64,000 nt of DNA from the NCBI GenBank assembly GCA_023150775.1, contig JAKLKE010000004.1:1-64000 (forward strand). The letters are read 5' to 3'. The stretch comes from Myxococcota bacterium. GTDB lineage: Bacteria > Myxococcota_A > UBA796 > CAJQPC01. The notes beneath the pieces are model-generated. The model worked only from the letters and a program-made list of their open reading frames with translations, ran no database searches and was not told the origin of the DNA. The position numbers and the translations under genes were made by a program. Of the stretch, positions 1 to 64,000 are shown piece by piece. How positions within the stretch are numbered: position 1 is the first letter of the stretch; every line of letters begins with the position of its first letter.

Positions 1-243
1 GACGTGCAGGTGCAGACTCCCGCCGCCGCCGGAGACCATGAGCCACTCGATCTCTTCTTCAAGCCGCCGGCCGACGGCGTCGAGCACGGCGCTGGCCTCT
101 AAGCTGCCCCGATCGAGGTAGAGCGTCTCGATACGATCCAAGGCCGCGTCAACGAGGTCCGTAGGGGCCTCGGCGACGCTAGGGGCGGCGGTGAGCGCGC
201 CCAAGGTGAAGAGGAGGACTGCGCGACGAACGAGCGAGGACAC
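1..243 (-). CDS. N-terminal part of a secreted protein (signal peptide; possibly S41/PDZ protease-like), runs off the window edge
   Basis: Reverse-strand reading from a GTG at 243 gives MSSLVRRAVLLFTLGALTAAPSVAEAPTDLVDAALDRIETLYLDRGSLEASAVLDAVGRRLEEEIEWLMV, open to the edge. Confidence 0.5.
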   Translation of the reverse strand, partial: MSSLVRRAVLLFTLGALTAAPSVAEAPTDLVDAALDRIETLYLDRGSLEASAVLDAVGRRLEEEIEWLMVSGGGGSLHLHV

Positions 244-337
244 GGGGCTCTCCCATGTTTCAGCGTAACGTGGAACCGCGGCGGGCGCGCGTCTCCTTGA
301 CGTGCGAGGGGACTCTTGGGGTGCTACGCTTGCGGCC

Positions 338-1096
338 ATGATCCACGATCGTCTCCGAAACCTGCTCGACGCGCTCATGGCGGGGCAGGTCGATCGCGCC
401 CAGGTGCTCAGCACGCTCCTTCACGACGAGCTGATGGTCGATGGGATGCACCAGGCCACCGTCGACACCCACCGAGAGCTGCGCACCGGCGTGCCCGAGG
501 TGATCTTCGGCCTGGGCAAGACCGCCGAGCAGCTCCTCACGATCATGCAGCGCCTCAACGCCGCCGGGCAGCCCGCCTTGGCGACGCGGGTGGAGGCCGA
601 CAAGGCCGGCTGGGTGATGGAGCAGCTCCCCGAGGTGATGTATTACCCCGTCGCCCGGGTGCTCTACCTGCCGACGTCGGAGCCCGTGCCCCAAGGCCGA
701 GGGGAGATCCTCGTGATCTGCGCGGGCACCTCCGACCTGCCCGTCGCTGAAGAGGCCGCCGTGGTCGCCGAGCTCCTGGGCAACCGCGTGCGCCGGGTGG
801 TCGATGTCGGCGTCGCTGGGCTTCACCGGGTGCTCGCCCACGCGAAGGAGCTGCGCAACGCCCGGGTGATCATCGTCGTCGCCGGGATGGAGGGCGCGCT
901 TCCTTCAGTCGTCGCCGGGCTCACGGACAAGCCGGTGATCGCCGTGCCCACCTCGGTTGGCTATGGCGCGTCATTTCAAGGCGTGGCGGCGCTGTTGGGC
1001 ATGTTGAACTCCTGCGGCTCTGGGGTGACCGTCGTGAACATCGACAACGGCTTCGGGGCCGCCTTTCAGGCCACCCGCATCAACCGGCTGCCATGA
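338..1096 (+). CDS. larB: Nickel pincer cofactor biosynthesis protein LarB
   Basis: AIR-carboxylase-like C-terminal half (ICAGTSDLPVAEEAAVVAELLGN, VVAGMEGALPSVVAGL, PVIAVPTSVGYGASFQGVAALLGMLNSC); directly followed by larC. Confidence 0.92.
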   Translation: MIHDRLRNLLDALMAGQVDRAQVLSTLLHDELMVDGMHQATVDTHRELRTGVPEVIFGLGKTAEQLLTIMQRLNAAGQPALATRVEADKAGWVMEQLPEVMYYPVARVLYLPTSEPVPQGRGEILVICAGTSDLPVAEEAAVVAELLGNRVRRVVDVGVAGLHRVLAHAKELRNARVIIVVAGMEGALPSVVAGLTDKPVIAVPTSVGYGASFQGVAALLGMLNSCGSGVTVVNIDNGFGAAFQATRINRLP

Positions 1097-2403
1097 CGCT
1101 CGCCTGGCTCGACGCACGGGCGGGTCTCGCCGGGGACATGCTCTGCGCGGCGCTCTTGGACGCCTCCGGCGACGCCGAGGCCCTCGCCACCGAGCTCCAG
1201 GGCGTGATGGTGGACCTCGGGCTCAGCGGCTTCACGCTTCGATTGAGCCGAGTGCGCCGGGGCGTGATCTCCGGGCTTCATTTTGATGTGGTCCTGGCGA
1301 ATGATGGCCCCGCGCCGATGCCCGAGGCCGATCCGCGCCACCATGATCACGGCCATGACCACGATCATGGGCACGGGCACGAGCACGGCCACGATCACGG
1401 CCATGATCACGATCACGACTCCAGCCGGGACTGGGCGCAGATCCGGGGGATGATCCTTCGCTCCAGCTTGCCCCAGGCCGTGAAAGACGCCGCCGTCGCC
1501 GCCTTCGGGGCCCTCGCCGAGGCCGAGGCCCGGGTGCACGGGGTGCCCATCGAGCGGGTGAGCTTCCACGAGGTCGGCGCCGTGGACTCGATCATCGACA
1601 TGGTCGGCGCCTGTTACCTGCTGTGGCGTTTGGGCGTGGCGTCCCTCACCGTGAGCCCGCTGCCGCTGGGCGGCGGCACGGTGCAGACGGCGCACGGCGT
1701 GCTCACCGTGCCTGTCCCGGCGACGATCGAGCTCCTGCGCGGCTTCCCGGTGTTTCAGGACGGGCGCCGGGGCGAGCTGGTCACGCCGACGGGGGCGGCT
1801 CTGGCTCGGGCCCTGGGCAAGCCGGGGCCGATGCCCTCGATGCGGCCCACGGCGACGGGCTACGGCGCGGGCACCCGGAACCCTGAGGGCTGGAACAACG
1901 TCACCCGGCTGATCCTCGGCGAGCCTCTGGGCGTGGATGAGGCGGCGGACGTGCCCGCGGATGAGGTCGAGGTGATCTCCGCCCAGGTGGACGACATGCC
2001 CGGCGAGGCGCTCCCGGCGCTGATCAGCGCCTTGCTCGCCGCCGGGGCCGCCGACGCCTTCGCCGCGCCGGTGGTGATGAAGAAGGGGCGCCTGGGCCAG
2101 CTCATCACGGCGATCTGCGCGCCGGAGCGGGCCGGGGCCGTCGGGGACGCCCTGCTGCGCCACTCCACGAGCTTCGGCCTGCGCCGCCACCGCGCCCAGC
2201 GTGAGGTCCTCGACCGCCGCCACGTCACCGTTCAGACCCCCTTCGGGGCGGTGCGGGTGAAGCTCGGCGCTCGGGCTGGGGAGCTCTACCAGGCCAAGCC
2301 CGAGCACGAGGACTGCGCCCGGCTCGCCCTGGCCGCCGGGGTGCCTTTGGCCCGCGTCGTCGAGGCCGCCCTGGGCGCCTTGCCCCCGGAGGAGCGCCCA
2401 TGA
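1093..2403 (+). CDS. larC: Nickel insertion protein LarC (His-rich insert)
   Basis: N-term MTLAWLDARAGLAGDMLCAALLDA, HEVGAVDSIIDMVG, PTGAALARAL; HHDHGHDHDHGHGHEHGHDHGHDHDHD insert; overlaps larB by 4 nt. Confidence 0.92.
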   Translation: MTLAWLDARAGLAGDMLCAALLDASGDAEALATELQGVMVDLGLSGFTLRLSRVRRGVISGLHFDVVLANDGPAPMPEADPRHHDHGHDHDHGHGHEHGHDHGHDHDHDSSRDWAQIRGMILRSSLPQAVKDAAVAAFGALAEAEARVHGVPIERVSFHEVGAVDSIIDMVGACYLLWRLGVASLTVSPLPLGGGTVQTAHGVLTVPVPATIELLRGFPVFQDGRRGELVTPTGAALARALGKPGPMPSMRPTATGYGAGTRNPEGWNNVTRLILGEPLGVDEAADVPADEVEVISAQVDDMPGEALPALISALLAAGAADAFAAPVVMKKGRLGQLITAICAPERAGAVGDALLRHSTSFGLRRHRAQREVLDRRHVTVQTPFGAVRVKLGARAGELYQAKPEHEDCARLALAAGVPLARVVEAALGALPPEERP

Positions 2404-3380
2404 GCCTCATCGCCTCCCCGCACCACGACCTCTGCGGCATGTTGGAGCAGCTCGGCTTCACCGTGCTGGAGACGAACGACCCCACCGACGCCGCCGCCCG
2501 GGCGGATCTGGTCGTCGTGCCTTGGGTGAACCGCCCGCTCTCGGGCCTGGAGTGGTGCCGCCGGGTGCGTGAGCAGCAGGCCGAGCTGCCCCTGCTCGTC
2601 GTCACCCGCAGCGACGCCGAGGCCAACGCCGCCTTGGAGGCCGGGGCCACGGACGTGCTGCGCCTGCCCCTGCACGACGCCGTCACCCGCGCCCGCTGCC
2701 GGGCCTTGCTCACGAAGATGAACGAACGCGCCGCGCGCCCCCGCGCCGCCTTCGCCGCCCGGGTGCTCGACGCGTGTCCTGACGCGATCATCACAACTGA
2801 CGCCTCGGGCCTGATCCTCACCTTCAACCGCGCCGCCGAGCTGCTCACCGGGCACCTCGCTGAGGAGATCGTCGGCAACTTAGACCTCGGCGTGCTCTTC
2901 GACAGCCCGTCTGAGGCCGCCCGCCTCGACCTCAGCCTGCGCGCGGCGACGGACCACGTCCTGCTCAACCAGCCTGTGCGCCTGCGCACCGCCGAGGGGG
3001 AGCGGGTGCCGACGATGGTGAGCTTGGCGGCGCTGTTTGGCGCAGGTGGCGTCCGGGACGGGCTCGTCGGCGTGTACCGCGACGATCGGGACAACGACGC
3101 CTTGGGCGAGCGCCTCGCCACGGCCACCGCCCAGCTCGTGCAGGCCGAGCGCCGGGGCAGCCGCCTGATGACCGTCGGCGCGGCGGCCTGGGAGCTGAAC
3201 CAGCCGCTCACTTCAGCGATGGGGCTCTTGGAGCTGCTCATGCTCCGCCCCGAGCTGAGCGCCGACTCCCACGAGCGCCTGGAGCGGGCGTACAATCAGC
3301 TAGAGCGCCTCGCCGAGGGCGTGCGCCGAGTCGCCGCCTTGACCGAGGCCCCGGCCAGCCCGGACGCGCCCCTGACCTGA
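2400..3380 (+). CDS. Receiver-like/PAS/HisKA-like protein lacking a HATPase domain (pseudo-histidine kinase)
   Basis: PAS-like ARVLDACPDAIITTDASGLILTFNRAAELLTG; HisKA-like AAAWELNQPLTSAMGLLELLM; ends without N/G boxes. Confidence 0.75.
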   Translation: MSLIASPHHDLCGMLEQLGFTVLETNDPTDAAARADLVVVPWVNRPLSGLEWCRRVREQQAELPLLVVTRSDAEANAALEAGATDVLRLPLHDAVTRARCRALLTKMNERAARPRAAFAARVLDACPDAIITTDASGLILTFNRAAELLTGHLAEEIVGNLDLGVLFDSPSEAARLDLSLRAATDHVLLNQPVRLRTAEGERVPTMVSLAALFGAGGVRDGLVGVYRDDRDNDALGERLATATAQLVQAERRGSRLMTVGAAAWELNQPLTSAMGLLELLMLRPELSADSHERLERAYNQLERLAEGVRRVAALTEAPASPDAPLT

Positions 3381-3404
3381 ACCCCTGGACTGCAGAGAGG
3401 CCCG

Positions 3405-4310
3405 ATGTTCCCAACCCTGCTCATCCCCCTCGCTTTAGACGTCCGTGACGCGGAGCTGCTCGCCGCGGCGGTCACCCTCGTGGGCACCGCCGGGGTCAAG
3501 AACGTCCACCTCGTCTATGTGCACGCCATGGACGTCGTCGGGAACCCGCTCCTGGGCGGCATCCCCGTAGAGACCTTCACCCCCGCCGCGCCGGAGGGCC
3601 TCGCCGGCCTCGCCGACGACCTGCGGGAGCGCCTCATCGCCGCTGGGCACAGCGACGTGTCCGTGCACCGGCACCACATGGCGGGTCGCCCCCACGAGCG
3701 CATCACCGCCTTGGCGGGGGAGATCGACGCCGATCTCCTGATCTTCGGCCGCCTGCGCGCTGGCGACGGCCACGAGGCCTGGGGCGCCCACGCCCAGCTC
3801 CTCACCCGCTACGCCCACCGCTCGGTGCTCGTCGTGCCCCACGGCTCGACCCTGTCCTTGGGCGACGTGCGCGTCGGCGTAGACTTCTCCCCCCGGTCGC
3901 TGGAGGCCTGCAAGACCGCCTGCCTGCTCGGCCAAGAGGTGAAGGCCATCTACTCCATGAACCCCGATGAGGGCATGACCCACTCCGGGATCACCGTCGA
4001 GGAGTTCATGCTGCGCCTGCGGGCCAACGCCACCCAGCAGTTCCACGACGAGGTGCTCACCGAGCTCGCCCCCGGCGCCGTGACGCCGACCTTGGTGTTG
4101 GTGGAGACCGACAACATCGTCGACACCCTGCTCGGCGCGCTCCACGGCGCGGGCCTGGCCGTCGTGGCCTCCCGGGGCATGACGGCGATGGCCTCGATGC
4201 TGCTCGGCTCGACCGCGCAAGAGATCGCCGGGCGCGCGGACGCGCCGGTGCTCATCCTGCGCACCAAAGGCGAAGACATGGGGCTCTTCGCGAGCTTGTT
4301 GAGCCGCTGA
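3405..4310 (+). CDS. Tandem-domain universal stress protein (UspA-like)
   Basis: Two Usp-like halves: ADLLIFGRLRAG...RSVLVVPHG and LAVVASRGMTAMASMLLGSTAQEIAGRADAPVLILR. Confidence 0.8.
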   Translation: MFPTLLIPLALDVRDAELLAAAVTLVGTAGVKNVHLVYVHAMDVVGNPLLGGIPVETFTPAAPEGLAGLADDLRERLIAAGHSDVSVHRHHMAGRPHERITALAGEIDADLLIFGRLRAGDGHEAWGAHAQLLTRYAHRSVLVVPHGSTLSLGDVRVGVDFSPRSLEACKTACLLGQEVKAIYSMNPDEGMTHSGITVEEFMLRLRANATQQFHDEVLTELAPGAVTPTLVLVETDNIVDTLLGALHGAGLAVVASRGMTAMASMLLGSTAQEIAGRADAPVLILRTKGEDMGLFASLLSR

Positions 4311-4348
4311 GGGGCTGAGGCGGCGCCTTCTCAGGGGGGCGCCGCGGC

Positions 4349-4642
4349 CTAGAGGCGGGGGAGCTTGCCGCGGGAGGTGTGCCAGATGGCGACGATCTCG
4401 ACCTGGTCGGCGGCGGAGTCCACGCGGTAGTAGACGTGGTAGCGGCTCCGCTGGAGCACGAGGCGACGGAGGCTGCGTGAACGAACGCGCAGTTTGGCGC
4501 CGATCCAGGGTGCCGATGCCAATCGCTCAAGCGCCGCGCCGAGCTCATCGTCAAACAGCGTCGGCGCCTTCTGTCGGTTCTCTGCCCACCAGACAGAGAT
4601 CTCCTCAATCTGCGCCCTTGCGGCGCCCGAGACGACGAGCAT
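4349..4642 (-). CDS. ParE/RelE family toxin
   Basis: AARAQIEEISVWWAENRQKAP...RRLVLQRSRYHVYYRVDSAADQVEIVAIWHTSRG typical of ParE. Confidence 0.8.
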   Translation of the reverse strand: MLVVSGAARAQIEEISVWWAENRQKAPTLFDDELGAALERLASAPWIGAKLRVRSRSLRRLVLQRSRYHVYYRVDSAADQVEIVAIWHTSRGKLPRL

Positions 4643-4647
4643 CGAGG

Positions 4648-4908
4648 TCAGCGCCCGTGAATCGCACGAAGCCGACTCATCACCTCGTCTGCCGTATAGA
4701 CCTCGCCGCGGGCGATCTGCTGAATCGACTCTTCAATCACGGCCTCAAGTCGATCCAACTCCTCTTCATCGAGATCAATCTCCTCCACATCCAGATCATC
4801 CCCCTCATCATCAATGACGAGGTGCAGCGGCGGGCGATCGGACGGGGGCGCGGGATCCTCATCCAAGACGAGGCGGCCGTTCTGGAGATGCGCGGAGAGT
4901 TTGGTCAT
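4648..4908 (-). CDS. Putative antitoxin partner of the ParE-like toxin
   Basis: MTKLSAHLQNGRLVLDEDP..., acidic 86-aa protein immediately upstream of the toxin (5-nt gap). Confidence 0.65.
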   Translation of the reverse strand: MTKLSAHLQNGRLVLDEDPAPPSDRPPLHLVIDDEGDDLDVEEIDLDEEELDRLEAVIEESIQQIARGEVYTADEVMSRLRAIHGR

Positions 4909-4963
4909 ACACACAGCATAGCGCAAACCCGATCCACACGTCAACGACCGGCCGCCCCGCCCC

Positions 4964-5185
4964 TCACATCCCCCGCTCCTTGACCTCGCCGTCTTTGCCC
5001 TCGGTGAGCTCGACGATGCGGCGCTCGGCCGCGTCGAGGCGCTCGTGGCAGGCCCGGGTCAGCTCGATGCCCTCCTCGAAGAGGCGCAGGGCGTCCTCTA
5101 GGGGCTGGTCACCGGACTCGAGCTTACGGACGCGGTCCTCCAGCTCGGTGAGGATCTGCTCAAAGGTGCGCTCGGTCTCAGGCAT
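4964..5185 (-). CDS. xseB: Exodeoxyribonuclease VII small subunit
   Basis: TFEQILTELEDRVRKLESGDQPLEDALRLFEEGIELTRACHERLDAAERRIVEL. Confidence 0.9.
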   Translation of the reverse strand: MPETERTFEQILTELEDRVRKLESGDQPLEDALRLFEEGIELTRACHERLDAAERRIVELTEGKDGEVKERGM

Positions 5186-5188
5186 GGC

Positions 5189-7537
5189 TCAGCTCAGGGG
5201 GCGAATGCGCTCCACCTGGAGGAGCTTCCAGGTGAGGCGCTGTTGGTTGGCGACGTTGATCGCCACGAACACCTGCTCGCCTTGGGCGTTCAGGGCGAGG
5301 CGCTCGGGGGCGACGGTGAAGTTGTTGCGGGCGCCGTCTTTGCCGACGTAGAGGATCTCCAGCTTCTGCCGGAGCGCCACGGCGCGCTCCAGGATGGCCT
5401 TCGCCTCGCGGGGGGTGACCCGCGGGGGCGGCGGCGGCTCCTTGGCCTTCTTCTTGGTGGACTTGCTCGCGCCGCTGCCGGGGACGGGGTGAAGGTCCTC
5501 GGGCTGGGTGTCCGCGGTCTGCGCACGCGCCAAGGGGTCGTCTGCGCCCTCGCGGGCCTCGGCGAGCAGGCCCAGCAGGCGGTCGCGGGCGCCGCTCTGC
5601 TCGGTGTCGCCGGGGTAACGGGTGATGTCTTTCGACGCCGAGAAGCCCGCCTCACCCAAGATCGCCATCAGCTCAGGCAGCCGCGTGCGGTCGACGGCGT
5701 AGAGCCCCGGCGCGAAGCGGTGCAGGAGCCAAGGCTTGAGCTCGCGGCTCGTCTCGACCCGCTTGATCCAGCCTTTGTGTACGGTGAGCAGCATACAGTC
5801 GTGCAGCTCGACGTCGCCGTGGCCGCCCATCCAGCCGCGCAGCGTCTGCTCGACGTTCTCCGGCAGGCCGATCTGGCTGTTCTCGCGCAAGAAGTCGAGC
5901 ACGTCCTCCCGCCGCCAGCCGCGCTCTAAGCCCTGCTCGACGGTGACTTCAGTGATCTTGTAGGTGTTGGCGCGGTCGCAGCCGGTCAGCTCGGCGATGG
6001 AGCCGATGTTGAACAGGATCTGCGGGCTCAGACCCGCGGGCGCCATCACCTCAAAGGAGGGCGTGAGGTAGAAGCGCGAGAAGCCGTCTTGTTCGGGCGG
6101 GTCGAGGAGCGCCGTCGCCCGGGGGGTGAGGCGGTAGAACTTCTCTTGGCCCCACTCGCCGAGCTCCAGCATCCCGCAGTGGACGAGCGGCGCGAAGGAC
6201 CAGCTCTCACGCTCGTTCGTGCGGGTCGCGGCCAGCTCACCGCGCTGGAAACGACGGCGCCAGTCTTCGCCCCGGGTCCAGCGGCGGTAGAGCGCCTGGA
6301 GGTGCTGCTCGGCGATCCAGGCCCCACGGCCTGAGCGAACGGCCCAGAGGACCCACTCGGCGTAAGGGAAACGTTTCTCTAAGGAGCGCAGCACCAGATC
6401 GCGCTGGTCTTGGTCGTCGAGGTTTAAGAACTCCTCGACGACGTCTTGGTTCACCGAGAGGCGGTCTCCGCGCAGCTCGACGAGGCCATGGGCCATCAAG
6501 AAGTCGATGTGGAAGTGGAACAGCTCGCTCCCCGGCTCCCAGAGCTGGGCGAAGAAGCGGTCCATCTCCTCTTGGTGGACCTTAAAGATCTCCTGCTGCT
6601 GGGTGAGCCGGGGCGGACGCTGGGCGATGTAGGTGGCCAAGGTCGTGATCGAGAAGTCCAGCGGCGGGCAGAAGGGGCGGGCGTCGCGCACCTTCACGTC
6701 GTCGTGCTGGAAGGTCGAGAGCATCAGCTCGGCCTCGATGTGTTCGACGAGGTGCTCGATGAGCGGATCGGGGACGAGGTAGAAGAACTGCTCGTCGTCG
6801 GCCTCCGACGCGCAGACGAGGCCGCGCTCGGCTAGGCCGACGAGCAGCCGCGCCCAGTCGCGCTCATGGCCGCCGAGGGTGTTCATCAGCTCGCGGTGGA
6901 ACTCGTCGCTGTGGGCCACGCCGCCGCACTGGATGAGCAGGGCCAGGGCGTTGCGCTCACGCTCGTGCATCGCCTTGACGATGCCGCCGAGGCGTTTTCC
7001 TTGGCTGATCGCCCGAACGGCGAGCTGCACCATCCGCGCCTGGTCGGCCACGCGGCCGGGCTGACCGCCGATGGCCTTGTACAGGTTGGCGAGGAGCGCC
7101 TTGGGCATCCGGTTGAAGTAGTCTTCGAGCTCCTCAAGCTCGGTGTGTGTCATCCGGCGCCGACGGCTGAGGCCCGAGACCGGCGCGGCGCGACGCTTCC
7201 GCTTGCGGCGCTTCCGGAGGTTGCGGGTGCTGTTCAGCGTCGAGACGCCCGGCGCACCGGCGTCGTCGCCGGGCTCTCCGCGCTCGCGGCGCTCGCCGCG
7301 CTCTCCCCGCTCGCCACGATCCCCACCACGACGGCGACCGCCGCGGCCGCCGCGCTCCGAGCGCTCTCCACCGCCGCCACCTTCAGGGCTCGCCGCCGCC
7401 GCCGCCGGGCCACCGCCGCCGCCCTCGCGGGCGCCACGACGCGGCTCTTCAGCGCCGCCTTCGGCCTTGCTGCGACGCCGACGCCGACGGCGCCGCTTGC
7501 TCTTGCTGGTGTCATTTCCGGCGGTGTCGCTGGACAT
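5189..7537 (-). CDS. Helicase-associated XPB_N/Helicase_C_3-like protein with Arg/Gly-rich N-terminus
   Basis: RFYLTPSFEVMAPAGLSPQILFNIGSIAEL...LGEAGFSASKDITRYPG resembles XPB N-terminal helicase-associated domain; basic RGG/RGE N-terminus; next to an XPB helicase. Confidence 0.72.
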   Translation of the reverse strand: MSSDTAGNDTSKSKRRRRRRRRSKAEGGAEEPRRGAREGGGGGPAAAAASPEGGGGGERSERGGRGGRRRGGDRGERGERGERRERGEPGDDAGAPGVSTLNSTRNLRKRRKRKRRAAPVSGLSRRRRMTHTELEELEDYFNRMPKALLANLYKAIGGQPGRVADQARMVQLAVRAISQGKRLGGIVKAMHERERNALALLIQCGGVAHSDEFHRELMNTLGGHERDWARLLVGLAERGLVCASEADDEQFFYLVPDPLIEHLVEHIEAELMLSTFQHDDVKVRDARPFCPPLDFSITTLATYIAQRPPRLTQQQEIFKVHQEEMDRFFAQLWEPGSELFHFHIDFLMAHGLVELRGDRLSVNQDVVEEFLNLDDQDQRDLVLRSLEKRFPYAEWVLWAVRSGRGAWIAEQHLQALYRRWTRGEDWRRRFQRGELAATRTNERESWSFAPLVHCGMLELGEWGQEKFYRLTPRATALLDPPEQDGFSRFYLTPSFEVMAPAGLSPQILFNIGSIAELTGCDRANTYKITEVTVEQGLERGWRREDVLDFLRENSQIGLPENVEQTLRGWMGGHGDVELHDCMLLTVHKGWIKRVETSRELKPWLLHRFAPGLYAVDRTRLPELMAILGEAGFSASKDITRYPGDTEQSGARDRLLGLLAEAREGADDPLARAQTADTQPEDLHPVPGSGASKSTKKKAKEPPPPPRVTPREAKAILERAVALRQKLEILYVGKDGARNNFTVAPERLALNAQGEQVFVAINVANQQRLTWKLLQVERIRPLS

Positions 7538-7613
7538 GCTGCCTACCTCGGGGAGAGTGGGACCGCGCGGCGCGGCCCGGAGACGAAGGGGGGTGCGGCA
7601 GAGCCGACGACGA

Positions 7614-9299
7614 TCACGTCGCGGCCTGCTCTTGAATGAAGTAGCGGTAGCCCTGCTCGGTCAAGAAGAGCTGGCGTTTCATGGCGAACTCCTGCTCCTT
7701 CGTGTCCCGGGTGACCACGGTGTAGAAGAAGGCGCCGTCGCTCTTGGCGCTGGGCCGCAGGATACGCCCGAGGCGCTGGGCCTCCTCTTGGCGTGAGCCG
7801 AAGGTGCCCGAGACCTGAATCGCGACGTTGGCGTCGGGGAGGTCGATGGAGAAGTTCGCGACCTTACTCACGATCAGGAGCTTGATCTGGCCCTTGCGGA
7901 ACTTGTCGAACAGCTCCTCCCGGCGGGCGTGGGGGGTCTTGCCGGTGATGAGCGGGGCGCGGAACGTCGCCGCGATGTCCTCAAGCTGGTCGATGTAGGT
8001 GCCGATCACCAAGACGTTGTCGTCTTTGTGTTTGTCGATGAGCCGCCGCATCACCGTCATCTTCGCGGGGTTCACCGAGGCGATCTTAAACTTCCCGGCC
8101 TCGTCGCTGCGCTCGTAGCGGTCGAGGAGCCCATGCGCGAAGGGCACCCGGACCTCGTAACATTTGGCTTCAGCGATGAAGCCTTGCTTCTCCAAGAGCT
8201 GCCACGGCAGGTCGTACCGTTTGGGGCCCACCAAGGAGAACACGTCGCCTTCGCGGCCGTCCTCACGCACGAGAGTGGCGGTGAGGCCCATGCGGCGGCG
8301 GCCCTGCAGATCGGCCGTGGCGCCGAAGACCGGCGCGGGCAGCAGGTGGACCTCGTCGTAGATGATGAGACCCCAGTCGCGGTCGGAGAACAGGTGCAGG
8401 TGCTCAAACTCGTCGCCCTTGTTCCGCCGCCAGGTGAGGATCTGGTAGGTGGCGACGGTGACGGGGCGGATCTCTTTACGCTCGCCCATGTACGCGCCGA
8501 CCTGGTCGGGCGTGAGGTGGGTCTTGTCGAGGATCTCCCGCACCCATTGGTCTACCGCCGCGGCGTTCGTGGCGAGGATGAGGGTGTGGGTGTTCACGAG
8601 GCTCATCGTCTTGAGCGCGACGATGGTCTTGCCCGCGCCGCAGGGCAGCACGACGACGCCGTGGCCGCCCGCGGGTTTGCCGTCCATGAACCAGCGCTTC
8701 GCGGCCTCGGTCTGGTAGTCGCGCACCACGAAGGGCTTCTGGGCGAGCTTGGTCGTCTGCCGGAGCTTGATCTCGAGGTGCGCGCCCGGCGAGAAGCCCG
8801 CCAGGTCCTCAATGGGCCAGCCCGAGGTCAACATCCGCTGCTTAAACAGCCCACGATGCCCCGCCTGGATGCCCCACCAGCGCCGACCGTCGGCGACCAT
8901 CATCTCTTTGGCCGCGGGCAGGGCCGAGACCACCTTGGCGATGTAGGCCGTGGCGAACTCTAAGCGCAGCAGGTCTTTGCGGTCGGGGTGCGGGATGAGC
9001 TTGACGAGGCCATAACGCTCCATCGTCTCGTGGATGGAGTCCAGCACGTTCTTGGGGATGTCGAACTTGGAGAGATCCTTGAGGCCCTTCACCAGCTCGG
9101 TCTGGGAGACCCCGGCCGCCGCCGCGTTCCACAGCGACAGCGGCGAGATGCGGTAGGTGTGCAGATGCTCCGGGCTCTGCTCCAGCTCCGCGAAACGCGA
9201 CAAAAAATCACGCGCTTCAGCGTGTCGTCGGTGGGAGGTCTCGACGAGGACTTTTCCGTCGCCCTGCACAATGACAGGGTTCTCGGGCCTCACGTTCAT
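7614..9299 (-). CDS. XPB/Rad25-type DNA helicase (SF2)
   Basis: VVVLPCGAGKTIVAL (Walker A), IIYDEVHLLPAPVF (DEVH), GLTATLVREDGREGDVFSLVGPK, RLGRILRP; start MNVRPENPVIVQGDGKVLVE. Confidence 0.9.
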   Translation of the reverse strand: MNVRPENPVIVQGDGKVLVETSHRRHAEARDFLSRFAELEQSPEHLHTYRISPLSLWNAAAAGVSQTELVKGLKDLSKFDIPKNVLDSIHETMERYGLVKLIPHPDRKDLLRLEFATAYIAKVVSALPAAKEMMVADGRRWWGIQAGHRGLFKQRMLTSGWPIEDLAGFSPGAHLEIKLRQTTKLAQKPFVVRDYQTEAAKRWFMDGKPAGGHGVVVLPCGAGKTIVALKTMSLVNTHTLILATNAAAVDQWVREILDKTHLTPDQVGAYMGERKEIRPVTVATYQILTWRRNKGDEFEHLHLFSDRDWGLIIYDEVHLLPAPVFGATADLQGRRRMGLTATLVREDGREGDVFSLVGPKRYDLPWQLLEKQGFIAEAKCYEVRVPFAHGLLDRYERSDEAGKFKIASVNPAKMTVMRRLIDKHKDDNVLVIGTYIDQLEDIAATFRAPLITGKTPHARREELFDKFRKGQIKLLIVSKVANFSIDLPDANVAIQVSGTFGSRQEEAQRLGRILRPSAKSDGAFFYTVVTRDTKEQEFAMKRQLFLTEQGYRYFIQEQAAT

Positions 9300-9567
9300 C
9301 TTGGGACGCCCATCCTCCGACGGGGGGCAAGCCTCGACGGCGAGCCGCCCCACGCCGAGCGCAGGGAGGTTGCAGCAGAATTAGCGCCAAGGGCGGAAAA
9401 CATCCGCGCGGCACATCCAGCGTGAAGGGACAGACCTCCCACGCCGGGGACCGTCAACACGACGGGCCGTGACGTCTTGGGAGGGGCCGTGAAGAGGGGC
9501 CACGAAGGCGGCCTTGGGACAAAGTCCTCGGACAAGCCGAGCGCCGCCGCGACCCTTCTCTGCCGCT

Positions 9568-9596
9568 ACTTTAGGGCTGACAAGATCCGCTGTCAA
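9568..9596 (-). promoter_or_regulatory. Putative sigma70-type promoter for the XPB operon
   Basis: Reverse strand TTGACA-17 nt-TAAAGT; ~270 nt upstream of the helicase ATG. Confidence 0.4.
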
Positions 9597-9602
9597 GGAA
9601 GA

Positions 9603-9629
9603 CCGCGTGGAAAGTGCATGTCCACGCGG
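9603..9629 (-). terminator. Hairpin downstream of the P5C dehydrogenase gene
   Basis: Perfect 9-bp inverted repeat CCGCGTGGA-N9-TCCACGCGG; only a weak T-rich tract (TCTTCCTT) on the minus strand. Confidence 0.4.
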
Positions 9630-9666
9630 ATCTGTCTCCCGATTGACACGTCCAGGGCGCCGTCGC

Positions 9667-11286
9667 TCAGCCCTCTAAGAAGGGATAACGCCAGCTCCGG
9701 GGAGGCGCGAAGGTCTCCTTGATGGCCCGGGGGCTCACCCAACGCTGCAGGTTGAGCACCGAGCCGGCCTTGTCGTTCGTGCCCGAGGCCCGAGCCCCGC
9801 CGAAGGGCTGCTGGCCGACGACGGCGCCCGTGGGCTTGTCGTTGATGTAGAAGTTGCCCGCGGCGTTGCGCAGGCGGCCAAGCGCGAGGTTCACCGCGCC
9901 CCGGTCTTGGGAGAAGACCGCGCCGGTCAAGGCGTAGGGGCCCGTCGAGTCCACCAGGGTGAGGGTGTCCTCAAAACGGCGCTCGTCGTAGACATAGGCC
10001 GTGAGCACGGGCCCAAAGATCTCTTCAGTCATCAGGCGGTGGCCCGGGTCGTCCACCTGGACGAGGGTAGGCTCGATGAACCAGCCCTTCGTGCCGTCGT
10101 TGCCGCCGCCGCCGATCACCTGGCCCGTGGTCTTGCCCAGCGCCTGGTACTCGCTGATCTTGGCGAAGGAGCGGCGGTCGATGACGGCGCCGAAGAAGTT
10201 GCCGAAGTCGCGCACGTCGCCCATCTTCGCCTCGGCCATCATGCCGACGACCCGCTCGGAGACGGCGGGCCAGAGGTTCGACGGGATGTAGGCCCGAGAG
10301 GCGGCGCTGCACTTCTGGCCCTGGTACTCAAAGGCGCCGCGGAACATCGCCACGGCGAGGGCCTGCACATCCGCGCTGGGGTGGGCGAGGATGAAGTCTT
10401 TGCCGCCCGTCTCGCCGACGATGCGGGGGTAGGTGCGGTAGCGGGCGATGTTCTCGCCGATGCTCCGCCACATGGACTGGAACACCCCCGTCGAGCCGGT
10501 GAAATGCACCCCCGCCAAGGCGGGGTGACCGATGGCGATGTCGCCAACGTCCGAGCCCGCGCCGTGAACGAGGTTGATGACCCCCGGCGGCAGCCCGGCC
10601 TCTTGCATGAGCTTCATGAACAAGAAGGCCGAGAGCGCCTGGGTGCGGGCGGGCTTCCACAGGACGACGTTGCCCATCAAGGCCGGGGCCGTGGGCAGGT
10701 TCCCGGCGATGGACGTGAAGTTGAACGGGGTCACCGCGAAGACGAAGCCCTCCAGGGGGCGGTAGTCCATGCGGTTCCAGGTGCCAGGGCCCGAGAGCGG
10801 CTGGTCTTCTTGGAGCTTGCGGCCCCAGGCGACGTTGAAGCGTAAGAAGTCGATGAGCTCACAGGCGGCGTCGATCTCCGCCTGATGGCAGGTCTTGGCC
10901 TGGCCGAGCATCGTCGAGGCGTTGATGACGTCACGCCAGGGCCCAGCGAGCAGGTCCGCGGCCTTGAGGAAGATCGCCGCGCGCTCGGCGAAGGGCATCG
11001 CCGCCCAGGCCGGCTGGGCGTCCAAGGCCGAGGTGATGGCGCGCTCGACCTCGTGGGCCGGCGTGTAGTGGCAGTAGCCGAGGACGTGCTGGTGGTCACA
11101 GGGCATGGTGACCGGGTGGCGATGGCCCGAGAGCACGAGCTCCCCGTCGATGACCGCGCCCAGCTCTTGCTCTTCGCCCGCCATGGCGGTGAGCACCTGC
11201 TCCAGGCTCTTACGCTCGGGGCTGCCCGGGGCGTAGCCCTTCACGGGCTCGTTCTGCGGCGGCGGGGGGGTGAAGAGTCCGTCCAT
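9667..11286 (-). CDS. pruA: L-glutamate gamma-semialdehyde (1-pyrroline-5-carboxylate) dehydrogenase
   Basis: ALDH family: NRMDYRPLEGFVFAVTPFNFTSIAGNLPTAPALMGN, GETGGKDFILAH, YQGQKCSAASRAY, EEIFGPVLTAYVY. Confidence 0.92.
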   Translation of the reverse strand: MDGLFTPPPPQNEPVKGYAPGSPERKSLEQVLTAMAGEEQELGAVIDGELVLSGHRHPVTMPCDHQHVLGYCHYTPAHEVERAITSALDAQPAWAAMPFAERAAIFLKAADLLAGPWRDVINASTMLGQAKTCHQAEIDAACELIDFLRFNVAWGRKLQEDQPLSGPGTWNRMDYRPLEGFVFAVTPFNFTSIAGNLPTAPALMGNVVLWKPARTQALSAFLFMKLMQEAGLPPGVINLVHGAGSDVGDIAIGHPALAGVHFTGSTGVFQSMWRSIGENIARYRTYPRIVGETGGKDFILAHPSADVQALAVAMFRGAFEYQGQKCSAASRAYIPSNLWPAVSERVVGMMAEAKMGDVRDFGNFFGAVIDRRSFAKISEYQALGKTTGQVIGGGGNDGTKGWFIEPTLVQVDDPGHRLMTEEIFGPVLTAYVYDERRFEDTLTLVDSTGPYALTGAVFSQDRGAVNLALGRLRNAAGNFYINDKPTGAVVGQQPFGGARASGTNDKAGSVLNLQRWVSPRAIKETFAPPRSWRYPFLEG

Positions 11287-11345
11287 CGGTCGCTCCTGTC
11301 ATGCGGTTGGAGAGCCAGGAGCTTAACCCGCGGACGCCAGGGCGG

Positions 11346-11636
11346 TCAGGACGCGAGCTTGAAGTCCTCCAGGGCGTGACGCGCCTCGGGCTCACGCGGG
11401 GAGAAGGCGAGGGTGAGGGCGACCTTCACGAGCTCTGCGTCCTCTAGGTGCTTTCGCATCGCCCCCCAGATCTTCTCCTGGCGTTGATACTCCCGCAGCT
11501 CCTCAAAGCTGCTGTCGAGGATGAGCATGTAGATGTAGTCGCGAATGCCGTCAGCGAAGTATAAATCCACGTTGGGACCAAACTCTTCGTGCATCGCTTC
11601 GGTCAGCTTTTCGACGATGCGTGGATCGCTTGCCAT
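11346..11636 (-). CDS. Small protein with BolA-like pattern (hypothetical)
   Basis: 96 aa: IVEKLTEAMHEEFG...SFEELREYQRQEKIWGAMRKHLEDAELVKVALTLAFSPRE; only weak resemblance to BolA. Confidence 0.4.
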   Translation of the reverse strand: MASDPRIVEKLTEAMHEEFGPNVDLYFADGIRDYIYMLILDSSFEELREYQRQEKIWGAMRKHLEDAELVKVALTLAFSPREPEARHALEDFKLAS

Positions 11637-11643
11637 GTTTACC

Positions 11644-12102
11644 TCAGGAGTGTTTTGTAAACCGTACTACGATTTGGGCGGCCGCTTTGAAGTTTTCAGT
11701 GTCCAGCTGAGACCCTTTGTCAGGTGAATAGCGAAGCTCAGAGCTCCAACCATCTACCAAAGCGAGATGTTCCAGAACTCTCGAATTGGTCGACCGCGCG
11801 CTCGACTTCGATGCATCTCGAAGCCGAATGAAGCCAGGATGGAAGAAAGTAAGCCAAGATATCGTGTGCTTACGATGAATCTCAGGCATCTTGCTGAACC
11901 CAAAGCTCTTCTGAAGAACAGGGTTCAAGGCTTCGAGCGTATCGACGCCATACTCTTCCATGAGCCTGACCTTGATCGTCATCTCCACCCAATAGCCGTA
12001 GAGATAGATGGCCCCGAGCCATCGTTGGGTGCTGAGGAGCGCCTCCGCGTCCTCAAAACGCCGTAGAGACGCCGCCCGCATCGTCGTCAGACCACTGTAC
12101 AT
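11644..12102 (-). CDS. Hypothetical protein, HEPN-like N-terminal helices
   Basis: MYSGLTTMRAASLRRFEDAEALLSTQRWLGAIYLYGYWVEMTIKVRL; lower-GC gene. Confidence 0.5.
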   Translation of the reverse strand: MYSGLTTMRAASLRRFEDAEALLSTQRWLGAIYLYGYWVEMTIKVRLMEEYGVDTLEALNPVLQKSFGFSKMPEIHRKHTISWLTFFHPGFIRLRDASKSSARSTNSRVLEHLALVDGWSSELRYSPDKGSQLDTENFKAAAQIVVRFTKHS

Positions 12103-12151
12103 CCATCGCTCCTGTCTCGGAGGGGTCGTACAACTCCTATCGGCTATGCCA

Positions 12152-12196
12152 CAACCCGTCAACAAGACGATCACCAATCTGGCAATTCCGTCAATC
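12152..12196 (+). repeat. Dispersed direct repeat, copy C
   Basis: CAACCCGTCAACAAGACGATCACCAATCTGGCAATTCCGTCAATC; near-identical to 14370-14415. Confidence 0.7.
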
Positions 12197-12213
12197 CCCC
12201 CGCCCGACCGGCG

Positions 12214-13605
12214 CTACCCGACCCAGGCGCCGTGGTAGGTCTCGGGCACGGCGTGGTCAAACCAGGCGACGCCGACGGGGCCGTCCTCGGGGCGCTCGCC
12301 GTCGAGCACACCGACGCCGCTGACCTGCTGGTGGCCGTCGTAGATGAGCGTCAGCGCCCACACGTCCTGCTCCTCGGGGCCACGCTTCACCGGCACGGGC
12401 TCGCTGCAGCGCCAGTGCGACGGCGGCACCCAGCCCCGATGCCGGCCCTCACGCCAGTCGAGCCGGGCGATCCCCTGCTCCTTCGCCCCCCAGACCGTCC
12501 AGATGCGCTCGGCGGTTCCGCCCTCGCGGTCGGGGTGGACCCGGGGGAACTCACAGCCTTGATCCCAGAGCTCCTCGCTGGAGAGGGTCCCGGCGGCGAG
12601 GTTGAGGGTCGCCCGGTGAATCCGCCCGGCGTCGCTCTCGGCGCTCACGTCGTCGGTCTCTTTGGCCAGCTCGTTCAGGTTCAGCCTGGGGTAACGAACG
12701 TAGTCCACCTGAATCTGCTCGTTCGACAAGGAGACGCCCTGGACGGGGTGGAAACTCCAGAAGGCCTCGGTGGTGAAGCGGCGCGGCTGGTCGGGGGCGT
12801 CGATGGGCACGACGATCACCTCGGTGCCGCGCTCGGGCTCCCACTGGAACAGGCTGGCGAGGTCGCCGAGGGCCAGCATGGCCTTGAAGACCTGCACGAC
12901 CGCCGGGGAGATGAAGAAGACGAGGTGCCCCTCGGTGACGATGAAGTCGTGGAGCATCACCGGGGCGCTCAGCGGGATGGCGCAGAGGCGCTTGACGGGC
13001 TCGCCGTCGGGCATGGCGTAGACGTCGAGGGTGGTCACCCGGCCGTAACGCAGCCCGAAGTTGTAGGTGGTGCGCCGGGCGTTGACCCGGTGGGGGTGCG
13101 CCGAGAACGTCCCGAGCAGCGCGCCGTCGAGGGTGGTCTCGCCGAGGGTCTCCAAGGTGTCGGGGTGGAGGACCGTGGGCAGCCCCGCCTCACACAGGGC
13201 CAAGAGCTGACCGCCGTGCCAGAAGACGCTCGTGTTGGCCGGGTTGCGGCTCTCACCCTTGAGCTGGTGGTAGAGGCGGGTGAGCCACGGCGCCCCAGAG
13301 CCGTAGAGGCGCCGACCGGCGGCGCGCTCACGCTTGAGGCCGTTGGTCTCGACGACCCGGGCGGCGCCCTGGGCGGCGCCGTCACCAAAACGCACCGCCG
13401 AGATCACCCCATCGGCCTCAAAGGCGTGCCGCAGGCGCTTGCCGTGCAGCTCAAAGAGCCCGGGGCCGTTGCGGTAGAGGGTGCCGTGAAGCCCCTCGGG
13501 CAGACGACCCTCGACACGCAGCGGCTCGAAGCCGTGGCCGCGGGAGAGGTTGTTGTTCAGCGGCCGCCAGTCGGTCGGGAGCTTGGCTTGAGCGTTCATA
13601 GGCAC
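12214..13605 (-). CDS. Carotenoid oxygenase (RPE65/CCD) family protein
   Basis: GTLYRNGPGLFELHGKRLRHAFEADGVISAVRFGDG...FSAHPHRVNARRTTYNFGLRYG...MLHDFIVTEGHLVFF. Confidence 0.85.
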   Translation of the reverse strand: MPMNAQAKLPTDWRPLNNNLSRGHGFEPLRVEGRLPEGLHGTLYRNGPGLFELHGKRLRHAFEADGVISAVRFGDGAAQGAARVVETNGLKRERAAGRRLYGSGAPWLTRLYHQLKGESRNPANTSVFWHGGQLLALCEAGLPTVLHPDTLETLGETTLDGALLGTFSAHPHRVNARRTTYNFGLRYGRVTTLDVYAMPDGEPVKRLCAIPLSAPVMLHDFIVTEGHLVFFISPAVVQVFKAMLALGDLASLFQWEPERGTEVIVVPIDAPDQPRRFTTEAFWSFHPVQGVSLSNEQIQVDYVRYPRLNLNELAKETDDVSAESDAGRIHRATLNLAAGTLSSEELWDQGCEFPRVHPDREGGTAERIWTVWGAKEQGIARLDWREGRHRGWVPPSHWRCSEPVPVKRGPEEQDVWALTLIYDGHQQVSGVGVLDGERPEDGPVGVAWFDHAVPETYHGAWVG

Positions 13606-13629
13606 GTCCAGGGTGTTGTTGTTCCTCAG

Positions 13630-13646
13630 TGTAAACGACGTTTACA
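13630..13646. promoter_or_regulatory. Palindromic operator between divergent carotenoid oxygenase and TetR genes
   Basis: Perfect palindrome TGTAAACG-A-CGTTTACA in the intergenic region. Confidence 0.7.
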
Positions 13647-13717
13647 ATGTGGTCAACGCTTATTTAAATGACGCGGCGACCGTTGACCGCCCCCCACGAC
13701 ACGCTAAGAGCCTGCCG

Positions 13718-14461
13718 ATGCCCCACGAACGTTACCATCACGGCGATCTCCGGCGCGCGCTGCTCGACGCGGCGATGGCGCTGATCGAAGAGAACGGCGG
13801 CCCCCACGGCTGGTCGCTCCGAGAGGCCGCCCGCCGCGCGGGGGTCTCGCCGGGGGCGCCCTACCGTCACTTTGAGGACAAACAGGCGCTCTTGGTGGCC
13901 CTGGGTGTGGAGGGGCTGGAGCGCCTGAACGCCCTGTGCGCTGAAGAGGCCGCCGCCCGCGAGGCCGATCCGCTCTCCCAGTTCCGGGCCATGGGCATCG
14001 CCACGGTGCGCTTCGCCGCGCACAACCCGGTCCATTACCGGGTCATGAACCTGCCCGAGGTCTTGACGGCCCTCAAGCCGCAGCTCCAGCCCGCCCAGGA
14101 TCGTGTGGACGCTATGGTGGACGCGGCGGTCGCCCAGCCCGGGGTGCGGCTCGACGACGCCGCGCTGTTGAGCCTCGCGGGCCAGGCCATGGTCTACGGC
14201 ATCGCCCGCATGTTTGTGGACGGCCACTTCGCGGCGATGGGCGTCGGCCCAGAGCAGGCGGAGCCCCTCGCTGCGCGCCTCACGGAGATCTTGGGCACCG
14301 GCTTCTTCGCCTCAGGCGCCGCGCAGACGACGGCGGTCCAGGCGGGCCTCGCCGAGGGTGAGCCTGATCCAACCCGACAACAGCCCGATCACCAATCTGT
14401 CAATTCCGTCAAATCGGTTGGCCCCGGCGAGGATCTCAGCTATGATCCCGACGCTCTCTGA
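13718..14461 (+). CDS. TetR family transcriptional regulator
   Basis: MPHERYHHGDLRRALLDAAMALIEENGGPHGWSLREAARRAGVSPGAPYRHFEDKQALLVAL. Confidence 0.88.
   Translation: MPHERYHHGDLRRALLDAAMALIEENGGPHGWSLREAARRAGVSPGAPYRHFEDKQALLVALGVEGLERLNALCAEEAAAREADPLSQFRAMGIATVRFAAHNPVHYRVMNLPEVLTALKPQLQPAQDRVDAMVDAAVAQPGVRLDDAALLSLAGQAMVYGIARMFVDGHFAAMGVGPEQAEPLAARLTEILGTGFFASGAAQTTAVQAGLAEGEPDPTRQQPDHQSVNSVKSVGPGEDLSYDPDAL
14370..14415 (+). repeat. Dispersed direct repeat, copy D
   Basis: CAACCCGACAACAGCCCGATCACCAATCTGTCAATTCCGTCAAATC; overlaps the 3-prime end of the TetR ORF. Confidence 0.7.
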
Positions 14462-14473
14462 CAACCCAACCGC

Positions 14474-14652
14474 ATGAGGTGCCTCACGGCGACGCCGTGG
14501 GGTGAAACGGGAAGTCGGTAGGGCCTTTGGGCCGATTCCGACGCGGCCCCCGCCACTGTGACCAGGGACGTCCTCCGCATATGCCACTGCGCCATCGGCG
14601 CGGGAAGGCGCGGAGAGACGGCTTGACCTGGGAGCCAGGAGACCGGCCTCAT
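14474..14652 (+). promoter_or_regulatory. Cobalamin (B12) riboswitch
   Basis: gaggtgcctcacggc...ggtgaaacgggaagtcggt...ccgattccgacgcggcccccgccactgtgacc...gccactgcgccatcggcgcgggaaggcg...gacctgggagccaggagaccggcc; upstream of a BtuB-like receptor. Confidence 0.93.
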
Positions 14653-14740
14653 CGCGACGACACGACCGCTCTCCGGGGATGGAGGGCCGGGCTCCTCCGC
14701 GTTCGCGGGCGCTCGGCGCTGCCTTGAGGGCGGAGGACTC

Positions 14741-16813
14741 ATGACGCTCTTCGCCCTGCTCTCGTTTTCCGCCGCCTTCGCCCAGGAGGAGGGGCCACGC
14801 TCTGCCCCGGCGGAGGGGGAGGTGCCGGGCGCGGAGATCACCGTCGAGGCCCAGGCCCCCGGCGCCCGCGCCCTGGACGACCCCACGAGCGTCACGATCA
14901 TCGACGTCGACGAGCGCCTCTCCGCCGCCGCGGACCTCGCCGACGTCATCGAGACGGCCACGGGCACCACCGTCGTGCAGCTCGGCGGCCTGGGCGATCT
15001 CAGCGCGGTGAGCATCCGCGGGTCGAGCCTACGCCAGGTGCAGGTCTTCCTCGACGGCGTGCCCTTAAACCCCGATGGCAGCGCCGTCGTGAACCTCTCC
15101 GAGCTGCCGCTCCAGGCCTTCTCCCGGGTCGAGGTCTACCGAGGCAACGCCCCGCCGCTCTTCGCCGCCGCGCCCATGGGCGGGGTGATCAACCTCGTGA
15201 GCCAGCCCGGCGCGCCCGCGCCCAGGGCCCGGGCCTCTGTGGGCAGCTACGGCACGCTCCAGGGCGGCGCTTCAGGGGGGGCGAGCGCCCAGCGCTGGGG
15301 GGGTCAGACCGACCTCTGGCTCATCGCTGAAGGGATGCGCACCCGCGGCGACTTCGACGCCTTCTCCGACAACGCCACGCCCTACAACCCCCTCGACGAC
15401 GACCTCGGCCCCCGGCTCAACAACCAGAAGGCCCAGGTGATGACCCACGCCCGGGCCCGCTACATCGGCGCCTCGGGCCGGGTGACCTTGGTCTCCAGCC
15501 TCTTGCAGCGCGGCGAGGGCCTGCCCGGCCCCGTCGAGAGCCCCGCCGTCCGCGCCCAGCTCGACACCACCCGCCACGTCGGCGTGCTGGAGGCCGAGCG
15601 CTGCGGTGAGCTGGCCATCGCCCAGGCCCGGGCCTTCCGCACCGACCGCGTCGAACGTTTTGATGACCGCGACGGCGAGCTGGGCAGCGGCGGGCTCCAC
15701 CAGCAGAGCGCCTTCGCCACCACGGGCCTGCTCCTCCACGGCGCCTGGGCCCCAGCACCCTGGGTCAACCCCAGCCTCACCCTGAGCGGCCGCGTCGATG
15801 GCGTCACCCAGACCGACCTCACGAGCGGCGAAGCGGACGATCCCCGGCGCCGCCTCGCCGGATCCGCGGCCTTGGCCCTGCCGATGCACCTCGGCGACGG
15901 CGTCTGGGAGCTGAGCCCGGTGCTCCAAGGCCAAGCCCTCAACTCCCGGGCGATCGGCGCCGTGCCCGTCACGGAGCTGCCGATCGTGGAGGAGGGTGAG
16001 CACCTGCTTCTGGCGTTCACCCCGCGTCTGGGCGTCTCTGTGCAGCCGACGAGCTGGCTCGCGCTGCGCACAAACGCCGGGCGATTTCTGCGCGCGCCCG
16101 ACTTCACCGAGCTGTTCGGTGAGCGCGGCGCGATTCAAGGAAACCCCAGCTTGCGCCCCGAGCGGGGGGTGCAGGCCGACCTCGGCGCCCGAGCCCAGTG
16201 GACGCCGGCCTGGGGCGCGGTGTGGCTCGACGCCGCCGGCTTTATCAACCAGGCCGAAGACCTCATCGTGCTCGTGCAGAACGCCCAGCGCAGCTCGGTT
16301 CCGGTCAATCTCGGCGAGGCCCGCACCGTCGGCGCCGAGCTGGCCCTCACGCTCACTGTGCTGGATCGCCTCGACAGCCAGACCAACCTCACCTGGACCC
16401 GCTCCGAGAGCCTCGTGGACCGCCCCGAGCTCTACAAAAACCAGCTCCCCCGGGTGCCGGTCTGGGAGCTGAGCCAGGCGACGAGCGCGCAGATTGTGCC
16501 CGCCCTGCGGATTGGGCACACCTGGAGCTATGTGGACGGCAACTACTGGGACGCGACGAATTTTTATGAGGCCGCTCCGAGGGCCATTCACGGCGCCTTC
16601 GCCCGGCTGACCGTAGATAGTCTCTCCGCCGAGCTCTCTGTGCTCAACCTCACCGATCGAATCACCCAGGTCGTCGATCGATCCCCCACAGACCCAGACG
16701 ACGACGCCCTCATCGTGGCGCCGATGACCGACTTCGTGGGCTACCCCCTCGCCGGGCGCACCCTGATGTTCACCTTACGCTGGGCCCCCGAAGGCCCAGA
16801 GGAGACACCATGA
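14741..16813 (+). CDS. btuB: TonB-dependent outer membrane receptor, vitamin B12 (BtuB-like)
   Basis: Plug domain DLSAVSIRGSSLRQVQVFLDGVPLN...FSRVEVYRGNAPPLFAAAPMGGVINLVSQ; preceded by a B12 riboswitch. Confidence 0.88.
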   Translation: MTLFALLSFSAAFAQEEGPRSAPAEGEVPGAEITVEAQAPGARALDDPTSVTIIDVDERLSAAADLADVIETATGTTVVQLGGLGDLSAVSIRGSSLRQVQVFLDGVPLNPDGSAVVNLSELPLQAFSRVEVYRGNAPPLFAAAPMGGVINLVSQPGAPAPRARASVGSYGTLQGGASGGASAQRWGGQTDLWLIAEGMRTRGDFDAFSDNATPYNPLDDDLGPRLNNQKAQVMTHARARYIGASGRVTLVSSLLQRGEGLPGPVESPAVRAQLDTTRHVGVLEAERCGELAIAQARAFRTDRVERFDDRDGELGSGGLHQQSAFATTGLLLHGAWAPAPWVNPSLTLSGRVDGVTQTDLTSGEADDPRRRLAGSAALALPMHLGDGVWELSPVLQGQALNSRAIGAVPVTELPIVEEGEHLLLAFTPRLGVSVQPTSWLALRTNAGRFLRAPDFTELFGERGAIQGNPSLRPERGVQADLGARAQWTPAWGAVWLDAAGFINQAEDLIVLVQNAQRSSVPVNLGEARTVGAELALTLTVLDRLDSQTNLTWTRSESLVDRPELYKNQLPRVPVWELSQATSAQIVPALRIGHTWSYVDGNYWDATNFYEAAPRAIHGAFARLTVDSLSAELSVLNLTDRITQVVDRSPTDPDDDALIVAPMTDFVGYPLAGRTLMFTLRWAPEGPEETP

Positions 16814-17910
16814 CCGTCTTTTCTCTCACGCGCTGGACGGCCCTCGCCAGCCTGGGCCTCATCGCCTGCAAAGACGCCGACGACGGCCTCCTCGACGACA
16901 CAGACGCCACGGCAGACGGCGCGCTGGCCGTCATCACCACCGTCGCCCAAGACTACGCCACGGGGGGATTCGCCACGGTGTCCCTCGACGACTGGACGGT
17001 GAACGACGGCCTCTTCTTGACGACGGGCGACGCCGCGCTGAGCGTTGACGCCGGGGTGATCTACCAGATCAACCGCTACGGATACGACAACCTGCGGCGC
17101 TACACCCCGGGTGAGTGGGCGGCGCCGATGTGGGAGCGCAGCACCGGAGATCGCACAAACCCCTACGACGCCGCCACCTGCGCCGGCAAGCTCTTCGTGA
17201 GCCTGTACAATGACGACGCCTTGGCCGTGCTGGACCCCATGACCGGGGATCTGCTCAGCGAGGTGGATCTCAGCGAGGCCGTGATTCAGGGCGGGCCAGA
17301 GTCCGAGGCCACGGAGCTGATCGTGCGGGGTGACGCCCTCTATGTGGCGCTCAACGGCCTCGATCAGGCGAACGGCTGGGCGAGCGTCGGCGGCGCGGTG
17401 GTGGAGGTGGACTGTGTGGGTGAGACGGTCACCGGGCGCTGGGCCGTGGGCGGCAACACCCAGCTCCACGACTGGGACGGCGCGGGCCTGCTCGTCTCCT
17501 CCGAGTCCATCGACGGCGCCGGGGCCGGGGTGTGGTCGCTAGACCCCGACGAGGACGAGCTCACGAAGCTCATCGACGGCGACCGCCTCGGCGGGGCCAT
17601 CAGCGACGTGGCGGCCTCGGGCGCGGACGCCTTGATCCTCACCCCCTCGGCGGACTACGCCACATACACCATGACCTGCGCGGATCTGGGCACGGGCGCG
17701 CTCACCGAGCTCGGCAGCTTCTCCGAATATCTGCCCAAGGTCGAGGTGAACGATCGGGGCGAGGCCTGGGTGATCGCCCGCTGGGGCTGGGCGGATCCGG
17801 CGAACGACAAGCCGGGGATCTACGTCGTGGACCTGGCGAGCTGCGCGCTCAAGAACGCCGAGGACCCGATCACCTTCACCTTGGCGCCCTACGATCTGGA
17901 CTGGTTGTGA
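16810..17910 (+). CDS. Beta-propeller-like lipoprotein, translationally coupled to btuB (possible BtuG-type cobalamin-binding partner)
   Basis: Lipobox SLGLIAC; repeated propeller-like blades (YQINRYGYDNLRRY, GKLFVSLYNDDALAVLDPMTGDLLSEVDL, GDALYVALNGLDQANGW); ATGA overlap with btuB. Confidence 0.65.
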   Translation: MTVFSLTRWTALASLGLIACKDADDGLLDDTDATADGALAVITTVAQDYATGGFATVSLDDWTVNDGLFLTTGDAALSVDAGVIYQINRYGYDNLRRYTPGEWAAPMWERSTGDRTNPYDAATCAGKLFVSLYNDDALAVLDPMTGDLLSEVDLSEAVIQGGPESEATELIVRGDALYVALNGLDQANGWASVGGAVVEVDCVGETVTGRWAVGGNTQLHDWDGAGLLVSSESIDGAGAGVWSLDPDEDELTKLIDGDRLGGAISDVAASGADALILTPSADYATYTMTCADLGTGALTELGSFSEYLPKVEVNDRGEAWVIARWGWADPANDKPGIYVVDLASCALKNAEDPITFTLAPYDLDWL

Positions 17911-17915
17911 TCGGG

Positions 17916-18266
17916 ATGAGGCGCCGCCGCATAACGAGCCTGCTCGGCCTCGTGGTCTTTTTTGTGGGCTGTGTGCCCGAGGCGCCCGAGGCCTGCCTCA
18001 CCCTCTGCGACGCCGTCGTCGAGGCCACGAGCGCCTGCTTAGAGGCCGAGGAGCTCACCTGGACGGCCAAAGGATATGACGACGAGGCCGCCTTCTTGTC
18101 GTCGTGTGAGACCTGGGCCTGGGAGCAGGCGCAGCTCGCCCAAGGGGACTTGGACGAGCTTCAGGGGGCCTGCGCGGCGTCCGAGACGGCGGTGCGGGCT
18201 TTGCCGACGCCGCCGTCTTGCGCGGAGATCACTGAGACGCGCTGGTCGTCGCCGTCTTGGGAGTGA
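17916..18266 (+). CDS. Small Cys-rich lipoprotein
   Basis: MRRRRITSLLGLVVFFVGC lipobox plus six further cysteines; 5 nt after the preceding stop. Confidence 0.6.
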   Translation: MRRRRITSLLGLVVFFVGCVPEAPEACLTLCDAVVEATSACLEAEELTWTAKGYDDEAAFLSSCETWAWEQAQLAQGDLDELQGACAASETAVRALPTPPSCAEITETRWSSPSWE

Positions 18267-19377
18267 GGGCGCCCACCTCGTCCTGGAAAGGCTTGAGGTC
18301 GATGGCCTGGCCCGCGGAGCTGAGGGCCTGGGCCTCGGCGAGCTCAAGAACGGCGGCGGCGTAGTCGCGGCGGGCCTCGGCCTCCTTGAGCTTGGCCCGG
18401 GCGGCCTTCACCTCGGCGCCCTCGGCCTTCTCGGCGCCTTTCGCGGCGCTGGCGTCGGCGGAGCGGGCGTCCACGGCGGCCTCGGCGGCCTTGGCGTTCG
18501 CGCGCTCCATCTCCGTGGCCTGCTTGGCCTCAGCGACGGCGTCTTTGGTGGCGCTGACCTGGTCTTTCTGGGCGTCAACCTGGTCTTTCTGCGCGGCGAC
18601 CGCCCCGTCAGCCTTCTCGTTCGCCTGCTTGGCCTCGGCCTTCGCGGCCTTCACGTCACCCTTGGCGAGCTTCACCTGGGCCCCGGCCTCTTTCTCGGCG
18701 GCCTTGGCGTCGTGGGCCTTGGACTTGGCGTCTTTCACGGCGGACTTCGCCGTCTTGATGGCGACCTTGGCGTCGTTCACGACGTCTTTGCTCGTGGCGT
18801 CGGCCTTGAGCTCGGCCTTGCGGGCCTTGTACGCCGCCTTGGCCTCGACCACCCGGGCCTTCGCCGCGGCGACCGACGCGTTGGCCTCCTCCGTCTTCAC
18901 CTTGGCCGCCGTCTCATCGGCCTTGCGGGCCTCGTACACGGCCTCGCGGGCGGCGATGTTGGCTTTGCCTTGGTCCTCGACGGCTTTGGCTTGGTCTTTC
19001 ACCGCCGAGAGCTCACTCTTGGCCTCACGAACGTCGGCCTTCGCGGCCTTCACGTCGTCTTTGCTGGCCTTGACGTCCCCCTTGGCGTCTTTCACCGCGC
19101 CATCGGCGGCGTCCGCGTCGTTCTTGGCGGCCTGAACCTCGTCCTTGGCGTCGGCGCGGGCGGCCTCGGCGGCGGCCTCAGCGGCCTCGGCGGCCTCCAG
19201 GGCGGCTTGAGCGCTCTTGACGTCGGACTCAGCGGCGGCCAGGGCGTTCTGGGGGTCGATGAGGTTTGTGCGGGCGTCGGCGGAGAGCGCGCTGAGCGCC
19301 GCGTCATCGACCTTGGGCCCCGCGATGGCCAGAGAGCCCACAACGAGCGCGAGCGTGACGATGAGTGAACGAAGCAT
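18229..19377 (-). CDS. Secreted Ala/Lys/Asp-rich long coiled-coil protein
   Basis: Signal peptide MLRSLIVTLALVVGSLAIAG followed by ~300 aa of AKxDVKAAK/DAKxxVKxAK-type repeats. Confidence 0.75.
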   Translation of the reverse strand: MLRSLIVTLALVVGSLAIAGPKVDDAALSALSADARTNLIDPQNALAAAESDVKSAQAALEAAEAAEAAAEAARADAKDEVQAAKNDADAADGAVKDAKGDVKASKDDVKAAKADVREAKSELSAVKDQAKAVEDQGKANIAAREAVYEARKADETAAKVKTEEANASVAAAKARVVEAKAAYKARKAELKADATSKDVVNDAKVAIKTAKSAVKDAKSKAHDAKAAEKEAGAQVKLAKGDVKAAKAEAKQANEKADGAVAAQKDQVDAQKDQVSATKDAVAEAKQATEMERANAKAAEAAVDARSADASAAKGAEKAEGAEVKAARAKLKEAEARRDYAAAVLELAEAQALSSAGQAIDLKPFQDEVGALTPKTATTSASQ

Positions 19378-19393
19378 AGTTTCTCTCCAGGAG

Positions 19394-19421
19394 ATTGTAT
19401 TGCTGAACTGTACAAGGTCAA
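19394..19421 (-). promoter_or_regulatory. Putative sigma70-type promoter of the coiled-coil gene
   Basis: Reverse strand TTGACC-16 nt-TACAAT just upstream of the ATG at 19377. Confidence 0.5.
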
Positions 19422-19539
19422 TGTAACGTCAACTCCTAGGCAGGATCTGTTTCGTTTTGTTTTCATTTCCCCTTGACCTCTCTACAGCAGGTGATCGTGC
19501 GCACTTGCCGAGGCGCCTGGGTCGGGGCATTGGGGTGGG

Positions 19540-19902
19540 GTGAACCCGCTCAAACGTGCCCTTCATCTCCTCGCCGTGGGCCTTTTTGGGCTCTCGGCCT
19601 TGGTGCAGCTCAACGACCCAGACCCTTGGGGCTGGACGTTCGTGTACCTCGTCGCCGCGCTCCTCGCCGGGCTCAACGCCGCCGGGCGCCCCTCCCCCGG
19701 CCTCGCCCGTGGCCTCGCCGCCGTCGCCGCGCTGTGGGCCCTGAGCCTCGTGCCGTCGCTGGGGCCGGTCACTCTGAGCGAGCTGGTCTCCGACATGAAG
19801 ATGCTGCGCCCCGAGGTCGAGTTTGCCCGTGAGCTCGGCGGCCTGTTGATCATCACGCTCTACGCCTTGCCCACCGCCCTCCCCCGTCGCCGAGGCGCCT
19901 GA
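19540..19902 (+). CDS. Transmembrane 220 (TMEM220)-like membrane protein
   Basis: HLLAVGLFGLSALVQLNDPDPWGWTFVYLVAALLAGLNA; GTG start. Confidence 0.7.
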   Translation: MNPLKRALHLLAVGLFGLSALVQLNDPDPWGWTFVYLVAALLAGLNAAGRPSPGLARGLAAVAALWALSLVPSLGPVTLSELVSDMKMLRPEVEFARELGGLLIITLYALPTALPRRRGA

Positions 19903-20669
19903 TGTCCCCCCGAGCCGCCGCCCTGCTCACCGCCTTTGGCCTCGCCGCCTGGGCAACCCCCGCTGGGGCCACCTGGTCCCTCGTCGCCGTTGACCCCGCG
20001 ACCGGTGAGGTCGGCGCCGCCGCGGCCACCTGCGGGAAGATGGTCTGGTTCATCGCGGAGGTGGTCCCCGGGCGCGGCGCCGTCGTCGCCCAGGCCGACA
20101 CGCTCCTCGACGGGCGTGACCTCGGCGCCGAGGGCCTCGCCGCGGGGCTCACCCCGGGGGAGATCCTCGACGAGCTGACCGATCCGGCGTTTGATCCGGC
20201 GTTTGAGACGCGGCAATACGGCGTCGCCGCCCTCTCCGGCGAGGCCGCGGCCTTCACCGGCGCCGAGGCTGAAGACGTCGCGATCTCCATGGGCGACGGC
20301 TCGTTGACCGTTCAGGGCAACCTCCTCATCGGGGCGGCCGTCGTCGAGGACAGCTTCGCCGCGTTCCAAGACGCCGAGGGCCTGCCCATGGAGGAGCGCC
20401 TCATGCGTGGGCTTGAGGCCGGGGCCGCCCAAGGAGGGGACTCCCGCTGCCCGCCCGAGCGCGCGGCGAAGAGCGCGTTCATCACCGTCGCGACCGAAGA
20501 CGGTGAGCTGCGAACCTGGCGAGACCGGGGCTATGGCCCGCCCATCGAGGGCCTCCGCGCAGAGCTGAACGGCTCGGGCTGCGCGAGCGCGCCGGGCCAA
20601 GGGTCGGGCCAGTGGCTGTGGGCGCTGGCCGGGCTCGACGTGCTCAGGCGCCGTCGCCGGGCAGCTTGA
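19902..20669 (+). CDS. DUF1028 family protein with C-terminal sorting-like tail
   Basis: ATWSLVAVDPATGEVGAAAATCGKMVWFIAEVVPGRGAVVAQA...; tail GCASAPGQGSGQWLWALAGLDVLRRRRRAA. Confidence 0.8.
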   Translation: MSPRAAALLTAFGLAAWATPAGATWSLVAVDPATGEVGAAAATCGKMVWFIAEVVPGRGAVVAQADTLLDGRDLGAEGLAAGLTPGEILDELTDPAFDPAFETRQYGVAALSGEAAAFTGAEAEDVAISMGDGSLTVQGNLLIGAAVVEDSFAAFQDAEGLPMEERLMRGLEAGAAQGGDSRCPPERAAKSAFITVATEDGELRTWRDRGYGPPIEGLRAELNGSGCASAPGQGSGQWLWALAGLDVLRRRRRAA

Positions 20670-21312
20670 GCACATACACCGGGGTGAGGCTGTAGTCGCC
20701 GTCCGGCGCTGGCGGGGCGGTGACGGGGATCGTCTCGCCCGCGAGGTCGGCGGCGGTGCCCGCGTAGCCGTAGACGTAGATCGCCTCGGCCTGGCCGTCC
20801 TCGCCGACGCCGTCGGTGGCGATGTACGCGCCGTAGAGTGAGCCCGCCGCCGCCTGGTCGGCGTCGTCCTTGAGGCCGGCGACGATGTCGGGGTGCAAGG
20901 CGCCGAGGCCGAGGAGCAAGGTCGTGGGGAGCCCCTCAGCGCCCTCGCAGGCGCCGTCGACCTGAGGCAGCTCCACGAGCCACCAGTGGTAGATCGCGGC
21001 GTCGGGCGACGGGACGTCTATGGCGGAGATCGGCGCGCGCAGGCTCTCGCAGATCGGCCCGTCGCTGGGCGTCTCCGGCAGGAGCGTGTAGTTGACCGTG
21101 AGCGCGGTGAGCGCGCCGCCGCTGAGGCTCGCCGTGGCGCCGACGGTGTACCAGGCCGGGGTCTGGGCGCCGGAGTCCGCCGACATCGTGTCGGAGTCGT
21201 CGGCGGTGTCGTCGGCGGAGGCGGCCGTGTCGGAGCTGTCGATCCGCCCTGTGCTGTCCAAGGACGTGCAGCTCGGCAGCAGCGCGATCAGCGCGAAGAG
21301 AACGAACATCAT
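20644..21312 (-). CDS. Lipoprotein of a local paralogous family
   Basis: MMFVLFALIALLPSCTSL lipobox; D/S/T-rich linker; LLLGLGALHPD motif. Confidence 0.6.
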   Translation of the reverse strand: MMFVLFALIALLPSCTSLDSTGRIDSSDTAASADDTADDSDTMSADSGAQTPAWYTVGATASLSGGALTALTVNYTLLPETPSDGPICESLRAPISAIDVPSPDAAIYHWWLVELPQVDGACEGAEGLPTTLLLGLGALHPDIVAGLKDDADQAAAGSLYGAYIATDGVGEDGQAEAIYVYGYAGTAADLAGETIPVTAPPAPDGDYSLTPVYVLKLPGDGA

Positions 21313-21369
21313 CGCTCCAGTGACGACCCTGCCTGCCTGGGCCAGCATAGCCTAGCCACAGCGCCGCCG

Positions 21370-21966
21370 CTACAGCGACCAGGCCCAAGTCGAGACGAAG
21401 CGGTAGGTCTCTCCGGGCGTCCAGCTCGGCGTGCCGTCGCGGGTCTCGCCGAGGTCGAGGGCCTCGGGGTAGACGAGGCCTTGGGGCATCGCCGTCTCGC
21501 CGTCGTAAGAGACGTACCAGCCGAGGCTCTGGCCGGGGTGAGGGTCGAGGCCGGCGGAGTCTGCCGGGGGCGCGCCGACGCCAAAGGCGACGATGCCCTC
21601 CAGGCTGGGATCATCGGCGTAGGCGCCGTCGCAGTCGTCCTCGATGGAGCGGAGCTGCACCTCCATCATCACGAGGCAGCGCTCGCAGCCCTCCAGCTCG
21701 CCGATGAGCACGCCGTCGAGGGACTGCAGCAGATCGCAGCGGCGTTTGCTCTCGGAGAGGCGGCGCTGCCAGCCGTCGTCGTAGAAGGTCCAGACGTGGG
21801 TGCCGCTGAGCCCTGAAGTCTCCGCCGTGGCCGTGGCCGAGCCCGTGGCCCAGGCGGGCGGCGTGTCACCGCAGGCGAAGAGGGCGGCGAGGGCGGCGAG
21901 GGCGAAGGGGACGAGCACGGGCACCTCGGCGGGTGGGGCGAGGGGCAGACCTCGCGCCACACACAT
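21370..21966 (-). CDS. Lipoprotein of a local paralogous family
   Basis: LAALAALFACGD lipobox; GIVAFGVGAPPADSAGLDPH motif; paired cysteines. Confidence 0.55.
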   Translation of the reverse strand: MCVARGLPLAPPAEVPVLVPFALAALAALFACGDTPPAWATGSATATAETSGLSGTHVWTFYDDGWQRRLSESKRRCDLLQSLDGVLIGELEGCERCLVMMEVQLRSIEDDCDGAYADDPSLEGIVAFGVGAPPADSAGLDPHPGQSLGWYVSYDGETAMPQGLVYPEALDLGETRDGTPSWTPGETYRFVSTWAWSL

Positions 21967-21991
21967 AAACCGCCGAGGGGGGATCAGGCAA

Positions 21992-22843
21992 TCAGCGCAG
22001 CAACACCAGGGTCGGGTCCACGGCCGGGTAGGTCTGGGCCTTGAGCACCGAGGGCGAAGGCAGCTCCGTGGCCTTGTTCATGCTGGTGTAGGGCACGACA
22101 AAACCTTTGCGGTCGAGGGCGATCTCCAGCTCGCTCGACGCCTCCCAGGCCACGCTGACCACGGGCGCGGTGAGCTCAAAGGCGCCAGAGGAGGCTGAGG
22201 CGCGCAGGCCGAGGCGGCTGCCGAAGCTCTGAGAGACGCCCTCTTGGGACCAGACGAGGCCCGTCGTCTCCTCAAACACCGGGGCGTAGGCCGTCGCGGC
22301 GTCGGGGTCGATGGGGCCAAAGCTCAGGCCGAGCACCAAGGCCGCGATCTCGTCATCCGGCGTGCCGCCCTCGCCCCAGTCCTCGGGGCTGAAGGTCACG
22401 CAGTCGCTCGACAGCACGCTCAGGGCGCTCTCGAAAGAGGCCCAGGCGTCGTTGTCCCAGCTCGTCGCCTCGATGGAGGAGAGCGAGGCCACCACCATGC
22501 AGCTCCCGTCGGCGCCGGTGCTGCGGTCTTTGGTCTCGAAGGTGAAGGTGGCCATGGGGGGAGACTGCGTGCCCTGGTAGTAGGACCAGTACGCGAGGCC
22601 GAAGCCGTCGTAGCCGGTGATCACGACCACGGAGAGGCTCTGCGGCGCGACCTCCGGGTCGGCGTCGGTGTCGCTGTCGGTGTCCGAGTCGGAGTCGCTG
22701 TCGGCGTCGGTGTCGCTGTCCGCGTCGCTGTCGGCGTCGGCGTCCCCCTCGGAGTCGTCCGGCGTCTCGCCGTCGTCGCCCCGGTCGCAAGCCCCAATGG
22801 AGAGCAAGAGCGCGCCCCATGTCAACGTCGTGATGATCCGCAT
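21992..22843 (-). CDS. Lipoprotein with D/S/T-rich linker, local paralogous family
   Basis: ALLLSIGACD lipobox; DADSDADSDTDADSDSDSDTDSDTDADPE linker; ITGYDGFG, LVLGLSFGPIDPD, ATELPSPSVL. Confidence 0.7.
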   Translation of the reverse strand: MRIITTLTWGALLLSIGACDRGDDGETPDDSEGDADADSDADSDTDADSDSDSDTDSDTDADPEVAPQSLSVVVITGYDGFGLAYWSYYQGTQSPPMATFTFETKDRSTGADGSCMVVASLSSIEATSWDNDAWASFESALSVLSSDCVTFSPEDWGEGGTPDDEIAALVLGLSFGPIDPDAATAYAPVFEETTGLVWSQEGVSQSFGSRLGLRASASSGAFELTAPVVSVAWEASSELEIALDRKGFVVPYTSMNKATELPSPSVLKAQTYPAVDPTLVLLR

Positions 22844-22943
22844 CCGCCCTTACTCCGTCATGGGTTCGTGGCTATGTCAGCGCAGTCACTAGGATACAGC
22901 CCCTCCGGGCGGCGTCGCAAGTGCTCAAAAGGACTATAGCAAA

Positions 22944-22967
22944 AAGGGCGCCCCGAGAGGCGCCCTT
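22944..22967 (-). terminator. Rho-independent terminator
   Basis: Minus strand AAGGGCGCC-loop-GGCGCCCTT followed by TTT, downstream of the 23007-23846 gene. Confidence 0.8.
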
Positions 22968-23006
22968 CGACGATCCCCGGAGGATCGCCCACCAGAACCC
23001 GTCCGG

Positions 23007-23846
23007 CTACGGGAAGAGCGAGCTCGTGTAGAGCCCGAAGTAGCCGGGGCTGGACAACAGCGAGGGGTACGGGAGCTCCACCGCCTCGTCCATGCCGTCG
23101 TAGGGCGACAGGTTGCCCTCGTCATCCACGACGACCTCCATGTCGTCGTCGGTCACATAGGCGACGGTGTAGTTCAGGGCGACGGTCTCGAGGGTGCTGC
23201 TTCCATCAAAAGGCATGGACAGATAGCCCGTGAAGAGGTAGGGCCGGCCCTCGGTCTCAAAATCGGCGCCTTCGCGGTCGAAGGCCTCGATCAGCTTGGT
23301 CTCCAGGTCGCCCTCCTCCAGAGGGCCGTAACCGATGCCGAACGACAACGACTCGATGGCCTCGATCGGGTTTCCGTCGAGGCCGTACCGCAGGGGGTAG
23401 AAGTTCTCGCAGGTGGTGGTGCCCCCCACCAACGAGACCTGGTTGCCGTACCAGGCGTTCTCGACGCGAAGGTCGAAGGGCTCCCCGAAGGAGAGCAGGC
23501 CGGTGTAGGTGCAGGTGTACTCTTCGTCATACGCCTCGAAGTACGCCTCCTCTACGAACTTGAGCTGCGCGTACGCAGGGTACGCCGTCGTGTCGTCTGG
23601 GAAGTAGTAGTCGGTCGGGCCGAACCCGTCGTAGCCCATGTAGATCGACACGAAGACGACGTAGTCCTCGAAGTAGGCGGGCTCGGTGTCGGTGTCGCTG
23701 TCCGAGTCGGTGTCGGTGTCCGCGTCGCCTTCGGTCTCGCTGGTGTCGGTCCCCGCGTCCGAGCCTTTGTCACCCGCGCAGCCGGGGCCCATCACCACAA
23801 GCGCGCCAAGACCCAGGGCCGCCGTGAGGTTCATCATCCGCGTCAT
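23007..23846 (-). CDS. Lipoprotein with D/S/T-rich linker, local paralogous family
   Basis: ALVVMGPGCAG lipobox; EGDADTDTDSDSDTDTE linker; IYMGYDGFG, LSFGIGYGPLEEG, AVELPYPSLL. Confidence 0.7.
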   Translation of the reverse strand: MTRMMNLTAALGLGALVVMGPGCAGDKGSDAGTDTSETEGDADTDTDSDSDTDTEPAYFEDYVVFVSIYMGYDGFGPTDYYFPDDTTAYPAYAQLKFVEEAYFEAYDEEYTCTYTGLLSFGEPFDLRVENAWYGNQVSLVGGTTTCENFYPLRYGLDGNPIEAIESLSFGIGYGPLEEGDLETKLIEAFDREGADFETEGRPYLFTGYLSMPFDGSSTLETVALNYTVAYVTDDDMEVVVDDEGNLSPYDGMDEAVELPYPSLLSSPGYFGLYTSSLFP

Positions 23847-24009
23847 CTCTCCTCCTGCTGTGTTCAGGTTCATGGCGGAGGTCTTCTGGCCCTCGGGCCT
23901 GTTAACGACCGCATCCCGTCATCCTAACGCCAAGGACGGGGGGATGGTGCGCCGCTGAGGCGCCAAGGTGGCGCAACCCGCCGATCCGCCGCTTGGGGAG
24001 GATCGCCGC

Positions 24010-25500
24010 CTAGCCCGTCAGGCGCGCGATGAGCAGCACCAAGGCCAGGCCGAGGGCCGCCATGAGCAGAGCCACGAGGATGAGCCCCGGCAAGAGCCGC
24101 ACCGTCGGGCTGGCCTCGTCGTTGGCGGCGACGGGGGCCTTGGGGCTCACCTTCGCCGCGCGGCGTGGGGGCGGGGTTGGGGATCCGCTGGGTGAGGGCC
24201 GCGACGACGGCGGCGGCGCGCGGGAGGCCATCGTCGCTGGGGTCGGCGCCGGGGAGAGGCCGGGGGCGGAGGCGCTCGACGGAGCGGGCGGCGGCGGCGG
24301 CGCGAGGGGCACGATGGGCTTGTGCACGACCTCGACGGGGCGCGTCGGGGCGGGCGCGTCCTCGGCGACGTCGGGCTCGACCTCCCGGCGGGTCATCACG
24401 ATGAGGTCGGCGTCCTCCTCCTCAAGCTCCGCGGCGTCGTCGGCGACGGCGGGCCGGGCGGCGGCCTCGCTCATGCCCATAGACGCCTGGTACTCGCGCA
24501 GGTTGAGGGTCTCGCGCAGGTTGTAGCCCTGCTCTTCTTTGAGCCGGTGGCCCGAGGCCGGAGGAGCCCCCGGCGCGCCGCCGTCTTGGCGGATCACGAG
24601 CATGATCTGGGTGTCGCCGTCTCGGGTGGCGGCGCCGTCGTCGCCGTCGCCGTTGACCTCGGCCTCGTGGCGCTGGGCGCGCTCGACGTCGGCCATGATC
24701 GAGACGCTGGTGTGCTCCTCGGCGGTGTCGGTGTCTACGGTCGGGTCGTCTTGGCGGCGGAAGAGCGTCGGGAAGGCGCCCAAGGCGGACTCGTCGTGGC
24801 CGCCGCCGTCGCGCAGGCCGAAGGGCAGAGACTCCGTCGTCTCGCGGGTGTCGTCGTCGGGGGGCATCGTGGCGCCGGGGGCCAAGACCCGCGCCAGATC
24901 CATCGGGTCGCCCTGCTCTTTGGCGTGCTCCCCGCCGATGCCCCACAAGAGGGACTCGATGCGCTCTTTGTCTTGATCGGGCAGGCGGCGCAGGCGCTCC
25001 AAGATCGCCTTCGCGCGTAAGAACGACCCGGCGGCGATGAAACGTTCGGCGAGCACGAGCTGATCGGCGGGGGTGCCGGTGCGCTCGATCTCCCGGGCGT
25101 TGGGGTCGGGCTGGAGCGGCGGGGCCTCGGCCTGGACCTCTAGCTCCGCGAGGCCGGGCAGCTCAGCGCCCAGCTCACGGAGGCGGCCCAGGGGCTTGCG
25201 GGCGCGCACCGGCCAGCCGCGCTGGATGTGCAGCTCCGCGAGGAGCACGAGCATCTCGACGTCGTCGGGGTCGCGGGTGGCGAGCTCGGTGAGGCGCAGG
25301 TTCACCCGGTCCATGAGCCGCAGGCGCAACAGCGCCCGGGCCTGAGCGATGAGCCCATAGCGGGTAGGCTCCCCAGCGTTCACCCACCGCTCGACGAGGC
25401 GCACGATCCCGACGTCGTCACCGCGCGACTCTAGGTCGGCGATGACACGGTCGAGGTAGTCGTCTTGGCTGGAGCGCGCGGGTGCTCCGTTGGCCGGCAT
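24010..25500 (-). CDS. TPR-like protein with C-terminal transmembrane helix
   Basis: LLRLRLMDRVNLRLTELATRDPDDVEMLVLLAELHIQRGWPVRARKPLGRL; Pro-rich linker; LLPGLILVALLMAALGLALVLLIARL tail. Confidence 0.65.
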   Translation of the reverse strand: MPANGAPARSSQDDYLDRVIADLESRGDDVGIVRLVERWVNAGEPTRYGLIAQARALLRLRLMDRVNLRLTELATRDPDDVEMLVLLAELHIQRGWPVRARKPLGRLRELGAELPGLAELEVQAEAPPLQPDPNAREIERTGTPADQLVLAERFIAAGSFLRAKAILERLRRLPDQDKERIESLLWGIGGEHAKEQGDPMDLARVLAPGATMPPDDDTRETTESLPFGLRDGGGHDESALGAFPTLFRRQDDPTVDTDTAEEHTSVSIMADVERAQRHEAEVNGDGDDGAATRDGDTQIMLVIRQDGGAPGAPPASGHRLKEEQGYNLRETLNLREYQASMGMSEAAARPAVADDAAELEEEDADLIVMTRREVEPDVAEDAPAPTRPVEVVHKPIVPLAPPPPPAPSSASAPGLSPAPTPATMASRAPPPSSRPSPSGSPTPPPRRAAKVSPKAPVAANDEASPTVRLLPGLILVALLMAALGLALVLLIARLTG

Positions 25501-25544
25501 CTTGACCTCCGCGCGGCATTGTAGCAGAAGTGCCAGGACGCAAA

Positions 25545-25574
25545 CACCCACCGGAGCCCGGGGCCCGGTGGGTG
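25545..25574 (-). terminator. Hairpin downstream of etfA
   Basis: CACCCACCGG...CCGGTGGGTG inverted repeat followed by TTTG on the minus strand. Confidence 0.45.
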
Positions 25575-25610
25575 CGCGCGCTGGCGAGGGTCAGGGTTGA
25601 GCGGCCTGGA

Positions 25611-26576
25611 TCAGCCGATCACCGCCTCAAACTCTCTCTGGAGCGCCGGGCAGATCGTGAACAGGTCGTCCACGATGCCATAGCTGCTGTGCTGGAAGAT
25701 CGGCGCCTCGGGATCCTTGTTGATCGAGACGATCACCTTGGAGGTGCGCATCCCGGCGAGGTGCTGGATCGCGCCGGAGATGCCCACGGCGATGTACAGC
25801 GTGGGGTTGACGACCTTGCCGGTCTGACCGACCTGGTGGGAGTGCGGGGCGTAGCCCGCGTCCACCGCCGCGCGGCTCGCGCCCGGGGTCGCGCGCAGGG
25901 CGGCGGCCAGGGGGCGAATCACGCTGTCGTAGCCCTCGACGGACTTCACCGAGCGGCCGCCGGAGACGATGCGGTCGGCCTCGGTGAGGTCCACCGTCGC
26001 CTGGGCGCTCTTACGAACCTCGACCACCTGGGTCTTGAGGTCCGCGGCGCTCACGCCAGCGTCCACGGCCACCACCGAGGCCGCGCCGCCGCCGGTGGGG
26101 TTCACGGCGAAGGAGTTGGGGCGCACGGTGAACAGGCCCACGGCGGACTTCACCTTGGCCGTGGCGATGACCTTGCCCGCGTAGACCGGGCGACGGGCGA
26201 CGACCTGGCCGCCGACGTTCGAGAGGTCCGTGACCTCGGTGACCGCGCCAGCGCCGATGCGGGCGCCGAGGCGGGGGAAGAGGTCTTTGCCGATCGGGGA
26301 CGCCGCGCCGAGCACGACGGCGGGGCTCACCTTGGCGATCACCGCGGCGAGGGCCTTCACCCAAGCGTCGGTGGAGTAGGCGCCGAAGGCGTCGCCGTTG
26401 ACGGTGTAGACCGTCGCGGCGCCGTGACGGCCAGCCTCGGCGCCATCGACGCTGCCGCCGATCACGACCGCGCTGACCTCACCACCCAAGGTGGCGGCCT
26501 TGCTCAAAAGCTCGAGGGCGGTCTTCTTCAGCTTGCCGCCGTCGGTCTCACAGAACACCAGAATTCCAGAGCTCAT
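25611..26576 (-). CDS. etfA: Electron transfer flavoprotein subunit alpha
   Basis: [65 protein letters not shown] (ETF-alpha FAD-binding signature). Confidence 0.93.
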
Positions 26577-26667
26577 CGGTTGTTCCTCCTGTTGAGGAGC
26601 GCGTCGGCCTTCAGGCCACGCGACACGAAGGGGTTACCACGAGGGAAAAACGAGGGGGACGAGCCGA

Positions 26668-27462
26668 TCAGATGACCTTGGCCTCGTCGCGGAGCAGGCG
26701 GACGAGCTCCTTGACCTTGGCCTCGGGCGTGGCGCCCTGGATGATCTTGCCCGAGGGCCGGGGCGGCGGCAGCTCAAGGCCGGACTCCTCGACCAGCGCG
26801 CCCGCGGCGCCCACCTGGCCCGCGGAGAGCCCGAGGTCGGCGACGGACTTGGCGGCGATGGCGATCTTCTTCGCGGCCATGATGCCCTTGAGGTTCGCGA
26901 AGCGGGGAGTGTTCAGGCCCTTGTCGCAGGTGATGACCGCGGGCACCGAGGTGGAGACGACCTCGATGAAGCCGCCGCCGGCGTTGCGCTCGGCGGTGAT
27001 CTTGCCGCCGTCCACGGAGAATCCCGTGACCACGGAGACCTGGGGCCAGCCGAGGAGCTCAGCGACCATGCCGGGCACGGCGGCGCTGTCGGTGTCGATG
27101 GCCTGCTTGCCGGCGAAGATCAGCTCAACACCGGCGGACTTGGCGGCGGCGGCCAAGGCGCGGGCCTTGCCCAAGGCGTCGGAGCCGGCGAGCGCCGGGT
27201 CGTCTACGCGGATCGCCTCGGTGGCGCCGCGGGCCAAGGCGTCACGGACGCGGGCCTCGGCGTCGGCGCCGCCGACGGTGATCACCACGACGCCCGTGGC
27301 TTTGCCAGCGTCTTTGAGCTGGATCGCCGCCTCTAAGGCGAACTCATCGTAGGGGTTGATCTCCCACTTGACGTCGGCGGTCAGGACGCCGGTCTTGTCG
27401 GGGTTGATCTTGATGATGGTGTCCGAAGCGGGGACCTGCTTGAGCAGTACACCGACTTTCAT
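26668..27462 (-). CDS. etfB: Electron transfer flavoprotein subunit beta
   Basis: MKVGVLLKQVPASDTIIKINPDKTGV...INPYDEFALEAAIQLKDAG...FAGKQAIDTDSAAVPGMVAELLGWPQVS. Confidence 0.93.
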   Translation of the reverse strand: MKVGVLLKQVPASDTIIKINPDKTGVLTADVKWEINPYDEFALEAAIQLKDAGKATGVVVITVGGADAEARVRDALARGATEAIRVDDPALAGSDALGKARALAAAAKSAGVELIFAGKQAIDTDSAAVPGMVAELLGWPQVSVVTGFSVDGGKITAERNAGGGFIEVVSTSVPAVITCDKGLNTPRFANLKGIMAAKKIAIAAKSVADLGLSAGQVGAAGALVEESGLELPPPRPSGKIIQGATPEAKVKELVRLLRDEAKVI

Positions 27463-27514
27463 GCGCCCTCCAGGGGGACCGGGGTGAGTGGGGAGTGTCG
27501 GGGGGAACGAGGCG

Positions 27515-28129
27515 TCAACGAGGAGAGGCGGCCGGGGTCGCCATGCCGCGCAGGAAGATGTCTGCCACCTGTTCAGCCGCGGCGTCGGGAGAGATGCGCT
27601 CGCGGCGGCTCAGGACGTACTGCTGGCCAAGCTCATCGAGGGCCCCGAAGAAGGCCCACTTGGCGAGGAAGGGGTCTACGTCGGCGCGCATGACCCCACG
27701 GGACTGGCCTTCACGCACGATCTGCTCGAACACCCGCAGGTAGTCCCAGAGCTTCTCGGGGCGGTAGTCCTTGAGGAACTTGTGCGAGAGCCGAAGCTCG
27801 ACCTGGAGCACTTCAGCGACGGCGCGGTGGCGGCGCACGCTGTCGAAGTGGAAACGTGCGAACACCCGCACCCGCTCCAGGGGGCAATCGACCCCGTCCA
27901 GCGCGGCGAGCAGGCCCACACGCAGAAACTCCATCTTCTCTTCGAAGATGGAGAGGAGCAGGTGCTCTTTGTTGTCGAAGTAGAGGTAGATGGTGCCATC
28001 GGCCACGCCAGCGGCCCGCGCCACGTCGCTGATGCGCGCGGCGTGAAAGCCTTTCTGGGCGAACACCTCGATGGCCGCCTCGACGATGGCCTCGCGCTTG
28101 TCGCCTTTGCGGCTGGCCTTCTCGCTCAC
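27515..28129 (-). CDS. TetR family transcriptional regulator (FadR-like)
   Basis: KREAIVEAAIEVFAQKGFHAARISDVARAAGVADGTIYLYFDNKEHLLLSIFEEKM; precedes etfBA. Confidence 0.88.
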   Translation of the reverse strand: MSEKASRKGDKREAIVEAAIEVFAQKGFHAARISDVARAAGVADGTIYLYFDNKEHLLLSIFEEKMEFLRVGLLAALDGVDCPLERVRVFARFHFDSVRRHRAVAEVLQVELRLSHKFLKDYRPEKLWDYLRVFEQIVREGQSRGVMRADVDPFLAKWAFFGALDELGQQYVLSRRERISPDAAAEQVADIFLRGMATPAASPR

Positions 28130-28140
28130 CTTCGACCCGG

Positions 28141-28160
28141 GAATGAATGAAGATTCATTC
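28141..28160. promoter_or_regulatory. Inverted repeat operator upstream of the TetR-etfBA cluster
   Basis: GAATGAAT-GAAG-ATTCATTC, perfect 8-bp arms. Confidence 0.65.
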
Positions 28161-28234
28161 GGTTAGCCCATGCGGGTCCAGGGGGCAAGCGGAAGGCGCG
28201 TGACCGAGCGCAGGAGACGGGCCCTCAAGGCCGC

Positions 28235-28927
28235 TCAGCCGCGCTTCTTGAGCCAGGCCGTGACCGCGTCGGCGACGTTGAGGTCTCCGGCGGCCTTCCA
28301 GTCGGCCATGAACGCGGCGTCACCCTTCTCGGTGAGCGGGTGCTGGAACAGGCGCTTGAGCACGTTGTGCGGGATCGTCGCCACATGGGCGCCGGCCTGG
28401 GCGGCCTGGGCGACGTGCAGCGGGTGGCGGATCGAGGCGGCGAGCACCTCGGTCTGCAGGTCGGGGAAGTTGGCGAAGAGCTCGACGATGTCGGTGATGA
28501 GCTCCATGCCGTCGGTGCCGAGGTCGTCCACGCGCCCGACGAAGGGCGAGACGTAGGTGGCCCCGGCCTTCGCCGCCAAGAGCGCCTGGGTGGCCGAGAA
28601 ACACAGGGTCACGTTCACCCGGATGCCCTGGCGCGAGAGCCGGGAGGTGGCGGTGATGCCGGCCTCGGTGAGCGGCACCTTCACCACGACGTTTCGGTGA
28701 ACCTGGGCGAGCAGCTCACCCTGGCGCACCATGTCGTCCGCAGACTTCGCGACGACTTCAGCGGAGACCGGGCCGTCGACGAGCTCACAGATCTCGAAGA
28801 TCGTCTCGACGAAGTCTCGGCCCTCTTTGGTGATCAGCGAGGGGTTCGTGGTGACGCCGTCGATGATGCCCCAGGCGTAAGCCTCGCGGATCTGATCGAT
28901 GTTGGCGGTGTCGATGAAGAACTTCAT
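28235..28927 (-). CDS. tal: Transaldolase (TalC/FSA-like)
   Basis: [39 protein letters not shown]...[13 protein letters not shown]...[31 protein letters not shown]. Confidence 0.95.
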
Positions 28928-29532
28928 GGTGGGCTTCCCGGCGACATGGGGCTTGGAGCGGCGCCGCGCGGGCGCAGGGCGATGGGATACACCGGCTCCG
29001 GGCGGATCGCAAGCGCGCTTGGGTGAGGGTTCGGCAACACCCCGACCCGAGAGAGGCCGGGCAGGGGGCCGTCGGGCTGGAGCCGGGCATACGGCAGGCC
29101 GGTGGCGGGGTCGCGGGCCTCGGGCAGCACGTCGAGGAGCGGCCGCCAGGCGAAGGGGCGCTCGGTCAACAGCGGGTGCGGCACCTTGAGGAGGGCGAGG
29201 TCGAGGGCCATGGCATCCGTCCAGAGGAGGTCCAGATCGAGGGTGCGATCCGACCAGCGCAGCTTGCGGCGGCGCCCAAATCGGGCTTCCAACCCTTGAC
29301 ATGCCGCGAGGAGCGCCAAGGGGCCGAGGGTGGACTGAATGAGCGCCGCGCCGTTGAGAAAACGCCCCCGGGCGACGCCGCCCGCCGGAGGGCTCTCGTA
29401 CAGGCCGCTCGTGCGCAGGAGCCGCAGGCCGGGCAAGGTGTCCAAGGCGTAGAGCGCGGCGGTGAGGGTGGTGAGGCGGTCCCCTTGGCTGGCGCCGAGG
29501 CCGATCACCCACAGCCAGTCGGGGCGGCTCAC
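28924..29532 (-). CDS. folK: 2-amino-4-hydroxy-6-hydroxymethyldihydropteridine diphosphokinase
   Basis: [20 protein letters not shown]...[18 protein letters not shown]...[13 protein letters not shown]...[19 protein letters not shown]. Confidence 0.88.
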
Positions 29533-30449
29533 GGGCTGGGCGTCCCGATCGGCGCGGCGCGCGCCAGCATGTCCCGCTCATACCGCAGGGCCTGCTCCTG
29601 CTCTTGGGCGGCGCGCACGGACGACTTGATCTTGCCGTCGATGTCTACGATCCAGCCTCCGCCGAGGGGATCCGGGGGCTCGGCGGTGAGCTTGCCCGCG
29701 CGCAGCAGCTCCTCCACGCCCCGCGTGGGGCGGCCCCGCTCGGCGGCGAGGGCCTCGGCCAGCTCGTTGAGGCGCTCGGCGTACTCGTCGTGGGTCAAGG
29801 AGGCGAGGCGGCGCTCAAGCTCCACCCGAAGATCCGGGTCGTCGGTGAGCTTCAGCTCGTCCTGTAAGAAGCGAATCGCCTGGGGGCGCTCTTTCTGCTC
29901 TTGGCGGAAGGCCACGGCGGCGACGGCGTACCACTCCGGGGCCCCCGGGCGGCGCGCGGCCTCAGCGACCCAGCGCGCGGACTCCTCGCGGTCGCCGCCG
30001 TTCAAATAGAGGTTCATGCCCACCGAGAACGGGAAGAAGGGATCGTTGGGCAGGTTCTCCGAGCCGAGCTTCATCACCGCCGTGGAGCCGTCGTAGTCGC
30101 CGAGCACACGCAGCATCACCCCGCCGTAAAAGTACGGCGTGCGCCAGCGGGGGTCGATCTGGCAGATGCCGAGCACCGTGCGAGAGAGCCACTCCACCCA
30201 GGCCCGGTCGCCGGTGGTGTTCCAGCGCTCTCCAAACGCGAGCACCGAGCGCACCCAGAGGATGTCGGCGACATGAACCGAGTGGTCCAGCGACGCGATC
30301 CGAACGCTCTCGGCGTCGGGGATAAACAGCAGCTCGTGGTTGACGTTGACGTCGCGGCGCTGGGCGTCGACCTGCCGCTGGCTCGTGTGGGCCAGGGCCG
30401 CGCCGCTGAGAAACGTGATGCTGAGCGTGAGGGCCTGTGCGCGGGTCAT
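29529..30449 (-). CDS. TPR-like secreted/membrane-anchored protein
   Basis: N-terminal hydrophobic segment; helical repeats ([49 protein letters not shown]). Confidence 0.55.
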
Positions 30450-32119
30450 GGCGTCATTGTAGCGGGTTCTGGGGCGGTGAAGCGGGCCGCCGCGTCGAGG
30501 AGCCGGGCGGCGTGCTCGTCAAACTCTTGAGGACTCACCCCGGCGGCGGCGGCGCGGCGTGTCGTGTAGCCGACCTCGTCTCCGGCCTGGCGCGCGGCGG
30601 CGGCGCGCACGAGGTTCAGCGTGGGATCGGTCAGGTTCTCGCTCCGCTCCGCCCGGGCCAGGGCCTCGTCCCAGCGCCCGACATGGGCCAAGATGAGCCC
30701 CTGGAGCCCCAGCATCACGTCGTCTTGGGGGCAGCGCGCCGCGTCAGCGAGGGCCACGGCCTCCACCGCCTTGTCGATGTACCCATACCGAAGTGGGCAG
30801 CGCAGCGCGTTCTCGCAGACGGTGGTGTAGGGTGGGTCGTCTTGGAGCGCCGCAGCAAACAAGGAGCACGCCCGGGGGCCGTCGCCCCGGTTGTTGAGCT
30901 CGTGAGCGACGGCGGCCTGGGTGTAGCCGTTGACCTCGTGACCTAAGGCCGAGGCCCAAAGCTCTAAGCCCGACTGCCAGTCTGGCAGGCGCTGGTGTAG
31001 GGTCAAGATGCTCACGAGCGCGAAGGCCGGGGCGAAGATTAAGGCCCGACCGCGTAAGCTCAGGGCCAAGGCCAAGGCGACGCCGCCCAGGGGCGCGTAG
31101 AGATATCGTTCGCCCATCTGGCCGCGCAGGGCGATGGCAGCGAGGCTCGGCGCGAAGGACAGCCCGGCGAAGGCGAGGCCCGCCAAGGCCAGACGCCCAC
31201 CCCGAAGGACGAGGGCGACGGCGCCGCCGAGGCTAAGGCCGAGGCCCAAGATGACCTTCCACAGCGGAGGGCTGAGGTACTCCAGGGTGTCCCCGGTGGT
31301 CAGCGGCCAAGGCCACAAGAGCTTGAGGGAATAATGCGCGCCGAGGGCCGGCAGCTGATCCAGCAGATAACGCCAGTGGCTCCAGTCCGGCGTGGTGGCC
31401 GGGTCGATGCCGGCGGCAGTGCGCAGGCCGATCCAGAACAGCGCCCCGAGGGCCAAGGCCAGGTAGCGCGGCCAGCCCCGAGGCCGCCCAAAACGCGCCA
31501 AGTCCAAGGCCAGCACCAGCCCGCCGACGAACAGCCCGCTCTCTTTGGACAGCGCCGCCGCCGCCGCCGCGAGGCCGCCGCCGAGGAGCGCGCACCGGCT
31601 CGGCCGCTCCTCCCACAACAAGCTCGCCGCCAAGAACGTGAAGGTGGCGACCATGAGGTCGTTTCGTGCGGCGATGAAGGCCACGGCCTCGGACTGCGCG
31701 GGGTGGAGCGCGAACACCGTCGCCCCGGCCAAGGCCGACCAAGGCGGCGCGGCCTTCTTGAGCAAGGAGAGCAGGCTCATCGTCGCCGCGAGGTGCCAGG
31801 CCAAGGAGTGCAGGTGGTGCCCAGCGGCGGAGAGCCCCCACAGCGCCCGGTCCAAGGTGAGGCTCATCAACATCAGCGGCCGAAAATAGCCGGAGTTAAT
31901 GCCGACGCTGGAGACCTCCCAGAGATCTACAGTGAACATCTGGGGCAGGTTTCGCCAGTCCCCGGTGATCGTGTTGCGCACGACCAAGGGCTCGTCATCC
32001 CAGACGAAGCCCGCCAGCGCCAAGGCGCCATAGGCCGCGACGGTGAGCAGCGCCAAGGTGAGGGTGAGGGCGGTGGGTGAGACGAGCAATGGCTCGGTCG
32101 GACTCTCGGGAGGCGTCAT
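30446..32119 (-). CDS. Multi-pass membrane glycosyltransferase-like (TMTC/DUF1736-like) with C-terminal TPR, paralog 1
   Basis: AGFVWDDEPLVVRNT...SGYFRPLMLMSLTLDRALWGLSAAGHHLHSLAWHL...ALHPAQSEAVAFIAARNDLM. Confidence 0.7.
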   Translation of the reverse strand: MTPPESPTEPLLVSPTALTLTLALLTVAAYGALALAGFVWDDEPLVVRNTITGDWRNLPQMFTVDLWEVSSVGINSGYFRPLMLMSLTLDRALWGLSAAGHHLHSLAWHLAATMSLLSLLKKAAPPWSALAGATVFALHPAQSEAVAFIAARNDLMVATFTFLAASLLWEERPSRCALLGGGLAAAAAALSKESGLFVGGLVLALDLARFGRPRGWPRYLALALGALFWIGLRTAAGIDPATTPDWSHWRYLLDQLPALGAHYSLKLLWPWPLTTGDTLEYLSPPLWKVILGLGLSLGGAVALVLRGGRLALAGLAFAGLSFAPSLAAIALRGQMGERYLYAPLGGVALALALSLRGRALIFAPAFALVSILTLHQRLPDWQSGLELWASALGHEVNGYTQAAVAHELNNRGDGPRACSLFAAALQDDPPYTTVCENALRCPLRYGYIDKAVEAVALADAARCPQDDVMLGLQGLILAHVGRWDEALARAERSENLTDPTLNLVRAAAARQAGDEVGYTTRRAAAAGVSPQEFDEHAARLLDAAARFTAPEPATMTP

Positions 32120-33792
32120 AGGGGGAGCTTGGGGGACGGTGAGCCCTGTAGCAACGCCAAGACCACCGCGTCTAACGCGGCGGCGCCTGCGCTCGGCACC
32201 TCAGCGCGCACAGCGGCGTAGGCTGCCTCATCACCATCCCGACGCGCCAGCGCCGCACGCACTACGATTGCCTCGGACACGCTCGCGACTTCGGGCGACG
32301 CGGCGAGCGCCCGCGCCTCCTCCCAACGTCCAGCGCGAGCGTAGACGAGGGCACGCAGGGCTTGTAGCTCTCCATCCAGCTCGCAGCCTCGGGGGCCGAG
32401 CTCGTCCGAGAGTCGGGCGGCGTCCTCAACCGCCCCCACCTTCGTCAAACACCTTAGCGCAGGGGCGCAGGCAGAGAGCGAGGGTAACGCGGCGTTGAGT
32501 GAGCCCATCAGCAGCGGGCAGGCGCGCTCAAGCTCACCCCGGTACATCAGCGCATTTCCGTATCCACCCGCGTTCATCGGGTTGGGACGCTGGTTGTACG
32601 CTGCCTCCCATAGATCTAGCTCGGAGGCCCAAGCCGGGAGCCGCTGGGAGATGACCAACGCCGCGCCAAGAGCCAGCGGCGCCAACACGACAAAAAAGCG
32701 GCGGGGGAGGCCCGCCGTCGCGGCGGCGAAGGCGAGGCTGAGCCCACCCATCGGCGCGTAGAGGTATCGTTCGCCGACCAATCCGTGCATCGCGATGGCG
32801 ACCAAACACGGCGCGAAGCTCAGCAGCGCAAAGGCCAGCCCCGCCGCCGCCAATCGGCCTCCCCGCGTCACGAGGATTGTCACCGCAGCCACACCACCGC
32901 CCAACCCCATCAGAAGTTCCAATACGGAGAACTCCAGATAGTCCATATGATCCCCCGTAGTTAACGGCCAGGGAACCAGCAGGCGCAGCGCATAATGGGC
33001 GGCGAGCTGGGGCGCCTTGGCGAACATGATTCCCCAGTGTGCCTCGTGAGTGGTAGTAACAAGGTCGATCCCCGCGCGATCCCGCAGAATCAACCACCCC
33101 ACGATCCCAGCGGCGACGACGGCGTATCGACCCCACCCGCGCGGTCGCCCCCAGCGCGCGAGGTCCAAGGCGAGCAAGAGCCCGCCGATGAGGAGCCCGC
33201 TCTCTTTGGACAGCATCGCCGCCGCCGCCAAGAGGCCGCCGCTGAAGAGCGCCCCTCGGCTCGGCCGCTCGTCACAGAGCAGAGACACCGACCAGAACGT
33301 GAACGCCGCCACCATGAGGTCGTTTCGTGCCGAGATCCACGCCACGGCCTCGGACTGGAGCGGGTGCAGCAGAAACAGCGCCGCCCCCGCCACGGCGGGC
33401 CAAGAAGGCACGATCTGTCGAAGGAGCGCCCACAACCCAGCCGCCGCGATCAGGTGCCACACGAGCGAGTGCAGGTGGTGACCGACCGCAGAGAGGCCCC
33501 ACAACGCGCGGTCTACGGCGAGACTCACGAGCATCAACGGCCGAAAGTAGCCTGTGCTCATGGGTGGATCCGCCGCCGCCCAGAGGTCAACCGTGAACAT
33601 TTCGGGTACGTTGCGCCAGTCACCAGTGAGGGTGTTTCGTAAGACCAGGGTGTCGTCATCCCAGACGAAGCCCGCCAACGAGAGCGCCGCGTAGGCTGCA
33701 ACGGTGAGCAGCGTCAATCCCAAGGCCGCGACAGTAGGTGAGACGGGGCCGCTATCAGCCTGCGGGTCGAGGGGGGCGTCTTGCCGACTCAT
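32116..33792 (-). CDS. Multi-pass membrane glycosyltransferase-like with C-terminal TPR, paralog 2
   Basis: Same framework as 30446-32119: AGFVWDDDTLVLRNT...TGYFRPLMLVSLAVDRALWGLSAVGHHLHSLVWHL...LLHPLQSEAVAWISARNDLM. Confidence 0.7.
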   Translation of the reverse strand: MSRQDAPLDPQADSGPVSPTVAALGLTLLTVAAYAALSLAGFVWDDDTLVLRNTLTGDWRNVPEMFTVDLWAAADPPMSTGYFRPLMLVSLAVDRALWGLSAVGHHLHSLVWHLIAAAGLWALLRQIVPSWPAVAGAALFLLHPLQSEAVAWISARNDLMVAAFTFWSVSLLCDERPSRGALFSGGLLAAAAMLSKESGLLIGGLLLALDLARWGRPRGWGRYAVVAAGIVGWLILRDRAGIDLVTTTHEAHWGIMFAKAPQLAAHYALRLLVPWPLTTGDHMDYLEFSVLELLMGLGGGVAAVTILVTRGGRLAAAGLAFALLSFAPCLVAIAMHGLVGERYLYAPMGGLSLAFAAATAGLPRRFFVVLAPLALGAALVISQRLPAWASELDLWEAAYNQRPNPMNAGGYGNALMYRGELERACPLLMGSLNAALPSLSACAPALRCLTKVGAVEDAARLSDELGPRGCELDGELQALRALVYARAGRWEEARALAASPEVASVSEAIVVRAALARRDGDEAAYAAVRAEVPSAGAAALDAVVLALLQGSPSPKLPL

Positions 33793-33833
33793 GGGGTGAT
33801 CATAACATGGCACACGGCCTCAAAAACTTCCGC

Positions 33834-34313
33834 TCAATAGACGTCCGCGCCCGTGACCGGGACCGGCCGTAAGGTGCGCAGGGCAGTGTAGGTCGCCTCG
33901 ACACCGTCCGCGTCGATGTCGGAGCGGCCGAACACCGTAAAGTTGCCACCATCAGTGCCTTTGCGCCCGGCCACGGTGATGATCTCGTACTGGCCACGCA
34001 CGTCCCCATCGGGCACCCAGCCCAGCTCCGTGAAGCCGCTGTTGCCGCCGTCCCACTCGACGGGGGCTTTGCCAGGGATGACCGGCGGGTGGGCCACGGC
34101 GGCAACGTACCCGTCATTCACGGCGTCGTAGCCGATCTCAGCGGTCTGGATCGCCGAGACGTTCACCGGCAGCTCGGCCCGTTTGGCCCGGTACTGCATC
34201 TCGACAAAGTTCGGGATCGCCACCGCGGCGAGGATAGCGATGATGGCGACGACGATCATCAGCTCAACCAAGGTGAACCCGCGACCTTCCTGGCGCGTGT
34301 GGGCCTTGAACAT
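33834..34313 (-). CDS. Type IV pilin (PilA-like), copy 2
   Basis: GFTLVELMIVVAIIAILAAVAIPNFVEMQYRAKRAELPVNVSAIQTAEIGYDAV. Confidence 0.92.
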   Translation of the reverse strand: MFKAHTRQEGRGFTLVELMIVVAIIAILAAVAIPNFVEMQYRAKRAELPVNVSAIQTAEIGYDAVNDGYVAAVAHPPVIPGKAPVEWDGGNSGFTELGWVPDGDVRGQYEIITVAGRKGTDGGNFTVFGRSDIDADGVEATYTALRTLRPVPVTGADVY

Positions 34314-34363
34314 GCGGCACCTCCATCCTGGGGGTTGTTCAAACTAAACTCTAAAAATGACAA

Positions 34364-34391
34364 AGGGTGACCGGCGTGCGCCGATCACCCT
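34364..34391 (-). terminator. Rho-independent terminator downstream of pilin copy 1
   Basis: AGGGTGA(C/T)CGGCG hairpin followed on the minus strand by TTTGTCATTTTTAG. Confidence 0.65.
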
Positions 34392-34417
34392 AAGTCCACC
34401 TTAGACGGGCCTACAGA

Positions 34418-34870
34418 TCAGTAGGTGTCGTTGTTCACGTTGAAGGTGGTGTTGATGGACTTGGTGGCGGTGTAGTTGGACGGGTTGGAGTCGCCGTCGA
34501 TGTCGCCGGTGCCCGTGACGATGAAGTCGCCGGAGCCGTTGCCCGCGTCAAGCTCAACGGTGTAGGAGCCGCGAACCGCGCCGTCAGGCTGCCAGCCGAG
34601 GGTCTGGAAGCCGCCGGAGGCGGTGGAATCCCACGGTTGGGTCGTCTTGCCGGAGACGGTGGCGGGATAGGCGGCGGCCGCGATGAAGGTGTCGAAGGCG
34701 GCGTCGTAGCCCATCTCGGCGGTCTTGATGCCATCGACGTTGGCGGGGAGCTCAGCGCGCTTGGCGCGGTATTGCATCTCGACGAAGTTCGGGATCGCGA
34801 TCGCGGCGAGGATGCCGATGATGGCGACGACGATCATGAGCTCGACGAGGGTGAAGCCCTTCTTGGACAT
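34418..34870 (-). CDS. pilA: Type IV pilin (PilA-like), copy 1
   Basis: MSKKGFTLVELMIVVAIIGILAAIAIPNFVEMQYRAKRAELPANVDGIKTAEMGYDAAF. Confidence 0.93.
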   Translation of the reverse strand: MSKKGFTLVELMIVVAIIGILAAIAIPNFVEMQYRAKRAELPANVDGIKTAEMGYDAAFDTFIAAAAYPATVSGKTTQPWDSTASGGFQTLGWQPDGAVRGSYTVELDAGNGSGDFIVTGTGDIDGDSNPSNYTATKSINTTFNVNNDTY

Positions 34871-35090
34871 TGTAGACTCCGGTGCGTGTGCGGTCGTGGG
34901 TGGAGGCTGGCGGTCAGTGGGGGGTGCGTTTCCTTCTGACGGAAGGACCAAATGCAAGGGGTGTGCCAACCGATGCTCAGCCGAGGCCCCGCCTCCCCGA
35001 TCCTCTCAGAGGGGGTGTAGCGGCGGAACGGACAGAGATCGTTTGCGTTTTTGCCGCCGCCGTGGATCAACACCGCCTGCCCTCCTGCGG

Positions 35091-35144
35091 CAGGGCGGCT
35101 GACAAAAAGCGGCAGGTGTCACGATTGGTCACCAAATCTGCCTG
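35091..35144 (+). repeat. Dispersed direct repeat, copy A
   Basis: CAGGGCGGCTGACAAAAAGCGGCAGGTGTCACGATTGGTCACCAAATCTGCCTG; close match at 36469-36523. Confidence 0.7.
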
Positions 35145-35186
35145 CCGGTCTTCGACACCCAAGGCGCCCCCTCGGGTATCCTCGTC

Positions 35187-36356
35187 GTGATGCGCGCCCC
35201 CCACCGAACAAGACGCCTCGGCGCCATCGGCCAAGGGCAGAGCCTGCGGCCCTTGTGGGAGGAGGGCCCCGACGCGCCGCGCCCGGTGTACGGCGAGAGC
35301 GTCACCGCCCAGGAGAGCCTCGGCCTCACGCCGATCTCCGCCTTGCGGGTGGGCGAGCTGCGGGTGGTGCGCAGCGGGCGGGATCGCCTCTATGATCTCA
35401 GCGCCGATCCCCAAGAGCTGCACGACGTCTCCGCCGAGCGACCCGACGACCTCACGCGGATTCAAGCGGCGCTCACGACCTATGTGGAGGCCCACACCGG
35501 TCCCCTCGCCGCCCTTGGCCCCCAGGCCCTAGACGCCGAGACCCAGGCGCTGTTGAGCCAGCTCGGCTACGTCGACGCCGGGGTGGAGGAGACCGGCGGC
35601 GACCTCTATGACTCCTTGGACCTGCTCGCCGTGCATGATCAGCTCGGCCTCAGCCCCAGCCAGCGGCGCCTCGACCCGGCCTTGCTCGTGCGGGTGCTGC
35701 GGGCGCACCCCGGGGCCCTGAGCCTGTGGGCGCGGGGCGTGCCCTTCTTGTTGGAGCTGGAGCACCCCGAGGCCGACGCCTTGGCCATCGAGGCGGCGCG
35801 TCTGTTCCCGGCGGACGAGGAGGTGTTGGCCCGGGCCGCCACGGTGATGGCCCGCGCAGGCGACCCCCGCGCCGCCGAGGGCCTGGCGGCGTTTATGGCC
35901 TCGGGGCGCGGCGCCGCGGCCGACACCCGCTCCGAGGTGCTGGCCTTGTGGGCCCAGGTCGCGCTGAGCTTGGGTCGCACCGAGGACGCCCGAACCCTCG
36001 TCAGCACCCTCGCGGCGCGACCGCTCCTCTTGGGCCCCGAGCTCTACGACCGCGCGCTCTTACGGCACTCCTTGGGGGATGTGCCCGGCGCCGCGTCGGA
36101 CTACGCCCAGGCCGCCCGGGTGCTCAGCGACGACGCCGCGCTGTGGGCCAACTTCGCCGGGGCCTTGGCCCAGCTCGGCCGGCTGCCCGAGGCGATGACC
36201 GCCGTGGAGCGCTCCTTGGCCCTCGACCCGAGCCAGACGACCCTCTGGGCGAGGAAGGCGACCTTGGCCCAGGCGATGGGCGACGAGGCGAAGGCCGCCG
36301 AGAGCTGCGCGGAGCATCAGCGGCTGGGCGGGCGGGTGGCGCCCTGTGTTCAATGA
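35187..36356 (+). pseudogene. 5-prime-truncated sulfatase: only the C-terminal end plus TPR domain remains
   Basis: GQGQSLRPLWEEGPDAPRPVYGES...LRVGELRVVRSGRDRLYDLSADPQELHDVSAERPDDL is a sulfatase C-terminus; catalytic domain absent upstream; followed by TPR repeats. Confidence 0.6.
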
Positions 36357-36371
36357 ATGTGTTCATTGAAC
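36348..36371. repeat. Perfect inverted repeat at the end of the truncated sulfatase ORF
   Basis: GTTCAATGAA-TGTG-TTCATTGAAC. Confidence 0.8.
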
Positions 36372-36435
36372 GTGTTTGGTCAGTTGGCGAGCGCGGCGTC
36401 GATGGAGGGCGCGGTCAATGAGGCCTTGAACCAGC
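36361..36435 (-). pseudogene. Orphan 3-prime tail of an Rpn-like nuclease gene
   Basis: Minus strand encodes WFKASLTAPSIDAALAN-stop; 69/75 nt identical to 38216-38290. Confidence 0.75.
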
Positions 36436-36468
36436 AAGTATGAATGAATGCGACCTGCTGCGACCTGT

Positions 36469-36523
36469 CAGGGCCGGTGACAAATTGCGTCCGGTGTCAC
36501 GGTTGGTCACCGCGCTGGCCTGA
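36469..36523 (+). repeat. Dispersed direct repeat, copy B
   Basis: CAGGGCCGGTGACAAATTGCGTCCGGTGTCACGGTTGGTCACCGCGCTGGCCTGAC. Confidence 0.7.
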
Positions 36524-38143
36524 CGCGCCCTGCCGCGGGGGCTCGGCGGTGGACCGCAGCGTCACGGGGTCAACGGGCAGGGAGCGCGATTTGACCTGCG
36601 GGGTGTCTCGCCACATCGCCGGGAGCGGGATGAGCGCGTCATTCGTGGCGTCCTGGGACATCACATAGAGGAGAATCGGCGCTTCAGGTCGCCGCTGGGC
36701 GATCTCCTCGACCAGCTCGGGGTGATACTCCAGCAGCTCCAGCGGGCCGGTGGCGCCGATCCAGGCCCCCCTTCGTAGACTCGGGCGAACCGTGAGGCCG
36801 CCCTGGGTCGTCTCCGGCGTGTGGAGCGTCACGAGGGGCTCGTCTTGGTACGCGACCAGCACCACGGTGTCCGGTCGGGCGAAGTCCTCCTGAAGACGTT
36901 GAAATCGCCCATCGACCCCCCAGTAGCCGTCGAGCTCGGGGAGCGCGCTGAGGAGCCGCCAGACGAGCAGCGCCCCGACCCCCACAGGCAGCACGCGGAG
37001 CTGAGGCCAGCGTTCTAGCAGGAGATCCACGCCGATCACCACCGTCACCAGCACGCCAGGCAAGGCCGCGTGGTGAAACCGCGCCCCATAACAGAGCCCA
37101 GGCACCCAATAGAGCGAGTAGGCGACTGCCAGCCCGCCCCACAAGAGCCAGGCCTGTCGGGAGAGCCGGGCGATCACGCCGTCCGTGCTGAGCAGCGCCG
37201 GGAGCCCCAGCAGGAGGACCGGCCAGAACCCGACCAGGAGCCGAGCGCCGACCTGGAGGTTGGTCCAGAGGTTGCGCAGCGCCTTTTGAGGGGTGTGCCC
37301 ATAGTCTCCATAGGTCGGAAAGCAGCCTCGATCCTCACCAAACCCCAGTCCATTGCAGCCGGGCGTGTACCGCCACCAGGCGTCGGTCGTCGGCGGGAGG
37401 CCCTTGTCAAAATACGCGGTGACCGGAAATGTCCACAGATCTCCAGTCACCTGCAGGTTGTGGACGCCGATCAGCGCGCCCGCCGCCAGAAGCGGGAGCA
37501 TGAAGGCCAGGCCGTGTTTGGCCCGCTCCGGTGCGCTGAGCACCACGGGCAGCGCCAGCGCGCACACGATCAGGCCGTCGAGGTAGCGCGTGAGCGTGAG
37601 GCCCCCGACCATCAGGCCCACCCCGAGGACCCGGGCCAAGGTGAGCGGCTCCACCAAGAGCCGAATCGTCCCCAGCGTCAGGAGGGCGCACAAGGTGTGG
37701 GACATCAGGCTCGCCCCCTGCAAGACGAGCTGCGGCGACAAGGCCAGGAGCGGGGCCGCGATCATCGCCGCACGATCGCCGCGCAGGCGCCGTGCGAGCC
37801 CTGCGCCGAGGAGGACGATCCCCCCGAAGAGGACCGGGTTCACCAGCCCGCGCACGCCCAGTCCGAGGCCGAGGGCGAGCACGGCCGGCCAGCCCGTCGG
37901 GAACACACCAAAACGCCGCCCACCTTGCTCCAACAAGAAGTGGTAGCTGCTGCTCCCGCTCGGCTCGGGGGAGGCGCTGCCGAACCCACCCTCCAAGAGC
38001 GCGCTCGCTTGCAGTGTATAGACCACCTCGTCCTGGACGTGGGGCACCCCCTCCAGCGGGACGACCGTGATCCAGCTCGCGACCATGACCGCGAGGAGCG
38101 ACCACAGCGACGTCCACACGCGAGCCCTGATGTGCGTAGGCAT
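36497..38143 (-). CDS. Multi-pass membrane glycosyltransferase-like protein (GT39/ArnT-like)
   Basis: N-terminal TM, GVPHVQDEVVYTLQASALLEG (D-E motif), many TM helices. Confidence 0.6.
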   Translation of the reverse strand: MPTHIRARVWTSLWSLLAVMVASWITVVPLEGVPHVQDEVVYTLQASALLEGGFGSASPEPSGSSSYHFLLEQGGRRFGVFPTGWPAVLALGLGLGVRGLVNPVLFGGIVLLGAGLARRLRGDRAAMIAAPLLALSPQLVLQGASLMSHTLCALLTLGTIRLLVEPLTLARVLGVGLMVGGLTLTRYLDGLIVCALALPVVLSAPERAKHGLAFMLPLLAAGALIGVHNLQVTGDLWTFPVTAYFDKGLPPTTDAWWRYTPGCNGLGFGEDRGCFPTYGDYGHTPQKALRNLWTNLQVGARLLVGFWPVLLLGLPALLSTDGVIARLSRQAWLLWGGLAVAYSLYWVPGLCYGARFHHAALPGVLVTVVIGVDLLLERWPQLRVLPVGVGALLVWRLLSALPELDGYWGVDGRFQRLQEDFARPDTVVLVAYQDEPLVTLHTPETTQGGLTVRPSLRRGAWIGATGPLELLEYHPELVEEIAQRRPEAPILLYVMSQDATNDALIPLPAMWRDTPQVKSRSLPVDPVTLRSTAEPPRQGASGQRGDQP

Positions 38144-38215
38144 CCCAGTATCCTACAGGATCTTCTATGCTTGGCGCGATCGGGCGCGGGCGCTGGGCGG
38201 TCAAACAATAAATAC

Positions 38216-38290
38216 GTTCACTGAACGTGTTTTGTCAGTTGGCGAGCGCGACGTCGATCGAAGGCGCGGTCAACGAGGCCTTGAACCAGC
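38216..38290 (+). repeat. 75-bp direct repeat partner of 36361-36435 (Rpn-like gene tail)
   Basis: Direct comparison: 6 mismatches in 75 nt. Confidence 0.8.
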
Positions 38291-38540
38291 GGCTGAGCGT
38301 GTCGAAGGAGGCGGATTGAAGGCGTGCTTCTTGCTCAGGCGTGAGGGCACCGAAGTGGTGGGAGAGAATAGTGTCGAGGCCGCGGCGTGCTCCAAGCGCG
38401 TAGCCCTCAATGAAGCCCTCAATGAAGCCTTCGGTGTAGGCCTTGGCATAGGCCCCCCGGTAGCCCTTCGCCAACACCGAAGCCCCAGCCTCGGCGTTGG
38501 CCTCACGCAGAAGCTCATCGCTCGGCGCCCAAAGGGTCAT
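38235..38540 (-). pseudogene. C-terminal fragment of an Rpn-like (PD-(D/E)XK) nuclease
   Basis: HHFGALTPEQEARLQSASFDTLSRWFKASLTAPSIDVALAN matches the C-terminus of the adjacent full-length copy. Confidence 0.65.
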
Positions 38541-39478
38541 TGAGCCTCCAACGAATCTTGAAGCGCCGCGTCGATCGAGGGCGCGGTCAAGGCCCCCTTA
38601 AACCAGCGCTGGAGCGTGTCGAAGGACGCGGATTGAAGATGTGCCTCGTGCTCGGGCGACAGCGCGCCAAAGCGGTGGTGAAGCAAGCTCAGCAGCGCGT
38701 CCAACAAGGCCTGACGGCCTCGCGCCACGCCCTCGGCCTTGCCAATCGCCACCCCTCGAACTTCACCGATCGCCTCTCCCTCCACCAGCGCCACCGCGCG
38801 GGCCTTGGCGTTCAGCTCACGCAGAAACTCGCTCTCTGGCTCCCAGTTCTCCACGGCGTACTCCTTGAGGATGCGGCCGAACTCCGGCGCGACTTTGCTA
38901 AAGATGAGGTCAGTGTACAGCCGCTTGCGCGACTCGTCTACGTTGGCGATTGCGTCAATGGCGACTCGGCCAACCTCCACGACCCCGGGCTCGCCGCCGT
39001 GGGCGATGACGCTGAGCACGGCCAGCTCCGGGCTCGCCTGGGCTTGGACGGGGTCGGTCACCAGGGGCACCTGGGCGGGGCCCATGACGATGGGGCGCAT
39101 CATGGCGTCAGGGCCGAGGTCGATGGGCTCGGCGGCCCAGCGCGCCGTGGACGGGTCGAGGGTGACCACGAGCACGGCGGCGGGGCAGCGCTGCCTCGCG
39201 CGGGTGAGGGTGAGGTAGGCGGGCCACGACCATTTTTTGTCCTTATCTTGCTTTAACTGCACCTCGATCACCAAGGCCAGCTCGACGGTGCCGCGCAGGA
39301 GGATCGCCGCGTCGGCCCGGTACTCGGCGGGCACGGCCTCGCTGAGGTCGGTGTCGATCACCACGCCCTCAACGCCCCCGAGCGGCGCGAGGCCCTGGGC
39401 GACGGCGAGCAGCTCGGCGGCGAGGAGCGGGCGGGCCCTGAAGAAGCTGACCAGGGCCTCGTGCAGCGAAGAAGGCAT
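38537..39478 (-). CDS. Rpn-like PD-(D/E)XK nuclease / putative transposase family protein
   Basis: AEYRADAAILLRGTVELALVIEVQLKQDKDKKWSWPAYLTLTRARQRCPAAVLVVTLD (D-x-ExQxK nuclease-like core); C-terminal tail HHRFGALSPEHEAHLQSASFDTLQRWFKGALTAPSIDAAL. Confidence 0.7.
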   Translation of the reverse strand: MPSSLHEALVSFFRARPLLAAELLAVAQGLAPLGGVEGVVIDTDLSEAVPAEYRADAAILLRGTVELALVIEVQLKQDKDKKWSWPAYLTLTRARQRCPAAVLVVTLDPSTARWAAEPIDLGPDAMMRPIVMGPAQVPLVTDPVQAQASPELAVLSVIAHGGEPGVVEVGRVAIDAIANVDESRKRLYTDLIFSKVAPEFGRILKEYAVENWEPESEFLRELNAKARAVALVEGEAIGEVRGVAIGKAEGVARGRQALLDALLSLLHHRFGALSPEHEAHLQSASFDTLQRWFKGALTAPSIDAALQDSLEAQ

Positions 39479-39560
39479 CAGGAATCATCCGATCCGGTAT
39501 GGTGATACCTTCCACTATGAGCCGCCGGATCACCCGTCAAGGGACATGGGCTATGATAAA

Positions 39561-40922
39561 CTACTCCGATCGGTTAAGTACGCGAGGTTGCAGGCGAACG
39601 GGCAGGCCCCCTTTGGGGCGCAGGGTGAACAAGGTCTCGGGGATCGGGGCCGTGTCGCCCAGGCGCTCGGGGGTGAAGCGCTGGAGCAGGGTGGCCAACA
39701 ACAAGCTGCCCTCCATGCGGGCGAAGGCCTCGCCGATACAGACGCGGGCGCCGCCGCCGAAGGGGAAGTAGGCGAAGCGGGGGCGCCCGGCGCTGGCCTC
39801 GGCGGTGAAGCGCTCGGGGCGGAAGCTCAGGGGCTCGTCCCAGAAGCGGGGGTCGCGGTGGGCGCACCAGGCGGCGGCGAGGATGAGGGTGCCTGGGGCG
39901 AAGGTGTAGGCGCCGAAGGTCACGGGCTTCACGGCTTGGCGGGGCAGGGCCATCGCTGAGGGGTAGAGGCGCAGGGTCTCGGCGAAGACCTGATCACAGA
40001 GGGTGAGGCGCGGGAGGTCCGCGGCCTGGGGCGGGCGGTCACCCAAGACCTCGTCGAGCTGGGCCTGGAGCCGGGCGGTGACCTCGGGGTGGGCGGCGAG
40101 CAGCCAGAACGCCCAGGCCAAGGTGGCGGCGGTGGTCTCGTGCCCGGCGACGAGCAGGGTGGTCACCTCGTCGTGGATGTGCTCATCGGACATCGCCGCG
40201 CCGTCGCCCTCCTCGTCCCGGGCGAAGACGAGCATCGACAAGATGTCGCCGGTGTCGCCGCTCGCCCGCCGGGCGGTGATCATGCGGGAGACGACGGCGC
40301 TCAGGCGGCGTTTGCCGTCGTGAAAGCGGCGGTTGGTGGCGGAGGGGAGGAGCTGAAGAAGCGGGCCGAGGGGGTGTGAGGTCTGGTGGTACCACTGGGC
40401 GAAGGCGGCGACGGCGGCGGCGACCTCGTCGGACTCGGCGAGGCTGAGATCGGCGCCGAACAGGGTGCGCGCGGCGATGCGTAAGGTGAGGCGGTTGAGG
40501 GCGTCGGCGAGGTCGAGGCCGTCTTGGGGCTCGGCCCAGGCGTCCCGGGCGCGGGCGGCCTCCTCCAGCATCACTTCAGCGTAGGCCATCACCCGCTGGC
40601 GATGAAAGGCCGGGGCCATCATGCGCCGCTGGCGTCTGTGGGGCTCACCCTCGTTGAGCAAGAGGCCCTTGCCGACGAGGGGCCGAAAGCCCTCTTGGGC
40701 GAAGCCCTTCACGAAGGCGCCCTCGGTGTTCAGGAACACCTGGCGCAGGTCGTCGGGGTGGTTGAGCTGCACCGCCGGCATGTGGAAGAACCGGAAGCCG
40801 ACGACGTCGCCGTAGCGCCGGGCGTTGTCCTCCAAGAACTGCAGGGGCGCCTCGTGAAACTCGTTGAGGCTGCCGGTGATCAGGCGGCCTTTGGGGCCGG
40901 GCGGGCGGGTGAGCTCGGGCAT
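39561..40922 (-). CDS. Cytochrome P450
   Basis: LLVAGHETTAATLAWAFWLL (I-helix), ETLRLYPSA (ExxR), FPFGGGARVCIGEAFA (heme loop). Confidence 0.97.
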   Translation of the reverse strand: MPELTRPPGPKGRLITGSLNEFHEAPLQFLEDNARRYGDVVGFRFFHMPAVQLNHPDDLRQVFLNTEGAFVKGFAQEGFRPLVGKGLLLNEGEPHRRQRRMMAPAFHRQRVMAYAEVMLEEAARARDAWAEPQDGLDLADALNRLTLRIAARTLFGADLSLAESDEVAAAVAAFAQWYHQTSHPLGPLLQLLPSATNRRFHDGKRRLSAVVSRMITARRASGDTGDILSMLVFARDEEGDGAAMSDEHIHDEVTTLLVAGHETTAATLAWAFWLLAAHPEVTARLQAQLDEVLGDRPPQAADLPRLTLCDQVFAETLRLYPSAMALPRQAVKPVTFGAYTFAPGTLILAAAWCAHRDPRFWDEPLSFRPERFTAEASAGRPRFAYFPFGGGARVCIGEAFARMEGSLLLATLLQRFTPERLGDTAPIPETLFTLRPKGGLPVRLQPRVLNRSE

Positions 40923-40952
40923 GGTGACCTCTGGGCGCGGGACAGGTTGGTA

Positions 40953-40972
40953 ACGTGAGCTTTTGCTCATGT
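40953..40972. promoter_or_regulatory. Inverted repeat operator between P450 and divergent TetR gene
   Basis: ACGTGAGC-TTTT-GCTCATGT (7/8 arms). Confidence 0.6.
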
Positions 40973-41022
40973 TTACCGGAGATGCCCTTCCCGCGCAAGG
41001 GGGGAGGGGCTACGTTGGGCGC

Positions 41023-41700
41023 ATGGAGACCGCTCCCCAACGCCGCCGTGACCCGGTGCAGGCCCGCAGCCGCGCCCGGGTAGACGCCATCCTCGACGCC
41101 GCCGACGCCGTGTTCTTGGAGCTGGGCTTCGCCGAGGCCACCACGAACCACGTCGCGGCCCGGGCCCAGACCTCCATCGGCTCACTCTACCGCTTCTTCC
41201 CCGACAAAGACGCGCTGCTCGTCGCCTTGGCCGAGCGGTACGGCGCGCGGATGCAGGCCCTCGCCAGCCAGCTCACCCCGATGGACCCTGAAGGCGCCAC
41301 GCTGCGGGGCCTCATCAGCGACGGCATCGATGGGTTCTCGGCGTTCTTGTTGGCGAACCCGGGCTTCGTCACCTTGATTCATCAGGCGCGGCACCCGGCC
41401 TTGACCGCCGGGCGGCGGGCCCAAGAGGGGCAGATGGCGGCGCTCATCGGCGGGCTCAGCGCCAAGCTCGCGCCCCAGCTCACCGCGGAGGAGGTCTTGG
41501 TGATCGGCGACGTCGCCCAGGCCGTGCTCAGCGCGCTCCAGACCTTGGCCCACCTGCACGACGAGGCCCAAGCCCGAGAGGCCACGCTCTCCGAGGCGAA
41601 GCTGATGATGACGCTCTACCTCTCCCGGCGCCTGGGCGTGCCTGAAGATGTGCCGCTGGCGAGCCTCGGCGGCGACGGCGTTGGCCAGCGCGGCGCCTAA
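41023..41700 (+). CDS. TetR family transcriptional regulator
   Basis: ARSRARVDAILDAADAVFLELGFAEATTNHVAARAQTSIGSLYRFFPDKDALLVALAERY. Confidence 0.9.
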   Translation: METAPQRRRDPVQARSRARVDAILDAADAVFLELGFAEATTNHVAARAQTSIGSLYRFFPDKDALLVALAERYGARMQALASQLTPMDPEGATLRGLISDGIDGFSAFLLANPGFVTLIHQARHPALTAGRRAQEGQMAALIGGLSAKLAPQLTAEEVLVIGDVAQAVLSALQTLAHLHDEAQAREATLSEAKLMMTLYLSRRLGVPEDVPLASLGGDGVGQRGA

Positions 41701-42824
41701 CCCCCGACGGCCAACACGGCGCTGAACAGGTGGAGCTGGGTCTTGCCTCGAAACGGCCCCAGCTCAAAGCCGCCGAAGAAGCCGGCGAGGGGCACGCCGT
41801 CCAAGAAGCCGCTCACCACGGCGGCGTCGTAGTCGGGGATGCCCTGGAACTCGGCGCCGCGTCCGGCGCAGTTGGTCATCAAGGCGAAGGCCGGGCGGCG
41901 GCGGCGCAGCACCCCCAAGGTCTCGATCATCATCGCGTTGAGGTCGGCCCGGGAGGAGTCCACGGCCCGGGTCAAGAAGAGCAAGGCGTCGCCCTCTTGG
42001 GCGGGCTGGCTCAGGCGCACGGCGGCGCGGGCGCGGTCGAGGCCCATGAAGGGGCGCACGAAGAGGCCTTCAGCGCCGACGCGGTCGCCGGGCCCGGCGT
42101 GACCGGCGAGCAGGGGGCCGTCGTCGCCGTCCTCTCGGGCGGCGAGCAGGGCCGCGAGCACCTGGAGCGCGGGTTTGCCGTCCAGCTCCAGCACATCGGC
42201 GCCTTCGCAGCGGGTGATGAGGTTGCCCCGGGCCAAGGGGCGGCAGCTCTGGGTGAGGCGCACCTCGGGCGCACAGTCGCGGATCACGAGCGCCGCGAGG
42301 CCGTCTTGGCTCAGGCCGTGGCCGGTGAAGACGAGGTCGTCGCCGTCGGGGTTCGCCGCGCCGCCGCCGATCACCCGGGCCCGGGGGTGCTCGGAGGCGA
42401 CATACTCCAGGAACGGCGTGGCCTTAAACGTAGACGCCGTGGGCATCAGCACGACGAGGTCCTGGGGGCCGACGCCGTGGAGCGCCTCTCGGGCGGCGTG
42501 CTCGGGCTCGGCGTAGAGGTCGTGCAGAAGCCGGGCCTCGACGTTCGCCTCGGTGAACGCCATCAAGCCCAAGGCCGGGCCGTCCATCACCTCACGGCCG
42601 CCGATGGTGACCCCGGCGGACACGCAGCCGGCGAGCACCCGGGTGCCGAGGCCCAGGCAGAGCGCGGGGAGCAGGCGGCTGAGGTTGTCGGCGTGCTCGG
42701 GGCTCACCCAGCACAAGGCGCCGCTCACCGGGGCGTCGCCGAGCGCGTCCCGGATCTGGGAAGTGGCCTCCCGGGCGGCGTCTTCGCCCCGGGGGTTCAT
42801 CGAGAGTGCGACGACCGCGCGCAT
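41697..42824 (-). CDS. FIST N/C-domain sensory protein
   Basis: LAGCVSAGVTIGGREVMDGPALGLMAF...VIGGGAANPDG...ALMTNCAGRGAEFQGIPDYDAAVVSGFLDGVPLAGFFGGFELGPF. Confidence 0.85.
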   Translation of the reverse strand: MRAVVALSMNPRGEDAAREATSQIRDALGDAPVSGALCWVSPEHADNLSRLLPALCLGLGTRVLAGCVSAGVTIGGREVMDGPALGLMAFTEANVEARLLHDLYAEPEHAAREALHGVGPQDLVVLMPTASTFKATPFLEYVASEHPRARVIGGGAANPDGDDLVFTGHGLSQDGLAALVIRDCAPEVRLTQSCRPLARGNLITRCEGADVLELDGKPALQVLAALLAAREDGDDGPLLAGHAGPGDRVGAEGLFVRPFMGLDRARAAVRLSQPAQEGDALLFLTRAVDSSRADLNAMMIETLGVLRRRRPAFALMTNCAGRGAEFQGIPDYDAAVVSGFLDGVPLAGFFGGFELGPFRGKTQLHLFSAVLAVGG

Positions 42825-42925
42825 AGAGGCCCTCCTGGCCAGCCACCTCAGGATAACGCCAAAGCGCGGAGATTTTGCGAAGGCGCGACCTTCGGGCCGC
42901 CGGGCGAGCGCGCGGAGGTAAGCTC

Positions 42926-44389
42926 ATGGGGATGTGGAACCTCCTGATCCTGCTCGCTTGCGGCGGCCCGACGGTGAACCCCGCCGAGCCCCAACGCCTG
43001 CGCGACGCCCTCGGTCTCGGCGTGATCCCCCGCGCGCCGCTGGCGCCGATCGAGGGCGCGGCGACGGTGGTGGAGGGGCTGCGGGTGATCCCGGTGAGCC
43101 TTCAGCTCTACCCAGGCCTCAGAGTGTCCGCGGCCTTGTGGCTGCCGCCTGGGGACGGCCCCTTCGACGCGGCCTTGGTGGCGCATGGGCACTTCGGCGA
43201 AGGAAAGACCGCCGGAGAGAGCCAGGCCCCGGCCTTCGCCTTGGCCCGGGCAGGCTACGCGGCGCTGGCCATAGACACCCTCGGCGTGGAGGAGGGTGAC
43301 CTGCCAGGGCGACGAGTCCACTTTGAGGGCGGCGCCCACAACCGAGCCTTGCTCGTCGCCGGGGGCAGCTCCGCCATGGCGACGCAGCTTGAGGGGCTCC
43401 AGGCCGGGGTTCAGTATCTCCAGTCCAGAGGTGACGTGGATCAGATCGTGGTCGTCGGCGCTTCAGGGGGCGCGGTGCAGGCCCATTACCTCTCCGTGCT
43501 GGACCCAACGATCGTCGGCGCCGTCTTGGCGGCCTATGTGCCGACGCCGCGTGAGGCCCGCGCCGGGGGCTGCGCCTGTGACGCGGTGCCCGGCTGGCCC
43601 GGCCCCGACCCGAGCCTCACCGCCGCCCTCAGCCAGCCGAGCCTGTGGCTGACCGAGCTGGACCAGGCCGCGCCCGCCGGTCTTCCGAGACGGGCCGAGC
43701 ATGAGGTGCTCATCGGCCCCCACAGCTACACCGAGCCGATGATCGCCGAGACCTTGGCCTTTCTGGGCGAGCTGCTCGACGGCGCGGGCTCGGCGGACCT
43801 AAACCAGCTCCCGAACCTCCCCGCCGAGGCCCTACGCTCCGCCGACGTGGGCCCGGCCGCCCTCGCCGACGTGCTCCAGCCCGCCCACCCGCCGCGCTGG
43901 CGCCCCGACCCCGACCTCGACACGCCCTACACCTTGACCTGCGACGGCGTGGGGCCCGTGGTCATCGCCGCCGGGGCCCGAGACGATGAGCTTCGTGTGT
44001 TGGTTCAGGCCGGGCTCAAGGTCTGCGCCTTGGCCGTGAGCTTTGACGAGGTGGACCAAGAGGCTGGGCTCATCACCCAGCGGCCGTATGTGGACCGCTT
44101 CGCCGGGGCGCTCGTGAGCGCGGCGCGGCGGGAGCGGGCCGGGGCGCTCTACGTCACCCGGGCCTGGGGGGTCGCCGCCGAGGGCGCGGGCCTGCCCTAC
44201 GCGCTGCGGGAGCCCCTCACCCGGCCCCAAGACCTTGACCCGACCCAAGACCCGCCCTGGGTTCACGCGCCGGGCTGGTGGTGGCCCCCGCCGACCTACC
44301 CCGGCGCGATCTTGACCGGGGACGACCCGGCGGCGCTGGCGGCGGCGCTCACGGCGGCGCTCACCGCTCCGCGCACAGGCCAGCTTTGA
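42926..44389 (+). CDS. Lipoprotein alpha/beta hydrolase
   Basis: LLILLACGG lipobox; LVAHGHFGEGKTAGESQAPAFALARAGYAALAIDTLGVEEGD; VVVGASGGAVQAHYLSVLDP (GxSGG). Confidence 0.8.
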   Translation: MGMWNLLILLACGGPTVNPAEPQRLRDALGLGVIPRAPLAPIEGAATVVEGLRVIPVSLQLYPGLRVSAALWLPPGDGPFDAALVAHGHFGEGKTAGESQAPAFALARAGYAALAIDTLGVEEGDLPGRRVHFEGGAHNRALLVAGGSSAMATQLEGLQAGVQYLQSRGDVDQIVVVGASGGAVQAHYLSVLDPTIVGAVLAAYVPTPREARAGGCACDAVPGWPGPDPSLTAALSQPSLWLTELDQAAPAGLPRRAEHEVLIGPHSYTEPMIAETLAFLGELLDGAGSADLNQLPNLPAEALRSADVGPAALADVLQPAHPPRWRPDPDLDTPYTLTCDGVGPVVIAAGARDDELRVLVQAGLKVCALAVSFDEVDQEAGLITQRPYVDRFAGALVSAARRERAGALYVTRAWGVAAEGAGLPYALREPLTRPQDLDPTQDPPWVHAPGWWWPPPTYPGAILTGDDPAALAAALTAALTAPRTGQL

Positions 44390-44416
44390 ACACGCTATGT
44401 TAGAGGCCGTTTAGGA

Positions 44417-46399
44417 GTGACCCGCGTGCCACGCATCCTGCTGCTCGACGACGACCCAGAGCTGCGCGCCGTAGTCACCCAGGTGCTCATCCCGCGTGGG
44501 CACCAGCTCGTCGTGTGTGACAGCGGAGACGCCTTACGCGCCGCCGCCGCTGAGCCCGCGGCCCTGCTCATCTTGGGCGGGCGCTTCGCCGACGCCGAGG
44601 GCCGGGCGCTCCTCACCGAGCTTCGCGCCAGCGCCTCGCTCCCCGCCCTCGTCGTGCCCCAAGGACGCGGCGAAGACGAGCTCGGCGCCTTGATCACCGT
44701 CGGACAAGACGGGGTCGGGGTGCTGCGACGGCCCTTCTCTCCGGGCGCGCTCCTGCTGCGTGTAGACGCCGCGCTGCACGGCCCCAGCCGCGGGCGCAGC
44801 CCTGAAGGCGCCGGGCCGAACGTGCCCCGGGAGCGCTTCGCCGAGGGCCTGCCCGAGCGCCTCGCCGAGCTGGAGCGCCTCGCCACAGACGCCCGGGTTG
44901 GCGACCGCGCCGCCATCGAGGCCGCGCTGCACCAGAGCCGCCAGCTCCACGCCGCCGCCGGGGCCTGGGGCGACGCCGACCTCACGGTGATGATCCAGCG
45001 TGTGGAGCACATCCTCAGCGTGGCCCTCGACGAGCAGCTCGGCCCCCAAGACCAGCGCTGGGCAGAGCTCGCCGTGCTGCTCACCCGGGCCCGGGCCGAC
45101 GCCGGCTCCAACCTCGTCGATGGGGAGCTGCTGGAGGAGACGCCGCTCAAGGTGCTCATCGTGGCCGCCGAGGGGGAGGCCTTGGAGGTCGCCGCGCAGT
45201 TTGGCCGCCGCCGCAGCCTGCAGATGATCCGCGCCACGAGCCTTGAGGAGGCCGTGCGCCGCGCCGCCACTGAAGAGCCTGACGGTGCGCTGATCGAGGT
45301 CGAGCTGAGCGGTCGCCGGGGCGGGTTCTCCGCCGCCGAGGCCCTGCGCGCCTTGCCCGGCCAGGCCGAGCTGCCCGTGGCCTTCTTCTCCGCCGACGGG
45401 GGCCTCGCCAACCGCCTCGCCGCCACCCGCGCCGGGGCGCTGTTGTTTCTGCCCAAGCCGGTCACGGCCATGGACCTGGGCTACGCCGCCCGGGGCTTAG
45501 AGGACCGCGCCCGGCCCGAGCCGCTGCGGGCCCTGCTCCTCTGCGTAGACGCCGAGAAACGCGCCGCGCTCCAGGGCTTGTTCATGGCGGACGGTGTGCA
45601 TGTGCGCCTGCTCACCGAGCCCCTGGAGATCTTGGAGGGCATCGCCCGGGCCCGGCCCGAGGTGCTGCTCTTGGACCTCACGACGCCGTTCCTCTCGGCC
45701 CTTGATCTCTGCCGGGTGGTGCGCGCCGATCCGGCCTGGCAGACCCTGCCCATCGTGCTCTTTGACGGCCCCGATGACGACGACGCCGAGGTTGAGGCCT
45801 TGGCCGCGGGGGCGTCTGACTACCTCGGCCGCGACCGCTCCCCGGCGGCGCTCATCGCCCGGGCGAAGGGCCAGGCCGAGCGCGCCCGGCACTCGGCGCG
45901 GCTCATCGCCCGCGACCCGCTCACCGGGCTCTACCCGCGCCATGTGTTTCGGGAGTACGCCCAGCGCCTGCTCTCCGAGGCCCGGCGCCGGGCGGAGACC
46001 ATCGCCCTCACCCTGATCCGCCTCGACCACTTCGCAAGGTTCAACGCCGAGCATGGATACGCCATGGGCGACCATGTGCTCGCCGGGGTGGGGCGCCTGA
46101 TGAACGGGCGCTTCCGCCGCCACGACCTGCGGGGGTACTGGGGCGGCGACAGCTTCGTGATCGCCTTCATGAACGAGCGGCCCACCGCCGCGCGGCTCGC
46201 CGTGAGCCGGTTCTTGCAGGATCTCAGCCAACGACGACTTCGCACCGCCCAGGGAAGGGAGGTCAGCCTCACCGCGAGCGCCGCGGTGGCCAGCTTCCCA
46301 TCGGCGGGCACCTCCGTAGATGAGCTGGTCCAAGCGGCCGAGCCTCTGCTCGACCAGGCGCTCGCGGCGGGGGGTGACCAGATCCTCATCCTTCCGTAG
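44417..46399 (+). CDS. Multi-receiver (REC/Hpt-like/REC/REC) GGDEF-domain protein with GGDSF motif
   Basis: ILLLDDDPELRAVVTQVL; DPLTGLYPRHVFREYAQRLL; GYWGGDSFVIAF; GTG start. Confidence 0.8.
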   Translation: MTRVPRILLLDDDPELRAVVTQVLIPRGHQLVVCDSGDALRAAAAEPAALLILGGRFADAEGRALLTELRASASLPALVVPQGRGEDELGALITVGQDGVGVLRRPFSPGALLLRVDAALHGPSRGRSPEGAGPNVPRERFAEGLPERLAELERLATDARVGDRAAIEAALHQSRQLHAAAGAWGDADLTVMIQRVEHILSVALDEQLGPQDQRWAELAVLLTRARADAGSNLVDGELLEETPLKVLIVAAEGEALEVAAQFGRRRSLQMIRATSLEEAVRRAATEEPDGALIEVELSGRRGGFSAAEALRALPGQAELPVAFFSADGGLANRLAATRAGALLFLPKPVTAMDLGYAARGLEDRARPEPLRALLLCVDAEKRAALQGLFMADGVHVRLLTEPLEILEGIARARPEVLLLDLTTPFLSALDLCRVVRADPAWQTLPIVLFDGPDDDDAEVEALAAGASDYLGRDRSPAALIARAKGQAERARHSARLIARDPLTGLYPRHVFREYAQRLLSEARRRAETIALTLIRLDHFARFNAEHGYAMGDHVLAGVGRLMNGRFRRHDLRGYWGGDSFVIAFMNERPTAARLAVSRFLQDLSQRRLRTAQGREVSLTASAAVASFPSAGTSVDELVQAAEPLLDQALAAGGDQILILP

Positions 46400-46419
46400 G
46401 CGGTGGCGCGGAGGCCACC

Positions 46420-48534
46420 ATGAACTCGACCCGATCCATCCTCGCGATGTGCGCCGACCCCGAGCTGCGGGCGCTGCTTCGCCTCATCACCGAGCCCGGC
46501 GGCCACTGGATCCGCGAGGCGAACAGCCTAGAGGAGGCCCAAGGCCTCGTCGGGCGGCACCACTTCGACCTCGTGATCACCACCGAGCTGCTCACCGACG
46601 GCGGCGGCGTCGAGCTTGGCCGCTGGCTGCGCTCGTGGAACGCCCAGCTCCCGATCCTCTTCTTCGGCTCGATCTGGCGAGAGGCCCCCGAGAACACCGC
46701 CATCGAGGAGGAGCTGGCGCCCTGCGTCGTGCGGCCGCTGCCCGCCCCGGCGGGGGCCCTGCGCGAGAGCCTCGGCGACGCCTTACGCCGTGGGGGCGTC
46801 GCCCCGCGGAATCCTGGCGGTCTTGTGCTCAGCGCCTTGGCGTTGGAGTCGCTCATCGAGCACCGCCGCCCCGCGGCCAGCCAGCGCCTTGAGAAGCGGG
46901 TGCACGACCTCGCCGGGGTGCTCGCCCGAGGCCGAATGCAGGGCCTCGACCCGCAGGAGCTCTACCGCGTTCACCGCCTCTGCGCCGAGCTTCACGCCGC
47001 CGCCGGGCTCTACGGCCTGATGGAGATGGCCGTCGCTTTGGGCAAGCTGGAGCTGCTCTTTCAGCGGCTCACCTTGGGCGAGATCACCGACTTTCAGAGC
47101 TTCTGGGCCCAGCTCGACGAGGCCCTGGACCGGGCGAGGGGGCGTGGGCCCCGCGCGCTGGAGGCCGAGGCTGAGCCCGACCCCGCCGCCACGGCCCGGG
47201 TGCTGGTGCTCGGGGTGGACGATGACGACGTGCAGGCCTTGGCGAACGCCGCCAGCCGGGAGCTCGTCGAGATCTGGGCGGCGAAGGGCCTCGCCGACGG
47301 CCTGCCCCTGGCCAGAAAGCTCCAGCCTGACGTGCTCCTCGTCGATCTGGACCTCGGCGGCCCCGGCGGCGGGGTGCACCTCAGCCGCAAACTTCGGGGC
47401 ATCGACGGCGCCCCAGAGGCGAGCCTCGGCTTTCTGAGCCGCCGCCTGGGCGTGAAGCTCCAGGTCGCCGCGGCGAGGGCCGGCGGGGAGCTGTTCTTGC
47501 CCAACCCGCCGGAGCCCCGGGAGTTCCTCAACGCCGTGCGCCTGCTCCTCGCCGCGCGCCGCCAAGAGCCCCTGCGGGTGCTCGCCGTGCACAACGGCGG
47601 CACCGACCACCTCACCCCCCTTGAAGAGAGCGACGGCGTCGAGGTCACCCGCCTGGACGACCCCCTCCGCGCGCCGGAGCTCCTCGACCTCACCCGCTTC
47701 GACGTCGTGCTCGCCGACAGCCGCCTGCCCTCACTCAGCGGCCCCGACCTCGTGCGCCTCCTGCGCACCACGCCCCGCTGGCAAGACCTGCCCGTCGTGC
47801 TGCGGGTGGCGCGGGGAGACGCCCACCAGCGCGCCGAGGCCCTGCGCGCCGGGGCCGATGAGGTCTGCTTAGACGACGAGACCGACCCGCCGCTCTTAGA
47901 GCGAGTCCGCCTACGCGCCGAGCGCCACCGCCGCGCCCGCGAGCTGCACGACCGCGATCCCCTCACCGGCCTCTTGAGCCGTCAGGTGTTCACCGAGCAG
48001 CTCGCGGCGCGGCTCGGCGAGGCCCGGCGCAGCGGCCGCCCGGTCTCGGTGGTCCACCTGAGCCTCGACCTCTTCCGCGAGCTGAACGAGCTGCACGGCC
48101 TCACCGCCGGGGACAACGTGCTCATGGGCCTGGGCAAGCTGCTCACCACACGTTTTCGGGTGGAGGACCTGCGCGGGCGCTGGGGTGGGGCCGAGTTTAT
48201 GGTCGCGCTCTGCGGCGCGGGGCCCCAAGACGCGCTCATGGTCATCGGCGGCCTGCTCCACGACCTGCAAGAGACGGCCTTTGACGCCGGGGAGGGTGTG
48301 CGGGTGCGCGCCACATTCTCTGCGGGGGTCGCCTCCACCGTCGAGGCCGGAGACTCCGTCGAAGGCCTCATCCGCAGCGCGGCGGAGCAGCTTCGCCTCG
48401 CCCGGGCGACGGGGCCGGGCACCGTGCTCGGCGCCTCACGGGCCCACGCGGCGCTGGACACCCCTCAAGACCCGACGCCGCGCCCCTCGGAGCGGCGCCC
48501 TCCGCTGTTTTCCCCGCTCGGCGGGCGCGGCTGA
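46420..48534 (+). CDS. Multi-receiver GGDEF-domain protein with GGAEF motif (tandem paralog)
   Basis: PDVLLVDLDLGGPGGG; DPLTGLLSRQVFTEQLAARLG; RGRWGGAEFMVALCG. Confidence 0.8.
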   Translation: MNSTRSILAMCADPELRALLRLITEPGGHWIREANSLEEAQGLVGRHHFDLVITTELLTDGGGVELGRWLRSWNAQLPILFFGSIWREAPENTAIEEELAPCVVRPLPAPAGALRESLGDALRRGGVAPRNPGGLVLSALALESLIEHRRPAASQRLEKRVHDLAGVLARGRMQGLDPQELYRVHRLCAELHAAAGLYGLMEMAVALGKLELLFQRLTLGEITDFQSFWAQLDEALDRARGRGPRALEAEAEPDPAATARVLVLGVDDDDVQALANAASRELVEIWAAKGLADGLPLARKLQPDVLLVDLDLGGPGGGVHLSRKLRGIDGAPEASLGFLSRRLGVKLQVAAARAGGELFLPNPPEPREFLNAVRLLLAARRQEPLRVLAVHNGGTDHLTPLEESDGVEVTRLDDPLRAPELLDLTRFDVVLADSRLPSLSGPDLVRLLRTTPRWQDLPVVLRVARGDAHQRAEALRAGADEVCLDDETDPPLLERVRLRAERHRRARELHDRDPLTGLLSRQVFTEQLAARLGEARRSGRPVSVVHLSLDLFRELNELHGLTAGDNVLMGLGKLLTTRFRVEDLRGRWGGAEFMVALCGAGPQDALMVIGGLLHDLQETAFDAGEGVRVRATFSAGVASTVEAGDSVEGLIRSAAEQLRLARATGPGTVLGASRAHAALDTPQDPTPRPSERRPPLFSPLGGRG

Positions 48535-48562
48535 GCGGCGGCGCCCGTCGAGGCGCCTTCGT

Positions 48563-49096
48563 TCACTCCCCCGCGGCGGCCGCGGCGGCGGCGGCCAAGC
48601 GCGCCTCCTCTTCTTCTTCTTCGGGGTCGCGCTGCCGGTGGCGCCAGCGGGCGTTCTTGTTGGAGCAGTTGCGGGAGCAGTACTTGGAGTTGGGCCGGGC
48701 GGGTTTGCCGCAGTCTTTCCAGGCGCAGAGCTGCACGCCGTTCGCGTCGAGGATGATGGGCTCGTCGTCGAGGTCCAACTTCGAGGCGCGGGAGGCGCTC
48801 GGCGCCTCACCGGACGGCACGTCGAGCTCGCTGGAGTCGTCGTCCCGGGCGCGCAGGGGGCGCGTCGGCTTGGGCTTCTTGACCTTCACGGGCTTGGGGG
48901 CCAGCTTGGGCGCGACCGGCGCGATGGCCGCGATGGGGTCGACGACGTCAGGCGCCGGGCGGTCCTTCTCCGGCGGACGCACGGACTTGCAGCCGTGGTA
49001 CCAGCAGGCTTGGGTGCCCGCCGGGTAACGCACGCAGGGCAGATGGTTGAGGCACACCCAGAGGTTGTGGTTGCGCCAGACGCTGTTGGACCTCAT
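48563..49096 (-). CDS. Hypothetical protein with two Cys clusters (putative zinc-binding)
   Basis: CLNHLPCVRYPAGTQACWYHGC and CAWKDCGKPARPNSKYCSRNCSNKNARWRHRQR; Lys/Pro linker. Confidence 0.55.
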   Translation of the reverse strand: MRSNSVWRNHNLWVCLNHLPCVRYPAGTQACWYHGCKSVRPPEKDRPAPDVVDPIAAIAPVAPKLAPKPVKVKKPKPTRPLRARDDDSSELDVPSGEAPSASRASKLDLDDEPIILDANGVQLCAWKDCGKPARPNSKYCSRNCSNKNARWRHRQRDPEEEEEEARLAAAAAAAAGE

Positions 49097-49246
49097 CGCT
49101 TCTCTCCATGAACCCACACCGTAGCCACCGCTGTGGGCAAGTCCAATTCCAGGCCAGGGGAACGGGCGAGCCGCACGCTTAACCCAGGATGTCGGGGCGC
49201 GCAGCGTGTTTCGTGAGGCCAGTGTCAGACCCCCATCAGACCTCTC

Positions 49247-49636
49247 TCAGCGGGCCTCGGGAACACACACCGCCGTGGTGGCGACGAGGGTACAGACGAG
49301 CTGCTCCCCTCCGCGCACCGGGCTGAACTGCGCGGGCACCCCACCCTTGAAGTAGAGGGTGCAGTCCTCGACGGGGGCGCCGTTGAGCTCGGCGCGGCCC
49401 TCGACGATGGCGGCGCGGTCGCGGTACCCCGCCTGGGGGCAGACCAGCTCGATGTTGTGGTTGTGCCCGGCGTCACCCTCCAGCCGCACCCGGAGCATCC
49501 CCTGAGGCACCCCCTCGGGCACCCGGGAGGTGTCGGGGATCGGCGCTGGCGCCGCGACGGGCGCGGGCGGCGGCGGCGGCGGCGGGGCGGGCGCCCGGCT
49601 GGCGCAGGCCAGGAGCGACACAAGGAGAAAAACCAT
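49247..49636 (-). CDS. Small Pro/Ala-rich lipoprotein
   Basis: MVFLLVSLLACASRAPAPPPPPPPAPVAAPAP; 3-prime portion of the 653-aa track ORF, the rest being antisense to the kinase. Confidence 0.6.
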   Translation of the reverse strand: MVFLLVSLLACASRAPAPPPPPPPAPVAAPAPIPDTSRVPEGVPQGMLRVRLEGDAGHNHNIELVCPQAGYRDRAAIVEGRAELNGAPVEDCTLYFKGGVPAQFSPVRGGEQLVCTLVATTAVCVPEAR

Positions 49637-49705
49637 ACGACATGCCTCCTTTAGAGGCGCTACTCTACCCCACAACACCCCATCGCCGCCCAAAGTCGCG
49701 GAGCA

Positions 49706-51196
49706 GTGAACGCCATGGCCCAGCCGGGCGAACGTATCGGCCAGTACGAGCTGCTGGAGTCTATCGGCGCCGGCGGCAGCGCGAGCGTCTGGCGCGCTCG
49801 ACACACCCTCTTGGGCAGCGAGCACGCCGTGAAGCTGCTCCAGGCGCCGAGCGCTGAGGTCGCCAGCCGCCTGCTTCGAGAGGGCCGGGTGCAGGCGCGC
49901 CTGCGCCACCCGAACATCGTGCCTGTCACCGACCTCGTGCAGTCCGAGGAGCGTGTGGCCTTGGTGATGGAGTACATCGCCGGGGGCACCCTCCTGGAGC
50001 GGCTGCAGCGCCACGGGGCCATGGCCCCTGAAGAGGCGCTGCGTGTCTTCGCCGGGATGCTCGCCGGGCTCAAGGTCGCCCACCAGGCCGGGGTGCTCCA
50101 CCGCGACCTCAAGCCCGCGAACGTGCTCATGGACGACGGCCGCCCCCGCATCGCCGACTTCGGCCTCGCCCGGGTCACCGAGGCCACCCTCGACCCCAAG
50201 CTCACCCGCGAAGGTTTCGCCATGGGCACCCCGGGGTACATGGCCCCGGAGCAGTGGGCCGACCCCACCCACATCGACGAGCGCGCCGACCTCTTCGCCA
50301 TGGGCGTGATGCTCTACGAGCTGCTCGCCTGCCGCTCGCCGTTCACCGGGCAGAGCGCGGCGGAGGTGCTCCAGAACACCGTCGTCGGCCGCTACGAAGA
50401 CCTGCGTGTCCTCAACCCCAGCCTGGATCTGCGGCTCGTGCAGGCCGTAGACGCCTGCCTGCGCCCCCACCGCGAGGAGCGTGTGGCGAGCGCGACGGCC
50501 TTGGAGCAGCTCCTCGGCCTCGCCGAGTCCGGCCCGCCGGTGACCCCGCCCGCCCTGTCCAATCCCCCCTCGCCGCGCCCCGGACCCGTCGCGGCGCCGA
50601 TCGCGGCGCCTTCGCCGACCCTCGCGCCGCTGCACGATGACCACAGCCCCCGCGCGGCGGAGACGATGGGCTTCGCCGAGCTGCAGCGCGACCCCGACGA
50701 TCCGCCCGAGCCCCCGGAGCGCCCTCAGGAGGAGGAGGAGGAGGCGCCGAGCCGAAGCGGGGCCTGGGGCATCGTGGCCATGGTCTCGATCGGTGTGCTG
50801 GGCCTCGCGCTCTTGGGCCTCGCGCGCCTGCAGGAGCCCGAGGCGCCCGAGGAGCCGCTCATTGAGGCGCCCGCCCCGGTTGTCCAGGCCCCCGCCGAGG
50901 CCGCCCCCGCCGAGCCCCCGCCCGCCGCGCCCACCAGGGAGAGCGCCCCCTGCTCCCCCGAGGCGGAGACGCTCGGCTTCTGGTACGCCAGCCGCAGCGT
51001 CGGCGGCAAGACCGGCGAGGTCGTCACCCTGCCCGCCGACGTGCGGGTGCGTAAGCTCTGGCCCAAGACCCCCGACGTGCCCACCGAGGTGGTCTGCACC
51101 TTGCCCGCCGGGGCCACGGTGCGCCTGCAGGCCCCCGTCGAGGACGTGCGCGGCAGCCGCTGGATCCCGCTCAGCGGCGCCGACCTGCGGCCCTGA
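49706..51196 (+). CDS. Hanks-type Ser/Thr protein kinase with TM and extracytoplasmic domain
   Basis: IGQYELLESIGAGGSASVWRARH, HRDLKPANVLMDDGRPRIADFGLAR, GTPGYMAPEQW; TM WGIVAMVSIGVLGLALLGLA. Confidence 0.95.
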   Translation: MNAMAQPGERIGQYELLESIGAGGSASVWRARHTLLGSEHAVKLLQAPSAEVASRLLREGRVQARLRHPNIVPVTDLVQSEERVALVMEYIAGGTLLERLQRHGAMAPEEALRVFAGMLAGLKVAHQAGVLHRDLKPANVLMDDGRPRIADFGLARVTEATLDPKLTREGFAMGTPGYMAPEQWADPTHIDERADLFAMGVMLYELLACRSPFTGQSAAEVLQNTVVGRYEDLRVLNPSLDLRLVQAVDACLRPHREERVASATALEQLLGLAESGPPVTPPALSNPPSPRPGPVAAPIAAPSPTLAPLHDDHSPRAAETMGFAELQRDPDDPPEPPERPQEEEEEAPSRSGAWGIVAMVSIGVLGLALLGLARLQEPEAPEEPLIEAPAPVVQAPAEAAPAEPPPAAPTRESAPCSPEAETLGFWYASRSVGGKTGEVVTLPADVRVRKLWPKTPDVPTEVVCTLPAGATVRLQAPVEDVRGSRWIPLSGADLRP

Positions 51197-51249
51197 GCGC
51201 CCCCACACGCTGAGCCAACACGTCGCTGAGCCAACACCCCAGAGACAAG

Positions 51250-51277
51250 AACCCCCCGGCCGTCACCGACCGAGGGG
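51250..51277 (-). terminator. Putative terminator downstream of the OmpA-like gene
   Basis: Imperfect CCCCTCGG...CCGGGGGG hairpin followed by TTCTTGT on the minus strand. Confidence 0.4.
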
Positions 51278-51295
51278 CTCACGTTCACCAGCGAC

Positions 51296-53074
51296 TTAGG
51301 GGGTCGCGGGCTTCTCTTGGATCACGGTGTCGCTGCCGGGCTTGCGCTCCTTGATGACGAACTCGACGCGGCGGTTCTTGGCCTTGTTCGCGTCGCTGTT
51401 GTTCTCCACCACGGGCTTCTCTTCGCCGTAGCCGACGCCCTTCAGCGTGCCGACCTTGACGCCACCGATGGTCTCCAGGTGCTTCACGACGGACTCGGCG
51501 CGGGCCTGGGAGAGCTTGATGTTGGCGGCGTTGGAGCCGTCGGAGTCGGTGTGGCCACCGACCTCGATCAGGGTGAGGTCAGGGTTCTCGTTGATGACCT
51601 TCGCGATGTCGGCCAAGAGCGGGTACGAGACCTTCTTGATCGTGGCCTTGTTGTAGTCGAAGTAGATGACGTCGAGGATCTCGATCTTCTCCTTCGTCAC
51701 GATGACGCGAGACGGGCAGCCGTCGGAGCGGCTGGCCTCGGCGCGCACGTCGATGGCCTGATCCGGGCACTTGTCGCGCTTGTCGGGCACGCGGTCGTTG
51801 TCGCGGTCGGGGCAACCGTTGGTCTCCTTGGGACCGGCCTCATCGGGGCACTCGTCGTCTTGGTTGGCGAGGCCGTCGGAGTCGTTGTCCGGGCAGCCTT
51901 GGGTCTCCTTGGGACCGGGCTTGAGCGGGCAGCGGTCGTCGGCGTCGAGGAGGCCGTCACCGTCGTTGTCGGGGTCGGGGCAGCCGTTGTCGTCCTCGAA
52001 GTTGTCTTTGTCTTCGGGGTCCATCGGGCAAGAGTCGGCGGTGTCAACGATGCCGTCGTTGTCGTTGTCGAGCTCGGGGCAGCCGTCGGCGTCCTCGAAG
52101 TTGTCCTTGTCCTCGGCCTCCATCGGGCAGGCGTCGATGTCGTCGGTCAGGCCGTCGAGGTCGGAGTCGGGCGGGCCGCCGGGCTGGCGGTAGTTGACGC
52201 CGAGCACGAGGCGGAAGTCGGGAGCGCCGACGCCGGCGATGATGCCGGTGCCCAGGCCGAGGGTGGCGAGGATGCCCTCGTCACCGCCGTAGGTGCCGTA
52301 GACGTGGGCCTCCATGGGGTTCGCGTTCCAGGGGCCGAGGCCACCGGCGGCGTCGATGACCGAGGTGAGCTCCGCGCCGACGCGGATGTCTTCGGCGACG
52401 GTGTAGTTGGCGCCAGCGCCCCAGAAGAGGTTCGTGCCGACGTCGAGCTCCTCGATGGTGGCCTCGGTGCTCTCGACGTTGATCGTCTGGGCGCCGGAGA
52501 ACTCCATGCCGAGGTTCGCGCGCCAGCCCAGGTCACCCGTCTCACCGCCGACGGTGCCGAGCAAGCCCGCGCCGAAGCCGTTGGAGAGGTAGGAGTCCTT
52601 CGCGGCCTGGCCCGTGGGGATGTTGAAGTAGGGCTTCACGGCGACGCCGACACCCTCTTCTTCGTAGGTGAGGAGCGGGACGAGAGCGCCGAGGCGAAGG
52701 TCGCCCAGGCGCGCGCCGCCGACGCCGTCTTGGGGGCTGCCGACGACGTAGAAGGGGATCTCCACGTCAGCGCGGAACCAGTTGTTCAGGTTGTAGCCGC
52801 CATGCAGGCGGGTGCCGAACTGGTGCTGCACGACGGTGGTGTCGGACTCCGCGCCCTCGTAGCGGATGACGAGGGGGTCATTCGCGTAGGAGAGCCCGAG
52901 ACCGGCGTAGTACGAGCCAGCGTCATCGAGCTTGGGGTGCGCGAGCTGGAGCGTTCCTTTGCTGTCAAAGGTGTCGCCAGAGAAGTTGAAGGTGTCTGAG
53001 TCCTGGGCGAGCGCGACCGGGGACCAGACCGCAGCCCCGATCATTAGGGCGGCGAGTACGGCGTGGGATCTCAT
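51296..53074 (-). CDS. OmpA family outer membrane protein with thrombospondin type-3 repeats
   Basis: Signal peptide; DSDLDGLTDDIDACPMEAEDKDNFEDADGCPELDNDNDGI repeats; C-term IYFDYNKATIKKVSYPLLADIAKVI...GHTDSDGSNAANIKLSQARAESVVKHLE. Confidence 0.95.
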   Translation of the reverse strand: MRSHAVLAALMIGAAVWSPVALAQDSDTFNFSGDTFDSKGTLQLAHPKLDDAGSYYAGLGLSYANDPLVIRYEGAESDTTVVQHQFGTRLHGGYNLNNWFRADVEIPFYVVGSPQDGVGGARLGDLRLGALVPLLTYEEEGVGVAVKPYFNIPTGQAAKDSYLSNGFGAGLLGTVGGETGDLGWRANLGMEFSGAQTINVESTEATIEELDVGTNLFWGAGANYTVAEDIRVGAELTSVIDAAGGLGPWNANPMEAHVYGTYGGDEGILATLGLGTGIIAGVGAPDFRLVLGVNYRQPGGPPDSDLDGLTDDIDACPMEAEDKDNFEDADGCPELDNDNDGIVDTADSCPMDPEDKDNFEDDNGCPDPDNDGDGLLDADDRCPLKPGPKETQGCPDNDSDGLANQDDECPDEAGPKETNGCPDRDNDRVPDKRDKCPDQAIDVRAEASRSDGCPSRVIVTKEKIEILDVIYFDYNKATIKKVSYPLLADIAKVINENPDLTLIEVGGHTDSDGSNAANIKLSQARAESVVKHLETIGGVKVGTLKGVGYGEEKPVVENNSDANKAKNRRVEFVIKERKPGSDTVIQEKPATP

Positions 53075-53276
53075 CAGGGTGCCTCCGTGAGCTTCTACAT
53101 CTTGGAGAGGGGGCGGCGCGAACAGGCTCGATCGCGGGTCGGGCGCAATCTTATGCCATGACGACGCCGTTGCAAATGACAAAATGCTTACCAGGACCGC
53201 CCAAGATTGCAGGAGCGCTCGGGTCGGGGCATAGAGCGGCGCACCAAGACCCAACAATCAATGATGGAGTGAGTGA

Positions 53277-54530
53277 ATGTCTCTCGTCCCTGTACACGGT
53301 GGCCTGTCTGATCTGATCAACCGCACGCTGCCCTGGAGCGCGCGTAAGTCCCTGATTGAGAAGAGCTCTTCTATCCCCAGCATCACGCTGAACGAGGGCG
53401 ATCTCGCCACCCTGCACCGCATCGCCGACGGCACGCTCTCCCCCTTGGAGGGTTTTATGGATGAGGCCGAGCACAACCTTGTGCTCGATCATCAACACGT
53501 CATTCGGGGCGGCGCACCTTACGCTTGGACGATCCCCCTCTCTTTGCCGGTGACCGATGAGGAGCGCGCGGCGCTCTCCGTGGGCGGCGAGGCGATCCTT
53601 CGGGATCCCAGCGGCGCGATCGTCGGCGTGATCGAGATCGGCTCGATCTTTGGCTGGGACAAGGCACGTTTTGTCGAGAAGGTCTACCGCACCACCCGGA
53701 TGGACCACCCCGGCGCCGACATCGTCACCCGCGACGCCCGCACCACGCTCGTCGGCGGCAAGATCCAGGCCTTGCCCCCCGCCGTCAACTCGGCCTTCGG
53801 TGAGTCGGTCCTGCCCCCCCGGGTCACCCGGGCGATCATCGCCGCCCGCGGCTACGAGGCGGCCCTGGCCTTCCAGACCCGCAACCCCCTGCACCGCGCC
53901 CACGAGTACGCCTTGGTCTACGGGGCCGAGACCTTGACCCGCCAGGGCCTCTACACCGGCGTGTTCTTGAACCCCCTGGTCGGCCAGCTCAAGGGCGACG
54001 ACGTCGACGCCGCCACCCGGATGCGCACCTACCGCGCGCTCCAGGTGAGCCGCTCCTTGGGTGAAGGCGACAGCGACAAAGACCTCTGGGAGTCCAAGGG
54101 TTACGACCTCAACGACGTCTTCCACCTCGTCGGCCTCGACATGCGCATGTTCTACGGCGGCCCCGCCGAGGCCGTGATGCACACGATCTACCGCCAGAAC
54201 CACGGCTTCTCCCACATCGTCATCGGCCGCAAACACGCCGACGCGCCCTACCACGACAAGACGGCGATCTGGGGCGACTTCGACGCCCAAGAGATCTTCG
54301 GCAAGCTCCAAGGGGCCCTGTCCACCAAGCCGGTGAACGTCGGCTTCGCGGCCTACTACGAGTCCATCGGCCGGGTGGACCTCACCGAGAACCACCCCAA
54401 CGAGAAGCCCCTGAACATCGCCGGGACGAAGATCCGTGAGGCCCTGGTGGGCGGCGAGCGCCCCGACCCCCGCGTCATGCGCCCCAGCACCGCCGACATC
54501 TTGATCGACGCCTACCGCGCCCAGAGCTGA
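53277..54530 (+). CDS. sat: Sulfate adenylyltransferase (ATP sulfurylase)
   Basis: GTLSPLEGFMDEAEHNLVLD, FQTRNPLHRAHEYAL, NPLVGQLKGDDVDAATRMRTYRAL, IVIGRKHADAP. Confidence 0.95.
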   Translation: MSLVPVHGGLSDLINRTLPWSARKSLIEKSSSIPSITLNEGDLATLHRIADGTLSPLEGFMDEAEHNLVLDHQHVIRGGAPYAWTIPLSLPVTDEERAALSVGGEAILRDPSGAIVGVIEIGSIFGWDKARFVEKVYRTTRMDHPGADIVTRDARTTLVGGKIQALPPAVNSAFGESVLPPRVTRAIIAARGYEAALAFQTRNPLHRAHEYALVYGAETLTRQGLYTGVFLNPLVGQLKGDDVDAATRMRTYRALQVSRSLGEGDSDKDLWESKGYDLNDVFHLVGLDMRMFYGGPAEAVMHTIYRQNHGFSHIVIGRKHADAPYHDKTAIWGDFDAQEIFGKLQGALSTKPVNVGFAAYYESIGRVDLTENHPNEKPLNIAGTKIREALVGGERPDPRVMRPSTADILIDAYRAQS

Positions 54531-54564
54531 GTCGAGCGGGCGTGGGGTGCGGACGATCCGGACC

Positions 54565-55755
54565 TCACGCCCCGCGCGGGCCGAAGCGGGCCCAGCCCTT
54601 GGGCCCCAAGGCCAGCTCCGACTCCGTGAGCAAGGCGGCCTCTAACCCCCGGCGCACGGCCTCCGCGTCGAGGCCGACGCCGATGACGACGAGCTCTTGG
54701 CGACGATCGCCCTGGGGCTCCACCCACACCGCCTCGGCCCGGGCGCGCACGGCCTCGTCGTCAGGCCAGCCCTCACGGGGGATCAAGGCGAGCCAGCGCC
54801 CCTGATCCTCAAAGGAGTACGACTTCACGGCGAGGGACCACATCAGGCGCTGCTCGGCGCGGTGCGCCATCCAGACCGTGCCTTTGGAGCGTAAGACGCG
54901 GCCGCCCGAGGCGGCGAAGACCTGGATGAAGCGCCCAAGATGGAAGGGGCGCCGGGCGGTGAAGCTCACCGAAGAGATGCCATAGGCCTCGCTCTCGGGC
55001 AGGTGCGTCGCCCGAAGCTCGGCCTGCCACGCCGCGGTCTCGGAGGCGACGAGGGGGTTGAACCGGCCGGTGTGCAGCACCTCCGCCAAGGGCACCTCGC
55101 CGCGCACGGCGGAGATCACCCGGGCTTCGGGGTTGAGCTGGCGCATGAGCGAGCGCAGCACGCCGAGCTGCTCCGGGGGCACGGCGTCGGCCTTGTTGAG
55201 CACGATCACGTCGGCGAGCTCAATCTGAGCGGCGAGCAGCTCGGCGATGGAGCGCGCGTCCTCGGGCCCGGCCTGCATCCCTCGGGCGCTGAGCTTGTCG
55301 GCGCGGCCATACTCCTCAGCGAAGCTGGAGGCGTCTACGACGGTGACCAGGGTGTCGAGGCGCGCGTGATCCCAGAGCGCCTGGCCGTCTTGGGCGCGGA
55401 AGGTGAAGGTCTGGGCCACGGGCATCGGCTCGGAGATGCCCGTGGACTCGATGAGCAGGGCGTCGAAGCGGCCCTCAGCGGCGAGGCGCTTCACCTCTTG
55501 CAGCAGGTCGTCGCGCAGGGTGCAGCAGATGCAGCCGTTCTGCATCTCGATGAGGCGCTCTTCAGTGCGGGAGAGCGCGGCGCCGCCCTCGGCGACGACG
55601 GCGGCGTCGACGTTGATCTCGCTCATGTCGTTGACGATCACCGCGACCCGCAGGCCCTCACGGTTCCGCAGCACATGGTTGAGCAGGGTCGTCTTGCCCG
55701 CGCCCAAGAAGCCTGAGAGGACGGTGACCGGGAGCGGACCTGGGTTCGGCGTCAT
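54565..55755 (-). CDS. CobW/COG0523 (G3E family) GTPase, putative metallochaperone
   Basis: VTVLSGFLGAGKTTLLNHVL, IEMQNGCICCTLRDDLL, IESTGISEP, VLNKAD. Confidence 0.93.
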   Translation of the reverse strand: MTPNPGPLPVTVLSGFLGAGKTTLLNHVLRNREGLRVAVIVNDMSEINVDAAVVAEGGAALSRTEERLIEMQNGCICCTLRDDLLQEVKRLAAEGRFDALLIESTGISEPMPVAQTFTFRAQDGQALWDHARLDTLVTVVDASSFAEEYGRADKLSARGMQAGPEDARSIAELLAAQIELADVIVLNKADAVPPEQLGVLRSLMRQLNPEARVISAVRGEVPLAEVLHTGRFNPLVASETAAWQAELRATHLPESEAYGISSVSFTARRPFHLGRFIQVFAASGGRVLRSKGTVWMAHRAEQRLMWSLAVKSYSFEDQGRWLALIPREGWPDDEAVRARAEAVWVEPQGDRRQELVVIGVGLDAEAVRRGLEAALLTESELALGPKGWARFGPRGA

Positions 55756-55772
55756 GTGGGCGAGGCTCCATA

Positions 55773-55790
55773 TGTAATCAAGTTGCATTA
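55773..55790. promoter_or_regulatory. Putative Zur/Fur-like box upstream of the COG0523 gene
   Basis: TGTAATCAAGTTGCATTA, imperfect palindrome in the divergent intergenic region. Confidence 0.35.
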
Positions 55791-55827
55791 ACACTCTTGA
55801 TGCGATCTTCAAGGAGCCGCTGAGCGC

Positions 55828-55856
55828 TTGACAGACGGGATCCACTTGTTGATAAT
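55828..55856 (+). promoter_or_regulatory. Consensus-like sigma70 promoter
   Basis: TTGACA-17 nt-GATAAT. Confidence 0.7.
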
Positions 55857-55874
55857 GACTTTCACTTTCATCAA
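55850..55874. promoter_or_regulatory. Fur/Zur-like operator overlapping the -10
   Basis: TGATAATGACTTTCACTTTCATCAA, imperfect palindrome. Confidence 0.4.
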
Positions 55875-55890
55875 GCCCACGGAGGCCCTC

Positions 55891-56115
55891 GTGCGTGTCC
55901 CGTCCCATGAGCACTGCCACCCCATCCCCCTCGCACACGGCCCCGTCGGCCAGGTCGAGGCCTGCACCTGCGGCGCCGTGCGCCTGAGCGTCGGCCCCCT
56001 CACCCTGCGCTTTGAGGCGGCGTCGTTCTTGGCTCTGGTCGATCTTCTGGAGCAGGCCCGGGAGCGCCTGCTCTGCGGCGGCGCGCGGCCGCTGAACCCG
56101 GGCCAGGCGGCCTGA
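55891..56115 (+). CDS. Small His/Cys-containing protein divergent from the COG0523 GTPase
   Basis: GTG start after GGAGG; MRVPSHEHCHPIPLAHGPVGQVEACTCGAVRLSVGPLTLRFEAASFLALVDLLEQARERLLCGG. Confidence 0.6.
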   Translation: MRVPSHEHCHPIPLAHGPVGQVEACTCGAVRLSVGPLTLRFEAASFLALVDLLEQARERLLCGGARPLNPGQAA

Positions 56116-56118
56116 GCC

Positions 56119-56724
56119 GTGGCGCCCACCGAAGACGGCCCCGAGCCACCCCCAGACGACGCCCTGGCCACCCTCTGCGCCCGGGCCCAGGCGGCCTGGG
56201 TGCGCCGCTGGACACGCTCGTGGCGGGTGCGGCACCCCGGCGGGGCGCTCGTGGAGGTGGCGCAGGCCGCGGCGCCGACCCTCGGCGGGCTCGACCCCAA
56301 GGCCTGCCGCTGGCTGCGCCTCGACCCCGACGCCGCGCCCTGTGATCGTCGCCCCGGCCAGCCCCGGGCCGTGCGGGCCCAGCTCGACGACCCCTGCTGG
56401 CGCCTGGCGCTGGGGGGTCGGCCCGCGCTGATCGTGGCCGGGCGCGCGCTCTTGGCCTGGCCGCGCCCACGACGGGACGCGGCGTTGATCGGCGTCGCCG
56501 AGGCCCTGCCCTGCGGCTCCGAGCTGATCTTCACCGCCGCCGAGGCCCCGCCAGCCCACCCCCGCCTGCACCTCGTCGAGCGCCGCGCGCCCTTGGACCT
56601 CGGCGCCTTGGACGATCCTCCGGCCTGGGCGCCCCTCGCCGCGCCGCTGGCCTGGCTCACCGCCCCCGACCTCCGCGCGACCACCTTGTGGCGCCTCGCC
56701 GTGTGCAGCGACGGGGCGTGGTGA
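56119..56724 (+). CDS. Hypothetical protein, coupled to the upstream small gene
   Basis: GTG start 3 nt after the previous stop; no family recognised. Confidence 0.45.
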   Translation: MAPTEDGPEPPPDDALATLCARAQAAWVRRWTRSWRVRHPGGALVEVAQAAAPTLGGLDPKACRWLRLDPDAAPCDRRPGQPRAVRAQLDDPCWRLALGGRPALIVAGRALLAWPRPRRDAALIGVAEALPCGSELIFTAAEAPPAHPRLHLVERRAPLDLGALDDPPAWAPLAAPLAWLTAPDLRATTLWRLAVCSDGAW

Positions 56725-56727
56725 GGC

Positions 56728-57603
56728 TCAGGCGGCGGGGCTCAAGAGGTCGAGGATGGCGTCGGTGATGGCGCCGTCGCAGGCCGTGTCGTAGGCGGTG
56801 TACATCGGCTGGGCGTTCATCTCCAAGAGCACGAGCGCGCCCTCGTCGTCCTGTTTGAGGTCGGCGGCGCAGAGCTGCAGGCCCATCGCCGAGGCGAGGG
56901 CGAAGAGCGGCCCCAAGACCGCCTCCGGGGGGTCGTCCACCCGCTCAAAGGGCGCGTCGGGGGTGGCGCGGTGGTCCAAGACCTCGGCGTGGATCTGGAA
57001 GGTGAAGGCCCGCTCCCCCACCAAGGTCACGCGCAGCTCGGGGCCATGAAGGCGCGCTTGCACGAAGGCGGGCGACGGCGCGGCGCTGGCGTCGGCGTCT
57101 TGCTCGGCGAGGGCGTCTTCGAGGGGGACACAGAGCCCACCGCCGCGCAGGGGCTTGGCGACGAGGGCCTCCACCTCCCGCGCCCGCGAGGCGTGGAGAT
57201 CGTTGGTGACCACCCCTCTGGGCACACGCAGGCCGAGGCGCGCGGCGAGTCCCAAGGCGGCGACCTTGTTCACCCGCCGACCCAAGGCCTCACGGTTGAG
57301 CACGAAGACGCCGGGGTTCAGCGCGGCGTAGCCCACGAGCGCCTCGTACCAGTCCAAGGCGCGGGCGGCCACGGCGGGGCGTGGGTCGGCCAAGGCGGAG
57401 AAGACGTCGTGGCGGACCCAGAGCGCCGTGGGGCGCAGGGCCTCACCGTCAAGGCGTAAGACGCCGTCGGGCACGCCCAGGGTGAGCGTGGGCCAGGTCT
57501 CCGGGCCGACGAGCAGGCCCCGGGCGTTGATCCCCCGAGCCTCAGCGCGGCGCAGCGCCCGGGTGAGGTGCGGGTCAAGCGCCCCGCCCGCGAGCAGGAT
57601 CAC
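56728..57603 (-). CDS. ATP-grasp ligase resembling graspetide (MvdD/PsnB-like) macrocyclases
   Basis: GTG start; LVAKPLRGGGLCVPLED, FVQARLHGPELRVTLVGERAFTFQIHAE, CAADLKQDDEGALVLLEMNAQPMYTAYDTACDGAITDAILDLL; 6 nt after the repeat peptide gene. Confidence 0.75.
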   Translation of the reverse strand: MILLAGGALDPHLTRALRRAEARGINARGLLVGPETWPTLTLGVPDGVLRLDGEALRPTALWVRHDVFSALADPRPAVAARALDWYEALVGYAALNPGVFVLNREALGRRVNKVAALGLAARLGLRVPRGVVTNDLHASRAREVEALVAKPLRGGGLCVPLEDALAEQDADASAAPSPAFVQARLHGPELRVTLVGERAFTFQIHAEVLDHRATPDAPFERVDDPPEAVLGPLFALASAMGLQLCAADLKQDDEGALVLLEMNAQPMYTAYDTACDGAITDAILDLLSPAA

Positions 57604-57609
57604 CCCGGC

Positions 57610-57771
57610 CTACTTCTCGCCGAAGGCCTTCTTGCTGGCCTGCTGCTGGCGCTCGTCGCCGGGCTCTTCAGGGATGGCCATGGTCTTGTACTCGTCGTCG
57701 CCGGGCTCCTCGGGGATGGCCATGGTCTTGTACTCTTTGGGCGCCTGGGACTTCTTGGTCGTCTCGGCCAT
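57610..57771 (-). CDS. Candidate graspetide precursor peptide with two core repeats
   Basis: MAETTKKSQAPK-EYKTMAIPEEPGDD-EYKTMAIPEEPGDE-RQQQASKKAFGEK; alternative start at 57810. Confidence 0.7.
   Translation of the reverse strand: MAETTKKSQAPKEYKTMAIPEEPGDDEYKTMAIPEEPGDERQQQASKKAFGEK
57652..57735 (-). repeat. Two tandem 42-nt coding repeats (14 aa each)
   Basis: Units 57694-57735 and 57652-57693 encode EYKTMAIPEEPGDD and EYKTMAIPEEPGDE. Confidence 0.9.
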
Positions 57772-57819
57772 GGTGGCTCCGGGGTTGGGGGACGAGGTGG
57801 AGGATAGCACCTGCGCGGC

Positions 57820-58296
57820 TCAGCGGGTGGGCTCGTCTTGGTCCGCGCTGGGTGGGGTTTGAACGGCGCCAGGAACCCGGAACAGCGGGATCGGCGGCAA
57901 GGACAGGTCCATACGCCCAAAGAGCGAGTGGGTCAGCTCGCGCCAATACGGCCACACGTTGAGCACGCCGTTACGCTCGGCGAAGTCCTCAAGGTCATCC
58001 GGCTCGATGACGAAGGAGGCCGGGCGGCCGTAAATCGCCTGGTAGCGGGCGGTGATGAACAGCGGCGCAGACTCCGGCGCGACGTCTGCTTGGCCAAGGT
58101 GAAGGCTGAGCTTCACCGTCACGACGACGCTCGACGCCTGGGGATCGTCGGCGCCAGTGGCCTCGTAGTGCAGGTGAATTGTCTCGGAGCCTTTGAGCAC
58201 GCCATCGGTGATGGCTCCGCTGTGGGCGTGAACGTCACGCAGGTGGATGCCTTGAAGGTTAACGACTTGCCAAATGCGGGGAGTAGGCGTGGACAT
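57820..58296 (-). CDS. SecB-like chaperone, probable TAC chaperone
   Basis: SSVVVTVKLSLHLGQAD...LFITARYQAIYGRPASFVIEPDDLEDFAERNGVLNVWPYWRELTHSLFGRMDLSLPPIPLFRV. Confidence 0.8.
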   Translation of the reverse strand: MSTPTPRIWQVVNLQGIHLRDVHAHSGAITDGVLKGSETIHLHYEATGADDPQASSVVVTVKLSLHLGQADVAPESAPLFITARYQAIYGRPASFVIEPDDLEDFAERNGVLNVWPYWRELTHSLFGRMDLSLPPIPLFRVPGAVQTPPSADQDEPTR

Positions 58297-58299
58297 GGT

Positions 58300-58719
58300 T
58301 CAGCCCGTGCAACCGGCGAGGGCATCGCCATTGCTGTGGTCAACCGCCGGGCTACGACGGCAATGTTGAGTTTGAAACTGGTACACGATGGCACCGCCAG
58401 TGCTCGACGCAACGAGCGGACTTCTGTAGGAGTCCTTCTCTTTCCACTCTCGAATCGACAAGTTGACGACACCGCCCATGACATGCACGGTGCTTGCGAG
58501 AGTCCGAAGGCTGACGTTTCGCCCCCGAAGCATCTGCGTGATGTTGGCGGGGGACGTGCCGAGGCGACGCGCCAGTTCGGCGCGCGAGATCTGATGGTCT
58601 TCCATCCATCCCGCGATCTGCTCCATCACGTCCACGACGAGACCCTCCTCCGCATAGATGCGCTCGAAGTCGCTTTCGGAAAGCGGCGTCGGGAGGTTCG
58701 TCTGCTTCTTGGTGTCCAT
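58300..58719 (-). CDS. HigA-like XRE antitoxin with C-terminal extension
   Basis: HTH QISRAELARRLGTSPANITQMLRGRNVSLRTLASTVHVMGG; C-terminal tail beyond the HTH; 3-nt gap to the SecB-like gene. Confidence 0.8.
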   Translation of the reverse strand: MDTKKQTNLPTPLSESDFERIYAEEGLVVDVMEQIAGWMEDHQISRAELARRLGTSPANITQMLRGRNVSLRTLASTVHVMGGVVNLSIREWKEKDSYRSPLVASSTGGAIVYQFQTQHCRRSPAVDHSNGDALAGCTG

Positions 58720-58762
58720 GAGTTACACCTCACTACATGTATAGCCAGAACGCTATAACGGC

Positions 58763-59218
58763 CTATTTTTTTGAGGACTTCGACTTGATGCGCTGGTCGT
58801 TCTCCTCCTTCAGCCGCTTGGCTCGGAGAACATCGTCAGGTCGATGCGCATCCGTCTTCTTGATGACGCAGTAAAGTAAAAACCAAGTGGTCTTTTTCGG
58901 GTCAACGGTCTTGTCGGGATAGCACAGCACACGGAGTTGATGGGCCTTGATCTCATAGAGACCATCCTCCTGTAGATTCTTAAAGCGTAGTTCATTCCGA
59001 ATGAACGAATGGCCATGCTCCGCGATTAGCCTTGCATAGCGCAAAGCGGTTGCGTATTCCTTCGGACGCTCAGCCTTGAGCTGATCAAGAAACTCTTTGG
59101 ATGGCAGTCTCCCAGAAGCATCTTCGGCGAACCGAACTCGACATGCCAGACCATCGTTAACAAACGGGTCATTCAGCTCAAGCTGGAAATCATCGGACGA
59201 GTGGACACGAGAAGACAT
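58763..59218 (-). CDS. HigB/Gp49-like toxin
   Basis: LDQLKAERPKEYATALRYARLIAEHGHSFIRNELRFKNLQEDGLYEIKAHQLRVLCYPDKT...TWFLLYCVIKKTDAHRPDDVLRAKRLKEENDQR. Confidence 0.8.
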   Translation of the reverse strand: MSSRVHSSDDFQLELNDPFVNDGLACRVRFAEDASGRLPSKEFLDQLKAERPKEYATALRYARLIAEHGHSFIRNELRFKNLQEDGLYEIKAHQLRVLCYPDKTVDPKKTTWFLLYCVIKKTDAHRPDDVLRAKRLKEENDQRIKSKSSKK

Positions 59219-59304
59219 GGCGATCCTGTGTTGGGCTGTTAGCGGAATTAAGGTTCATAATGAGCTCCAGGTGGGGATGAACACGCGACTTAGCGTGCGT
59301 AGTT

Positions 59305-59332
59305 ATGTTAACCGTGAAGTTAACGATGTCAA
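59305..59332 (-). promoter_or_regulatory. TAC operon promoter with palindromic operator in the spacer
   Basis: Minus strand TTGACA-16 nt-TAACAT containing GTTAAC-N6-GTTAAC. Confidence 0.55.
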
Positions 59333-60462
59333 GTCATATTTTCGCCCTCCGCCCCCCGCGCCCTCACCCACTCCACCAGCGCCTTGTCCGACGGCGCGTT
59401 GAGCACGTTGAGCTCTGGCGCGGGCGGCAGGCCCAACAGCGCCTGCTCCCGGAGGCGGTGGGTGCGGCGCTCGCTGTCTTCGCCGAGGCGCTCGTAGCGG
59501 ATGTCCTCTTCTTCGAGGCGGATCAGGGCCTCGTAGAGGGCGAGCTGGCGGGGCAGCTCTTTGCAGGCCAAGAACACGTCTACGGTGGCGGCGCAGGCCC
59601 GAGCCGCGGCTTGTTCGATGGGGAAACGGTCGGCGACGGCCTTCATGTCCATGTCGTCGGAGAAGATCACGCCCTTGAAGCCCAGCTCTCCGCGCAGAAG
59701 CTCGGCGAGCAGGCGGCGGCTCAGGGTGGCGGGGTGGTCCTCGTCGTAGGCCGGGAAGACGACATGCGCGCTCATCACGCCGGGCACCCCGGCGGCGACG
59801 GCCTCGCGGAAGGGGCGCAGCTCCATTGCCTCTAATTGGGGACGCTCTTTCTCGACGATGGGCAGGGTGAGGTGGCTGTCTTGGTGGGTGTCGCCGTGGC
59901 CGGGGAAATGTTTGACGCAGGAGGTGATGCCTTCGCTCGACGCGCCCTTCATCCAGGCCAAGAGGTGCCGGGTGACCTTGGCCGCGTCGTCACCGAAGCT
60001 GCGGTCGCCGATCACGGGGTTCTTGGGGTTGGAGTTCACGTCCGCGCAGGGCGCCCAGTTGATGTGGAAGCCCATGGCCCGCAGCTCACGGCTGAGCCCG
60101 GCGGCGAGCTGCGCGGTGATCTTGGGGTCGTCGAGGTTGCCCAGCCAGCGCGCCGGAGGCCACAAGGTCGCCCCGTTGCGCACCCGCTGAACCCGGCCGC
60201 CCTCTTGGTCGATGGTGTGCAGAGGTGGGTGGCTCGTGGGCAAGAGGCTCGTCAGCTCACGGTTCAGCTCACGCACCTGGGCGGGCTCCTCGACGTTGCG
60301 GGCGAAGAGGATGAAGCCAAAGGGGCGGATCTCCCGGATGAGCTGGCGGGTGTCGTGGTCGAGCCCCGGGCCGGGCAGGCCCAAGATGAGGCGCTGACCC
60401 GCGCGGCGTTTGCGGTCGGCCAGAGACGTAGACTCGCCGACGGCCTCGACCTTGACCCTCAT
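59329..60462 (-). CDS. nagZ: Beta-N-acetylglucosaminidase, GH3 (NagZ-like)
   Basis: TIDQEGGRVQRV, CVKHFPGHGDTHQDSHLTLP, GVIFSDDMDMKAVADRF. Confidence 0.93.
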   Translation of the reverse strand: MRVKVEAVGESTSLADRKRRAGQRLILGLPGPGLDHDTRQLIREIRPFGFILFARNVEEPAQVRELNRELTSLLPTSHPPLHTIDQEGGRVQRVRNGATLWPPARWLGNLDDPKITAQLAAGLSRELRAMGFHINWAPCADVNSNPKNPVIGDRSFGDDAAKVTRHLLAWMKGASSEGITSCVKHFPGHGDTHQDSHLTLPIVEKERPQLEAMELRPFREAVAAGVPGVMSAHVVFPAYDEDHPATLSRRLLAELLRGELGFKGVIFSDDMDMKAVADRFPIEQAAARACAATVDVFLACKELPRQLALYEALIRLEEEDIRYERLGEDSERRTHRLREQALLGLPPAPELNVLNAPSDKALVEWVRARGAEGENMT

Positions 60463-60911
60463 AAGCTCTCCTCGGCGACGTCCGCGCTCGGGTCGTGGTG
60501 GGGGGCGTCCGCGTCGTGCTGGGAGAGCTCGATGAGCACGCCGCCGACGCTCTTGGGGTGGATGAACACCACCTTCGCGCCGTGGGCCCCGGGCTTGGGG
60601 GCGTCGGACAAGAAGCGGTAGCCTTTGGCCTGGAGCCGGGCCATGTCGCCCTCGATGTCATCGGTGCGGAAGCAGAGGTGGTGAACCCCCTCGCCACGGG
60701 TGCTGAGCGCCTTGGCGATGGGGCCCTCGCCGTGGAGCGGCGCGACCAGCTCAATGCGGGTGCCTTGGAGCGGGAAAAACGCCGTAGACGTCAGCTCGGT
60801 GAGCACGTCCTCGGTGCCGTGCAGCGTGAGTCCAAAGTCTTCGACGAAACGCCGGACGGCGGCGTTGAGATCCCCCGTCGCGATGGCGACGTGATCGAGC
60901 CCGATGATCAT
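60459..60911 (-). CDS. mce: Methylmalonyl-CoA epimerase
   Basis: LDHVAIATGDLNAAVRRFVEDFGL...RIELVAPLHGEGPIAKALSTRGEGVHHLCFRTDDI...VFIHPKSVGGVLIELSQ. Confidence 0.92.
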   Translation of the reverse strand: MIIGLDHVAIATGDLNAAVRRFVEDFGLTLHGTEDVLTELTSTAFFPLQGTRIELVAPLHGEGPIAKALSTRGEGVHHLCFRTDDIEGDMARLQAKGYRFLSDAPKPGAHGAKVVFIHPKSVGGVLIELSQHDADAPHHDPSADVAEESL

Positions 60912-61110
60912 GCTGAGCCTCCTGGGAAGGCCCGCTCCTTATCCGTTTCACCCCTCACGGGCCTCTCTGAGCCGCCCGCCGAGGGCGTCAGGCGCCGCGT
61001 CGCGCAGATCGCGTTAACGCGGTGTCAGGTCTTCGCTTCTTTGGAGCCGCGTCGGCAATGCCGGGCGCGCTCCGCCGTACTCGGGCATCGTTCGACTCTA
61101 AGGACGCCTC

Positions 61111-62445
61111 ATGCTCCGCTCCGCTCGTCTGCTCGTTGTCCTCGCCCTCCTCTCTTTGGCTTGCTCCGGCGGCGCGGGAGGCCCTGGCGGCCCCGGCGGC
61201 GAAGGCGGCGAGGAGGAGGCCAAACGAAAGGTCGATCCCCGCACCTTGGTCACCGTCGCCGCCGTCGGCCCGGGTGAGGTCGCGGCGACGATTCAGTCCA
61301 CCGGCGTCGTCGAGAGCGAGGCCCAGGCTGATCTCACCCCCGAGGCCAGCGGCACGGTGATCTCGATCTCCGTCGAAGAAGGCGACACGGTGAAGCGCGG
61401 CCAGGTGCTCGCCGTGATCCAGAACGCCAGCTTGGACGCGGCGTATGAGCGTGCGAAGGCCGAGCTGGCCCGGGCCGAGCGGGAGCTGGCCCAGGTCGAG
61501 TCGCTGCACAAGAGCGGTGCCGTCTCCAACACCGAGCTGAACACCGCCCGCGACGCGCTGAACACCGCAAAGACCACCTTGGCCGAGGCCCGCAGCTCCG
61601 CCGGGCACCTGCGGCTGGTGAGCCCCATCGACGGCACCGTCGCCGTGCGCGACCTGCGCTACGGTGAGGTCGCCGGAGGAAAACGGGCGTTTCAGGTGGT
61701 GGATCTCGACCGCCTGCGCGTCGTCGTGAAGCTCCCCGAGCGTGACCTCAGCCGCCTGCAGGTCGGCCAGCTCGCCACCCTCACCCCGGTCTATGACGCC
61801 GAGGTGCACGTCGCCGCCGAGCTCATCCGCCTCTCGCCCACCGTAGACGCCACCACGGGCACGGTTCGCGCCACCTTGGCCCTGCCCAAAGGTGAGCGCA
61901 CCTTACGCCCCGGCCAGTTTGTCTCGGCGACTCTGGAGACCGAGCGCCGCCAGGCCGCCCTCGTCGTGCCCCGGGAGGCCGTGGTCTACGACGACGGCCA
62001 GGCGATGGTCTACCGCGTCGCCATCGAGGAGCCCCCCAAAGAGGAGGCGCCCAAAGGCGGCGAAGTGAAGAAGGAGGGCGAAGAGGAGGCCAAGAAGAGC
62101 TTCAACTTCTCTTTTGGCGGAGAGGGTGGCGAAGGCGCCGAAGAAGAGAAGGAGATCGAGCTGCCCGGCCCCTACCGTGTGGCGCGAAAGGTGCCCGTCG
62201 AGCTTGGGCTCAGCGACGAAGACACCACGGAGATCGTGAGCGGCCTCAACCCCGGCGACGAGGTGGTCGTTGTCGGCCAGGCGAACCTGCGCGACGGCGC
62301 CCGGGTGCGGTTTGAGGCCGACCCCCGCCTTGAGGACGTGATCGCTGAAGAGGAGGCCAAGAAGAAGGCTGAGGCCGAGAAGGCCGAGGGCGCCAAAGAA
62401 GACGGCGCTGAGAAGGCCGAGAAGGCCGAAGGTGAGGAGGGATGA
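61111..62445 (+). CDS. RND efflux periplasmic adaptor (MFP) lipoprotein
   Basis: ALLSLACSGG lipobox; GTVISISVEEGDTVKRGQVLAVIQNASLDAAYERAKAELARAERELAQVESLHKSGAVSNTELNTAR; Glu/Lys/Gly-rich insert. Confidence 0.93.
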   Translation: MLRSARLLVVLALLSLACSGGAGGPGGPGGEGGEEEAKRKVDPRTLVTVAAVGPGEVAATIQSTGVVESEAQADLTPEASGTVISISVEEGDTVKRGQVLAVIQNASLDAAYERAKAELARAERELAQVESLHKSGAVSNTELNTARDALNTAKTTLAEARSSAGHLRLVSPIDGTVAVRDLRYGEVAGGKRAFQVVDLDRLRVVVKLPERDLSRLQVGQLATLTPVYDAEVHVAAELIRLSPTVDATTGTVRATLALPKGERTLRPGQFVSATLETERRQAALVVPREAVVYDDGQAMVYRVAIEEPPKEEAPKGGEVKKEGEEEAKKSFNFSFGGEGGEGAEEEKEIELPGPYRVARKVPVELGLSDEDTTEIVSGLNPGDEVVVVGQANLRDGARVRFEADPRLEDVIAEEEAKKKAEAEKAEGAKEDGAEKAEKAEGEEG

Positions 62446-64000
62446 GCCTCCCCCCGCCGCCCGAGCGGCCCCAAGAGGGCTTCTACGGCTTCCTCGTAGA
62501 CCGGCCCCTGGCCGTGCTCATGGTCTTCGTGGCCGTGGCGGTCTTCGGCTGGGTGTCTTACGGCCAGCTCCCGCTGAACCTGATGCCCGACCTGAGCTAC
62601 CCCACGCTCACCGTGCGCACGGAGTACCCCGGCGCGGCCCCCGAAGAGGTCGAGAGCCAGGTCTCTCGCCGGGTGGAGGAGGCGCTGTCTACGGCGGACG
62701 GCCTGTTGAGCATCGAGTCCCGCAGCCGGGCCGAGCGCAGCGACGTGATCTTGGAGTTCAACTGGGGCACGGACATGAGCGCCGCCGCCCAGTCGGTGCG
62801 GGAGCAGCTCCAGACGAGCACCTTCGGCGACGACGTGGGCCGCCCGCTCATCTTGCGCTACGACCCGACGCTAGACCCCATCCTGCGCATAGCGCTCTCG
62901 GTGAAGCCCGACGCCGCTGAAGAGGTCTCGCTCTTCGCGCTGCGTGAGCTGGCTGAAGACGAGGTCAAACGTGCCATCGAGACCCTCGACGGCGTGGCCG
63001 CGGTGCGGGTGCGCGGCGGCTTAGAGCGCCAGGTGCTCATCGAGGCCCGTGAGGAGTGGCTCGTCGCCCGGGGCGTCACCTTGGCCCAGCTCCAGGCCAC
63101 GCTCACCGCGGAGAACGTGAACATCGCCGGGGGCTCGATCCGTGAGGGCGAGACGGAGTACCTGCTTCGCACCCTGAACGAGATCGACGACTTAGACGAG
63201 CTCAAGCGCCTGCGGGTGCGCCGCTCCGACGGCCAGACGGTGCCGCTCTCGGAGCTGGCCATCGTGCGGGAGACCTACAAAGACCGCCAGGTCATCTCCC
63301 ACCTCGACGGCCAAGAGGCCGTGGAGCTGGAGGTCTTTAAGGAGGCCGACGCCAACATCGTCTCCGTGGCCCGGCGGGTGAAGGCGTGGCTGGGTGAAGA
63401 GGGCGGCGGGGAGGTGATGCCCGGCATGGAGGGCATGGACATCCCCGGCCTCACCACGGAGACCTTCGCCGATCGTCTGCCTGAAGGCGTGACCTTCGCC
63501 GTTCTGGACGATCAAGCGGCGTTTATTGAGGACGCGATCACCAACCTCGGCGACACCGCTGTGCAGGGCGGCCTGCTCGCCATCCTCATCCTGTTCTTGT
63601 TCTTGCGCGACTTCTCGGCCACCCGCATCATCGCCATCGCCATCCCCATCTCCATCGTGAGCGCCTTCGCGCCGATGTACCTCGGCGGCGTGTCGCTGAA
63701 CCTCATGTCTCTGGGCGGCCTGGCCTTGGGCGTGGGCATGTTGGTGGACAACTCCGTCGTCGTGCTGGAGGCGATCACGGTGTACCGCGAGGCCGGCTGG
63801 AGCCGCCGCGAGGCCGCCATCGCCGGGAGCGCCGAGGTCGCCGCCGCCGTCGTGGCCTCGACCCTCACCACCGTCGCCGTGTTTTTGCCCATCGTCTTCG
63901 TCGAGGGCGTCGCTGGGCAGATCTTCGGCGATCTCGCCCTCACCGTCGTCTACTCGCTCCTCGCCTCGTTGGCCGTGGCGCTGTTTTTGGTGCCCGTGCT
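62442..64000 (+). CDS. RND efflux transporter permease (AcrB/HAE-like), runs off the window end
   Basis: FLVDRPLAVLMVFVAVAVFGWVSYGQLPLNLMPDLSYPTLTVRTEYPGAAPEEVESQVSRRVEEAL...; absent from the ORF track because it is open-ended. Confidence 0.93.
   Translation, partial: MSLPPPPERPQEGFYGFLVDRPLAVLMVFVAVAVFGWVSYGQLPLNLMPDLSYPTLTVRTEYPGAAPEEVESQVSRRVEEALSTADGLLSIESRSRAERSDVILEFNWGTDMSAAAQSVREQLQTSTFGDDVGRPLILRYDPTLDPILRIALSVKPDAAEEVSLFALRELAEDEVKRAIETLDGVAAVRVRGGLERQVLIEAREEWLVARGVTLAQLQATLTAENVNIAGGSIREGETEYLLRTLNEIDDLDELKRLRVRRSDGQTVPLSELAIVRETYKDRQVISHLDGQEAVELEVFKEADANIVSVARRVKAWLGEEGGGEVMPGMEGMDIPGLTTETFADRLPEGVTFAVLDDQAAFIEDAITNLGDTAVQGGLLAILILFLFLRDFSATRIIAIAIPISIVSAFAPMYLGGVSLNLMSLGGLALGVGMLVDNSVVVLEAITVYREAGWSRREAAIAGSAEVAAAVVASTLTTVAVFLPIVFVEGVAGQIFGDLALTVVYSLLASLAVALFLVPV

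Follow-up and report, generated by a model that had tools for sequence, protein, structure and literature searches.

We analysed a 64,000-nucleotide stretch of a Myxococcota bacterium genome (contig JAKLKE010000004.1, hereafter the window) and found on its minus strand a short two-core peptide gene followed by a gene for a PsnB-like ATP-grasp enzyme (Table 1). This pair is best explained as a minimal graspetide locus of two genes with plesiocin ancestry, and we have little doubt that it is a real graspetide locus. Each core carries KTxxxxEE, with Lys rather than the Thr of plesiocin as the first donor.

Table 1. Features of the graspetide locus and of the genes upstream of it
Feature	Position	Strand	Basis or remark
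ATP-grasp graspetide synthetase, PsnB-like, 291 aa	56728..57603	-	GTG start; profile, structure and tree matches
Precursor peptide, 53 aa, MAETTKKSQAPK-EYKTMAIPEEPGDD-EYKTMAIPEEPGDE-RQQQASKKAFGEK	57610..57771	-	ATG start; conserved in congener
N-terminal leader, 12 aa, MAETTKKSQAPK	57736..57771	-	Sequence
Core repeat 1, EYKTMAIPEEPGDD	57694..57735	-	Predicted rings T16-E21 (inner, ester) and K15-E22 (outer, amide)
Core repeat 2, EYKTMAIPEEPGDE	57652..57693	-	Predicted rings T30-E35 (inner, ester) and K29-E36 (outer, amide)
C-terminal tail, RQQQASKKAFGEK	57613..57651	-	Possible follower recognition element; weak
SecB-like protein, 158 aa	57820-58296	-	Best PDB match SecB-like chaperone Rv1957, E 0.074
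HTH antitoxin	58300-58719	-	Similarity
Gp49/HigB-like toxin	58763-59218	-	Similarity

The peptide gene is conserved in a second species

The sequence-only reading had described a 53-residue peptide lying 6 nt upstream of an ATP-grasp ligase, and we recovered exactly this arrangement: the stop codon of the peptide is followed by 6 nt and then by the GTG of the synthetase, with both genes in the same frame. The two 14-residue cores follow the pattern EYKTMAIPEEPGD[D/E] and differ at one residue (D/E). We counted KT/TT-xxxx-acidic-acidic octapeptides that recur almost perfectly in the same frame; there was one such case in the six frames of the window and none in 100 triplet shuffles of it, indicating that the repeat did not arise by chance.

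The same reading had proposed a search for such peptides beside ATP-grasp genes. We found the gene pair again, with its order retained, in another species of the genus (G001, JAKLKD010000004.1, 'Myxococcota bacterium isolate MAG.235'). The two peptides are identical at 52 of 53 residues, with Q43K as the sole change, and the synthetases are 83% identical. The peptide codons differ by 9 synonymous changes and 1 nonsynonymous change (dN 0.008, dS 0.37), which suggests strong purifying selection on the precursor; the retention of 52 residues despite 9 synonymous changes also indicates that the peptide gene is real. A contig scan of the genomes returned this congener alone, and when codons of the KTMAx[PA]EE[PA] type were searched for as a degenerate DNA pattern, only the window's genome and G001 matched among 379 genomes of the phylum. 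Plasmid searches gave no match for the peptide and one weak, partial match for the enzyme. Because the KT core has been seen in just two species, both of one genus, the Lys and the second Glu are conserved only to a shallow depth.

The start codon was also examined by comparing the two species. Many residues encoded by the 13 codons upstream of the ATG differ between them, whereas both retain a GGAG, resembling a ribosome-binding site, before the ATG. The alternative GTG at 57810, which would give a leader of 25 residues and not the 26 first proposed, is therefore unlikely to be the true start as judged from this comparison, and the short form with the 12-residue leader is the likely product.

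The ATP-grasp enzyme is related to PsnB

We compared the enzyme with profile libraries and solved structures. The best NCBIfam model was TIGR04187 (ATP-grasp ribosomal peptide maturase, 3.8e-22), which matches all 7 members of the synthetase clade described below; the score of 78.9 bits lies under the trusted cut-off of 350 bits, as is the case for divergent members. A Pfam search of the synthetase gave no relevant match, and a single-sequence AlphaFold2 model (pLDDT 40) was not used. Among solved structures, PsnB was the top match for the single sequence (1.3e-10) and for the clade profile (6.4e-34, over nearly the whole length), followed in the latter search by the graspetide synthetases 9bou, 5ig8, CdnC 7mgv and AMdnB 7m4s. 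We take the matching chain, 7drm, to be PsnB; it is listed as 'ATP-grasp domain-containing protein'. Genome G241 encodes this protein (100% over the stretch searched) beside a plesiocin-type precursor, which supports the assignment.

These matches bear on whether the enzyme could instead be a RimK-like ligase, attaching amino acids to the peptide or some other protein without cyclization. The rimK_fam model TIGR00768 does match (3.7e-6) and the fold family is shared, but RimK is not the best match: it reached 8e-6 with the clade profile, many orders behind the graspetide synthetases, and repeat precursors adjoin the synthetases in the clade. We consider this function very improbable and rejected it. 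Clustering with RimK or glutathione synthetase and the lack of a conserved small peptide, which the sequence-only reading had named as grounds for abandoning a graspetide locus, were thus not what we found. The comparison with graspetide synthetases proposed there places the enzyme in the graspetide synthetase lineage.

Arg213 of PsnB, which reportedly (Song et al. 2021) recognises the ring-forming acidic residue, aligns with R191 of the window synthetase. K113, K150, D248 and E261 are invariant in its clade. Beside conserved arginines, the window lineage has T193 and H211 where the clade is mostly aromatic, and Y268 and Y271 at positions that are mostly Phe in the clade. These four lineage-specific residues near the active site are candidates for involvement in the donor change.

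The KT core lies within a clade of TT cores

Synthetase homologs of 35-45% identity were found in five other Myxococcota genomes among several hundred searched. In the tree, the window enzyme and its congener fall inside a 7-member clade of short PsnB-like synthetases (support 100/100), which in turn is joined as a whole to the PsnB group (97/95). The nearest relative of the window genus is the enzyme of L030 in G468 (89/87; an earlier tree built with partial PsnB gave 95/95), although the long branch of the window genus makes this exact sister less sure than clade membership.

Four of the five other members (G296, G379, G468 and G456) have a precursor with TTxAxGEE repeats directly upstream, with cores such as TTLAVGEE, TTMATGEE and TTMAMGEE; no precursor was recognised beside the synthetase of the fifth, G586. 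These precursors have about 260-450 residues and 9-14 cores each, whereas the window peptide has 53 residues and two, and three of them contain folded N-terminal domains (PrcB_C, tyrosinase). The first core position is Thr in 43 of 44 clade cores, counted without overlapping matches, Ala in one and Lys in none. The register T-M/L-A-V/I-G/P-E-E is kept between these cores and those of the window. Given the TT-repeat precursors upstream of the clade synthetases, KTMAIPEE corresponds to a TTxxxxEE core with the outer Thr changed to Lys, and the plain reading is that it would have descended from a TTxAxGEE core via this change and Gly to Pro. The comparison with plesiocin, first drawn from spacing alone, is therefore supported by homology. 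In G121, a more distant PsnB relative is accompanied by a precursor with two cores, DERYTTMAVGEEGGEE, which closely parallels DDEYKTMAIPEEPGDE.

Several loci deserve separate mention. In L030 (142-1494, plus strand, G468), a tyrosinase domain (PF00264, 6e-30) is fused to about 11 TTxxxxEE cores and adjoins a PsnB-like synthetase; here a graspetide-type tail is attached to a folded enzyme. The plesiocin-type precursors of L018 (2367-3287, minus strand, G296) and L022 (2630-3256, minus strand, G379) have an N-terminal PrcB_C-like domain, with a match of 5e-6 in L022 and a weak one in L018; the L022 repeats run on in another frame (2304-3359), which points to a frameshift or an assembly error. 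The two-core precursor of G121 (L043, about 823-1153, plus strand; YTTMAVGEEGGEE twice) adjoins a PsnB-like synthetase and has an N-terminal region of roughly 65 residues; a dodecin-like reading of this leader was dropped, as the region has no Pfam match. The window's own genome contains further graspetide-synthetase-like ATP-grasp genes, L002 (G000:C133:30756-31526) and L003 (G000:C133:11271-12116), with orthologs in G001 (L010 and L012).

Predicted ring formation

Graspetide synthetases activate an acidic side chain by phosphorylation, after which Ser, Thr or Lys attacks it (PMC13097080), and cross-linking generally runs from N to C along the acidic residues (PMC12291112). At the window locus, the PsnB-like enzyme would phosphorylate core Glu residues with ATP, followed by attack from a side chain of the same repeat. 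The inner Thr esters would form first and the outer Lys amides would follow, with Lys in place of plesiocin's outer Thr, and the predicted product is two mixed lactone/lactam hairpins with four dehydrations in total. We lean towards this outcome, in which a single enzyme would give one inner Thr-Glu ester and one outer Lys-Glu amide per repeat; the bonds, their order and the Lys amide are predictions. By analogy with plesiocin, the product would likely serve as a serine-protease inhibitor. Both esters and amides are made by some single synthetases (PMC13097080), and Gra-4, with two TxxKxxDD repeats, carries two lactams and two lactones (PMC9576775), a precedent for mixed repeats from one ATP-grasp; together these make a mixed product plausible.

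Lys might instead not act as a donor, so that each repeat would hold the inner Thr-Glu ester alone (two dehydrations) and the outer ring at K15/K29 would be lost. If the core Lys residues are free, trypsin would release TMAIPEEPGDDEYK and TMAIPEEPGDER, each with one dehydration. Gra-5, a group 2 peptide minus one donor/acceptor pair, has a single dehydration (PMC9576775), and the enzymes of the TT clade may be adapted to hydroxyl donors. We regard the loss of the outer ring as unlikely, since E22 and E36 are both retained and Lys, the sole amine donor in graspetides, occupies the exact outer-donor site in both repeats of both species. A different connectivity, in which Lys/Thr pair with the Asp/Glu of PGD[D/E] or rings span both repeats, appears more improbable still. 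The repeats do contain further acidic residues (D25, D26, E27, D39 and E40), and graspetide ring patterns vary widely, with connectivity often unpredictable from sequence (PMC8939145). However, the T-x4-E-E spacing and the flanking residues agree with those of the TTxAxGEE cores in the closest relatives, and the two ester links of plesiocin stay within each repeat (PMC12291112, PMC13097080).

Leader and tail

We searched the leader for recognition motifs. MAETTKKSQAPK contains neither PFFARFL nor the general Phhx(1,2)h motif (motifs from PMC8939145), and the PsnA-like leader LFIEDLGQVTGG is absent from the window precursor; such leaders are present in L041 and L042. The precursors of four relatives (L018, L022, L030 and L032) end in GPFGAY, GPFG, GPFGAF and NPFGAF, that is, in a [GN]PFG tail extended in three of them to PFGAF or PFGAY. 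For ThfB, recognition has been ascribed to an RPFG tetrapeptide, and moving the leader to the C-terminus does not abolish its function (PMC13003496), so a natural follower is possible. The GPFG/NPFG tails of the relatives may possibly be a follower recognition motif, and the C-terminal tail could be a recognition element in the window peptide as well. For the follower suggested by the sequence-only reading, the GPFGAF-like tails give a weak lead, but the window peptide ends in KAFGEK, where the match is limited to FG, preceded by Ala. A further, less probable reading is a naturally near-leaderless graspetide, for which a PsnB-related enzyme would read the cores and a short C-terminal [PA]FG tail and make inner-lactone/outer-lactam nested hairpins. 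We found no description of this nested topology for plesiocin-type peptides in the PMC articles cited here.

Comparison with known graspetides

The window locus has an adjacent short precursor with conserved donor-acceptor spacing. It resembles plesiocin (PsnA/PsnB, group 2), which also comes from Myxococcota, in donor/acceptor spacing, repeated cores, a single synthetase and the conserved Arg213. It differs in having Pro rather than Gly before EE, two cores, and a synthetase of 291 rather than 314 residues in a clade separate from the PsnB branch. The group 2 core TTxxxxEE is replaced by KTxxxxEE in both repeats of the two species' peptides. The locus thus falls outside the strict definition of group 2 (TT core, leader) yet groups with it by descent, and it should work like the plesiocin group.

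Microviridins (group 1) combine ester and amide rings in one peptide, as predicted here, but they have a TxKYPSDWEE cage pattern, the PFFARFL leader and two dedicated synthetases; both the core and the leader are absent from the window precursor. Gra-4 of Burkholderia seminalis (PMC9576775) comes from a graspetide gene cluster and likewise has two repeats in which a Thr and a Lys donor are combined with a pair of acidic acceptors, whereas its donors are three positions apart, Thr preceding Lys, its acceptors are Asp, its motif is different and its group is unnumbered. Corallotide (group 15, Corallococcus, PMC13097080) shares the Myxococcota origin, a TIGR04187-type synthetase and repeated Lys-to-acid isopeptide rings, but each of its repeats holds a single KxxxD ring, a 2OG oxygenase carries out 5-hydroxylation, and the precursor is about 22 kDa.

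Genomic setting and meaning

Directly upstream of the graspetide pair, on the same strand, are three genes whose order is common to the window and G001; by similarity they form a probable toxin-antitoxin-chaperone module (57820-59218). The sole promoter-like site in the stretch scanned (59332-59305) precedes the toxin gene, and the peptide may therefore share a transcript with this module. Among the immediate neighbours we recognised no gene for a protease or transporter, and no Rfam family was found in the region.

The change from Thr to Lys inside a TT clade would represent a natural experiment in which one ring switches from ester to amide while the other is kept. If formed, the amide outer ring would resist hydrolysis, and the 53-residue substrate with its 12-residue leader is small enough for direct recognition tests.
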